Positions 1-64,000 of a DNA stretch of 64,000 nucleotides are shown in pieces. The position numbers were made by a program, and so were the translations under genes. Below the pieces are notes generated by a model that did no database searches, had not been told where the DNA came from, and saw nothing but the letters and a program-made list of their open reading frames with translations. Source of the DNA: Neelides folsomi (Eukaryota; Arthropoda; Collembola; Neelipleona; Neelidae); NCBI GenBank assembly GCA_034687125.1, contig JAQGBZ010000248.1, positions 1 to 64,000 of the forward strand. The letters are read 5' to 3'. How positions within the stretch are numbered: the first letter of the stretch is position 1; every line of letters starts with the position of its first letter.

Positions 1-3000
1 TATACTACTCATGAGCACGGGAGTTGTCAAAATCCCTTTTACTACTACCTTGCATTCTTTTCTCAAATTATTCAGTATATCACATTTTGCACTTTAATTA
101 ATCATTAGTTTATTTGAAAATATATAGCTGAGATGTATTGCATATCAGAATATTACATATTATTAATATCATTGGAATTCACCAGGGCATATCTGATATC
201 TGTTTTAAACAGTTTTAAAGAATCACGGTTGAGAAATCATGGGCATTCTTAACGCTTTCAATGAATGTCTAAAGAAGGAAATAATGATGAAAGGAAAGAA
301 AATTTATAGTAATTAGTACCCATTTATGAATTAAGTGCATTTACAATGTACGGAACAAAATGTTTGAACAAACTACTACAGTTGTACATGTGGGCATTTT
401 AAAAGTGAACATTATGTTGTAATCCTTTTAAAGCCACGACTAGAACTAACCTAACTTGTATCGGGTAAACTAACGCTAAAAAGAACATCCTAATTTATTA
501 CAGATATAACTAAATAAGAAAACAAAACTTGTTTTCTCTCAAGATGTTAAAGGGTATTCTCTCAAGATTGAGTTGAAGCTTTGAATAGACTTTGTTCAAC
601 ATTCCACATGTAAAGATTAGGCCGAAATGTAATTTATCATCGTTTCAATAGATTACGTTAATTTCACTTTGTTATAATAAAATAACAATAATAGAAAACA
701 ATATTATCAACATTGAAAATCTAAATTAGTCTTTCTGGCTAATCTCTTGCATAAAACAGAAATTATAATGAACATTTGGAATAATGAATTTATACACGTG
801 GAAGTAATTAAATATTATGAATAAGCTCCCATTGAAATTGGAGAATAAAGAAAATTTGTGAACTTGAGTTATAAAAATTAATATTTATGATATGACTGAG
901 TTGTTTGAACGGCATTGTCAATTAAGGTCTTTATATCCGTCTTAATAATTCTCCATGAAAGGTGAAGACGATTAAATATCAAACTGATCAAAATGCACAA
1001 AGGGCAACGGAAGTCGTTAGGGATAAGTTTATTATAATGTAAAACTTGAACTAAAAATTATAAGAAAGAACAATATGACACAATGCTTTAAAGTTATTGT
1101 AATCCTCAAAGAAAATACCATATGTCCGCATTCCTATTTACTATTATTGTAATAAAGTTTAAAACTTAAATTACTTCCATTATAAAATAATGTATCCAAT
1201 CGTGTGCAAAATATTAATTAGTATTTGAATAACTAATGATGAGGTCTTTTATATAATTTAAATACAATTTCTTTGTGATAAATAAAAACCTTAATTATAT
1301 TATAGTTGGGAAATAAGTTATTGGCTGTGGAAGCAGAAGCTCTCATTCCACGAACTGAACTAAATGAATAAATTAATTGAAAATGGAATCAGAGTTCAAC
1401 ACATAAAAGATCGAGATATACTCCGGGAAGTCATATAATAAATTTACTGACTATGAGAATCGCCCTCTCAAAATCCTAATGTGAGAATAAGAAAAAAGGG
1501 ATTTATGAAATATCATAACTTTGTATACCTACATAATATCATTTTGTTTATAGGGCCGGTGGTGGAGAGCTTGGTGGGAATATTACTTTATGGTTCAAAG
1601 GAGGCGAATTTGTGTTTATTATAAAATAAAAATATGAATTCCGTCTCAAGGGAATCTCACAGTGCAAAGGACTTAATGTTAAGTAATGGGAAAAGAAGAA
1701 AGAAGGAGAGAGAAGTAGAGCACAAAAGCGTTAAAAGACTTCCAGGAAAAAATGAAGATGAAGAACGGCGGTTCAGGGGAAGTCAAAGTTTGGCCTTTAA
1801 CTTACACCGAGATTCACACACGACGATCCCTTCCTTAATAAAAAGATCCCAGAATAAAGTAATCAAATAAACCGCAGGAATTCACTTTCGATATTGCAAA
1901 TAAAGAAGAGCCGTCGGAATCCGAATCGGACGTTGCGATAAAAGCCCTAACTCTCATGCATAGATCCAGTCCATCCTATTGATCTTCCAATTTTGATTCA
2001 CTTTTCATCTTGCTCTCTCCTCATCTCAATGTTTTATTCCATTTCTTCTGACTCCTCTGGAGATCTTTTATGAATACAAATGGAAAAGTTTTATATATCC
2101 AAACCGCTCACTCTTTTCAAACTTTACAACCACACTTAAATCTCATTCCAATTCAGTTCTTTATATCATTATATCCCACTATCCCAATTCTATCACTCTC
2201 GGAAGGAAGAGATGTCTATCAAATAGATTTTATATAGCTTCCAGGTAAAACGATAAACCTAAATGCGTACACGTCAACTTGCTAACAAAACTTCTCCATG
2301 CGAAAATATTATATTTGATGGCAATCCTCAAAAGATATGACTGATTATTATTGACAAGTTAAATAGGATCGCCAATTCGTAAAACAAGATTAATAAAATA
2401 ACAATAACCCATATTTTCTGCTTCCTCTGTACTTCATTTGAAAATACCTATATGAGCAATAGAATTTTAAACTTTATTGGCAACTTCACATATTAAAAAA
2501 TGGAAAATTAAATATGGGAAAACAAATTGCTAATAAAAAGGGAAACGTTATATTGCAAATAAATCAAAAGCAATCATCTAATCATAAAAAGCAATATTGA
2601 AAAGTCATGATGATTTCATATTTGAATATATACAGGTATTAGGTATGTATGCGAGTATTAAAATCTTATTATGGTATGAGTCAAGCTTAAATAGATTTGC
2701 TATTGGAAGAACTTTAATAATAAAATATTTTATAGGAGCCAGTAATTTCTTGGATGAAACGAGAGAGTTATTAGAAATGTAAAATAAGTAAGTATTTGGG
2801 AAATGCCGTTATTGGTCGACAGAGATGAATCTGACCTGCATCTGCTCATCACACCATCCCGGTGGAGAGTCAGAGGGAAGTCAGGAGAGTAATTCCACAT
2901 TTATTGGATTAATAACTCGTGAATTACACGGGTGAAGTTTAGGATATATTAGTATGCTCATGACCATGAGGTTCGAACATTAGTCCATTAGAATGGAACG

Positions 3001-5159
3001 GGTTTCCGGTCATGATCCGGCTCCTAATTCTTCATTATACACTCCGGCATCAAGAGTCATGAACATTTAGATGATATAACATTCCGATTAAAATACCGAA
3101 GCAAGTTCGTTCTGCATTATTAAAATCGTAAAAGGCTGTGGGGTCTAAAGAGTCATCAACATTTGTTAATAAAAATTATAATTGTGTATCGGTATAGGAG
3201 TTCAAGATCGAATCGATACTTAACTATCAGCATAGTCTTTTAATTTTATTTCAAGCCTATGAAGTTCGAAGACTATCGAGACAATTGAATTTCTCCCCTC
3301 GAACTACTCTCTAATAAAATAGTTATTAAGAGCATTAAGATGCAGAGGGTTCTGAAGTGCCTGAGAGCTTAATGAAATTGAGATGATAAGTATGCGAACT
3401 CTTAAGTAAGAATATGAAGATATGAACTTTAATATTAAAATAAAAGCAATACTATACTCACTACAGGTATACATGTCATGCCAGTTCAACTTAATTAAAC
3501 CATATGCCAAAGACACCCTTACAATCAACATCACAGTCAACTCGATCATTACTTATCCATTCTAATTAACATTTCTTAGTACTTTATCTCCCAAGCTTAA
3601 TAAAGATACGATGAAGACAAATACGAAATCTGAGAAATGATCATTGAACATGTTAAACTTGAAGGATGAAAGAAAATGTGGTGTAATTTCTGTAATAAAT
3701 AAGTTAAAGGGATTTTTCTTATGTTAGGTATTTCATTATTCTGAATAGGAAGGAATTATTATTAAGAAAGGAGAATGATTATTATTATAGGAAAGTAAAC
3801 CTGACTCGTCTTATGGCTATTCTTTATTCCAGCCCGGAAAGGACGTGAGTTTGAACGAATCGCTAAAATATTATTGAAAATGCATATGTTGGGCCTAGGA
3901 AACTCTTGTGCAAGTTACCATGTAAGCCCCTTCATGAGCATTTTCAATAATATTTTAGCGGTTCGTTCAAACTCACGTCCTTTCCGGGCTGGAATAAAAT
4001 ATAGTATGAATGAACTTCTATACAAAGAGTAATGATAAAAGATCAAAAGGAACTTTTCTTTGACCTGGAACTCATCAACTCTTTAATCAAGAAAATCGAA
4101 TGCCCCAAATGATGAAAAAAGGGAATTGGTCTGTAATGAATTGTTCAGGATCCAAAGAATCCAGTAATTAAGCGGAATTACAAAGATTGATCTTTTAAGA
4201 TTTATCCATTTCGCTTCCACTTCACATCCCAAATTAAAGATTAATAGTTGAAGAGGATTAATTAGGATAGATCCCTTTCCCCTCTTACAAGAATCAGAGT
4301 GAGTTCTTTATATTAGAACATCAATGTATTTAGGTGGAAAAGAAAGAAAACTAATCGATAATCCAAGTTTCGTTTTCTTAATTTAAGAGTATACCCTTTG
4401 CTGTTTCGATTAGAAAAGTTTTATACAAATGATATGAACATTAATGATAAAAGTTTTTTGATACTTTTAATCTATAATATTTATACATTATGTAAAATCC
4501 AACGTATTAGATGTAGGTTCAGAATATAAAATATAGTATAGATCTGTACTTTCTTTACATTATGTAATTTTAATAAAATGTAAAAGCTTTACTAACAATT
4601 AGCGAGTTAACTTTAATTATAATTAATAGCAATATAAGATGAAAGGGTAAAACTTACTTTATTTCCAATTCACGCCATTCCTAAATCCTTTGATGTAAGA
4701 TAATGAGATGATTAGAAAATTATCTGATCTTCGAAGGTCACGTTTTTGTGATCTATTTTCAATCTCTTTTATTCTTTTTTCTAACATTCTTCTAATATTA
4801 GAATAATCATTTGAATTTTGATAATTAATTGAATTAATTCTTATTACCTAATATGTCATTAACTTTATCGTAATTAGTTTAAAGCCTGTTAACTATATAA
4901 ATTAAGATGAAAATGGAAGAAAGTTATAAAGAAAGTTTATATATTTTATCATTTAAATTCGATCCCGGTTCCGCCGGTTGAATTCTTTCTTGAAGGCAGA
5001 CTAAAAGCGCAACCCTTTTATATCCCATTCAAGAGTCCTCAACTCAAAGGCTTTCGCTTTCGCTCACAAAGATTCTTTATAAAATAAATTGTATTTAATA
5101 TTTATATAATTAATTAATTAATTAAACATCAGCTTCACTTCTAAAATATATTATTCAAG
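1..5159. other. Gene-poor region upstream of USP39
   Basis: No open reading frame here resembles a known family, and the few ORFs of 60-80 codons are compositionally ordinary AT-rich sequence. A slightly GC-richer patch at about 2800-3010 could be an exon or regulatory DNA, but no splice-bounded coding frame could be supported. The one clear structure is the inverted repeat at 3825-3996, listed separately. A TTAA-type simple repeat (about 5109-5125) lies just upstream of the USP39 start. Confidence 0.6.
3825..3996. mobile_element. Long foldback hairpin / MITE-like element
   Basis: Left arm 3825-3888 and right arm 3933-3996 are reverse complements over 64 nt with about three mismatches, separated by a 44-nt loop. 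Weaker complementarity continues a further eight bases outward. The outer tips read TATTCCAGCCCGG and CCGGGCTGGAATA, so the insertion site is compatible with a TA duplication, although the palindromic flank makes that ambiguous. There is no coding capacity. The most economical reading is a non-autonomous foldback DNA transposon; a hairpin-RNA locus is the alternative. Confidence 0.7.
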
Positions 5160-7219
5160 ATGGCTGAAAGTCCACCACAAACAAAGAGGATGAAAATTGA
5201 ATCAGAGAGCAATGGAGATAGCGAGGAAGAAGTGAAAATGAATGCCGCAAATATGAAATTGGAAAATGAAAAGTCCCGTAAGTTTAAACCATATTACATA
5301 AAAATTGTTAAATGTGTGTTTTTATATTTGAATTTGTACATTGTTTTAATTACATATTTGTTTCATTGTAGGTCTATGTCCTTATTTGGACACAATTGAC
5401 AGATCGGTGTTGGACTTTGATTTTGAAAAGCTCTGTTCTGTCTCCCTTTCAAGAATCAATGTCTATGCTTGTCTCATTTGCGGAAAGTATTTTCAGGTAC
5501 GAATTTAACTAATTGCGTTTAATTAAATTGTTTCATAGAACGAATTTAACTTAATAATTCTTCCAATAAATCATTTCTATTTATTAAACTAGGGAAGAGG
5601 GACGGCTACACACGCATATTTACACAGCGTTGGTGAATATCATCATGTGTTTCTCAATCTCCATACGTTGAAATTCTATTGTCTTCCAGATAATTACGAA
5701 ATTATTGGTAATTTATTAATCAAGTGTTAGATTTTTCACTTTCTTTTACACTTTGAACACTCAACTTTTCATAAGCCACCTTGCCTTTATTATTTCATTT
5801 TATTGAATTCGTTATTATTAAAAAATTTATTTGTAGATTCATCTCTGGACGATATCAAATATGTTGTGAATCCTACTTTTGCAAAAGATTACATTCATAA
5901 ACTGGATACATTACCGAAGGTTGGTTTCCTGTTTAAAATTATATTATTTAGTATTTAGTATATTTTTATTATATTAATCAAATTCTAATTTCAGGAATCT
6001 CGGTCAATTGATGGATCAATGTACTTACCTGGAGTTGTTGGCTTGAATAATATCAAAGCGAACGATTATTGTAATGTCGTCCTTCAAGCTCTTTGCCATG
6101 TCAAACCATTACGGGATTATTTTTTGAGAGAATTAAATTATGGGCATATCAAGCGTCCATCTGGAGATAACAGGCAAGTCTCGTAAAACCCAAGGATCAA
6201 TTTTATTAATTCAGTGTAATTTTTTAGTTTTCTAATTGTTCAGCGTTTCGGTGAATTGATGAGAAAATTGTGGAATCCTCGAAATTTCAAAACACACGTC
6301 AGTCCTCATGAAATGCTTCAATCGGTCGTCCTTTGCTCGAAGAAACAATTTCAAATTACGAAGCAAGGAGATCCAATTGTCTTTTTGAGTTGGTTCCTCA
6401 ATGCTCTTCACAGAGCTCTCAACGGGGGAAAGTAAATCATTATACTTTACATTTATTATTTATTGACATCATATCATGAAAATACAATATTGTATTGCTA
6501 CCTAATTTGATAAGTTATAATTTTTTATTAATTTTAAGGAAACCTAACAGCTCTATCATTTATAAAACGTTCATGGGAGGGATGAAAATTTACACGAGGA
6601 AAATTGAAAATGACATGGCTGAGTCGGAAGAAGAAGTTGAAGAAACAACATTTCTTTATTTGACATGCGATTTACCCCCGACTCCCTTATTCAAAAATGA
6701 AATGATGGAAAATATCATTCCTCAAGTATGAAAAACTAAATATTCAAATATATAAAAATAATTGAGCTGATTCCTCATGAACTCATTTTAATATTACAGG
6801 TGAACTTGTACACCCTTCTTTCCAAGTTCAACGGAGTACAAGAACGGGAATACAATACTTACAAAGATAATTTTCTGAAGAGGTTCCAAGTAACGACGCT
6901 TCCACCTTTCCTTATTTTATATATTCGTCGATTTACAAAGAACACATTTTTTGTTGAAAAGAATCCAACGATCGTCAATTTTCCGAGTGTTTCGGTCGAT
7001 TTTGGAGAAGCCTTTGGCCTTGAATCGATACATTACGATCTCATTGCAAATATCGTCCACGATGGGCAGCATAAAGGAGGAACATGGAGAATGCACATGT
7101 TTCATAAATCGAACAATACATGGTATGAAATCCAGGATTTACACGTGAAGGATATTCTCCCACAAATGCTGACCCTTACTGAACCTTATATACAGATTTA
7201 TCAAAGACAGGAAAATTGA
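5160..7219 (+). CDS. USP39: USP39 / Sad1: U4/U6.U5 tri-snRNP-associated protein 2
   Basis: Eight exons (5160-5277, 5372-5496, 5593-5707, 5837-5919, 5995-6173, 6228-6431, 6539-6725, 6800-7219) join in frame to give 476 residues. After an acidic, Lys-rich start comes a UBP-type zinc finger (CLICGKYFQGRG, then H and C ligands), then a USP fold (GLNNIKANDY, RFGELMRKLWNP, FLSWFLNALH, RRFTKNTFFVEKNP, YDLIANIVHDG). The family is a catalytically dead ubiquitin-protease homologue needed for tri-snRNP assembly and pre-mRNA splicing in the nucleus. The Cys-box position of active USPs is Asp here (N-D-Y), as in human USP39; a Cys two residues later is not the nucleophile position. The fifth intron (6174-6227) starts with GC instead of GT; only that choice restores the conserved FLIVQRF block. 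The gene converges with TRIT1, 482 bp away. Identification is firm. Confidence 0.95.
6174..6227 (+). other. USP39: GC-AG intron in USP39
   Basis: The exon ends ...GATAACAG and the intron starts GCAAGT, otherwise a perfect donor consensus, and ends TTTTTTAG. Joining AG to the T at 6228 gives a Ser codon followed by FLIVQRFGELMRKLW, which matches the conserved USP39 block. No GT donor nearby keeps that frame. The intron is 54 nt. Confidence 0.85.
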
Positions 7220-7701
7220 ATTAAATGGAAAATTTATGATCAAAAGTAATAGTAAATACCTATGTTGTCGATTTTCCAAATAAGTATAAAATATGTAAAG
7301 CTTGATATTTAAATCAATGTTGTTTTTAATAATATAACTATTATTTTATTAGTTTTACAAAATCTTTATTTAGATAATTAAAAATTGACAAACTAATGAA
7401 GGTATGTAGGGTAAAATATAATTATTTCTTGGAATTAATTTAGCATTATAACTTTAATCCTTGTAATGTGTTTAGTGGACCATTTAAATTTAAATGCATT
7501 TGAGATCTATTAGGTCTGTGTTTTAATTGTTAATTTTGTACAAGTTAAAATATTGCGTAAATATAAAATATAATGAATAAATCAAATTAATTTAGATATT
7601 GTAAGCGTTTTTATTAATTACGCTGTAATTAAAAAAACACCACTTTCACTTCATTTAACTTCTTTCAATTTGACAATTTGATTTATCAATACTTTTATTA
7701 A
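7220..7701. other. Convergent intergenic spacer USP39/TRIT1
   Basis: AT-rich 482 bp between two converging stop codons. It presumably contains both 3' UTRs and their polyadenylation sites. No ORF or structured repeat was seen. Confidence 0.6.
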
Positions 7702-9504
7702 TTACGTTGTGGTAGTTTGTACTAAAACATCACCTTCACTAACTTCATTCATTTTCTTCAGTCTTTTGACCATTTTCCAATGCTTGGCCGATTTCATATG
7801 GGCTTCATATTGTTGACTACCAGCGAGAAGTAAATTACAAACATCGCATTTTCTGTTTAAGTGGTCTTCGTTAGATTCTGTAAGGGGAACTTTTCTCTCT
7901 TTAAGTAGAAGATTGTCAACATTTCCGCTCAAGTGAGCTTCTAAAATCTCAATTCCAACATTCGTGACTCGCTCATCCCAAAATTCTTCGGAAGATCCAT
8001 CAAGCCAATAAACAGGTGGAAGTTCCCTTCTGGATTTCTTTGCCATTCGTTGGGTGATCCATCGAACTTGTTTCTTGGCATATTGTTTAGTGACTATTTT
8101 CAGTTTCTCGATTCCTTCATTAAACAGAACATCTCCTTGTTCACTTTGTTTTTCTTCGGGATTGAGTTTGATATAAGATTCAAATTCTTTAAATCCGATT
8201 GACTGAAGAATCCCATCACAAAAATCGAGATTGCTAAAACGAATGTTAGTATAATTTTACTTGATATAATTTTAAATATAAAATAAATATCATAATAAAC
8301 ATTTTATGTAATCTTACGATTGTCTCTCTAATAAGCATTTCATAAAGTCATCAATTTCATTCCTTAATCCCTTTTCAATCATTGCATTGATTCTTCTGTC
8401 TATTCGTTCATCTAAAATATCTTTGGGGGCTTGAATCCAGAGACAAATACAATTTGGAAATCTTAAGGGTCCTCCAAGAGTTTTGTTTAAATTTGTTTCT
8501 TGATCTTTCTCTGTCGTTGCTTCAAATTGCTTTTGTATGTGTTGACTATGCCTTTCTCCGGTTTCAAAAAATATAATTAATGAACGTATCACTTTTCTTA
8601 TATCATTTGGATGAATTCGTTGAGCTCTTTGGTTATCTATTAACTCCAAAGCGGCGTGTAATTCAATATTGCTCCAATTTGCAAAATGAGAATCTGATAA
8701 TTTTTCATTATTTTTGCTCGCATTAGAAATAAACGATAGGACTTCATTTTCAGCAATGATTTTTTCAAAATTTGGATTTGAATTCTTTCTTTTACGGTCG
8801 TTGAGATCATCAAGTTCAGTTGGTTCTATGAGAATTTGCCATAAAATGCTTTCAATGTAGTAATTGGTTCCTCCAACAATGAATGGTAGCTTTTCGTTGG
8901 TGAGTATTTTTTCAATCTGGAATCAATTAATTTCAGCCGAATTAAATTATTAACTTTTATTGTAGAAATAATAATTTCTAATTACAAAAAATTTATGTAT
9001 TTATCGTTTGTGTAACGGTTGTTTAATTGCACATTTAGAATTGGCTTACAATTGGAAATGCTAGATTTCTAAATTTAAAAACATCAAATTTTTCCTTCGC
9101 CTTTTCAAACGGATCAATGAACGAGAGTAGATGGTGAGGAACTTGTCTTTTTTCAGTTTCTGTGACTTTATTTGTCAATATATCAAGTCCTTTGTATACC
9201 TAGGTATTTAGAAAAATCTTGGTACAATTATTTTGACTTTATAAAAGGTTAGATACTATGGATAGGACATGGCTATGCTATGAGTTAAGTTAGATATAAA
9301 AAAGAAAATTTATTTTCAGTAATTTGTATTAAAATAGCTATTATTTAAACTTTTGAATCATACTTGCATTGAATCGGCAGACAAGATTTCTCCCTTGAAT
9401 TTAGCTGCTAAATCAATTGCCAGTTTAGATTTGCCTGTGCCAGTAGAACCAAGAATGACAACGAGTGGATAACGAACCAATGCAGCCAAATTACTCATTT
9501 TCAT
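7702..9504 (-). CDS. TRIT1: tRNA dimethylallyltransferase (isopentenyltransferase)
   Basis: Four coding exons on the minus strand (9504-9364, 9199-9050, 8916-8318, 8233-7702). The protein begins [19 protein letters not shown] and carries the P-loop GSTGTGKSK, then the MiaA/IPPT motifs [36 protein letters not shown], and [16 protein letters not shown]. Near the C-terminus is a matrin-type C2H2 finger ([23 protein letters not shown]), the usual layout of eukaryotic TRIT1. The enzyme transfers a dimethylallyl group to A37 of tRNAs read by UNN codons in cytosol and mitochondria. An apparent upstream non-coding exon ends with a GTAAAT donor at about 9611; joined to the coding exon it contains a short upstream ORF overlapping the start. 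No strong mitochondrial presequence is visible. ATG 9504 was preferred because it precedes the P-loop closely; ATG 9498 is also possible. Confidence 0.93.
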
Positions 9505-11948
9505 TTCTATTAAACAAAACAAAATCTAATTTATAGAAATTATTTGAATTTTAAATGTATACAATCATTAAATAAGTATAGTTAAAATCATAAATTGTTT
9601 AATATTTACCTGATTGTGATTGTGAATTCATTCATTTGTTTGATTCTCTCATTTTCTCCGAACAAAATTTTCTGCACAATAGGAGCTTGTGAAAAATACT
9701 TTAAATCTACGAGCATGTAATAGCAAAGTGGTAATTTGCTCAAGTCCCAAACGCCTCGTGATGAAACAAAGGTTTATCAGAATTCGAGAAAAAACTATTT
9801 TACTTTACTGATATTTAATACATAGCTTATTACCTATAGGTAATGATAGAAGCCTATTGCTTTAATAATGTAAAATGATTAAACTTTAAAGTTATTAAAA
9901 CACTTTTTAAATTTAAATCTTATGGAGCGAATAGTTCGCTGTAAACTCCAGTTCAATAGATTGCTAAAATTTCTAAATGTGTACATAACATTCATGCACA
10001 TTATGAAACTATTAATTATTGAATTTGTTTATTCACTTGAAATGGCGTCAAGCATTATGTGCTCAAGTCATAATTAAAAGTTTACAAACACTAGAGTTTC
10101 AGTTAGTGATTTTCCTTGGCTCACCCGCGTCCACATCCTTTGATGGATTGTTAAATTCTTTATTGTTTAGATTTAAGGCGTTTTAGGCAATTTCAGGAAA
10201 TGTTTGTTCCTTGTGTGTTACTGCCCAATGATTCAGTTAAAGTCGCATGTTACAAAAATTAACTTGAAACTTCACTCGTGTCTGAAATTTTGTGTCGTCA
10301 ATAAGGTTGTCCATTATGTTATGAATTGAAACCTACCCATATAATTTTGCTGTAATATGATCTTTGTTGGGTTATATTCAATGACATAGGGGCCTTATTA
10401 ATCACCGTTAAAGTGTTATCCCTATTTAATGTTAAATACATTTTGACACATTTAACAGCCCTTTGAAAACAATTAATGCTGACATCAAGGCCAAAATTAT
10501 AAAGAATGTCGCTTTTGTCAAAATTAATAATTAAATATAATGTCATTATATATAATTAAAAATCTTATTATTTATAATTTAATATTTACATTGCATTGAA
10601 TTTGTAAAGAAAAGTTAATTGATAATAAAATTGAATCAATTGATAAAAGTTAAGCTCATAATCTTTATCATTTCTCCTAGAATTTTTCATAATTGTGAAA
10701 GACCAGGATTTGCCCCTTTTCAATAATTACAGCATTCATTTATTTTTATGCGAATTCAAAATTCGAGAAGAGATGTCGAGATACATATATTTAATTTAAA
10801 AATATTTATAAGTACTTGCATAATATGTGCATGCCTATGTGAAATGTATTCAGGATTCAAACAATTGATTAAGTAAGATAATATTTGTATGCATATTTAG
10901 TTATTAAATTATACATTAACTTTTAATTGTATAAACAAATTGCATGGAGAATTATAAGGTCTGATTAAAACTAGGTAATTAAGATTTCATTTCTTCCTTA
11001 ATTTTACATGGTCATGAAACGTGAAGATTCATCCGTTCTCAAAAATATTTATAATATTTGCTCGTAGTAAAATGCGAATACAGGAAGAGATGTTTGTCAA
11101 GATTTTCGAGGAGGTAAATAATATTTTTGCATCCTTTGGATGGTAGTGATCCAAGTAAACTACCTTTATTTTTCAGGTAGAATAATAGCATAAAGATATT
11201 CACCTTGCATCCACTTATCCCTTGGAATAACTATTAAATATTATATAAGGGATAAAAGCGCAAAATTCAGTTTACCTCTAACGCTTCAATTGTTTGGAAG
11301 GTGTAACGAGTTGAAAATGCTGAGATTCCGACCATAACAATGATGCAAGAACTTACTCTACTTCGTAAATCTTATACACAATCGAGATTAACATTTGTAT
11401 TATTTATGAATTAACCTCAAAAGCAACCTTATTTTCCTCATTCATCCAAATGGTCTTTTGAACACTTTGGCATGATTCAATTAAAGTGCCTAAACACAGG
11501 TAGTTAAAATATCAAAATTAGACGCTATTTGAGAAATTCCCTTTATACTCAACGAGACATATTATTACATAGTTGAACAATATTGTTCAAGTGATTCAAC
11601 CCACTCCGCCCCTCTTGTGCTCGAGTCTCTGAAGCCTTAAAACAATGAAAGCAAAAGTGGCTTAAGACTAATTGCTCCTAATTGTTAGCTCGGGCCCTCT
11701 TCACTCATGGTATAAATCGAGACTGTGGGTAATAAATCTCATTATTCGGCAAATCTTTGTAACAGAAGCTACAAGAACGCTCACACTAAATTCGTCATAT
11801 TTTAGCACTTGATTTTCATTTTACTTTATAAGCCCAGATCTCAGAAATTCTCCCAAATTCATAATATACTCTTGCCATAAAGTTATTCAATAAGTCTTTA
11901 TTATTTAACGTAAAAATATACCTCATTTTACTGTTATAATAAATCAAA
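9505..11948. other. Intergenic region TRIT1 to Spatzle-like gene
   Basis: Contains the TRIT1 5' leader exon at about 9612-9665 (reverse strand) and, at the right end, the promoter and 5' UTR of the Spatzle-like gene. The middle part (about 9750-11650) is AT-rich with no supported coding frame. Confidence 0.55.
11711..11745 (+). promoter_or_regulatory. TATA box and initiator of the Spatzle-like gene
   Basis: TATAAAT at 11711-11717 is followed by TCATTA, an arthropod-type initiator whose A is at 11741, 30 nt downstream. The spacing is that expected for TATA and Inr. A start at 11741 would give a 5' UTR of about 208 nt if there is no leader intron. No transcript evidence is available here. Confidence 0.5.
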
Positions 11949-14583
11949 ATGAGAGGAATTTTACCTCTTATTCTCTTCGGGTGTCTCGCCATCGTTTTGT
12001 CAACAAGTACAACCGAAGTTTCGGTAATATCAGAAGATGTTCCAGAAGTGACCGAGAAAGAAGAGAAAGAAGTTGAGAACGTGACAGAAATTCCAAGTGG
12101 AGGATCAGACCAATCAGCTCTACCTTCCCCTCTCCATGAAGAAGGCGAAGAGAGCAAACAAACGGAGAAAGTTACAGAGTTCTTTGAAGGAGGACCAAGA
12201 ACCGAAAGATCCGACAATGACACCAGCAACTTGATTTCGGAAGGAACTGGACTAATTGGACATTCATTCCTTCACGGAAATGGACATGCTCATGGATATA
12301 GTAAGTTTAAGACTCAAAAAAGCTTTTGTATAAACTTCTTTAATTTTCCATGGTATTTAGCTAGAGATTCAACTCCCTGTTCCTTTCTAAATATGTGGAA
12401 GTTAAAGGTTTTTAAAGCTTGCATATTTTCTGAGTAGCTCCTGCTCCAGTTTACGGGCATCAACACAATAATTATCATCATGCTCCGGATCATAAACCAC
12501 TTAAGGCTTCTGTTGTTCATCGGGATCCTTATGCTCATTACAACCCGTATGATGCAGTTAGGACTCAGGACTATGATAATAAACATCATCCACATACTTC
12601 AAAGGTATAGCAAAAGAAGCGAAAGATGGATTTTGTCAATTTGATATTTTTATTCTATTTGGATTATCAAACTAATTAAAACATGATTGAGAGTTTGAGA
12701 GGATTAAACAATTTTGCAAAATAGGTTAAATGTAAGTGTTTTTTAAAGATTTCATAGACATAATTACACTATATAATTATATTATATAACTAAGTTTTAA
12801 TTAGTAAATTGTATGTAAATATATTCTAAATATTGGGAGGAATAACCCTACATTACATAGTACCTACTTTGTTTGTTTACAACAGGCGGCAGGCATTGGG
12901 TAATTGATTTATGATATGAAAACGAGAGTTGCGTTTTTTCATTACGCCCTATTGACTTCTAAACTACGATATAATGTTTAATAACTTGTGTTAAAGTTTG
13001 AACAGGAATTACAGGATGGTTTTATGGCTTCCTTAACTAATCTTTTGAAATGTGTGTTTTATTCAAGTACGGGCACGGACAAGGAATTGGGCACGGACAT
13101 GGACACAGTCATGCTCATGGCCATGTAAGTTAAACATAATTCTTCACCCACATGGTTTTGACGCCAAAAATACTAATTATAGTTAATGTTAATAAATTGT
13201 TAATTGCTATAAAATTTAAATACTGATGAGATTACAAGCCCTTGTGGTATTGATTAGAATTCATCTGAAAAAATTGATTCGTATTGGAAAATGTATCATA
13301 TTTCTACTGTGTGTAGTATTACATTTAATTTAATGATTTCATTTCGTAATTTTTATAATGTAAAAGGAACATGGACACGGACACGGGCATGGCCACGGGC
13401 ATTATCAACCTTACCATTACGATATGCACAAAGTGCCTGAGTGCGCTCATAAGAATCGTTACTATTACAATCTCACTTTCTGCTTAGAAGATCACTACTA
13501 TCCCAGGTACATTTAATTATTATTAAAATTACAGTATTAATAGCATGCTTAATTTGATACACGTTTTCATCATTTTAAGCTTTAATTATATATGTACTAT
13601 ATTCAAAATGTCAAAAATCTATTATAGTAATAATGTCATAAAATGATTTTTTTGCTAGTGAGACGATTGCTTGGGCCATCAGACAATCCGGGCATTATGC
13701 TCATAAACTTCTTAGCGACGTAACTTATCAATCCGCCGATAATTTGGTCGATGGACTTACAAGAGCCCAAGAAGAAGGATACAATTATCAACACTACTTT
13801 GGACAAACCCACGAGAAGCATCTTCATTTGGATAAATACAAACCTCCATACGCGTAGGGAAAATGTTTTAATTTTTATAAATTTCACTAAAATCACAATA
13901 CACATTTATTGTAATACAGAATGTATAGCATTCGATATATGAGAGTGAGAATAATTTGTTACAAAAATGTATTTTTTATTGTTATTTATATAGAGGATAT
14001 TCGTACTCCAGCGATTATTACAAAAGAGGTGGATATATTTGTCCGTCTGATATCTACTACGCCAGGCCACGACGAGCAATGAATACTTTTGGAAAATGGA
14101 AAGTAATTGTCAATTTAGATTATGCTCCCAAAGGTCACCATGAACATGGGCATGGACACGGGCATGATCATGGGCATGGCGCATATGGCCATGGGCTTGG
14201 GCATGGTCATGGTCATGGACATGGACACCATGACTATCATCCAGCGTATACCCAAACGCTTCGCCTAGAACAGTGCATGTAAGATCTTTAAATTAATTTT
14301 AATGATTTTAACTTAAACCTCTACTAAAATATGCTTGTTTAGATATGCCAACGCTCCATGCAGCTACATTGATTCTCACGTCTATTCCCGTTGTCTCCAA
14401 AAGCACAACTTCGTGAGACTTGTTGCTTGGACCTACGATGAAGGCCTTCATGTTGATACTTTCAAAATGCCAATTGCTTGTTCTTGTCACATTCAAGAAG
14501 TGAAACATGTGCTAACATCTCTCCATCATCATATTACGCCTGCTCATCATCATTCTCCTCATTATGCTCACGGGAAGAAATGA
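11949..14583 (+). CDS. Spatzle-like cytokine with His-Gly-rich insertions
   Basis: Seven exons (11949-12300, 12438-12604, 13068-13124, 13367-13506, 13659-13853, 13994-14278, 14343-14583) join in frame to 478 residues. The start MRGILPLILFGCLAIVLS is a signal peptide. An acidic Ser/Thr/Glu-rich pro-region follows (about 20-110), then a His-rich stretch and a first HGHG block (about 174-205). Next come an ECAHK/TFCLEDHYYP segment and a cystine-knot domain (about 318-455): ICPSDIYYARPRRA, GKWKVIVNLD, YTQTLRLEQC, CSYIDS, RCLQKHNF, GLHVDTFKMPIACSCHI. These motifs match the Spatzle family, closest by eye to the Spz3/Spz4 type. The family consists of secreted, proteolytically activated Toll-receptor ligands in immunity and neural development. 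Unusually, a His-Gly-rich run (about 348-388) interrupts the knot between VNLD and YTQTLRLEQC. Subtype and metal binding are inference; family membership is strong. Confidence 0.88.
13068..13430 (+). repeat. His-Gly coding repeat, block 1 (split by an intron)
   Basis: Exon 3 and the first part of exon 4 both encode alternating His and Gly from GGACAT/GGACAC/GGGCAC hexamers. The 242-bp intron between them (13125-13366) is ordinary AT-rich sequence. The pattern suggests expansion by hexamer slippage. Confidence 0.7.
14136..14243 (+). repeat. His-Gly coding repeat, block 2 (inside cystine knot)
   Basis: About 100 nt of imperfect CATGGACACGGG-type hexamers encode a run of about 17 His interleaved with Gly, plus an AYGHGLGHG interruption. 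Codons alternate CAT and CAC, so the repeat is not perfect at DNA level, which argues that the protein pattern is maintained and not newly slipped. Confidence 0.75.
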
Positions 14584-15182
14584 TTTAAAGAAAAACTAAC
14601 CAAGTTCAACATCATTCATACATATAAGAATTAAGATAAAGGGTCCCTGATTTTATGTAACGTTCTAATGACTCAAATCTGTTTTGTCAAATGAAATAGA
14701 AATCATGGGAAAATTGCATCCAAAACTTTGGTATTACATACGACACTATAATGTTGCAAGTATTAATTGTGAGAAAAACTAACATCCAAGTCAAATGATC
14801 AGTTGATCAAGTTTAGTTTAACTTGCTAATTGTAAGTAATAATAAGTTTAGCTTTAAAATGCAAAATAGTTAAATGTCATGTGCTAACTGATAATGTATG
14901 GTATGTATGTATTTTACGTGTTAAATACACATGTAATTTACCAATACTTGTAATTAAATAAAATGAATTATGTATACAATAATTAAACTTTATTATGCAT
15001 ATATTCATTTTAAAATTTTAAAAATATTTAAAACAGTAAACCGTAGTGAGTTTACGAGGTTGAAAAATGATGTTGTTAATAAACTAACATATAATCTGAT
15101 AAGGCAGACATATAAAGGTGCTTATATTTTAGTAATTATTTTATATTAAGGTCCATTTTAATCATAATTTAATGCAGAGACC
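14584..15182. other. Convergent spacer Spatzle-like / GET4
   Basis: AT-rich, no supported ORF. AATAAA within TTAAATAAAATG near 14956 is a candidate polyadenylation signal for the Spatzle-like gene. Confidence 0.5.
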
Positions 15183-16550
15183 TTAATCCAGGCCAGCATT
15201 GTCTTGGTGTTCTTGTGGTGGTTCCGAAGGTGGAGGTGGAGGCTGAAGGAACGCATTGAGAAACATTGGCATGAATCCACCCATTCCTCCACGCTCGTTA
15301 TTGTCTGGAAGATTAAAAATATTTTTCCCAACTTGCCGAAGCTTCTTCCTAAGTGGAGGATGACGTGAAAAGCTGGGACTGTATAGTTCAAGTATAGATG
15401 AAAATGCCTTCGCATCTCTCCTATTGATAAATAATGCGGTTATAATATGAAGATTCAAAAGGAATAATTGAGAATTTAATTTACGTTTTTGCTGCTTCGA
15501 GAATAAAACGTAATCCATTGAGCAAAGGGGTCAACTCTTTGTCTTTTACAAGAGATTTAAAGCTTTGTTCGGCCAAGTCAATTTTATTCCCTGCCAAAAA
15601 GCTTAAAATCAGATGGGCCACGAGCAGGTCAAACTCCTCCGGAGGAATAAAATTCTCTGATGAAATCTTGATAGCTAATGCTGCAGCATCATTACCATCG
15701 TTGATTCTTATTAAATTTTTCCATGCTTCTGAATATGATCCCTCTAAAAATCAAATAAAGTCTTAATTATTTTGAAAATTGTCATTTGAGAATTCCACTT
15801 CTATTGGATTAGGAAATTCCATTGAAAAATCCTAAATAGATATTCCTACTAAAATAATACATAAGAAATAATACAATGTCCAGAGATAATAATGATTATT
15901 TTACCATTTAAATGGATTTTTGCTATGGCCTTGTGAATATCGCTCCTCAAGTGAGAAGTTGATTTCGATGACCATTCTATTATTTGTCCAGTGTAGTTCA
16001 ATCTTTCTGGAGAATCGGGAAGACTTACTAGAATCCTATTCAGAAATTCCATCTTTATATTAATCAATTATATGTAAAATGAGTAGGAATAAACAACACA
16101 ACAGTTAGAATTTTGAAAATTAACCTTATTGAATCATCGATCCTTTCTTTTGTTACTTGTAAATTTGCGACATCACTATTATATAGCTTCGCTAGCATTA
16201 TTGCAACATCTGAACCACTTTCAATCTATAATTGTTAAAAATTATAAAATTTGCATCAAAATATAAACATTCAAATACGACCTTGTCTTAAAAAGTATGC
16301 ACATACCTGATTATTTTCCAATAGCAAAATTGATGATGAATAAAGGAGTTTTTCCAGGTCTGTGAATTTCTGACTGCTAAAATATCTAAAAAATAAAAAA
16401 AACTTAACCATTAGTCATTGTTTTTATTCTATAAGATGAATAATTTCATTATTACCGAAAATTTATAGTTTTGAGAAGTTGATGAGCTTCGTAAAACTTT
16501 TTCGACTCGAACGCTTCGTTCAACTTTAGCACAAGACGGTTGGTGGCCAT
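15183..16550 (-). CDS. GET4: GET4 / TRC35: Golgi-to-ER traffic protein 4
   Basis: Minus-strand gene starting MATNRLVLKLNEAFESKKFY at 16550, with about five small exons. Family motifs seen: FYEAHQLLKTINFRYFS, KFTDLEKLLYSSSILLLEN, a segment with LVSLPDSPERLNYTGQIIEWSS, then IHKAIAKIHLNEGSYSEAW, DLLVAHLILSFLAGNKIDLAE, and SILELYSPSFSRHPPLRKKL. The fold is an all-helical TPR-like solenoid. GET4 is the cytosolic scaffold linking SGT2/UBL4A to GET3 in tail-anchored membrane-protein delivery, and in animals it also works with BAG6. The C-terminal tail is Gly/Pro-rich and ends near the stop at 15183, similar to the flexible tail of animal orthologues. It is divergent with the zinc-finger gene, 521 bp apart. 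Confidence 0.88.
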
Positions 16551-17071
16551 ATCGATGTTATTTGAGGGAATTTAATATAAATATTAAATAAATACACTTG
16601 AGGTACCTTTATTTAAACCCAGTTTAAATAAAAATGAAAAGTAATTTATAATTTTAAAGAAAATCGTAATTCATATAACTTTCAATCAATTTTGAATTGT
16701 CAATTGAGTGTTCGCAGATTTGAGACTATTACACGTGTGATGGTTTGACTTTGCTCGGCTAGATTGTGTTACACTAAATAAGAAAACATTTTTCTCCATA
16801 TTTAAATAAAATAAATAAATAAAATAAATAAATAAAATATAAAAAAAATTAATTAAACAATAACGATAATTATACACAATAATTCAAATGTCTTGCCGTA
16901 TGCTTATATTAAAGAATTTTAAAATATTATTGAACAGATCTGCAAAAAACAAGTATAGTGAATTTTATAATAAATTTTTAATACTGTAAAGAAAATTATA
17001 TTATTACAACAAATGTAAATATTAACAATTTTTTTTAAATTTTAGCATGCTGCCTTAATCATAGTTGACTA
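16551..17071. other. Divergent intergenic region GET4 / zinc-finger gene
   Basis: AT-rich 521 bp with an imperfect AAATA tandem repeat at 16803-16837. It should contain both promoters. No TATA box at an obvious distance was found. Confidence 0.5.
16803..16837. repeat. AAATA microsatellite
   Basis: Seven or so imperfect AAATA/AAAT units in tandem, within the GET4/zinc-finger intergenic DNA. Confidence 0.8.
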
Positions 17072-19757
17072 ATGATCATGGAAGACAAAATTGATTCCGA
17101 AATCACTTGCTTGATTGAAATAGAAAATAATTTAAGTGAAGCAGATGCACAAGCAATTGAAAAGGGAATTTCATTTGTGACTTTGGAAGATCAAAATCGA
17201 GATTTTATTGGAGACAAAAATGTGAAGTTTATTTTAAAACCTGATGATTCTGGACAAACAGAAGTTAGAGAAGTCGGGCCTGGAGAGTCAAGTCATTTTG
17301 AAGTTCTTATAATCGGTGGTAAAAATGGAACTTCTCCGCGATTCTTGTATAATGAAAATCTTTGTCGGATTTGTCTCCTCAACAAAGCGGATCTCATCCA
17401 ATTGTTCAGAGATGCGGTGTTCGGATCAACAGGAATGATTGAAAACCAAAGGGGACCGAGTGCGTCAAATAAATTCAACATAATTGCAGCTATCAATACC
17501 TTCCTCGATGTTAAAGTAAGATACCTATTATTTAAATATTGTATTCGGATATAATAAATTATAAACGAGGTTGATACTTTAATACTGTGGGTTTTTTATT
17601 TTTGGGAGTACTATTGTAATCATTTGTTTGGAATTTACAGATAGAATACAACGATGGCCTTCCTAACAAAATTTGTATAGAGTGTCTCGATAGCATATTG
17701 AATTTTTCTTTATTTAGGAAAAGAATTGGAATTGGACAAGGGAAGCTAATTAATTTTCTTAAGCAGGTAAATAACAGTATTAACTCCTCTAATAAATAAC
17801 CAATGTTATAAATTATATCAATTAAAAAAACGATGTGGAATAAATTAAAAATATTAGACGGAAAAATCATCATTGGCTATGATTCCTTCATTGGGAGAAA
17901 TAAATATGAATAACACGCAAATCTTGAAACACACCGAATTGATAATAAAGGCACAGGAAATGATGGAACATTCTCAATATTCTCATCTTGTGAAGAGAAA
18001 TTTATCAAATGCGGTAAATCAATTTTTTATTTAATTTGAATACTTAATTTAGCAGAAATGTTCTCACTCATTTGTTTGAGATATACATTTATGTATAATT
18101 TCATAATTTTTCTTAATGTTTTAATAGACTTGGGAGAAAATTTTGATCGAAATTGGAGCAATGGTTGGATTCAAGTCTGGAAAACTTAAAATGATGGAAA
18201 AATATTGCGTCGACTCTCCATATGTCAAGGGATTTCTTTGTTACACATGCAATATTATCATTCATGGTATTTATCTAATAATTTTATTTCCTAATCGTAT
18301 AAATACATAATGCTTATATAGCTATAGTTGTAAATATCATAGCTAAAATTCTAAATTTGTGTATCTCTTTATTAGGTGACAAAAATAATTTTATGCAGCA
18401 TTATATTGATGTTCATGGAATCTCTTCAGAAGACATTCAATTCCCTTGCGATATTTGCGGAGAAAGCTTTTTTAATCATGATCCCTCTGGCCTCAAACAA
18501 GATTATGCCGCCCATTGGACAAGACATTTCTTTTTCTTCAAGTATGTAAACATATTAAATATATTATTCAAGATTTTAATTAATAAGCATTCATTACTGA
18601 TTGATGATGGAAAATGAATAAGAAATTACTGTACGTTTACAGATGTTTAGAATGTGAAAAAAAATTTCCAAGCCTAAAGGGCTTATGGGTTCATAGTAAA
18701 TCTGCTCATACACAAGGGAACAGGATTTTTAATTGTGACATTTGCGGAAAATCTTTTGGAAAGAAAACTCATCTTACCTCACACGTAAAGACACATCTCA
18801 ATGCTGAAGAGAGAAAAAAGGAACTGAATTATTGTCATATTTGTGGGAAAGGGTAAGATTCTAAGATTCCATATACGTATTACAAATCTATCAAATCAAA
18901 TATTTAATATCTATTTGATTATAGCACTTTAATTAAATAATTTAATTCTTTTAATATAGACTGTGCGGCAGTTTATCTAGTCATATGATTCTCCATTCTG
19001 ACAAATATCTGAAATGTGACATCTGTTTCAAGACTTTCAAAAGAAAAGAAGTTCTCATCACTCACAGGGACACAGTGCATTACAACATCAAGAAATTCAA
19101 ATGCGAAATATGTGGCGAAATGCTAAGGAGTCATTCAGCAAAAGCTGTCCATGTATCGAGACACAAAGGAGAAAAACCCCACTCCTGTTCTGTTTGTTCT
19201 AAAAAGTAAAAGTTTACTTATTAATCGAATTCGAAATGAATGTATTAATTTCATTTTTCGTTAATAGGTATTATTCTGCTACAGCTTTAAAAAGTCATAT
19301 GGTTAAACATTCCGATATGCCAGAATTTTCTTGTGAGATCTGTGCGAAGAAATTTAAACGAAAAGTGTATTTAAACGTAAGAGAAGATTATGTCAATTGT
19401 AATGTAATCATTTTACATTAAATTCAAAACAAATTGTTAACTAATGTACATTGTATTATGTAGGAACATTTCAAAGTTCATTCCGGTGAAAAACCACACC
19501 AGGTAAAACTCGAACCGAACTAATATTTTTAGAGATAATACAAATAAACATCACAACATTACTTAAAATTTTATTCGAATGTTTGAATCCAATTTCAGTG
19601 CGGGAAGTGCGGAAAATGGTTTCGAATGAAATCAAATTTATTTAAACACTTCAAAGTTCATAAAAGAAAGGAAGGAATAAGTGAAGCGGCTGAAGCTGCT
19701 GCAGCTGTTGACACTGATATTCAATTAGCTATTGGAGATGAAATTCAATTGCAGTAA
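17072..19757 (+). CDS. ZAD-domain C2H2 zinc-finger protein
   Basis: Multi-exon gene starting MIMEDKIDSEITCLIEIENN. An acidic N-terminus is followed by a ZAD domain: LCRICLLNKADLIQLF (first Cys pair), a linker, then NKICIECLDSILNF (second pair). A linker of about 100 residues leads to some ten C2H2 fingers, among them CDICGKSFGKKTHLTSHVKTH, CDICFKTFKRKEVLITHRDTVH and CEICAKKFKRKVYLNEHFKVH, with TGEKP-like linkers (KGEKPHSC, SGEKPHQC). The tail is Ala/Glu-rich and ends at TAA 19755-19757. ZAD-ZNFs are DNA-binding, ZAD-dimerising nuclear regulators greatly expanded in insects. No one-to-one orthologue can be named. The finger at about residues 330-350 (FNHDPSGLKQDYAAHWTRH) has irregular spacing and may not bind DNA. 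Confidence 0.88.
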
Positions 19758-20668
19758 TTTTACAATAATTAATTTTGTATGTTATATGTAGGTTTTACTG
19801 GTTAATCACTCATTACTTGTGCAATATTATACAGTGGACCAAAGTTATGGATGTTAAATATGGGTAGTGTATTGGCGGAATTCTATTAGTAATTTTATTC
19901 TATATCTCCATGTGTCTATGTAGACTTTTATATATACTTTAGTGATATTCAACTATGACTTTGAATTGTAATATCTCGAAATCACACCATAGTTAAGAAA
20001 AGTCCTTTTGACACAATGATCTACATGATGTTAGCTATCTTTGTTATTCTGTTTATGTATGATGCATACTTGTTATTTACTTGTCTATGAAGGCCTAAAC
20101 TTGAGAGTCTATATTTATGTGTATCGTTAAGTTAGAACTTTGTATGTTGTAGCTTAGGGAATTTGATATAAATTGTAACCGAGTTTTCTTTTGTGCGAAT
20201 TCAAGATCTGAATTCAGTCTCTCTCCAGAACTCAAACGATTAAGTCCTGTTTTAATAAGCGTTCCATTTTTACTTTGACGTGACCTTTTACCTTCTTCAT
20301 TTTCACTTGACATTTTACCGAGATATTGTGCCGAAACAGGTAGAATACTATCATATATTTTTATATTAGATTATGATTTTTAATAAAATTATAGATTTAC
20401 AATGTAAATAGTTAGGTTTACGGCATAACATTTTATTGTTAGATTTTGGATGTACATAATTGAGTTCGATAATGCGTTTGCATTTATAAGAATTATGTAT
20501 ATTATAAAGCAACATTAGACATTCAATGAATCTCTTTAATTATGAAACGAATTTAATTTATTGACATTCAAAGAAATAAATACATTTTACTATTAAAATC
20601 AACATAAGTTCAATTTTATTTTATATTATTTACACGATTTAAGTAAATACAATATTGATAACATACAA
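19758..20668. other. Convergent spacer zinc-finger gene / MED23
   Basis: AT-rich 911 bp with both 3' UTRs. A 72-codon reverse-strand ORF at 20095-20313 has an acidic/basic start but no recognisable family and was not accepted as a gene. Confidence 0.5.
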
Positions 20669-23600
20669 TCATACAAATTGTGCAACAGTCTGGCCTGCTA
20701 TGTCTTCAATATTCAAATGTGTAATGAATCGAAGTCTTAGCTGAAGCGACGGTCTGTAGCTTTTGATCTTTGATTCAACTTCTGTTTTAACAATGTCTCC
20801 AGTAAACATGTACTTGATGTGGTACCTTAAAAAATAAATGAAATAAGCTCGATCAAATCATAACCAATAGTTATACATAATATTTAACCATTAGATGTTT
20901 TGTTGGATATAATATGGTAAAGGCATTATTAATCCGAAAATATTATAATAATCCCAACTTACAATAAGTCACAAAATACGTCAAGATATATGAATTGCGT
21001 ATCTGGAGGAGTCGCTTTATCAACTTGTTCGAGAAGCTCATAAAGCGCTACGGTGAGCCGACAAACCATTTGGGGCTTTTCTCCATTAAACCTTTGCAAG
21101 AAAGGTCCCACGAGATGACAAATGAATAAAAGTTGAATTTCATTTCGCACAATATGAAGAAATCGATCAGTCACCAGTCTGCAATGAAAACAACCAATGT
21201 TATAAAAATAAATTGTTTGATTTGCTAATTTTGTAGCAAGCTGTGTAATTACAAGTATTAATATTTATTATTATTTAAAAAGGATTTACGATAAGATTTG
21301 ATGAATATGACCAGTTCCCAAATGATGCCAAACAGCATGAGCAATTCCGAGAAGATTTGCATATCCATTGTACAACATGTTTTGGTGAACTGTGTTAAAG
21401 TTGAAGAGAGCCAAAGGTGAGTGACGATGGTTCCAAGATGTAAGGCCTTCAACAGTTGTCATCAATCGGTCATGCAAAACTCCCCAGTAAGAGTCAGGAA
21501 GTGAAACCAAAATAAGGGCAGTTCCATTGAACCATGCTTCAATCTCTGGTGGTACATTGCTCTCAAAAGCTGACGTCGTCGGAGTAGTTGAACCTGTGTT
21601 TTGTCCACTTCCTTCGATTACTCCTTGGCCGTGCATCACAACATCAAGGAGAGCAGCACCAGCGACTGAAGGAACCACAGGAAGGGCCATGATTTCAACG
21701 CAAGTAGCGTGAAGAATGTGAGCGGCAGGATTGGGAAATTCGTTATACCGCCAATCAACTCCGGTAAAAAATCTTCTCTTTCCCTCAATAACTTTAAAAA
21801 ATAAAAATAGTTTAAAGATATTAATTTTAAATTGTATGGAGTAGTACGCATATTAAAAATATCAATAACAATATCTACCTTCAACAAATCGGGCAATGAG
21901 AGAGGAATAATATTCTGTATCTGGAGTCCAATTGATGTCATCTCCTCCAGTCGTTAAATAATTATTATAATGATCAGAAAGTGCCCAATTTTGAGGCTTC
22001 ACATCTCTTAATGATCCCAAGATATAATGGATGAGTTTCTTCTTAAGTATTGGTTTATCCCGTAATCTCATCTCATAATAATGGAGCGTATTGTATAAAT
22101 ATGTGATAGGACGATCTATAACATTTTTAAAAATAAAATTGTAAATAATATAAGCTATTAAGCTATACAATACATATTAAATCTGATACTCTTTAGATCG
22201 AAATCTTTATAAAAACTATTTTATAAGATTGTAGAGAATTTACCGTGGAATTTATACAGACAGCCCAAATGTTCGAGGATCATTTCCAAACTTTTACCAA
22301 CATTAATTTCTAAATACCTGTGAATCACTATATCAAATACCTGAAAAATAAAAAATATCAGAATTGAATATAGAATCAATCAAAATCATGTGTTTAAATA
22401 TGTAAAATATTTCCAATATAAGAACTCACTGGTAAAAATCTAAGACAAACGTTTCCAAAGTAAGACATTTGTATTTGCTGATGCTCCTCACAGAGAAATA
22501 CTTCGGGGTATTTGGTTGTGAAAGTTTTGTGTTTCTCGTGCCTAAATGCATCAAAATTTGTATGTAAGAAACTTTTAACCAGCAATTTTATTAAAATCAT
22601 TAGACATTTTATAAACTATATTTACCAATTAGCTTGCTTCCAATGCTCTGGCGTATTATCTTTAACAAATTCTTGAACGCGGTTTCGAAACTCTGTTGGT
22701 TTCACCATTAAAATATGAATAATAAAAAAGCAAACTTGAGCTTCGTTTCCTTCTTGAGTTCTCAATGCCTTTAGTTCAAATAAAATTAGCACTCAGAAAA
22801 TTATTAAATAGAGAAATTCCAATTTATAATCCCAAACCATGCAGAGAAGTAAACGATCAAATGGCACAATGTTGTATTTCCACATCAGTTCAGTAATGGC
22901 GTCGGCTAATTTATTAACGTGCTGTCCGGCTCCTTATAACAAAATATAAATAATTAAAATCATTTAAGCAATTATTTCGTTACCTGTATTACCTGCATTA
23001 GCAAATTCCGAAACCACATAGTCACAGAATTTTCTAATGTGCACTGACAAGGCCTTTGGTCCGATCTTTTCCAATATTTTAAAAGCAACTTGATTAATAT
23101 GATCAGTTTCAATAATCATTTTGTAGATAATGCAAAGAAAAAGGGGCGATGCATTTGGACGAAGGAAATGTTCAATAAGATCTGATTCATTTGAGCTCAT
23201 TGCATTCCAATTTCGATATTCTTCTTCAACCATAATCTAAAACAAAAATGAACCATTGTATATGTAATTGTTGTTCTAATATAATTGAGCTGAAAATAAA
23301 ATTATATCCAGAAAATATACCTTTAACTGTTGCTTATTTTCTTTTTGGGTTTGATTAGCTTGAAAATACTCAGCAAGTACGGGAGGAAAACATTGAAGAG
23401 TGTGCGTTGACCAGCTATGTGGAGTATGCTGCATTATTGAGGCCAATATATCTCGGAACCAATTTCCACTTGCATTTACACTATCAACACCTGAAAACCC
23501 AAACATTTAAAATTATATTTATAATTATAAGAATTAAATTAAATTAAATTCATTTAATTTAGATGTGTGAAGCTGAATAGTGTATACCCGTGACATGAAT

Positions 23601-26600
23601 GGCTCTTGCAATGGTAAGAACAAGGGCTCTATTGAGTTCTTCGGATTCAGTCGATACAAGTGTTTTGGATTCGCTCATAACTCGCGAAAGTTGAGAGTGG
23701 ACGTCAATGCTATTAAATCCCGTTATGAGTCTTAAAGCAGTCATCTCAACGCTGTAATTTTCAAAATATACGAAATATGTCTTTAAAATATTATATCATT
23801 AATATTAAATGTAGCAAATAAATATTTTAAGAATTATTTATGAAAATTACCACAAATGAAGTTGAGCCATATTCGTATGAGAATTCGTGGCAAGGGAATG
23901 AAGATGAGACAAAAGTTGAACGCGATAATGTGGTTGGATGTGATGAAGTCGATAGCAAAACATTTCTAAAAGTGTATGCAAAATTGTCCATGCTGAACTT
24001 TTAAATACGGCTGGAAGAAGTTGTGCTAGAATTTTAAAATAAAACATTAGATAAGTTATAAGTGCTCTACTATAGAAGTATAAGATCCATACAGATATAC
24101 AGATAGTACAAGAAAATAATCTGGTATGGGTAATTGAGTATTTTCATTCTTACAAATGAATCCTTTAATTCCCAAAGATTCAATTTCCATATACACGAGG
24201 AGTCGAGCGTATGTCTCAATGAGAGCCGGTGCAAGAGTTTGATTTGTTTTTGATTGGGCAATTTTCATGATATGAGTAACAATGTTATGGATGAGACTCA
24301 TCTTAGTGTGCACAGTAAGCGAGTCAAGAATTTGAACTGAAAGAGGTGAATTGGCAGTTCCATTTGATGTTGCTCCAGTCGTGCTTCCATGAATGGATTC
24401 AACAAGGGCTGCCATTGGTCTAGATTTTTTAATTTAATATTAAAATTCGTGTTTAGAAATTTAATCATTTCAATTCTAACTCAATGTTAATGGAAAATAA
24501 CCTTGAAAAGAGTTCTTGATTTGTAGAAAATGCATTGCAAAGTAATGCAATTCTGTAATCGCTCATGTTCAATTGCTGAGATTGAGAACTTCCTGGCTGA
24601 ACGAGCATTTGGAGATAATCATAGTGCTTTTTGAGAGTTGAGGGAAGCGGCCTTGGAAGCGTCGTATTGTCAAGTTGAGCTTTCTTCAATACGTGATTCC
24701 ATATGCAAGTGGCAGACATTTGGGAAGTGCAATATGATTTTGTGATATCTGGAACAGGAAGGGCATCCTTTTCAGGGTAGAGGAGATCGTAAAGTCTCAA
24801 CACGGGAAGAAAGTCGCTCAACTAAATTAAAGTATTGCTATTGAGTTGTAATTTAAAATTAAGGAAATGTTCAAGTTCATTAAATAATTTAAACTTACTG
24901 GATTTTTTTGAATGCTTCCTGAAATGAATTGTAATAGAATCCACATAAGGAAATCTCTTCCCTTAAATAACTTAACTTCAGCCAACTAAAAAATCAAATT
25001 AAATTAACAAAAATTAACATTTTTTAAAAATGTTGGCACCGAAAAACTAATTATAAATTGTCAATTATCATTTTTAGTATTGGTATTTTAGAATAAAATA
25101 TATGACCTTATCATGAACGGTATTAACAATGTGAGGAAAGCTGGCAAATTGGAACAATACAAAAAATATCAGTTGAGTTGACAAATGTTGCCAAAGCCAA
25201 AGTGTAGATCCTGAAATCTCTTCAAATCCAACTTGAGAGTCTCCAACTGAATTCATTTCTGCTTCTGTTTTTTCCATTGCAATTACAACTAATTCGACAA
25301 GGCAATCTTCTAAAGCTGTGCATCGAACTTTGTGCTAAAATAAAATAAAACAATTTATAATTATTATAACAAATACAAAATTAGAACATTTTGAGACTTT
25401 GAGAGTTATAATAGAACTAATGAAACTACTTGTTTTTGAAGTCCAAGTATTGCACAAGCCATGTCTCTGGAATAAGGTTGTTCCAAAATATAACGAAGTA
25501 GCTTTTCTTGTGGCTTTAAAAGCTCACTGTCATACGGCAAATTGCCTTTCAAGATAAACCGAAGAGAATTTTGATCCAATTTCCATGAATGAACTATGAA
25601 TCCTGCATGGCCAGAATGTTCTACAATTGGCATCATTTTCGATCTTCCGATCACGCTGACAATTTGTGCGGTGGCAGAAAAACTATCAACAAAATCTGAA
25701 AGAAGGCTCGATATTGACCAATGGTGAAAATGCCTGTTTTCGGGGTTCGTTTTCAAAATTTCATTTACAATGAAATAGGCTATAATAGAAAGTATCGAAA
25801 GATTAAATTGTGATTGTAATAATTTTATTATTATTCACACGAATTCATCCTATTCTAGCATTTTCAATTTAGAACAACATACTTAATAATCACGGATAAA
25901 ATATCCGTAATATAGCAAAAACATTTTTACAACTTACCAGGAAGAAGACATGCATTTCTGTCAAAAATAAATTGAAGAAGCCGAACTAATGCATTTAGCT
26001 GAGGAAGAATACTCGGTGGCACAGTTCCAGGAAATGTTGTAGCTTTCTCCAAACATGTCTAAATTCAAAATATTATTAAGCTATATTACAATTTAATAAT
26101 AAAAACTCGTAATTCGTCATATATTAGATCATAAAAATCAGCAACGCAAAAATATATACCTTCATTATTTCTCTCACGCCTTTATAGTCAACTCCAGCAA
26201 GAATCTTTTTTATAAGAATAAAACTCCGAATCCAAAGTTTGCCATTTTTATAAGATAATTTCTCATTTTCCAATAAGCATTCACACGTTTGCCTAAAAAT
26301 CAAACAATCTCAATATAATAGTTAATTACCCTGTTTCCCCGCATATAACCCGCAGATTATCTATTGTTTGTGAGCGTCTGGCTGCGGATTATATGCGAGG
26401 GCGGATTATCTAATGATAATAATTGAATTCAAATTTTTAAATTTAGAAGTGTAACTTTTCCTTGTCTTTTTATTAATTGAGTGTTTGAAGAAGACATTTT
26501 TAATGCGAGAACGAAAAAGGAATTCAAGCTTTCTTTGATTGATTTAAAAAGTACATTATATATTATCAGCATTTGTACTATAATACTTTAAGTTAGGTGC

Positions 26601-27262
26601 GGATTATCAGCGGGGGCGGATTATCTAACGTTTTCATTGTGTGTAAAAAAAATCTGCGGATTATATGCGAGGGCGGATTATATACGAGGGCGGATTATAT
26701 GTGGGGAAACAGGGTAGAAATGTTTAAATTGAATGAATTGAATGAAGTTCGCCTATATTTACCTTGGTGGGATTGTATTCGTTGATACAAGTTTTTCCAA
26801 TATGCTCATTAAAGCGTCAATTGTCTCTTCATTAGAGGTGTTCGAAGCTGTTGTGATAATGTGTTTCAGGCCAAATTCGATAGTTTCACTGGAGTTGCTC
26901 TCTTTGAATATTTTGTTGAGCCTACTCAATATTGAAGAATACGCTTGATCTTTGTACTTTTGATCATGAACCATGAAGGCGTTGAATGCAGCTTGAACAC
27001 CGCGAATTTCCTAAAAAATCATAACAATGACTATTAATCAATTATTGCAACATGGTATATTACATATAATATAAGGTAATTAGCTAATTACCAATACCCA
27101 ACCAGGGCTAAAACAATAACCATTATAAATATATTTATTGCCGAATCTTTTATTAATCACAGATATACTCACCGAGAATTCTTTAAGGACTCCTTTAATT
27201 TGTTCATTGAAGTCAGGTCCATTGTTGGGTGGTGTAGGAGCTACACTCGCTGTTGGAATCAT
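20669..27262 (-). CDS. MED23: Mediator subunit MED23
   Basis: Long minus-strand gene with many small exons; the first are 27262-27173 and 27010-26763, the third starts at 26292, and TGA is at 20669-20671. Segments match MED23 along its length in order: KNGKLWIRSFILIKKILAGVDYKGVREIMK, LVRLLQFIFDRNACLLPAYF, LLRYILEQPYSRDMACAILG, STQLIFFVLFQFASFPHIV, LRLYDLLYPEKDALPVPDI, LDSLTVHTKMSLIHNIVTH, LLVYMEIESLGIKGFI, MFCYRLHHIQPHYRVQLLSH, RPITYLYNTLHYYEMRLRDKP, QLLFICHLVGPFLQRFN and LQLRLRFITHLN at the end. MED23 is a tail-module subunit of the nuclear Mediator complex and transmits signals from activators such as ETS/Elk1 to RNA polymerase II. The N-terminus MIPTASVAPTPPNNGPDFNEQ is a divergent Pro-rich leader. 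The intron at 26293-26762 carries a MITE. It is divergent with PCCA. Confidence 0.95.
26329..26714. mobile_element. TA-flanked MITE in MED23 intron 2
   Basis: The 386-bp element starts CCCTGTTTCCCC (26329-26340) and ends GGGGAAACAGGG (26703-26714). Terminal inverted repeats of about 25 nt have two mismatches. It is flanked by TA on both sides (26327-26328 and 26715-26716), as for Tc1/mariner-type insertion. Inside, units of the form GCGGATTATATGCGAGG occur near both ends but in the same orientation. There is no transposase ORF. It lies entirely within the intron, so MED23 coding is intact. Confidence 0.85.
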
Positions 27263-27711
27263 TGCTAATTTGTTTCTAAAATATAATTCACTGTCTCTTT
27301 ACTTCTTCCTTGAAATTTTATCCTCCCATTGAGTCAGAATGAGATATGGGATAAAGCCGATGAAGAGACGAAAGATGAAAAGGGATGCTTCATTTATTAA
27401 AAGTTAAATGACTGTCAAATGATGATTTGGTAAATGTAAATATAAATATTTTACAATCGGCTTTCAGTTTCAAAGCCGTCAAGAAGATATCAGGATCTAT
27501 CGTAAGGTTGCAATCAAATATTTCAAATGGCCTCAAGCTCATCTTCAACATAGGAGTTCTCATGCAAGGTATTTCAAATTCGCGAACACATGCACAAAAC
27601 TCACATCTTGGTGCTCGGATTACATAAACGGTGACTACAAGTATTTTAAGTCTTAATAAAAGACAATTTTAACATCTTTCACGTCTTCAATCATCATTAG
27701 TCTAGTATAAA
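27263..27711. promoter_or_regulatory. Divergent promoter region MED23 / PCCA
   Basis: 449 bp separate the two start codons, which point away from each other. There is no TATA box at either expected distance. A short forward ORF (27427-27627) has no family resemblance. Shared regulatory DNA is inferred from spacing only. Confidence 0.55.
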
Positions 27712-30700
27712 ATGTTGTTAGTTTTTTGCCGTCGTTTTTCAAAGTTAACTCCCCAATTAAGGGCATCAGTGGCCCGAAAAGAAAAGTTATGGGCAGATAC
27801 AATTTACAAGACAAATCCTATTGATAAAAATGAACCGACATTTAAGAAAATTCTCATTGCGAATAGAGGAGAAATTGCGGTTAGGGTTATTAAAACAGCT
27901 AAGAAGATGGGGATCAAGACCGTTTCCGTTTATTCTACAGCAGATTCGCGATCGGTAATTTTTATAAAACTTTGTGAGATAATGTTATTTAATTTTTATA
28001 AGAATTAAAATCATAAAACCTCTATGGTTTATATATAATTTTGTATTTAATAGATGCACGTTGAAATGGCTGACGAAGCAATTTGCATTGGCGAACCTGC
28101 AGCATCACAATCTTATCTAGTCATGGACAAAATTTTGGATGCAATAAAATTGAGCGGAGCTGAGGCTGTTCATCCAGGATATGGTTTTCTCTCCGAAAAT
28201 GCCAATTTTGTTAAAAAACTTGTAAGGGTTTCTTTAATAATTTAAGTTCATATTCATCTTATATAAATTTACAAAAACAATATTTTATAAAGTAAGTATT
28301 AACTTTTTTGTTACAACTAGGAAACACTTGGTGTGAAGTTCATGGGACCTCCTGCATCAGCTATACACGGAATGGGAGACAAGCTGGAATCAAAGAGATT
28401 GGCACAAAAGGCTGGGGTCAACATTGTAATTGCCTAATCACAATCACATATTCATAATTTATTATATCTGTTTTGTCTGTTTATTATGTATGTAATTCAA
28501 AGAAAATCTAATAAATTTTTTATTTTAGGTTCCTGGATTTGATGGAGAAATTAAGGATGATGCTCATTGTATCGAAATTGCTAAACAAATTGGATACCCA
28601 GTTATGATCAAGGCTTCTGCTGGAGGTGGTGGAAAGGGAATGAGAATTGCACACAATGAACAAGAAGCACTTGAGGGGTTCAAATTGTCCAAGGATGAGG
28701 CAAAATCTTCATTCGGTGATGATAGGATTTTAATCGAAAAGTTTGTTGTTGATCCTCGACATATTGAAATCCAGATTCTCTGTGATGCACACGGAAATGG
28801 AGTAATATTCAAAATGAAAACTTAAATTTATTTTAAAAAACTTCTGTTTTTGTAAATAACATTAATTGGATTTTTAAAGGTTTACCTAAATGAGAGAGAA
28901 TGCAGTATTCAAAGGAGAAATCAAAAAGTTATAGAAGAAGCCCCAAGCCCTTTTGTGGATCCAGAATTGAGAAAAGTATAATATTACTTATTATAATTAT
29001 TACAATTCAAAATAAATTGTTAAACAGGCAATGGGAAATCAAGCATTAGAATTGGCTAAAGCAATTGGTTACACGTCTGCTGGTACTGTAGAGTTCTTGG
29101 TCGACTCAAAGAAGAACTTTTATTTCTTAGAAATGAATACTAGACTTCAGGTATGAAAACGCAAACCATACAATTATTGAAATATATTATATTATAGATT
29201 ATCAATATGCTTGTTATTAATAATTTAACTTTGTATCAAGGTTGAACATCCAATTACGGAATGTATAACAGGAGTTGACCTTGTCGCTGAAATGATCCGT
29301 GTGGCATATGGCCATAAACTTAAGTTTTCTCAGAAGGACATTCCTGTTGATGGTTGGGCTCTTGAAATGAGAGTTTATGCTGAAGATCCCACGAGAAATT
29401 TTGGAACCCCTTCAACTGGAAGACTTTATAGGTTTGATTTTGCTAACAAAGATACTTTCTTATATGTAAGTCGTGTACAGGCTTTAGGGGTATTGGACAA
29501 TTAAGACCATCATCAGGAATGATGAAATCAAGAGAAATTTGTCTGTTAAAATCAGAGGTCAAAATTTGATAAATTTTTGAAAATCGGATTTTTAAAATGC
29601 ATAAAATGTGCGAAGTTGAAATTCCCATGTTAAATCCTATAAGATTTTTGAGAAATTGAGCGACAATCTTTAACATTAGAAAGTAGTAATCTGTAATGTC
29701 AAACCTATACTTATGGTATGCTTTCACCACTTTCTCTGTAGCTCAATTTCTCAAAAATCTTATAGGATTTAACATGGGAATTTCAACTTCGCACAAGGGG
29801 GACCAAGGCATGCATTTTAAAAATCGAATTTTCAAAAATTCGTCAAAATTTGACCTTTGATTTTAACAGACAAATTTCTCTTGATTTCATCATTCCTAAT
29901 TATGGTCTTAATTGTCCAATACCCCTAAAGTCTGTACGTGAGTTACATATAAGAAGGTTTCCTTGTAAGTTACTTTTAAAAAGAATATATTTATTGTAAG
30001 CGAAGTGATTAAAACTTTATCTTTTAAGAAAATTTTAATTAATATGTTTTAATTTTAATATTTTGTTCAGATATGAAGAACCTAAAGGTGAAGGTGTTCG
30101 TTGTGATTCAGGAGTGAGGGAAGGGTCTGAAATTTCTGTTTATTATGATCCAATGATATGCAAACTTGTCACGTATGGAAAAAACAGAAACGAAGCGATC
30201 GAAAGAGGGAAAGTGGCATTGGATTCCTACGTTATTCAAGGGCTCTCTCATAATATACCCCTTCTGAGAGATATTCTTACTGAAGTAAGGTTACTTTCAG
30301 TATAAGCACGCATAACGAATAATAAAGTATTAATCAAATTGATTTTAAATTAAATTAATATTTTTGTAGGATTCTTATGTTAAAGGTGATACTGATACTT
30401 CTTATCTTCCTCGAGTATACCCTGACGGGTTTAAAATTCCTCAGCTTTCACTCAAACATTCAAGAGTACTTCAAGCTCTTGCAGGAGTCCTTGAAGTTTT
30501 AAGAGCCGAGAGAATGAGGAAAACTGAAGGGCCTACTGATTTTATTTCCATGTTTAATGAGCAATCCACTCCAATGACATTATCCAAGAGTACAGGTGGA
30601 ATCAATGTAAGGAAATTATTTCAGATCATATGTGTATTTTTGTTAAAATTTTGTTATTAAAAATATTTTCATTAAAGGTTACTTTTGAAGACGAAGAATT

Positions 30701-31281
30701 TTTTATCCAAAATTGGGACATGACAAAAACCGTTGCCAATTTAAAAATCAACAATGAAGATTATATTTTCCAAGTTCATGGACGAGGTCAAGGGCCAATT
30801 TGGAAAATTGGATTTCAGGGTGCTTCTTATGAACTTAAACTTTTGTCTCAGTACGCTCATAGTCTCATCCATCATATGCCAGAGCCTAAATCAGTAAGAT
30901 GGTCAAAATGTTATTCTCTTAATTACACATATATCAGAGTTAAAGTTCACGGTAGTTAACTGGTCTTTTAATTTTGTAGGGTGAATCTGCAAAAGAATTG
31001 TTGAGTCCAATGCCTGGTGTCGTAAGATCTATTCTTATTAAACCTGGAGATAAAGTGTTCAAAGGACAAGAAGTTTGTGTCATTGGTAATCATTTATAAT
31101 TCATTTTCTAACTTTTAAATATTAATTTAATCTAATTTTAACATTTAATTACTCTTTTCACAGAGGCAATGAAGATGCAAAATAAGCTCGTTATTGCAGC
31201 TGATGGAATTGTCAATGAAGTGAAAATTAAAGAAGGGGATACGGTTTCTGAGGAAGATCTCCTCATTTCTCTTAAATGAAA
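27712..31281 (+). CDS. PCCA: Propionyl-CoA carboxylase alpha subunit, mitochondrial
   Basis: The start [20 protein letters not shown] is a basic mitochondrial presequence. Domains in order: biotin-carboxylase N-lobe ([21 protein letters not shown]), CoA-carboxylase signature ([12 protein letters not shown]), ATP-grasp with Gly-rich loop ([16 protein letters not shown]), the catalytic [14 protein letters not shown] segment split by an intron, and the C-lobe ([12 protein letters not shown]). A BT-type linker and a biotinyl carrier domain follow, with acceptor Lys in EAMKMQN. The SGRLYRYEEP join and the [19 protein letters not shown] region identify PCCA and not MCCC1 or pyruvate carboxylase. 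It carboxylates propionyl-CoA to methylmalonyl-CoA with the beta subunit in the matrix. The intron 29432-30070 has a weak GTTTGA donor and contains a large near-palindrome. TGA is at 31279-31281. Confidence 0.95.
29446..29966. mobile_element. 521-bp foldback element in a PCCA intron
   Basis: Left arm 29446-29666 and right arm 29737-29966 are reverse complements at roughly 90% with one indel of about 14 nt in the right arm; the loop is about 70 nt. Outer portions share ACAA..CTTATATGTAA and CTTTAGGGGTATTGGACA. It starts 14 nt after the exon end at 29431 and fills most of the 639-nt intron. No ORF. Element boundaries and any target duplication are unclear because complementarity fades gradually on both sides. 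Confidence 0.8.
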
Positions 31282-31695
31282 CTTTCGCGTTGGAAGTTGA
31301 TCTTTAGGAAATTAATAAATGTTACATAATAATATAACGAATAAGAGAATATATTGCCTGTACAAATACAGCCCCTTGGATTCAATTACTATATTTTTCT
31401 TTAGCTAACTAAAACTTGTAAATGTAATGCCTTATTTTGAAGATGACAATTAAAATGTGCTTATGTTGAAAATAGAATAAAATTGGCTCAAAATAGTTTT
31501 ATTCTTTTGTATCATCAATAAATGCACATTACAGATTCACAAAAGTTCAAACTGAAATAGTAAATTACAATAATTTGTAATTTTTTATCAAATTAATTAA
31601 TTGTTACTTTTTTAAATATAACATTATATTTTTGCAAATCTTTTCTTAAATCTCAGATTTAAAGTTTAATATTTTTTATAAATGTGACAAAATTA
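31282..31695. other. Convergent spacer PCCA / ABCF1
   Basis: 414 AT-rich bases between converging stop codons, with AATAAA-type sequences at about 31313 and 31486 on the plus strand. The two 3' UTRs may overlap. Confidence 0.5.
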
Positions 31696-34600
31696 TTAGT
31701 TTGCCACAGCCATATTAGCAGAAGCACTTGGATTCGTATTAATCTGTTCACCCAGTGAATCAAGAAGTTCTTTTCTGTAATCGTCAAAGTCTCCATCAAT
31801 TTCAGCTATTTGCTTATCTTCAACCACCCATAATTGACAATTGGTTTCTCGAATGATTCGTTCGTCGTGAGTGACAATGACGACTCCTCCCTTGAATTCG
31901 TTAATTGCATCAACCAGTGCTTCGATGGATTCAATGTCAAGGTTGTTTGAAGGCTCGTCCTAATATTCCAAAATCAATTTAAAAAAACTTGTCATAAAAT
32001 TGAATTTTTTAAAAAGATTACAGCATCTTAGCTAAATTAACTAACCAAAACGAGAACATCAGGGGCGTTTAATTTAAGTTCGGCAAGGGCAACTCTTGCT
32101 TTTTGACCACCAGAAAGATCTTTCATTTTGATCGTATGAGCATAGCCAGGAAGTCCAAAAGAACCCAATTCTTTCCTTGCCTATAATTTTTAAAAGATTA
32201 ATAATTATCGTCTCTACTTATGTTATTTGAAATAATTCAAAGTTTTGATATTAAAGTCTGTATTTAAAGATAAGAGAATTGTGTTTTTTATTCGTCTACC
32301 TTTTCATATTGAAGATCGAACAATCTTATCAAATACTCTGTAGGGGTTTCTTCGGCAGTTAAATGCTCGCCTGAGTGCTGATCGAATTTTCCAATCCTCT
32401 GTAATAAATTGTATTTTAAATAAGATAAAGCATTTCAGAAATACAGATAATAGGATAAATTAGAAAATCACTTACGAGTCTATGATTTTTTCTCCAGTCT
32501 CCTTTACTTGGTTCCAATCCTCCAGTAAAGAGATTTAAGAAAGTTGATTTTCCAACACCATTTGGTCCAACAATAGCAATACGAGTCTCCATGTCTATTC
32601 CGAATTCAACCTGACTAAACAAAGTGTCTTTCGCATTGGGATATTTGAACGTGACGTTATGAAGACCGAGGATCGGAGGTTGCAATGGCGGAGGTTCCGG
32701 AAAACTGAATTTCACAACATACTCTTTTGGTTTCATTAAAAGTTCTGGAGCCGGAGCGTCTTCGTCCTCATCCTCTTGTCTGCCCTTTTTCTTTGTTTTA
32801 TGTTGAATCTCTTTCTTTTGTTTACTCTCAGCTTGCTTTGTTGATTTTCCGCTCTTCTTCAACTCCTTCAATCTCTTTTCCTGTTTATCGAATTCCTTCA
32901 GCTGCTCGATCCGCTTTTGCTTGTGCATCTTCCTAAACATGGAATAGTTTCCGCGATAGTAATACAACTTCTGCATGTCCAAGTGAATGATATCGGTGCA
33001 GACATTGTCCAAGAATCCTTGGTCGTGGCTGACGATCAAAAGTGTTTTTTTCCATCCTTGTAAATAATTATCGAGCCAAATGACGGCATTCAAATCCAAA
33101 TGATTTGTGGGTTCATCAAGAAGCAAGAGGGTTGGATAAAGGAAAAGAGCTCTAGCTAAGGAAACTCTCATTCTCCATCCACCACTAAGATTTTTTGTTG
33201 GTCGTTCCATCATCTCTTTAGAGAAACCAAGACCCACAAGGATTCTTCGAGCCTTGGGCTCGGCAGCGTCAGCATTGATGGCTCTTAAATCATCATAAAC
33301 TTGTTTCAATCTCTCCATGATTTCATCATGTGCTTTGGGATTGGCTTCAATTCCTGAAGATGCTTCAAGCTTTTTGCATTCCTCCAGAAGCTCGGTTCTT
33401 TTGGTATCGGCCTTAAGGACGACTTCGACTGCTGAGAAAGCTTCTGCAGGAACTTCTTGTTCACAATAAAGTACATCAATAGAGGAAGGGATTCTAAGAG
33501 CTCCGGATTCAATATGTCGAAGTAATGTTGTTTTCCCGTGACCGTTTGGCCCCACGAGACCGTAATGTCTCCCATGGGCAATCATCAGATCCGCATTTAC
33601 AAAAAGATCTTTTCCTTTAGCGGAAATATTGAATTTTTCACATTTGATGTCAATTGAACTGTCGTCGACATGAGTGGCCATTTGAGATACGGCGAAATTT
33701 TCAGAGAGTTCGCTCCCACCTTGACCTCCTTTTTTCAACAAGGTTTCCATTTGTTTGGCATACTCTTGCTCTTTCTTCAATTTCTTCTTTTCTTTATGGG
33801 TAAGTTTCTTGTCAGCGTCATCGGTCTGAAGAAAATCATAAACTAATGATAAAGTGACCTTTTGTATTGTGAGATTTATAAAAGTAAAAATTCTTACAGC
33901 CTTTGGTTCATCTCCGCCTGCTCCAGGAGCGGATGATTCTTCGAGTTCAACTTCGGGCTCTTTTGGAGTTTCTTCTTCATTTTCTCCTTCTGGGGCTTCT
34001 CCCTTAACCTTTAAAATAAAAGAAGTAAAAATAACAAGATAAGTATTTTATTCAAGTTTAATATTCAAAAACCAACTTACGTGCTTCTTGTCTCGCTTGT
34101 CCCTTTGAGCTTTGTTCTTCCCTTTTTTGCTTTTTTCAGCCTTTTCTACTACAGAGGCGGATGGAATTTCGGGAGTTGGTTCTTTAACCACTTCAACAAT
34201 TTTTTCTTCGATTTTCTCGACAACTGGAGGGGCTTCAATTGATTCTTCAACCACTTCTATAGGTTCTTCAATCACTTTTTCTTCAATGTCTTCTTCGTCT
34301 TCTATTTCATCTTCTTCTTCGGATTCTTCAACTTTTTGTTTCTACATGACAAAACACATTTTAATAAATATGACCCATGCAAAATAATTAATTAAAATCG
34401 CAAAGAAATTGTTTAAATATTACCTTTTTCTTATCTTTTTTATTTGATTTTTTGATTATAACTGGTGGTGGTTCTTCATCGTCGTCATCGTCCTTTTCTT
34501 CCAATTTCAACTTTTCATAAAGTTCTGCAAGGACCTTATCGTTTTCTTCGTCGTCGAAATCATCATTTTGCTTATTCTAACAGTATAGATAAATCAAAAG

Positions 34601-35676
34601 AGCATTAAAACGACTGAAGTGTATTAAAAAAGTAATATTCTATAATCGATTACAAATATTTAATTAAAAATATTGTTTTCAATTGTTTGATAAACTACTA
34701 AAAAATATATTGGTTTAACCTTCTTTTTATCCTTCTTCATTTTTTTGTTAGAAGCGGGAGTTGGAACCTGATCATCTTTAAGATCACTAACAATGGATGA
34801 TTTGTCATCATCATCTTCATCCATATCTTTTGTTTGTTTTCCCTTTTTCTTGTCCTTTTTATTTCCCTTTTTGACTGGTGTTGAAATTTCATTGTCATCT
34901 TCATTGGCTGCTTTTTTCTCTTCAGCCTTTTTATTTCCTTTTTTAGATGTTGGTGGTGGGGGTGGTGCCGGGGTTGTTTCCTCTTCCTCATCATCATCCT
35001 TATTTTTGCTCTGTAAATAACCAAATTGTTAGATTGTTTGAATTGTAATTTTTTTACTGTGCTGCATATTATATAAGAGCAAATCTCTCTTACGATGAAT
35101 GAATATCTGAATGATTCAATAATGTTTATACCTTCTTCTTATCCTTTTTGTTTGGCTTTTTACTTGATGTCGCGGATGCTTTTACGGGTTCATCATCTTC
35201 AGATTTATTTTCTTCTTTTTCATCGTCATCGTCTTGAGTTTGACCCTTTTGTTTCTGCTATATATATTAATAAAACAATTATTTAAAAATAATTAATTAG
35301 CCAATTCGATTTAACTAGCAATCTATATTAATTGCGTAAATGTTATAGATGTTCAATTGTTAAATGTTTAAAAACCTTTTTCTTTTCCTTCTTTGTGGAT
35401 TTTTTGGAAGAAATCTCTACCGGTTCAGCTTCGTCCGCTTCAACATTACGATCCAACTTCATTTCCGAGTAAAGCTCGCTGAGAACTTTCTCGTTTTCTT
35501 CATCCTCGAAGTCATCCTTTTGTTTCTATAAATTAAATGATAATTATATTACATAAACATAAATGTGACATTTTGTTAGGAATGCATGACTTGGATTGAA
35601 ATGATGAAATATTTAAGTTTTATTAAAATGATTTTCCACTCACCCTTTTATTTTTCTTAGACTTTTGTTGATTCAT
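31696..35676 (-). CDS. ABCF1: ABC ATPase family F member 1 (translation initiation)
   Basis: Starts [20 protein letters not shown] at 35676, stop at 31696-31698. The N-terminal third is a Lys/Asp/Glu-rich, disordered region built from short exons that each end in a KK.KKK block. Two ABC cassettes follow without membrane segments. Cassette 1: Walker [10 protein letters not shown], signature LSGGW, Walker [13 protein letters not shown], switch SHDQGF. Then a charged linker ([14 protein letters not shown]) and cassette 2: [32 protein letters not shown]. The [17 protein letters not shown] block before cassette 1 is typical of ABCF1 (ABC50), which binds eIF2 and ribosomes to support initiation in the cytosol. 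Cassette 2 has DEPSNN where most orthologues have DEPTNN. It is divergent with MRPL30, 365 bp apart. Confidence 0.95.
34424..35527 (-). repeat. ABCF1: Duplicated exon module in the ABCF1 N-terminus
   Basis: The exon at about 35527-35376 encodes [21 protein letters not shown] and ends KKEKKKK. The exon at about 34576-34424 encodes [21 protein letters not shown] and ends KKDKKKK. The two share most residues, exon limits and phase, indicating exon duplication with intervening related Lys-rich exons. Confidence 0.8.
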
Positions 35677-36041
35677 TTTTATTCCTTATTATATAACTCT
35701 TCTAATAAAGAATTTATTTATCTTAATTACTCCGGATGGTTAATATCTCAATTTTAATTCTAATGACCCACCTTCCAAATTCCAGATTGACAAGATGAAA
35801 ATGAAAGTCTTGATCGCTCAATGTGCCTTTCACTCGGTTCGTGTTTCCCACTCCTTTAGCGCACTTGAAGAGATAGGATCTTTGAACCATGCCCAAATCA
35901 AATCAAAATATTCTTCATCCTCGTTAATTCTTTAATCGCTATTAATTGATTGTGTATATTGTGTAAGCTAGCTTATTTTCCTAGTCAAGATTGTGAATTA
36001 AAACATCGATTTTACATTAATCTTTCAAATTAATATAAAAA
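35677..36041. promoter_or_regulatory. Divergent promoter region ABCF1 / MRPL30
   Basis: 365 bp between divergently oriented start codons. Both genes serve translation, so co-expression from a shared promoter is plausible, but this rests on spacing only. Confidence 0.55.
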
Positions 36042-36881
36042 ATGACATCATTGTTCCTGCGAGCATTGAATATCAAAATCAGACCAAATATTTTCTCTCT
36101 GCTTGGAGCTCAACCCGTGAGAACAGTAATTGACGTAAACGGGATCGAGTACAAACATATACCCTATAAAAAGAAAAATGATCGTTATCACCCGAAATTA
36201 ATTCCTGATGTCGATGCTCAATTAGAATTGGATCCTTCGGGCAAAGTCTATCACGGATTTGTTTACTATCCCCGGTATTTTATCTTTTTATACTTTTTTC
36301 ATAATGGATTTATTTTATGCATCTTTAAATTGTTATTCATTGTTAATTCTATTTTCTTAGAGATCCTGATCATAAAGATCCTCCATATGAACCTACAAAG
36401 CTCTTTAGAGTTGTGAGGACGAGAACATTGCACAAACTCCCTCGTTGGGAGAAAGAGATCTTGGAATTTGAGCTTGGAATTACAAGTGTATGAAATTATA
36501 ACTTATAATTTTGTTTAAAGCTATACAATTAGGGCATAATATCTAATATCTATAATAATGAAATTATTATGTTACTTATTTCAGAGACGAACAGTTGCAA
36601 TTGTTAAAAATAGCGAGGAGAATAACGCCATGCTGTACAAAGTGAAGCATTTGGTCGACATCAAACCGATAACTTTTCCTTATGGATTCCCTGCTGATGG
36701 AGACTTAAGTAAAGGATTCCTCAGAGAAAATGGAGAGTTCGTATCCCAACATCGTCTTTCTGGAGTAGATAACTTAGAAAAGTCCATTGAAGCAGTAAAG
36801 AAGACTCAAGACAATTTTATGAATTCATCGATTCTCCGTAGGCGTCTTTGGAAAAAATGGATTTCAAGATGGTCGGATTAA
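36042..36881 (+). CDS. MRPL30: Mitochondrial large-subunit ribosomal protein L30
   Basis: Three exons, starting MTSLFLRALNIKIRPNIFSLL, an arginine-containing mitochondrial presequence. The body contains LFRVVRTRTLHKLPRWEKEILEFELGIT, RRTVAIVKN, and YKVKHLVDIKPITFPYGFP, the L30/uL30 core with animal-specific extensions, plus a basic C-terminus LRRRLWKKWISRWSD. The product is a structural component of the 39S subunit. Exon joins at 36274 (donor GTATTT) and in the next intron preserve frame. It converges closely (about 120 bp) with the hexosaminidase gene. Confidence 0.9.
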
Positions 36882-37001
36882 TTATTTATTTGTCGAAGCT
36901 TTTTTTATAGTTAATGATTAATTGATTAAAATTATATACAGCAAAAGGTACAAAGATTATTTTAACACTCTTGACTCATTCAGCAATGCGGTCTTAATGT
37001 T

Positions 37002-39922
37002 TTAATTTCTGTAATGAGGGTCAGTGCATCTTCCTTGATATTGATGGCAAGATTCGGGTTGAAGCCGATCTGGATGAATTCCTCTATCGGCCATTCTTTC
37101 TCTGTGGTGATTTAATCTTGAGAGAACTGCTCCAGACCGTTCTTCGGGATTTGACCAAAGGCGCTCAGCAAGCGCGGCACATCTCGGCCAAAGTTTCATT
37201 TCAATATTGTTTGAATCCATCTTAAAGTTAGTAATGCACAAATTAGACAAATGCCACAATCGATTACAAAGTATAATACTGATATTTTAATTGCCTTTTC
37301 TCCCCAAAGTGTGGCTTCAGCTCCGAGTATTTGGCTGTAAATTTCTGCTCGTTTTTTCTCTTGATATTTGCTATCTAAAACTTCTTCCAGTGTGGCTTGA
37401 GATGTCATTGTGTTCATGTGATAATCAGCAATTTTGTAAAGATCATTGTCATAAAGGTGCTATAGAATAAATTGCATCATATTAAAACTTGTTCATAGTA
37501 TACTCACAAATTCAAATACATAATCTTTAGATGATACAATTGGGGTATTGGTATTTAAATTAAAATGAACTCTAAAAATGATTGTTTACTTTCCAAGATT
37601 TTAATGTCCAGTGTGTGCCTTGATCCGGTCCTAACCATGTTCCAAATCCATGGTCCAAATAGGCTGCGTCCGAATTGGAAAATATGACACGATATTTATC
37701 TTTAAGCAAATCTCCAACTTCAGCACTCATAGCTATCAAAATGCATTACAGTTTGGTTAATTTTATCTATATTTCAGATATGTGTCAGTATATGATATAT
37801 TCAGTCAAAAACCGAATTCTCTACTCACATGAAGTCCATATTTGAATTATATAATCATTCGGATCCAAATAATGCCTTCCTAGTTTGGTCATTTCGGAAG
37901 TCCAAATAATCGGAGTTATAGGATTTCCTTCGTTCGCCTCTTTCAGTTTGGAATAAGCTTGAATTACATTCATTGGATTAGATTTCATTTCAAACGCAAA
38001 TCTTAATCGAATAAATTGCCATTAATTTCTACCTTTATTTTGAAATATTGCCCAAAGGTCCAATAAATCATAGTTGTTGTTCTCTCTCTGCCATTTCTGA
38101 ATGTCATTCGAACTGAGCCAGCAAGAATAGTAAACTTCATCAGCTCCCATATGGAATAAATCTTTTTCAAAAACTTCCAACATGTCTTTGTAGATTTCTC
38201 CAAGGACCAAGTAAGTGTTATTGTTGAGAGGATTGAGTTGTCCACAAGGAGGTTGACCACAGAAGTTTCTCCATGGATCAGCATTCACACAAAGTGCCAT
38301 TTCTCCAAACCCAACCATTTCACCCCATTGCCATCCGTTCCCTTAAAATATTAATTTCATTTAAGATTCAATCTCCATTTAACTTAAATACAAAATACAA
38401 TATATCGTAGTAATTACATATTTGAATATCTGTAAATACCTGCATGTGCCGGTGCATCCAACTCTGGTATAATTTTAACTCCTCGTAATTTGGCATAAAG
38501 GACCAAATCTCTGATATCTTTAGGAGTATAAATTTTTGAAGGGGAATATGCTCCGTATTGTGCCATCTAATAAAGAGTTAATTATACTATCATTTTGCCC
38601 TAATTAGTTAATCAGCAAAGCATTGGACTTAAAACTATGTAGATATATATTTTCCTTACTTGAGGAACTCTTTTTGAATAAAAAGGGAAGGAGTTGCTAT
38701 CTGTCATATGCCAATGGAGAAAGTTGAGCTTGTTATAAGACATTGCATCTACGACCCTCTTCAGGACACTCACAGGAATGAAATTCCTAGACGTGTCAAT
38801 CATCACTCCTCTGTATTTGAACACAGGTTCGTCGTTGACCACTGCAGTGCTAAGAATTTGAAGACATTCGTTCTCTTCGTCAAATGCTATGAGCTGGGAC
38901 AGAGATTCAAGACCGTGTCGAACTCCGAAAAAGGTTGCGCCCGAAACATGAGCACGAACGTGTTTAGCTCCTCCTTTCTATTTATTGGATTATTGAGCAA
39001 AAACGTGCAAAATTGTTATTAATAATTTTGGATTAAAGAGGATTAAATTAAATGGATCATCAATTAAATGATTTTAGTATCGTTTAAACCTGATTAACTG
39101 TATCAATTGAAATGGTGTATGACTCATCAGTTGTCAATTTCATTCTTGTATCTGGGCTTGTGATGGTTAGAATGATCGTAAAGGTGTTTTTCTCTATTCC
39201 TTTACCATTGGAAATTGTTGGGAAAGCGGATTGACCTTCTGACTTAGGATGCATCTAATTGGAAATTAAAAATGCGAGTTCTATAGCCATTAAAGAAAAA
39301 CACGACTCGAGAACTGGAAATCTTTTAACTTACTCTGAATAAATAGTCGAGAAAGATATTTCCTGCATAGCCGAGCATTGCCTTTGCTCCTTTGTGACGT
39401 GCATTGATTTCTTTGATTTCTGCATGATCTGGGTAAAAGGGGACGACCGTTTTCCCCAAATGTGTCTACAATTTCAGAATGGTGTTGGTTATTTAATAAT
39501 AAGTATCTATGCAATGGTGACGGTTATAACAAGATGAAGATGAAAATTACCGTTCCAGTAGGATATGGCCAAAGAGGACCATGAGTGCCACAAGTAAGCC
39601 AACAGATCCCTAATGGTATAGCTTCTGTTATATTGGAACCTTTATACTCCTTTTGACAATAAGACTCGTATGCAGTGTTCACACAACTCCAGGACCACGG
39701 AGATTTACTACTCGTTAAAAAACTCGTTAGCTTTACTGATACATATTTGATGATTTTTAACAATTTATTTCATTTATGATAAAGTAAAGAATTCTTATGA
39801 TGAACTTACAAATAAGGAGATTCCGTAGAATGCCTTGCATCAACCGAATGATCAAAGCCTCTATTCCAAGCTCCAAAGTTGAGTAATAAAGAAGTAATTA
39901 CCACTGCGAAGGATTTCAACAT
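37002..39922 (-). CDS. GH20 beta-N-acetylhexosaminidase (secreted/lysosomal)
   Basis: Minus-strand multi-exon gene. The start MLKSFAVVITSLLLNFGAW is a signal peptide, followed by a Cys-rich segment (SPWSWSCVNTAYESYC). The N-terminal GH20 domain leads into the catalytic barrel: VFKYRGVMIDTSRNFI, LNFLHWHMTDSNSFPF, VKIIPELDAPAHAGNGWQW, the catalytic HMGADEVYYSCW (Asp-Glu pair), WEAYLDHG-like region (SDAAYLDHGFGTWLG), and LGAEATLWGE near the C-terminus. The layout fits insect chitooligosaccharidolytic or fused-lobes-type hexosaminidases, which remove terminal GlcNAc from chitin oligomers or N-glycans. Which subgroup is not decidable here. The HxGADE variant, Ala for the common Gly, is tolerated in the family. 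Stop TAA at 37002-37004. Confidence 0.9.
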
Positions 39923-41866
39923 TTTAATAACAATGGCTATTCATTACCCGACTCTGTTTTTTTTACAAAAGTAATTGAAAAAGTTTTTCTCGGAAAGTCT
40001 GAACAGTGAAGTTTTCTTACACTATTAAATATTTACGCGTAGAGTGTTTGGGCTCAATTTGGGGAAATGCATATGAATTCATGATGGATTGGAAGATCAC
40101 GAGCACTTGAACTGATTTGAGATCTAAACTTATTTGCGAACTCTTCCAATGCAGGAAATTGAACGAACTGAGAAAACTGAAGGAAAAGGACGAATCTTTG
40201 AAAGTCGAAAAGTGGGACAGCGAGGAATGGGGATATATTAAAATGAGAGTGTGGGAACTTGAAGGTGATAAACGTGCGAGTCCTTTAATGAACAACGTGG
40301 ATTTATTGTAATTAGTGCTTCGTGGGTGGAGTGTCTGGCAAAGAGGTAACGAACGAATTTTTCATTAACGGGCTTATTTAATGAGCTAGTTGCAGTAAAC
40401 AATGATATGATGAGGCTCATAATTATTAAAATGTTGTTTTTGTATCAATTTACCAAAGAGTGGCTTGATTTGGATCTCAACGTCCCGAGCACGAGGGCAC
40501 ACATTGAAGGCAGAAGGCATTGAAGCTCTCATGTAAGTAAATGTACGTGGGAGTCCAAGCCTCCTTCGATTTGACCTAGTGAGCTTATAGAGAGAATTTA
40601 CTTATTTGCAATTAATGAGGCTTGGTTTAATCGTTGGCCCATTTATAAAATATGCAATTTCTTATCAGTTTTAATTTATAGACCTCACCCTTTTAAACTT
40701 ACACCAATACATTTTTAAGATAAAATTATAGTACTTCGAATATGCAGATTATTTATATTTAACTAACGCGGTTATATTTATTAACGATTCTATTTTTCCA
40801 TAATGAGAATAAGCAACATATACATAAGTCTACTATAGATTTCATTAAACTTAAGTTATAAATTAACGATAATACCAATAATAAATAATGTCCTTTATGC
40901 ACACTCATTTTATTTATTCCTAAATCGAGAACCCATTCATGTTTGCTATATAAATATATTATTTGATTATGCCTATATGGTAATATAGTATAGTGTAGAG
41001 TGGACCTTTTGTAAAATAAAAAATATCTTGTCAGCATTTTTTAAACTAGATCTTATAGACGTAATCGTAAGCAAGAATAGTAATTAATAATTATACGTTA
41101 GTACCTACATAGAATAACATGGCATATAAAATGTAAGTTGTAAATTACACTCCATAAGTAAAGCTCTTCTTGGTTTATATTATTTTTAGCCAGCAAGATA
41201 GAAAATGAACTTTACCTAACGCATAACTGAAAAAGCGTGGAAGAGTCAAGAAGGCGTAATTTATTTATGAGGAATAATTGGCATATTAGCAAAGTAGCAA
41301 AGCAAATGTGACTACGCTTCATATAACATTATGATGTGAATCATTGAGTTCGATTAGACCCGTTCATTCAAACGGTTTGGGTTGTAGTTGATCGAAGACT
41401 CCGATTCAGAGTTGACATTTTAGACCGTTTTTGCATTGTTTTGTTTATTTGGAGAAGTTGTAAGGTTGGAACCTTGTGGGTGAGATGTTTGAAATTTCCC
41501 CCTTCCTTTCATGAGGGAGAGGAATGGAAAGCTCAAGGGAAAGTTGAAAGTTCACTTGAAGTGTATCCTGGATGGGCGACGGTTCGGACGTTCTCGAAGT
41601 CTCATCTGAGGATGGGTTGAATGGTGGCCAAGCTGCCGTGACCCACCCGACCCGACACACAACCAATCGTCCAAATTCCTCTTAAGAGGATTCTTATCTA
41701 ATCTCCACCAACTCTCCCCTCCGTCGATTCCAAGAATTCCTGCTCACCCTTCGACGGCCAAATTACCTCCTTCGAACTTCATATCTCATTTTACATACCT
41801 CGACATCCTTCATATCATTTGCGAATTGAGTTAGTTGCCGATCCTCTTGGTCTGCTAATCCATTGA
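39923..41866. other. Intergenic region hexosaminidase / MAP2K7
   Basis: Mostly AT-rich. A segment at about 40460-40537 has higher GC content and ends CTCTCAT followed by the strong donor GTAAGT, so it may be a non-coding first exon of MAP2K7. 41440-41870 is GC-richer and likely promoter or 5' UTR of MAP2K7. Confidence 0.45.
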
Positions 41867-43833
41867 ATGGCCAGACGTCCAGCTCTCTCAATGGCGAAGC
41901 CAACTTGTAAGTCTTCATCCCTAATTACTTCATCATCAGAAATAAAATGTTCCAAAGATTTAATGTTTTGACATTTGAATATATTATAAAATTGACCAAC
42001 TTTACTCGAATTTAATATTGTAAGATTTTAAGAGTCGTTTTATTGATTTTGTCCACCATTATTTTTAGTGAACATTGCGAAGGGTGGCTTCTCATCAATA
42101 CAACCTGATAGAAGAAGAAACTTGGACCTCAATTTCGCAGTCAGAAGTTCTGACAGAGAAAATTCGGAGACAGACTCCAGATTTAATGAAATCATGAAGA
42201 GTGATGGGAATATTACCATCAATGGCATTGTAAGGAGTTTTCAAAATTTATTTCATTTCTTGGTTGATTTGATAAATATCATTAATTTGATGTTTAATTG
42301 GATAGGAATTTGTAATTTGATATAATTTGTAATTGATGTACTTAGGTTTATAAGACTGCTATTGAACATTTCGAACAATTGGAAGAGCTGGGTTATGGAA
42401 CTTCTGGTCATGTTGTCAAAATGTGCCATAGACCTTCTAACAAAATTATCGCTGTTAAAGTCAGTTTTTTTCTAAATCACAAATATTTAATTGATTAATC
42501 ATTAACTAAAACAAAATTAAAAGTTTAATTCCAATTACAGCAAATGAGGAGGTCGGGGAATATGGATGAAAACAAGAGGATAATAATGGATTTGGAAGTT
42601 GTTCTCAAGTCTCACGACTGTCCTTTCATTGTCAAATGTCTCGGGTGCATCATAACAGATTCCGACGTTTGGATTTGCATGGAACTCATGTCAACGTGCA
42701 TGGACAAACTATTGAAGAAGCTCAAAGAGCCAATTCCAGAATTCATTATTGGTAAAGTGGCAGTGGCGACTGTGAAAGCTCTCAATTATCTCAAAGACAC
42801 TCATGGCGTCATCCACCGCGACGTCAAACCGTCCAACATTCTCCTTGACGAACATGGAATAGTCAAACTTTGTGATTTTGGAATCTCTGGAAGGCTAGTT
42901 GAATCCAAAGCCAAGACACGTTCCGCTGGATGCACAGCTTATATGGCCGTAATATTTAAATCTATTTTAAAATTAAGTTTTGAGTTTGCATTTGATTTTT
43001 AAAATTCTCTCATTTTCATTGAGAAAACACGAATAGAAATATTAAGTTGACATTTAACAAAATATCTGTACTTTTGGAGTATTACAAAATTTGTTATTTT
43101 TATAATTTATAAAAATTAATTTTGACTGACTTTTAAAAATATTTGTTTATAGCCTGAAAGAATTGATCCTCCAGACCCTACAAAGCCTAACTATGACATT
43201 CGAGCCGATGTATGGAGCCTTGGGATTACACTTGTTGAGTTGGCCACTGGTCGATTCCCCTACACAAACTGCCAGAATGACTTTGAGGTCATGACACGAA
43301 TCCTAAATGATCCTCCTCCGATGCTTCCACGAGATTCAAAGTTTTCGGATCAGTTCCACTCCTTCGTTAACGAGTGCCTTAGAAAGAACTACAAGGACCG
43401 ACCGAAATACAACAAACTCCTCGTTCATGAATTCATTCGAATCAACGAAGCAAAGGCTGTGGACGTTCGGACCTGGTTCAATTTGGTTGTGTCTAACGGA
43501 GGGGGCAGTAGAAAGATCCATCCCTATTCCAGCAGTGCTTCCTTCCCTTCCCGTGACGGGAGGCCAGGAGGAAGAAACAAGAGCACTTCAGGACTCGGGT
43601 CGCCTGCTGGCTTTTCTGTGTTGACCTCAACGAGTCCTTCAGCAAGTTCCGGGCGGCAGGGCCGCTACGAAGAATTCGCACCTCCTCGCTCGTCTCGCAA
43701 TTTTGATCGTCTCAATTCGGAGCCGCTTCCGAGTCGTTCGACCGGCTCTGCTCATACAACCCCAGGAACCCCAAGTCCAAACTCCGCCCTTGTACCGCCA
43801 GACCCACCTCCAAGGTCAGCTAATAACCTCTGA
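41867..43833 (+). CDS. MAP2K7: MAP kinase kinase 7 (hemipterous), JNK pathway
   Basis: Five exons (41867-41906, 42069-42229, 42346-42459, 42541-42948, 43153-43833) give 467 residues. An N-terminal basic-hydrophobic docking motif is visible (RRRNLDL). Kinase motifs: Gly loop GYGTSGHV, VAIK-type Lys in IIAVKQMRRSGN, catalytic HRDVKPSNILLDEHG, DFGISGRL, activation loop SKAKTRSAGCTAYMAPERIDPPDP with the S-K-A-K-T phosphosites, and DIRADVWSLGITLVELATGRFPY. The RSAGC loop and DPPDPTKPNYDIRADVW identify MKK7/hep and not MKK4. It phosphorylates JNK downstream of MAP3Ks. The C-terminal 130 residues are Ser/Pro/Gly-rich. An internal donor at 43815 could splice to downstream exons, giving another tail. 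Confidence 0.93.
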
Positions 43834-44061
43834 CCTTTCATTTCAACGACCGATATGGTTAAGAGGAATTTATTTTATACAAATCCTTAATTTTATATCT
43901 TAGATAAGTATACAAAAATCTCTCAGCCTTTTAGTCAGGGGGCATGCTCTAAGCTTATAATATTACATATTTATGGATTAAATGATTAAATGAATTGCTT
44001 GTTTGATTGGTGTGAAGACTAAAAAAAGTAACAGCGTGTGTATGGGTTTGGGATGGGTCAG

Positions 44062-44371
44062 ATATAGCCGAATGAATTCTGAGGGTCTCCGGACTCCGAC
44101 ACCGAACTCCTCCAGCAGCGGGGCGAGTTCAAGCAGCGGGTTTCTCTCTATGGCGAGCCCTTCATCGGTGGCCAACAGCAGCCCGAGCCCTCCGGGACCG
44201 GAACCCCGGCAACTCCCTCCGATGCGAAGGTATATTCAATCTGCTACCCGCCTCTTCTTCACTCCCGAACCCACGAGGAAGAGGTTTTTTGAGTTTACAC
44301 ATTCTCCTCATTAACTAATTACCATTCCCAGGCTAAGAACCATGCTCCTCTGCTACCCGGACACATGTTAG
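44062..44371 (+). CDS. MAP2K7: Putative alternative C-terminal exons of MAP2K7
   Basis: Joining 43814 (donor AAG|GTCAGC) to 44062 keeps the frame and adds a Ser/Pro-rich tail (RMNSEGLRTPTPN, SSPSPPGPEPRQLPP). The tail can read through to TAA 44312-44314 or splice at 44229 to 44332 and stop at TAG 44369-44371. The composition is protein-like and similar to the preceding MAP2K7 tail, but the acceptor at 44061 lacks a good pyrimidine tract. A second acceptor 6 nt further on is in the same frame. Confidence 0.45.
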
Positions 44372-45678
44372 CTCGCTTCATAACTCGCTTCTTAACTCGC
44401 TTCTTTCGGTCGACATTAATTTCGTGTAACCAGAAACGCCTCATGTTATTATTTTTATTATTGTAATTTTTATTGATTGTGTATTATTGATCAATGGATT
44501 TGTTTGCAATTCCTCAGTTCCTGTAAAAGGCTCTAAACTCCCCTTCGTTTCACTTTTCATTTTGACGATTATATTTATTTATAATGTTATGAATTATTAA
44601 TGCACAAGACACTTAGGTAAATGTTAAAATTGCTTCCACTGTACTTAAATGTTAAGTTGGCCTTAAACCTAACGTCACGTAATTAAATAGTAAATGACTA
44701 TTTTATGTTCAACCAACCTTCCAATACTATTTACGTATAAATAAGTACACATATTATGTACTTTAATCCCTTCAGTTGTTCTATTCTCATTGTATTTATT
44801 ATTCCCTATTCATTTTTATTATGCCAAGATAGTAAGTTCGACAATTAACAAGACGGTTTCGTTAATAAAATGACTTGAAAATATTGAATTGTATTCTTAT
44901 TCCATACATACGTTATACATTCACCATTTTATACATTAATGGCTTAATAAGGGAAATTTTTCTCTGTAGAACCTTTAATTCAACTAGGAAGTTATAGTTA
45001 TTGGGTCATAAAAAGGAATGTTAAACCATATAAAGCATTTATTGGTATGAAGGCGCAGTAAACCTATTGGTACATTTTTATTTTAAAAAATGTTAAAAAT
45101 ACATAATGCTTATCAAAGGAGAGAAACCGATAAATCCGATCATTGATCTCACATATTATTAAGGATAAACAACAATGTTATTAAATAGGTTGTTTAAAAT
45201 AACTAATATATTAAAAACGTTACTTAAAAATCAAGGGAAAGTTCATGCATTTAATTTAATTTGGTTTATCGAAAGAGCAAATTGTCAATATTTACATAAA
45301 AAGATTATTAGCAAGTGAATTTTGAATACTTGAATGTTGATTGAACAAGGAAGAAATATTAAGTATAACTATAATTTATTCGTACATTTTCATGCATTCT
45401 AATTCTTCATTATTGCATAAATGTTAAAAGGAGCAGATTGGATGGCGATTGGCTAGAAATCATTACATTTGAAGAATTCTAAGAATTATGTTTATTATAT
45501 TATTTACATATTAAATACATTATAAATTATTAGTTTATACATTACGCATACGTCATTTATTCAATTCTGTAAGCTTGAACATACCTAATTACAATTAGTT
45601 CGTGTATCTTATTAAATTATTAACTACATCTACACATCTACACACACTACACAACTCCTATGTACAACTACATAACTA

Positions 45679-45931
45679 CTCTCCAAGCAGTGGTTCTCCG
45701 TTAGCCGTTTTTCTCTAAAATGGTTTCAAGTAGCTAATGTAATAAGATTACATAGCAATCTACTGTAAAAAAACTTATATGTTATTTGCCTTTGTTACCC
45801 CGTTTTCTCAAAATTAAAATTAGCAAAATGCACTATATTTCATAATAGATTTCTATAGTATTGTTTTTATATCTTATCTGCGAGAAAAACTAATTTTAAA
45901 AAAGGTCAATGGAGAACCACTACTTGGACAG
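45679..45931. mobile_element. TA-flanked MITE with CTSTCCAAG termini
   Basis: A 253-bp element whose ends read CTCTCCAAGCAGTGGTTCTCC and, on the reverse strand, CTGTCCAAGTAGTGGTTCTCC. The terminal repeats extend about 32 nt with several mismatches. TA flanks both sides (45677-45678 and 45932-45933), as in Tc1/mariner-type insertions. No ORF. Confidence 0.75.
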
Positions 45932-47379
45932 TACCTGTATTGTATGTTATACTTACTATGCTTCAATACTGAATACAGCAAAATGTAGGTATAAAATGTT
46001 AAATAGTAGGTAATATAGTAATATACTTTACGCACTAACATAAAGTATAACCTACACAAAAAGAAAAAAAATGGACAAAATACAAATGATAGGAAGACAT
46101 CACATATTATTATGTGAATAGTCAATAACACATATTATGGTGCTGTCCTGGAATGCAACCCTCTCTATCAATCTAATTGTATCAGCATTGGTATGCGTAG
46201 GCTCTACAGGTAGGTACTTTACAAATAAAGTAGCAAATATACCATTTATACATGTAATAATACAATATGTATTTGCATAATATATCACTCATCTCATGTT
46301 GAGCATTGAGCATTAGACTGAATTAGACATAAAGGTTAAATTCACGAACGGCTATATTTGACCTTTTAAAGCAAAATGGCTTTCAAGCTGTTTTTCTCAT
46401 GAATTCAAACATATTAATGTTTTGAAACCATAAATTATAATATCTTGTTAGCTCTTATTAGTGATTTTGAATGGTTTTTGCATACTAGTCAGCTCAGGTC
46501 ATCTCTGTTATCTCCGTAAAGATATCGTTTAATATTTTATGTACTTTTATACAAAATACACAACTTGCATGCAAGTGGTATAAAATATACATAAAACATT
46601 TCCTGCAATTCCTCCTGCTCCGGCTATATCAATAATTGCGAAAGAGATATTAAAATGAAAATGAGCGGTGAGCTGGCAATTTAATCTAAAGTAAATTATT
46701 TATAAATGGTCTATAATGGGTACATATTAAACTATGTAATATTTACATAGCTGCTTGATCACATCCGATTTAAAACTTATATTAAATACATTGTACATGT
46801 CGAGTCGATGATGAAGAGGGGAGGCTGATGTTGAGGCTCCTCTATTTATATGAACCTTTGCATGCATTAAATATACATACTTTACGTACAATATCTTAAT
46901 GAATATAATGTATGCTCGCCTCCAATGGTTCTAGTCCCCTCGTTTCACAAAGGGCAATACATCGAGTCAACAAAATAAATTCATAGAAAAGCTATTATAA
47001 TCCAATTTCTGTACTGTTAATTGCTCCTATTAGGTTAGTAAACATTTATTTATCATTCAGACACCACTTGATTTAAGTGAGTCGAGTGGGAACTACGCGA
47101 AACGTCCTCCAGTTTCCCTTCCCCATATTCCCATTCCGGAATAAATCTTATTATAATCCCATTTATTGATTTTAAAAGAAGTCAACATATCCAAGTTTTT
47201 TTTACCGAACTTTAACCATATATCTAGACAAACGGGATATTTCAAATATAAAATAATATATTGTAGACTATTTACATCATTGAGTCAACATATTGGTTTT
47301 CTCGGGGCATTTTGTGACTTGTTGGCAGAGAAGTGGCTAAAGGCTCACACTATTTGAAATTGACCGAGGGGTTTGAGGT

Positions 47380-47870
47380 TAGTGGGCTAAATTCGGCGAC
47401 CGCCTCCCACTCTCCACCTGAGACGTAGAAGGAGGTACCCGGACGGAGGAAGTTCATCCCCACCTTGACCGCCAGGCACCCGCCGCGAGTCTCCGAAATG
47501 CCCGTCTCGTCCCGAGAGCCCACCGGAAGCGACAAAGAATTTTGGTGAGGAAGTGTGTCAGTCCCCGGCTCACCCGGAGACCTCGACGACATCGCCACCT
47601 TTCCTCCCACTCCCTCCGGCCGCAGGCACGAGTCCGCACAGAATAAACGCAGATCCCCATATATACACTCGCCGTATGGTGAACAGACCCGCCATGGAGG
47701 AACCCGCCCTAAGTCTTTCCTCTCTTTACAGGCACTTCCAGCCCGCCAGTCACCCGCTCCTCTAGTGTATCGAAGGACCTTCCCACCACGAGGGCACCCA
47801 GCCCAGCTCCACGCATTGAAGGTCTCACCACGTTATTTATATTAAATACGCACCACGAGCCAACATCTTG
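47380..47870 (+). promoter_or_regulatory. LARP1: GC-rich island, probable LARP1 promoter/5' region
   Basis: Base composition rises sharply relative to the surroundings, with many CpGs. It ends about 250 nt upstream of the LARP1 start codon. Assignment as promoter or 5' UTR is by position and composition only. Confidence 0.4.
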
Positions 47871-48123
47871 AGCCCTGTGGAACGCGAGGCTCGGTCCCCG
47901 ACAAAGTCCCTAACCGGTTTCTCCAAAATACTGATTTATTACTTCTTCCCCTCATCGCATTCAAACTCTCGATCACCACTTCTGGCCTCTTTTGTGCTCA
48001 TTTTTGAAAAAGTGTGGAGTATACCGATGAGAGGTTCCAACCCTGCTTAAAACAATCAGTGTGTGAGTTCAAAGTTCCTTTTGTGGGTTCTGAAGGTAGT
48101 TGGGAGGGATAGAGAAGTGAATC

Positions 48124-51100
48124 ATGACGTCGGAGCTTCCTAATCCGAGACAGGTCAACAATAACCCAAACTTCTCATACGCCAAAGTAGTCCTCAGAAT
48201 GAGGAACGGGAACGAAGACGAGGAAATCAAGAAGAACGTGGTGATGAACGAGGTGAAGAAAGTTGGGCCGCCCCCGCCGCAACTCCAACTTCCACAACAA
48301 ATACGAAGGAATCACGACTCGGGCAATTCAATGGCGAGTTCATCCAGTCCCAATCATTCATCAGAAGAGAAGGACCGAAGTAAGGCTTCTTCCTCCTCCC
48401 TCGAAGACGGAGAAATCGTTGATGAAGATCGCATCGATGTGACCAAGGAGAACAATCGCTCAGAATTCGTTGCCGCACCGCCGCCGGTGTTCAATCCTTG
48501 GAAGCAGAATCCAAATGCGGCTTCCGTCATCGCTAAAACCACGGTCGAGCCGATTCCTCCCGTTCACTACAATCCGAGTCAAGAGGAGCGAAAGCTTGTG
48601 AACGGAAAGGTCTCAAAGCCAAAGAAAGTTGAAAATGAGGAGGATTGGCCAGCGTTGGAAGAAGCGGCTTTGGGCCCACGCGCCCCACAAAAATACGGAG
48701 CATCAGGGTCCAGTAACAATGGATCGGGTGACGAGCCCTCTGTCAAAGGATGGGGAAAGAACAAGTGGCCGACCGTCTCCTCGAGCGTTCAATGCAATGG
48801 GAATTCGAACGGAGAGCTCTCAAGTGAAGTCGATGAGGGAGAAGAGGAGAAGCGTGAAGTGGCCGGAGGATCCAGACGAGGAGGACGGCAGAAATGGCTT
48901 CCACTAGCTCTTCCTCCTGACCCGAAGAAAGGACCCAAGAATATGGACAAGTCGAGACCTAGACATGATACGCGAGATGGTCGAGACTCGAGACAATCGA
49001 GTGGTCATGAACGAGATTACAACAACTACGGTAAGTTTATTGTATAATATTTTTTCACAATTTCATAATTTAGTTTAGAAGAAAATTAAAAATATTTTAA
49101 GATAAAAATATAACGGAAACGAAACACTAAATAAAGTTTTGTTTTGATTTTTTAAAGATGGTAGTAAGCGAGAACCAACAAGTCCAAGAGGACGTGGCGG
49201 AAGATTTCGAGGAGGTCGTGGAGGTCGCGGAGTTCGTGGAACTGGTCGTGGCTTTGGTGGCTACCGAAGCGATGCTGCCAACCCGAGACCTACTCAAAGG
49301 GAGACTTACACCGATTACCCTCCTGACTTCACCACCTTGACGCCTGTCTTTGCACCTGTTGTTCCCGAGTTTGGTTTCATTATGCCTTATGTTGGAGATT
49401 ACATCCCAATGCCTCCTGGGAGTCCAGAGGGTGTTCCTGTTCCAACTAATCCCTCACCAGTTTCAACTGACCCTGGAGACGAAGCGAGGAAACGAAAGGA
49501 TTTAATTGAACATCTACGTGCACAGATGTAAAATCTTTATTTTTACCACATTCCTCATTCATTCCATTGGTACAGAGAGGTGAGAAGTAATTTATGTTAT
49601 TTTATTTAGAAACTACTACTTCAGCGAGGAGAATCTTGAGAAGGACTTTTTCCTTCGACGAAAGATGGACCCCAAAGGGTACATCCCTGTCCGAGTCATC
49701 TCATCCTTCCACCGAGTTATCAACATGACGAGTGACCCCACGATCGTTCTGGAGGCGATGGGACAAGCAGAGAACCTAATATTGTCCGACGATTCCCTCT
49801 CCGTCCGACCTCGCAAGGAACCTGAGAAGTGGCCGCTGTCTGATCAGCACTTACACACCCTCCCGGCAAATTATTACGCATACCCAAGGCCCCGACTACC
49901 GCTCAAGTCTGAAACGCTCAACCCAAATGTGCCAGAGTTCATCCCGAAGTCACTTGCTATACAGAACTCGGCTCCTGGTAATGTTAAAAACATCATTTAA
50001 AGAGTCATTGTGCTATATTTTAAACATTTTAAATAACTAAAAATCATTTCTTTCAGTTGTAAATGGAGAGAGTGGTGCTGAAAAGGGAGCAGTTGATGAA
50101 AGTAAGGAAAACGAGGAAGAGAGGAAGACTCAATACGACGAAGTTTGGAAAGAGGTGAAGAGGCGACAAATCAAGCCGAGGGAGAAGCGAAACTCGCGTT
50201 CAGAGTGTGAGACCGACCTTAAAGGGAACTTTGATGATGAAGAGCTCGCCTTTCAATTTGACGAGGAACTTGTTCCTTCTCGACAAAGAAACTTCTCCAC
50301 TAGCAAATACGCTTTGTAAGTTTCATTTATTTTCATTTTCATTGAATGAATATAAAATAATATTCAGCATCAGCATATATTGAAGGTATGTAAACTAAAA
50401 GTGTGATATGTGGATAAAGCCGATGAAAATGCTTTTAGCTTCCACCATGTTTAATAAAGCATTTATCAATGAACACTTGAGATTAGCCCTGGCTGATTGT
50501 ATTGATATATTGAGAAGGGGAATTCTCGCATTGCAAACTATTAACCTATTAAAATGAGTGAATGATAGGCCTGCGAGAAAATATCTGCAATAAGTTAATA
50601 GAATAATGTTGATTCAACGAGATACGTACATATATGGTTATTTACAAAATGTTGCTTTCTAATTATTTAATCAATGTCAGCCGTTTTTAAAAGAAATATA
50701 ATTGAAATATCTGTGGTTTTTTATCTTCAATTACAGAAATGTTGATTATATTGGTTTATTTATATTAATATTCTGCAAAAACGTAGAACCACAGGACATG
50801 CTGATAAATAAAAGCAATTCATTATATTATATTCACTGAACATACTCCTACTTCCACTCCACTCTTTCAATTTCCTTATTTCACCATTTATTAAATAATG
50901 CTTGGATAATCATTGGAATGTTGGAATGAACAAAGACATTATTGAGTGATGCCAATTTCGAACTCACTTTGGATTTAGCTCATTTGGATTTAGCTATACA
51001 TCTGAAAAATTATAAATATTAATGTTTTTCATCCTTTTAAATATTATGGATGATACATATGTCATATTTTTTCAATGTGGACGATTTCAATTTCTTCTAC

Positions 51101-53118
51101 TATTAATTATTATCTATATTATGTTCATTTATTTTGATTCATGGAAGTTTAATTAAACTGAATAATGAGTAAAGTACCATTTAGAGCATGAAAGCTTTAA
51201 TATGAAATAAGATGGGAAGAATAGAAGATGGTAAATTACACGATTATTGACACATGATTTATTGACTTTTATAGAACTGAAGAGTCGGACGACGACGACG
51301 AGCTGAGTGACAGCGAAATTGACAACATTCTGGTCGTAACGCAAAAGCGAACAGAGCGAACAAGTTCCTTCAGCGTTTCTTCTCCTGGTCCAACGGTTGG
51401 GAGCTTTGGGAGACCTGTGAAACACGATGGGCACGATAGAACTGGAGACTGGACCACGCGGACGAAGATGACGCAAGAGTTGGCACAAGTGATCAATGAT
51501 GGGTTAAACTATTGGGAAGAGGATCTCCAAGGGAGGAAATCCGAACCGCAAGGAAGTCGGACAGTCAATCTGATCAGTCAAGCGGATTTTGAGAAGATTG
51601 CTCCACAGGTTCCTCGAGCCATCAATCCAAGTGTGGCTCCTGCACCGCCGACTCCATTTAACACACCAGCTCAACATAGCCAACACGTATGTTTAAAGAT
51701 TATTATTGGCTCAAAGAATACTTTTTTTTAACAATGTAGGAGTTTTGTTTAATTTTTTTAAAATGAAATTTTATAGATTAATGAGAAAAAGAAGAAGAGT
51801 CAGAAGGAACGACGAAACAAACAGCGTTCTTCCAGGTTTTATCCAGCAGAAGAATTGGCCTCAAGTTCTCAAGTACAACGAGAAAGTCATGTCGGCTGGA
51901 TCCGAGGAGATGGAAATGCAAGAGCTCGAATACGAACCACAAGCGTTGGGTGAGTCATAAAATATTTTTTACATTGTATGTTTTACATTTGGCTTTATGT
52001 AAATTAAATCAAATGATGAAAATTAGCTGTTTATTGTCTTCTTTCCCCGTCTGAGTTGAAAACGATGTTGAATTAGCAAATTACTGAGGATTTTAATATG
52101 CTAAATTCATAAATATTTAGATAATTTTGAATTATAACTTAAAATGAATGTTTTTGTAGAAGTGGGACGAGTCCGGCCGAAGGGAGTCTTTCGTCGAGTC
52201 TCTCACAGTCATTTCCGACCTTCCAACATCCGTCTCATTCATTGCTCAAGGAAAATGGATTTGTTCATCAAGTGTACACTAAATACCGTTATCGTTGTCT
52301 CAGTGGTAATCTTTTTGATCTTTTCCTATATTTAAATGATGTAATATGTAAATTCATTTTAAGAATTTGTATATTCCTTTTTTTGTTTATATTGACTCTT
52401 GTTTTGATGTTTAGAGAGAAGCAAACTTGGACCTGGCGGGTCTACAGAAATGAATACGCTTTTCAGGTTTTGGTCATTTTTCCTCAGGGAAAATTTCAAC
52501 CGAAACATGTATGAAGAATTTAAGACTCTTGCTCTCGAAGATGCCAACGTTGGATTCAGGTGCGTAGTTATTATCTTTGCTGTTTTAATTTCCATATTTA
52601 TACTGATAAGATAGAAATATGATGAAAATTGGCTAATATATGTCTTCTTTCCCCGACAGAGTCATTTGACGATGTTGAATAGCTAATTACTGAGGATTAA
52701 TTAAAATACTTTAATAGATTGAATTTTTAACTTGGTTTATACGGAGGACTTCATTTTCTCTTTTTTATATTTCAGGTATGGACTAGAATGCCTGTTTCGG
52801 TTCTACAGCTACGGACTTGAGACTAAGTTCCGACCTCACTTGCTCAAAGACTTTGAAACGGAGACTCTACGAGACTACTCAAGTGGGGAATTGTACGGAC
52901 TTGAGAAGTTCTGGGCGTTCCTGAAGTACAAGAAGCGGCCGTTGCCCGTCCCCGTCTCCAATGAGCTCACTAAGATTCTCGACAATTTCAAAACGATCGA
53001 TGACTTCAAGGCTTTGAGGAAGCAAACAACCGAAGTACCCGCCGCTGCTGGAGACCCCAAGACAAAGAACCAAAATTCAACCAAGAGGAATCGGGTCCAT
53101 TCAGAGACGCAAACGTAA
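48124..53118 (+). CDS. LARP1: La-related protein 1
   Basis: Nine exons (48124-49030, 49158-49527, 49610-49977, 50057-50315, 51275-51686, 51777-51949, 52160-52305, 52415-52559, 52776-53118) give 1040 residues. The N-terminal half is disordered, with Ser/Pro stretches and an RGG box ([15 protein letters not shown]). The La motif starts at [26 protein letters not shown]. The C-terminal DM15 region is complete: [79 protein letters not shown]1 is the cytosolic TORC1-regulated protein that binds the cap and 5' TOP of ribosomal-protein mRNAs through DM15. Introns 6 and 8 hold paired snoRNA-like sequences. Confidence 0.95.
50316..51274 (+). other. LARP1: Long LARP1 intron 4
   Basis: 959-nt AT-rich intron, the longest in the gene. 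It has a weak C-box-like CGATGA near 50421 and a CTGA near 50490, not enough to call another snoRNA. Nothing else was supported. Confidence 0.5.
52005..52093 (+). ncRNA. Box C/D snoRNA in LARP1 intron 6 (copy 1)
   Basis: C box TGATGA 52014-52019, D' box CTGA 52051-52054, C'-like GATGTTG 52064-52070, D box CTGA 52084-52087. A terminal stem pairs AAATC (52006-52010) with GATTT after the D box. The D box lies 72 nt upstream of the 3' splice site, the usual spacing for intron-encoded C/D snoRNAs. The element upstream of D' reads GTCTTCTTTCCCCG, complementary to the universal large-subunit rRNA segment CGGGGAAAGAAGAC. By the D+5 rule the target is the third G of GGGG. Counting from remembered yeast sites this is Gm2395, guided there by snR190. 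Gene name left open. Confidence 0.72.
52612..52698 (+). ncRNA. Box C/D snoRNA in LARP1 intron 8 (copy 2)
   Basis: Paralogue of the intron 6 copy. C box TGATGA 52620-52625, the same 15-nt guide TGTCTTCTTTCCCCG, a D' position reading CAGA (52657-52660) instead of CTGA, C'-like GATGTTG 52671-52677, and D box CTGA 52690-52693, 82 nt upstream of the acceptor. The guide is unchanged although most unpaired bases differ, which supports function. The terminal stem is less clear than in copy 1. Confidence 0.66.
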
Positions 53119-56100
53119 AAAATGCTTCCAGGCTCCTCGTTCTCCTTCCTTCTCTTTTCCACTCTTTCTTAAAATTAGAAGTTTATAAGGTATGGGTCAG
53201 ATGATGGGAATCCGTAGGGGGGATTGTTAAAGGTCACTCAAACCTCCGGAAAACGGAGGGGTGTGTTGTTGTGTGTAAAAGGTGCTTGGATGAGCATCGC
53301 TTCACTAAAAAGGCAATTTCTTATATCTCTCATTCAGATATTTTCTTCTTTCTGGGTTTTTTCTTCCTCTCTTTTTTCTATCAATGTTTTTCACGGCAAA
53401 GTTTAGATCACTTTTTATTCAGGGTTTCAGGTCAATGAAGCAATGCCTTATATAAATATTATATAAATAATTATGAACACTTAATTCACTTAATATGAAC
53501 ATTACAGGTAAAATATTATTTACATCATTCGTATATAGTGCATAATGTACGCGCACGTTTTGTGTACTTTTACATACTGATATTTAAATAATATTATTTG
53601 TGAGTGACTCAATCTTAATTTTGCTTTAAGTGGAATTGTCAAATAATTTTAATCCTAATAGTTAAGTATATGAAGTTATATACTTTATTATCAAATACGA
53701 GTTTATTAGCTGGAAACAAAAGCCTTTTTGTTGAAGTTAAATGGGAAATTATCTTAAATCATTAATTATTATTATTTAAGTTTTTAAGTTAAATATATTT
53801 TAGATTCAAGTGAATCCCTTCAAACCATTCGACTTCGTTGAAATTGGGTAAATTCTTTATTATGTTTGTTATTAAAAGTCTTCATTATTTAGTCTCCGCC
53901 TCTTGACCAGGAAAGCATTTAAAATACATATAATATTATATACTATGTGAATACAATTTATCCTTTTATTTAATTTTACACAGAACGTGCTTGCTGTGTA
54001 TGTAAAAGGACACAAGTGTATGTAAAAGGAGTCGTTTAAAAAAATACAATTTTTGAAGAAGTTGCTCTAACTGATTTCTTAAATGAAACTGAAGGGCGTA
54101 ATCAATTTACAATTTTATTACAAGTATGATTTTGTGCTTAGCTCTGTACATAGTTTTGACTCGACATTTATAGTGTAAAAAATACACATTTAATATATTA
54201 TTATGCATTCATTTTGTGTAGTTTACTATATCTTGCATTAATGTTGGTTTAAATAGCAAGTTGTTTTTTTCTTTGTTCATCTGTAGGTTGAATTCTTTAT
54301 TTTTATCTTTATCACAATAGGAACTAACCGAGAGCATTAGCAATTTTTAGATGTCTTTTAACGACGATAAAAAAATATTCGGGAGAAATTCCTTCTTGTA
54401 TTTCTATTTTCCTTTTTAATTAATTAGAAATGTTTTATAATAGGGATATAACAGAATTTTACTACACTAGCTTTTCTCATTTTACTTTGCAGCCAAGAGA
54501 AAAAATGAAAATGTTTAAAAGAATGTCCTTGATGCATATATATTGAATATTTTCTATGTAAGTTCATATAAGGATAAATATTTAAATGTCGAATATTATT
54601 AATTAGAGATAGGAATAGAGGTCAGCCACGTTATTGCACAAGATATTTTACTGCAAGCACTTCAAACAAATTGATTTCAAGTTTTCTTGTATTCTTGTCA
54701 CGTTGTTAAAATATAATTATAGTTGATTCATTCTCAACTGGCCGGTGAAAATTGAATCATGTTACTTGATTAGTTATTTGAAATTAAAATAAACCGATAT
54801 TTATTTACATTTAAATGTACTAATAATTTTCTGGTGACATGACATTCTATTCCCCGGTCAATTAACATGATTCAATTTTCACTGGTCAGTTGAGAGTGAA
54901 TGAACTATAATTATTTACAAATTAGTTCTTTCATTATATGATATTTGCATTGTTGTGTTGATTTAAAGGTTGAGACTCACACTGTCGATTATTATTATTA
55001 AATTGAGATTTATCTAATTTTAATATCGTTGAAGGAATCGGGTGAGGTGACTAGATTAGGGCTATACATAAAATACAACTGACCATATACGAAGTGTTTG
55101 GAACAATTCAGCTCGGAAAATGTACTTCCTTGAATAACAAAAGTACCTATCGCCTATTAGAACTTAAATATTCATTATTGTGTGTAGGGGAGGTACTCGA
55201 GATTTACTATAATTATTATATAATATTATATAAATATATATATATATTACTAAATGATAGACTTGTGAATAGGACTAGGAGAGTTGTGGGATGAGTCGAA
55301 TTATATATAATATCATATATTAGATGTCTATTTAATAGGTTCAACTAATTACAAAACAATAAAAAAATATAATAAAATAATGATGATATGATTAGGCAAT
55401 TTTAACGTGTAGCAGATTAGTTGTGGCGAAGGTTGAGGAGAGCCTTTTGAAAATATTTAATAGAAAGACAGTTTGAAAGCTAATCAAAGAAGGATCGTAA
55501 GGTGACAAATAAGTACCTTGAAATTATGAATCAAGCATACAAAAAATTGCCTTATTGCTACAATTAACTAATAACGTGTGTTAATTCATAAATAGCTTTT
55601 ACACTCAAATTTTAAAAAATACTAATCTTTGCCTTTGTTGTGTAAAATGCTGCGTTAATCAAATTAGAAATATTACGATCACTGGAACCTTTCGCTCACT
55701 CCCTTAATAATGAATTTAGTATTGCTAATCTACACTTAAATCATTTAGATATATAATTCGTAAAAATAGTATACATTATTAAATATTATATAAATAATAT
55801 ATTGAATTGGGAAAATTGTCCCTAAATATACTTTCAATTTTTAGTTTTTCTTTAAACTATAGGTTTTAACCATACATCTTAAATGAATTATTATACCTTA
55901 ATATTAATAGAATTAATAAATATATAATCATGTACTAGATCGATATTGTGTAGTTTAAGTGAAATTAAAAATGTAATTAATAGCAATGAATTAAATTTAA
56001 TTTTAATGCTGGAAACTTTGACCATTCTGTTATATACTTGTTATAATGTTTTAATTTTTAATGCCTAAAACAATGATGCGTTCAAATTAGGCTCTTTAAT

Positions 56101-57648
56101 TGCCCACAAATTGGGAATTTGGACCGTTTTTCCATAATATATTAATCTTTATATGGAATTTTCAATGTAAATATATGAAACCGCTCAGGTGCCGAAACAT
56201 GACATGGAAGTTACTATCTATTTATTATATTATGATGATAATTCGCATTGTGACCTTTGGGGTTTCCTTCAGTTTATTTAAAAAATGTTTTTCTCTAAAT
56301 TTCTTAATTGTTCTTTAATGTAAAACTATTTCAAATGGATTTCATTTCAATCTTGTTTTCAATTACTACATACAAATATACATAAATACACATCGCACAA
56401 AATATTATACCTGTAGCTAAAATTATGAAAAAAGGCAAAATAATATTATATCATACTAATAATAAACATTTAAACTAACAAATATATGAAAAATTAAAAT
56501 ATTTAGTAAAAAATACACATGTCATTTTTCCTACCTTCCTACTATTGTAAAAATTACATAATAAAAAGCATATGAAGTGAAATTAAAAGATAGTTTTACT
56601 AACTCTTTAGTTTACAGTAGATTATAATGATCAAAATGAGATATGGCTCTGTAGCGTTGTTTGGTCCAAATGTCCATTTAAAATTGTACTGAAATTAATA
56701 TAATCTCTAATGGGTTTAAGAGTTTTGTCATTAATTGAATATTAAGCGCAATTTGAAAAGAAATAAATCGCAAATTGTAAATCGTGTTTTCATTTATTAA
56801 AACATCAGTTGGCTACATTCATTGTTACTCATAAATTTTAATGCATTAATTTACATAATATTCCCACTTGCACTTGCTAACCTTTTTCATATCTACCTTG
56901 CTATTCATAGTTCAGAATATTTACATTTACCTACACCAATTACCTGTACAAAATAGACATAATATGAGACAAAGCGATAAAATAATAAGTAAAATAAAAA
57001 AGTATTCTTACACTCACATACAAGAATGTACATTAGTGCTAACTTAAAACATAGCGATAGTCTCCTTCGTCTCCTAAGTCTCCTTCGTAGAATAGTCATA
57101 GAGTAGGCAGTAGGCAAGTTCCATTATCTATTACCATTTTTTGCCATGAATATCATTTATAATTGCTTTATTAGCAAGCTGCAGTGTAATATAATTGAAT
57201 CACTGCACCATGCGCATTTACTCTTTATAACATTATAACTAGATATTTTGCAATCTTTTCATGGATAGCATGGGTTTGAAGCCGTTCATGATGAATCTTG
57301 CATGAAATGGACGGTATGACTTGTACTACGTATTTCGTTTTCGCATGTGTATATTTATAAGCTACTAAAGCCTAAATCGCAAACGTACTCGCGGTTTCTT
57401 CATGCAGAAAAGTTCAGAGAACGATAGACAGAACGTGAGTGAAGAAAGGAAAAACCGACTGAATGTTCTTGAACATTGAACTCCTTGTCATATTACCCAA
57501 AAGAACCTGACCGGGGTCACGGTTGATCGTGTCAATCGATTACTATTATCCATTAGCAATAAAATTAGAGACGACAATTAGAAATTTAACATTTATCTGA
57601 GATCTGTGAAAGCCACGCAAACATAATCGTTGCTGATCATTGATCATT
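53119..57648. other. Gene-poor region LARP1 to Ku80
   Basis: The left part is the LARP1 3' UTR. The rest is AT-rich with TA-rich simple sequence near 55215-55250, a hairpin element at 54716-54911, and no supported ORF. About 57360-57640 probably holds the Ku80 promoter and 5' UTR. Confidence 0.5.
54716..54911. mobile_element. Foldback hairpin / MITE-like element
   Basis: Arms 54716-54764 and 54863-54911 are reverse complements over 49 nt with four mismatches, around a 98-nt centre. AT-rich pairing continues a few bases outward. TA flanks occur at GTTGATTC... and ...GAATGAAC, but the palindromic flank makes the true borders uncertain. No ORF. Confidence 0.65.
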
Positions 57649-60577
57649 ATGTCTTCTTTCAAGAGCGAAAGGGTAAATAAGAGTAAATTTCTTTGATTTG
57701 GCTTTATCGATATATTTTATAGTTTTTACTAAACTAATTTTTTGTTTTCCTTTGATAGGACCTTTGGTTTTATTTAATCGAACCGGTTGAAGGGCTTGAA
57801 GCAGTCGTGCGAGAAGAAATTCATTTTATCCTAAGAAAATCGGTTGAAGATAAAGTATAATTGCATTTGAACATGTTTTTAATATAATTTCTACTTTTTA
57901 ATTTTAATTTAATTTATGATTATAAAGGTTTTCTCATCTAACTCGGGAGATGTATGCATTCGAAAAAGTGATTTGAATGATCCTTTCGAGTTTCAATCAT
58001 TCAATTGGGATTTGATTAGGCAAGTTGAAGAAAAATTTAAGAATAAATTTGGCACAAAACTACCAACTTTAGAAGCTCTGAATATTGTAAAAGCAGAGAT
58101 GAAATCTCAAAGCAAGTAAATACATTTTTTATTTTTCAGATTTATTCTATTCTAATACATAATTACTCTCGTTGAAAAGTTGAAAGTTGAAATTCTGCTT
58201 TTTTCTTCTATTTAAATTTGTATCTAACCAGCGTTATAACAAAAGGCGGGATTTCAACTTTCACCTTTCCTACGAGAGTACGTATAATATATTGTAAATA
58301 CGTAGTATGGTAGTTGGAACGTATGCCTATTTTCACACTATTATTCAAATCGCTTTGATTTTTAATCCAAATAAGACGTTAAATATGTAATTTTATTTTA
58401 GGAAGGATACTTATAAGCATCACAGGATTATTTTCTTCACTGAATTTAAAGATCCAATAAATGACAGCGGCATTAAAAATTTGGCTCAAGATTTAAAGGC
58501 GTCCGATATATTTCTATCAATTGTGTAAAAGACCTCATTTTATTTAATGTTAACAGGAAGTATGTTACAACTTAACAGAGCTAATCTTAATTTTCTTTTT
58601 AGGACAATTGATCCAAAAGAAATGAATTCGACCCAAAATCTTAATTATACAAAGTTTAAAGAACATCTGTCCATCAATGTAAGAACTCATGATATTAACA
58701 TAACATATTATTAATGTATATAACTTGTTAATTTATATAAGTGTTTTATTTTATTGTTTAATATTTCTTTAAATAATGAGTATAAATAATAAATTTTGAA
58801 ACGAATGTTTTGAAACCTCAAATAGAAATCCGGACGTGTTAATACCGAACTCGATACGAGGAAACAAATTTTGAACACTGCTACAAAGAAGGTTGTTCGA
58901 CTAAGTCCATGGAATTGCCTTTTCGACATTGGACCAAATTTTTCAATCCAAGTCCGTGGTTATTCATCAATCCGAGAAAACAAATCTTCTGAGCTTAAAA
59001 ATGCTCTTATGAAAGAAAACAAATCTTTCATTCCTCAAGCACCATTAAGAAATGGCGATTCAACTCAACAACCTGGGCCATCACAAGCTACTCAAGGACC
59101 ATCGAATGCATTTCAGAGAGAAAATGGAAACAGTGTTGGACCAACACAAAATAATCAACCTTTTAGTGAATCGAAGCCAGAAGCTGAAATTTTAAAGAAT
59201 CTTGTGGATAAGGAAAAGGTTATTAAAGACAAAGTTGGAAACCTCGTGGATGTTGAGGAAACAACTAAAGGATACATGTACGGTGATCAAATTGTTCCGC
59301 TTCCTGGTATGTTTTTGTTTCAATCAGTTTAAACAACTTATTAATCTTACTAAAATAAGATGTTTGTTGATAAAATTTCATTTTCCTCTTTACTATCCAG
59401 TCGAATGCCTTTAGCAAATGATATATATATATATATATTATGAAATGATTAATTTATAGGAGATGGGGAAGGTTACAACAGTGGGGAAAAGTGTTTGAAG
59501 CTTCTTTTAATTTGTCCAAAAACCAACATCAAACCATTTTACCTTATTGGAGACGGAGTTACTCGTTTTTTTCCAAAGCAGGATACTGTAATAGGATACA
59601 GTTTACAAGTTTTTATTTATCATTTAATTTATCATTATACATTATTCAATTTAAATTAATTATTTTATAAAACTTTAATGATTTTAGGTGTCTGAATTAT
59701 ATTTCAATGCTTTGTTGAAAGTCTTGAATAAATTGGAACGAGTTGTAATAGTAAGGAAAGTTTATCGAGTCAAAACAGCACCTAAAATTGGAGTTTTGTC
59801 GCCAGATCTTCACATGGGGGTAATTATACTTATTATTATTCGGCACAAATTAGAACACACCTTATTGAATTACTGCATTGACCTTTTTATTATCAAACTG
59901 CATAGGCTCAGTTTTAATTTAACTATATTTTTATTAGTGTTTAGTTTATAACGACATCTGCTATTCCGACAATATTTCCATCCATAATTTCCCAAAACTC
60001 ACTTCTTCAAACTCGAATTCGTCTGATTTTGGTCTATCAGCGAAAGAAGAAGCAATGGATGAACTGATCAATGCCATGAGTATGGGTGATTTTAATCCAC
60101 AACGAGGACCCGCGGATCCAAATGTTCTTAATATTCGCGATCAAATAGCAAGGAAAATTGTTCCAACGAATATTAAACAAGATCATTTGATGAAGAATGG
60201 ATTGGAATTATTCTTTGAAAACTTCGTAATTTCTGAGAATTTAACCAACAAGTTGAAGTCTATTTTCCCACTTGAAGACATTAAAGAGGAAAAGAATACA
60301 TTCCGTCCTGCTGGAGCAAAAATATTCAGAAAGAGGGACAGAGACGTCACTTCTCCGGATATGATTGAAGAGAAGAAAATTAAAGTAGAAGAATGCGATG
60401 TACAAATTTCTGAACCAATGGACCAAGATGATGGTCTTAACACAGATGATTTGGTATGTATAAACAAATTACTTTCATCCCATACACTTAAGAATTTAAA
60501 TTTTAAAATGCAATACGTTTGTAAATTAATCTAATTAATTTTATTTACGTGTTTTGTTTTAGCTCGATGAACTCTAA
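57649..60577 (+). CDS. XRCC5: Ku80 (XRCC5), DNA end-binding subunit
   Basis: Ten exons (57649-57672, 57759-57854, 57928-58115, 58402-58524, 58603-58678, 58826-59306, 59460-59587, 59688-59819, 59938-60453, 60563-60577) join to 592 residues. A short, divergent vWA-like region (about 1-165, with HHRIIFFTEFKDP and DIFLSIV strands) leads to the Ku beta-barrel (VVRLSPWNCLFDIGPNFSIQVRGY, GYMYGDQIVPLPGDGEGY, KCLKLLLICP) and dimerisation part (LERVVIVRKVYRVKTAPKIGVLSPDLHMG, CLVYNDI, AMDELINAMSM). Ku80 pairs with Ku70 on DNA ends for non-homologous end joining. The globular C-terminal domain is absent: after a basic patch (IFRKRDRD) comes an acidic tail ending NTDDLLDEL, close to the human VDDLLDMI terminus that recruits DNA-PKcs. 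The last exon encodes only four residues. Confidence 0.88.
58166..58278. mobile_element. Small TA-flanked MITE in Ku80 intron 3
   Basis: Inverted arms 58164-58198 and 58246-58280 match over 35 nt with about six mismatches. The element starts CTCTCGTTGAAAAG and ends CTTTCCTACGAGAG, flanked by TA on both sides. Total length 113 bp, no ORF, confined to the intron. Confidence 0.72.
59421..59438. repeat. (AT)9 microsatellite
   Basis: Pure AT dinucleotide run in Ku80 intron 6, 21 nt upstream of the acceptor. Confidence 0.9.
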
Positions 60578-61179
60578 TGAAGAAATCCAAAAATCAAATT
60601 CAGTATTTGAAATTGAAATGAAAAGTCTTCGTTTTTAAAATTTTCTAAAAGTGATTAACTACTAAACTATAATTATTGTGAGGATGCGCAGTCCTCACAA
60701 GACGATCGGAGCCTCACCGTGCATAATTAGAGCCTCTTGCATCTCTAATTAGCTGCATCATATCCCTGATCAATTTAATTTATAGCTATAATAACTTACT
60801 ATTAATAAGGTATTTTGAATTATGTATTCATTTTAACTCGTTATAAATGTTACCAAAAGTATTTTCTTTCTTAATCATTGCATGGTAAATTCTACTAAAT
60901 AATATTTGTATGTTATTTTTCAATAAGCACACTTGTAAAGTGATTAATGTGATTAAACAGTTTAGAAATATTAATAATGAGTACACGATTCTAAACACTA
61001 GTACTTTTCATCTTACCTTGGGAATTTGTCTAATGTTACATTCTTGAATAATTATAAAATAATTTTAATGGTTTACCTATCATTAGTTGAATAAACATTT
61101 TCGTCTTTCATCAAAATTACAAGTTTTTTCACTCAATAAATTACACAATTATCTTACAAAAATAGGTTTCAAAAAATTC
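60578..61179. other. Spacer Ku80 / PHOSPHO2-like gene
   Basis: 602 bp, AT-rich, holding the Ku80 3' UTR and the promoter of the next gene. Two short perfect hairpins lie at 60678-60698 and 60724-60751. Confidence 0.5.
60678..60751 (+). other. Pair of short perfect hairpins after Ku80
   Basis: GTGAGGA/TCCTCAC forms a 7-bp stem with a 7-nt loop (60678-60698). TAATTAGAG/CTCTAATTA forms a 9-bp stem with a 10-nt loop (60724-60751). They lie 101 nt after the Ku80 stop in a locally GC-richer patch, probably in the 3' UTR. Confidence 0.5.
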
Positions 61180-62252
61180 ATGATGTTTTGCTGCAAAAAG
61201 GTGTTAAAATATTAAATTTTAATGCTATAAAAATTAACCTAAAAATTTCACATTTTTTTATTTCATTGTGTTTTGACAGTGGTGTGGGAATCAGGAAAGG
61301 TATTTGTATGCATTTGACTTTGATCATACCATCATAGACGACAATTCTGATACAGCCATCAATTCTGTTTTGACGAAACCAATTCCTGATGATATTAAGC
61401 TCTCATACAACGGATCTAACTGGACGGCTTACATGGGCAGAATTCTCGACTACGCTGCTGCGAATGGAGCCGATATTGAAAGTCTACGAAATAGAATCAG
61501 AAGGCTCCAGCTTGTTCCAGGTAAAATGCAATTTTAAATTCAACAATAACATTCACATTTTTTCCAAATGATCAACTAGCTTTATGATATTTAGGAATGG
61601 AATTGCTCCTAAGAAGAGTTTCGGATAATTGTGCTAAATTCGGATCAAATTGTCATTGGATCATTGTTAGTGATTCGAATGAATTCTTCATCAAGACACG
61701 ACTTGAAGCTTTTGATCCTCCGTTGGCTGCAATGCCAAATGCTTACATAACCAACAGTGCTTTTGTGAATGAGGACGGACAACTTAGAATTGCTCCTTAC
61801 GAAGATCAAACAACATGTCAGATTTGCCCGAAGAACCTTTGTAAGTTCTAGAGATAAGTTTGTATATTCTATTATTAAATACCTATATTACATATGTTGA
61901 AAATTGAGAAGCATCATCAATCATCAATTATCACACTATTTAATTTACTCTTCAGTTTCGTGATTCTCGTTATTATTTTATTTTAATTTTAGGCAAAGGG
62001 GCTGCAATTGATGCGTACCTTAAAGAATCTGGGCCTTTTGACAATATTTTCTATGTTGGGGACGGTGGAAATGATCTTTGCGCTGCTCAACATTTAAGAG
62101 ATGCAGACATTGTTTTTGTCAGGAAAGGATTCGGTTTAGAGAAAATCATTCAGAAAGGAACCTTCAGAAATGTAGAAGTTTGTATTAAAGCTAATGTCAT
62201 TTACTTTGATGATGCTTTCTTGATTGAAAAATTTTCAAGATTTTATGATTAA
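61180..62252 (+). CDS. PHOSPHO2: PHOSPHO2-like HAD phosphatase
   Basis: Three firm exons (61280-61520, 61595-61840, 61993-62252) encode a PHOSPHO1/2 family HAD hydrolase. Motif I FDFDHTIIDDNSD carries the nucleophile DxD, motif II is WIIVSDSNEFFI, CQICPKNLCKG gives the family Cys cluster, and motif III/IV is VGDGGNDLCAAQ. The family dephosphorylates small phosphomonoesters such as phosphoethanolamine, phosphocholine or pyridoxal phosphate in the cytosol. The nucleophile exon has no in-frame ATG, so a further 5' exon is needed. The best candidate is 61180-61200 (MMFCCKK) with donor GTGTTA and a 79-nt intron, giving 255 residues. A start-codon-only exon at 60882-60884 followed by GTAAAT is the alternative. 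Confidence 0.82.
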
Positions 62253-63928
62253 ATGAACAAGAGTTTAATAAAATTTATTTTATGTGATAATAAACCAACA
62301 ATACACATTTTCTTATTACGTAACATATACAGACATCTTATCAAATGTTAATTGATAATTACATATTATGTATTTATATATAAGCATGAGAGCATTGTTG
62401 TTATCTAACCCAAAACCAGGTTGAAGTTTTTATTGTAGAACGTTAAAGAAAGCAAAAGTAGAAGTATCATACATATATACTTACCTGCCAAGTATTATCT
62501 TGTATAATATAGGTATTATGTAATTTACTCTACTCTATATCTACTTACAGATACATGAATAATATTGTTTTTACTTGCATCGTAGTAGTTTTTATTACTA
62601 AAGTATATTGGAAATTAATTATGTTTATTACAAAAGGCAACCGGCCGGCGTTTTTATCATCATTCATATCTTCATATCACATTTAGGTCCAACATTAAGT
62701 GAGTATAATCGTAGTGTTTTATCAAAACTACGATTATATAAATATAGAAAAAAAGGAGAGATAGACGAATGTTCCATTTGCGGCCTTCGTCAGTTTATTC
62801 TTTCCATCTCTACCTCAAAGACGTCAAGTAAGAAATTTTCAATTATCTTTAGTTATTATTACCTTGATTTGGCCTCAACGACAATCCGATTGGAATTTGA
62901 TCCCAAAATGAGTTTGATCATTTATTTTGAATTGGACAACACAATTTACTTCGTGTGTTTCATCCTTGGTTGGATTTGGATAACCCCAAGATTGATTAAA
63001 ATTTTCATTACCTACTAAATTCTTTATCTGCATAGTTAATATAACTTGAGATGAGAAATCATCCACTATCCACTATTTAATATACATAGTCATTGGGGGT
63101 ACATAATGAAATGAATGAATGGGAAGGTTAGAAAGAAAAAGTGAGGATTTGGGAGCGAGCAAAAACATCAACCTCGCTCATCCTGAAACACATAAGAGAT
63201 ATTCGTAAATCACGCCGACTGGTCAACTTGAAGCGAAGATTAAACATAAATTCAAAAGTGTATTTAGTCACAAGCATGTTAAATACCAGTAGGCAATAGG
63301 CAGGGACGGTTCCCTATACAGATGATGAGTCATATGTTAATCATAAACTTCATAGACATTTTGTTTACTTTGATTGTGTGTGACTTATTATTACCCTTTA
63401 AATCCTCGTGACTATTTCTAGTCAGTATTTATGAGTATTTATGTTAGTTATATATAGTAAATAAGGCGTCCTTGAGTATTATCTTTGGTTTTTAAGATGA
63501 TTGTAAATAGGAATCTTTTTATCAACCTATCTTTACATAGAGGAATTATGGAAGTATCCAGTCCAGAGGACTGAGGAGGAAAGTATTTTACCATACTTAT
63601 GTGTACATACTATAGGAATACAATTGAGTATCCTTCGAGAGTGTTTAAGTAAAATACAGTAATTAGTATAGAAATGCGTTCATTATATTCATAATGTGCT
63701 AATTGAGGAATCATTTATCATCAATGGATGTTCTTATAACTCCACGCTTCACTTAGATAATACCATAAGTATAACAATTTACTTTAACAAATAATTATAG
63801 TAATACCTACACATGAGTATGAACCGGTTTTAATAATAATTTACTTATTCGTCGATAATTGATAAATTGGGTATTTGTAACAAATTCATAGTGGTTTTAA
63901 GTTTAATGAAATTTAATTTGTTTTAGGG
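62253..63928. other. Intergenic region before the final partial gene
   Basis: AT-rich. A 136-codon ORF at 62608-63018 needs a non-ATG start and resembles no family, so it is not called. No other structure was supported. Confidence 0.5.
62267..62272 (+). terminator. Polyadenylation signal of PHOSPHO2-like gene
   Basis: AATAAA begins 14 nt after the stop codon. If used, the 3' UTR would be very short. Confidence 0.5.
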
Positions 63929-64000
63929 ATGTATTTCCGACTTCTTGTCTTAGCGGTTGTGGGGAGTATTTTGGTGGGGAAGACCGGCGGGGCGAAAATC
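63929..64000 (+). CDS. N-terminus of a secreted or membrane protein (cut by window end)
   Basis: ATG at 63929 opens 24 codons to the edge of the window, starting MYFRLLVLAVVGSILVG. Basic residue, hydrophobic core and small residues fit a signal peptide, and GC content rises abruptly. TTTGTTTTAG just upstream is a good 3' splice site, so this may be the second exon of a gene with a non-coding leader. The product cannot be identified from so little. Confidence 0.5.
   Translation, partial: MYFRLLVLAVVGSILVGKTGGAKI

Follow-up and report, generated by a model that had tools for sequence, protein, structure and literature searches.

A histidine-glycine insert in the Trp-loop of a predicted Spätzle-family ligand from Neelides folsomi

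The cystine-knot domain of a Spätzle-family protein encoded in the genome of the collembolan Neelides folsomi contains an insert of 41-42 residues, of which 16 are His and 13 are Gly (aa 347-388; positions 14121-14246). Positions are those of the window, i.e. the whole stretch of 64,000 nucleotides that was analysed (contig JAQGBZ010000248.1 of assembly GCA_034687125.1, forward strand). Judged by alignment, the insert belongs to the flexible Trp-loop and immediately precedes the residue equivalent to Tyr-38 of Aedes Spz1C. We tentatively propose that it is a functional metal- or pH-responsive loop in a Spätzle-family ligand, a reading to which we assign a probability of roughly 40%.

Results

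Seven exons on the forward strand (11949-14583), separated by GT-AG introns of 64-463 nt, join into a single uninterrupted frame of 478 aa that includes 67 His. This bears out the retained frame claimed in a preliminary description of the same DNA, and the interval given there, 13994..14583, corresponds exactly to exons 6 and 7 of the spliced model. Exon 1 (11949-12300, donor GTAAGT) encodes an N-terminal hydrophobic segment that by inspection resembles a signal peptide, as well as an acidic pro-region, and ends in HGNGHAHGY. In the spliced frame, exon 2 (12438-12604) encodes His-rich pro-region, exon 3 (13068-13124) the first half of a pro-region HG block (aa 174-192), exon 4 (13367-13506) the second half of this block (aa 193-204) and a pro-region Cys pair, with a TRF repeat of period 6 at 13369-13398, and exon 5 (13659-13853) further pro-region. 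The second HGHG block that had been claimed for the pro-region is thus present (aa 174-204); at the DNA level (13068-13506) it is interrupted by intron 3, with HG repeats flanking the intron on both sides. Exon 6 (13994-14278) encodes a KR dibasic site (14022-14027), Cys I (14040-14042), the Trp, the strand VIVN, the His-Gly insert, the strand TQTLRLEQ and Cys II (14274-14276), while exon 7 (14343-14583, stop included) encodes Cys III-VI and a His-rich tail. The features pointing to secretion and cleavage were seen by eye and consist of the hydrophobic N-terminus and the KR pair at aa 314-315, just N-terminal of the knot domain. A furin-like motif, RPRR, is also found in exon 6, inside the first knot strand and C-terminal to Cys I.

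To assign the protein to a family we relied on both sequence profiles and solved structures. A Pfam search (E 0.1) returned Spaetzle as the sole family, in two stretches, with an E-value of 2.8e-18 and 66.8 bits against a cut-off of 27 bits, and the match in the exon 7 region (PF16077) covers aa 388-449. A phmmer search against solved structures (E up to 1) gave seven matches, with Drosophila Spätzle in third (3e07, E 0.042) and fifth place (4bv4, E 0.11). None of the remaining five is a Spätzle, and for those ranked 1, 2 and 4 the displayed alignments cover His/Gly-rich or tag-like stretches. A profile of the Spätzle knots of this genome matched 4bv4, 3e07 and Aedes Spz1C at E-values from 2.5e-17 to 4.2e-14, with 4.1e-14 for Spz1C, the next matches being coagulogen and neurotrophins. 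All six knot cysteines in the correct order, together with the flanking strand motifs, could be recognised in the alignments with solved structures and paralogues, in agreement with what had been claimed, and the spacing from Cys I to the Trp equals that of Drosophila Spätzle (3e07). The Pfam score and these alignments support the proposed Spätzle identity, and by homology the gene product is a genuine Spätzle-family cystine-knot protein, probably made as a secreted proprotein.

The phmmer alignment to 3e07 consists of two pieces, query 318-346 against chain 8-36 and query 388-462 against chain 37-113, and the insert falls between the adjacent residues 36 and 37 of the structure (VNND and EYKQ, respectively). 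Since the piece before the insert, taken alone, has a score of only -0.6 bits, its left edge rests also on the paralogue alignments, in which the gap opens directly after the V-N strand or, in one alignment, two residues further. The size of the block, estimated earlier at about 40 residues with about 17 His, was measured as 42 residues with 16 His. The preliminary description had also placed the block in a turn of the knot: comparison with solved Spätzle and with seven paralogous loci puts it inside the knot and not outside, but the site is not a plain turn, being instead the Trp-loop beside a receptor-contact residue. The His-Gly pattern is more than chance would produce: when the residues of the mature domain were shuffled, the observed number of 11 HG dipeptides was reached in 2 of 20000 shuffles. 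A stretch of 42 residues with as many as 16 His arose in 96 of 20000, being less rare because the mature domain is His-rich throughout (29/163).

The Toll5A-Spz1C paper describes a flexible Trp-loop that spans His-18 to Gln-40 of Spz1C, and a contact between Tyr-38 of Spz1C and Tyr-56 of Toll5A (PMC9427763). Numbering according to 7b1b by profile alignment (Cys at 10) gives Gln-14, Leu-16, His-18, Trp-31, Tyr-38 and Gln-40, which matches the residues named in that description, and the insert is situated just before the Tyr-38 equivalent. The numbering and the kept Trp spacing together indicate that the block lengthens the Trp-loop at its C-terminal end and adjoins the receptor contact; its placement relative to a bound receptor is something that we infer. 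An AlphaFold2 model of exon 6 alone (94 residues, five paralogue rows) has a mean pLDDT of 57.7 and a pTM of 0.31, and as a low-confidence model of half a domain it bears on loop topology only. Strands are predicted for aa 322-333, 339-344 and 391-396; the block, which separates the second of these from the third, forms an unstructured coil with ten-residue mean pLDDT values of 44-49 over most of its length. The His-Gly loop is, in other words, predicted to be disordered.

Exon 7 carries an Ala at the position of the conserved interchain Cys (IACSC; KMPIACSC compared to PSCCKC). Aedes Cys-94, which by 7b1b numbering is the first Cys of the CC.C motif, is described as forming the central interchain bond and is said to be conserved in Drosophila (PMC9427763), and an extra Cys next to Cys V is given by Wilson 2009 for Spz1 and Spz2 (PMC2772990). 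Ala at this position precludes the usual covalent dimerisation through this disulphide. The interchain Cys is also absent at the paralogous loci C34 and C476, both of which nevertheless score above the PF16077 cut-off; the loss is therefore not unique to the present gene, and the Cys is not required for family membership.

The genome (75.1 Mb, 840 contigs) was scanned for further Spätzle genes, and PF16077 was found in at least 10 places at at least 8 loci, the present gene included. The His-Gly insert is missing from all seven further Spätzle loci, as judged from a comparison in which C476 stood outside one alignment and which, for C77 and C247, began at the strand preceding the site. The closest paralogue, C19 (45% identity over the knot), lacks the insert and reads VVNYAENTQTLRLEKC; in contrast to the present gene it retains CC.C and has an extra intron late in the knot. 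The low-complexity pro-region of C19 is Pro/Arg-rich, whereas that of the present gene is His/Gly-rich, and by eye both pro-regions have a similar segment in which a Cys pair precedes DYP/HYYP. In C19 (L045, 3206-3547, minus strand) the Pro/Arg-rich tract precedes this similar Cys-containing motif, at the place where the present gene has its His-Gly tract. The sole other protein-level match over the HG part, considered as a possible paralogue with the same insert (C32:29258-29533), was a methyltransferase-like ORF and not a Spätzle.

A phase-2 intron right after Cys II is common to C19, C34 and C77 (three of the seven other loci) and is absent there in the other four, and the shared position and phase support the boundary between exons 6 and 7. 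A characteristic Spätzle knot intron is mentioned in PMC8296651, and the intron at Cys II may correspond to it. At the Spätzle-like locus C476 (L051:2899-3336), a single open frame carries a long insert that separates Cys IV from Cys V; this insert differs from the present one in occupying another loop and in not being His-Gly. Arthropod Spz6 is reported by Wilson 2009 to be longer in the knot region than other Spz (PMC2772990), and the C476 insert is perhaps this lengthened knot. Scans for orthologues with exon 7 as query (79 aa) were made in two collections that are not meant for animals, and yielded 45 pattern matches in genome_contigs and 6 in viral_contigs, of which 0 were confirmed in either.

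The subfamily label Spz3/4, which the preliminary description had used, is not supported by the one published Cys criterion that was applied. For Spz3, Wilson 2009 reports an additional Cys located after Cys III and before Cys IV (PMC2772990), and none is present in CSYIDSHVYSRC of the present protein. A tree of ten knots contained no strongly supported fork.

The preliminary description had raised a cryptic intron within exon 6, by which the block would be spliced out to leave a mature protein without the HG loop. Splice sites were scored against 15 introns, six from this gene and nine, read by eye, from a neighbouring zinc-finger gene; all 15 donors begin with GTA. The zinc-finger gene lies downstream (17069-19757) and has at least nine short introns, of which the nine donors read are all GTA-initial. 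Eight in-frame pairs were listed in total, the search being confined to in-frame pairs. The pair that would excise the block cleanly (14134-14244) scores -4.1/-2.0, whereas even the weakest of the real donors reaches 0.4 and the weakest acceptor -1.7, and clean excision is thus unlikely. A usable in-frame GT-AG pair does exist at 14103-14273 (171 nt), with scores of 6.1/3.1 that are within the range of the 15 real introns, but its removal would also delete both flanking strands, VIVN and TQTLRLEQ, the counterparts of which are retained in the paralogues. Moreover, the GC content of the block is 55%, compared to 19-30% in the six introns of the gene. On balance we consider it very unlikely that the block is spliced out.

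At the DNA level the insert is an imperfect CATGGN hexanucleotide array that has grown in frame, and TRF reports a period of 6, 12.8 copies and a 74% match at 14145-14224. Such an array may simply have expanded through slippage, its site being a flexible loop that tolerates it, with no metal or pH role, and we regard this neutral low-complexity expansion as a substantial possibility, second to a functional loop. The pattern of differences between the units speaks against it. With two thirds of the differences from the consensus hexamer expected at codon positions 1-2, the ratio between positions 1-2 and position 3 was 2:8 in exon 6 (P 0.003) and 3:11 in exons 3-4 (P 0.0007), for analyst-chosen hexamer units that leave out a single unpaired GCA of exon 6 as well as the end codons outside pairs. 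The ratio became 4:10 (P 0.004) when the irregular units TAT GGC and CAT GAA were added in exon 6, and 6:16 (P 0.0002) when the four leading units of exon 3 were added in exons 3-4. It should be underlined that these P values are optimistic, since slippage makes the units non-independent. Third codon positions hold most of the differences, and the counts thus go part of the way to showing that it is the peptide rather than the DNA that selection appears to keep. The Gly codons of the block are used near-evenly (5 GGG, 3 GGT, 3 GGA and 2 GGC), which indicates that the array is not fresh, and the site borders a receptor-contact residue; neither point favours a neutral origin. Tandem repeats are also prone to misassembly, and the block might then be an assembly error or the gene a pseudogene. 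This is the least probable of the explanations considered here, given the intact frame over seven exons, the canonical splice sites, the kept cysteines and the wobble-biased variation.

The genome was further searched with a codon pattern for (His-Gly)x4, which gave 35 overlapping matches spread over 14 places, of which the present gene accounts for two, while the reversed control gave 0. All of the 12 other places have an open frame bearing HGHGHG. Pfam was run on 10 of these 12 loci, with one frame each, and identified one chitin-binding cuticle protein (PF00379, 54.8 bits), one methyltransferase-like ORF and one sub-threshold DUF4794, whereas seven gave no family. In the methyltransferase-like ORF (C32; L052:2642-3082, minus strand) the (HG)n tract is near the N-terminus. 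The tracts at 12 other places weaken the case for a special role of the one in the Trp-loop, and the loop may reflect lineage-wide low-complexity drift; the seven ORFs with no Pfam family likewise suit neutral expansion, as does the different long insert of C476 between Cys IV and V, which suggests that knot loops accept insertions. Another interpretation is that the loop mainly anchors or stores the ligand in matrix or cuticle, as a depot released by cleavage, acidification or wounding. The chitin-binding protein among the 10 scanned ORFs, together with several more that look cuticle-repeat-like by eye, is consistent with such retention, and so are the HG-rich pro-region and the His-rich C-terminal tail of the same ligand. 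However, seven of the ten ORFs have no family at E 0.01, so the description cuticle-like rests on appearance, and one tract is in the methyltransferase-like ORF, which is not evidently extracellular. We therefore consider retention in matrix or cuticle a rather unlikely main function.

The same assembly includes a mitochondrial contig of 15157 bp (C742; L065/L066), for which ARAGORN names 21 tRNAs and leaves one match unnamed, with no tRNA-Asn named. Its trnL2 is situated between cox1 and cox2, and the gene order is one that we take to be ancestral pancrustacean. Three matches to globins (best E 1.8e-12) were also obtained.

Discussion

If the His-Gly block is a functional metal- or pH-responsive loop, as we tentatively favour, its origin and action could be pictured as follows. 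A CATGGN repeat would have expanded in frame to give a disordered loop of about 42 residues inside the Trp-loop of the knot, and this loop would constitute an exposed multi-imidazole tether adjoining the Toll-contact surface. Clustered imidazoles are likely to bind metals and protons in vitro. The loop might bind Zn(II), Cu(II) or Ni(II) and take up protons at a pH of about 6-6.5. In concert with the pro-region HG block and the His-rich tail, it could alter the place in which the ligand is retained (extracellular matrix or cuticle, or a complex with the pro-domain) as well as the ease with which the Trp-loop gains access to the receptor, and Toll activation would thereby come to depend on local metal or pH. 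A more elaborate version is a gated Toll ligand, in which the His-Gly blocks of the Trp-loop and the pro-domain share metal and clamp the pro-domain or a partner protomer, in the latter case replacing the lost interchain disulphide, and in which the Toll signal is switched on only when the metal is withdrawn or the site acidifies; this version we regard as a long shot.

A search of exon 6 against NCBIfam gave a single match, to a Co/Ni efflux family, which was not significant (E 0.49; 9.7 bits against 250), and no His-rich Spätzle was found among the literature matches listed by title and start of the abstract, in which spellings with an umlaut are unsearchable. Should the loop be functional, the protein would represent a natural Toll ligand with a metal or proton sensor in its receptor-binding loop, through which metal or acidity in the environment would feed into innate immune or developmental signals. 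The alignments also suggest that the Trp-loop, which is flexible and contacts Toll, is able to accommodate about 40 additional residues while the rest of the knot stays intact.

Both proposed properties have counterparts in other proteins, which serve as precedents by analogy and not as evidence. The histidine-rich squid beak proteins (HBP-1) have GHG repeats, disorder and a His-based pH switch in common with the loop, as described in PMC6884462. They differ in being structural proteins, the coacervation of which needs Tyr-bearing GHGLY repeats, at least two with a spacer or four in tandem according to the same source; no GHGLY motif occurs in the 478 aa of the present protein, which thus falls short of this mark. 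In the N-terminal peptide of BDNF, Zn is reported to be bound by His (PMC9732821). BDNF and NGF have a related cystine-knot ligand fold, and their metal sites are described as isolated N-terminal His rather than an inserted HG loop. For added residues inside the C-106 domain, the arthropod Spz6 with its lengthened knot provides a precedent (PMC2772990). Finally, the present protein has the cystine-knot domain, the six knot cysteines, the Trp of the Trp-loop and the strand motifs V-N and Y.Q..(I/L)E.C in common with Drosophila Spätzle C-106 (3e07, 4bv4) and Aedes Spz1C (7b1b, 7b1c), and it differs from both in the His-Gly insert before the Tyr-38 equivalent and in the replacement of the interchain Cys by Ala.
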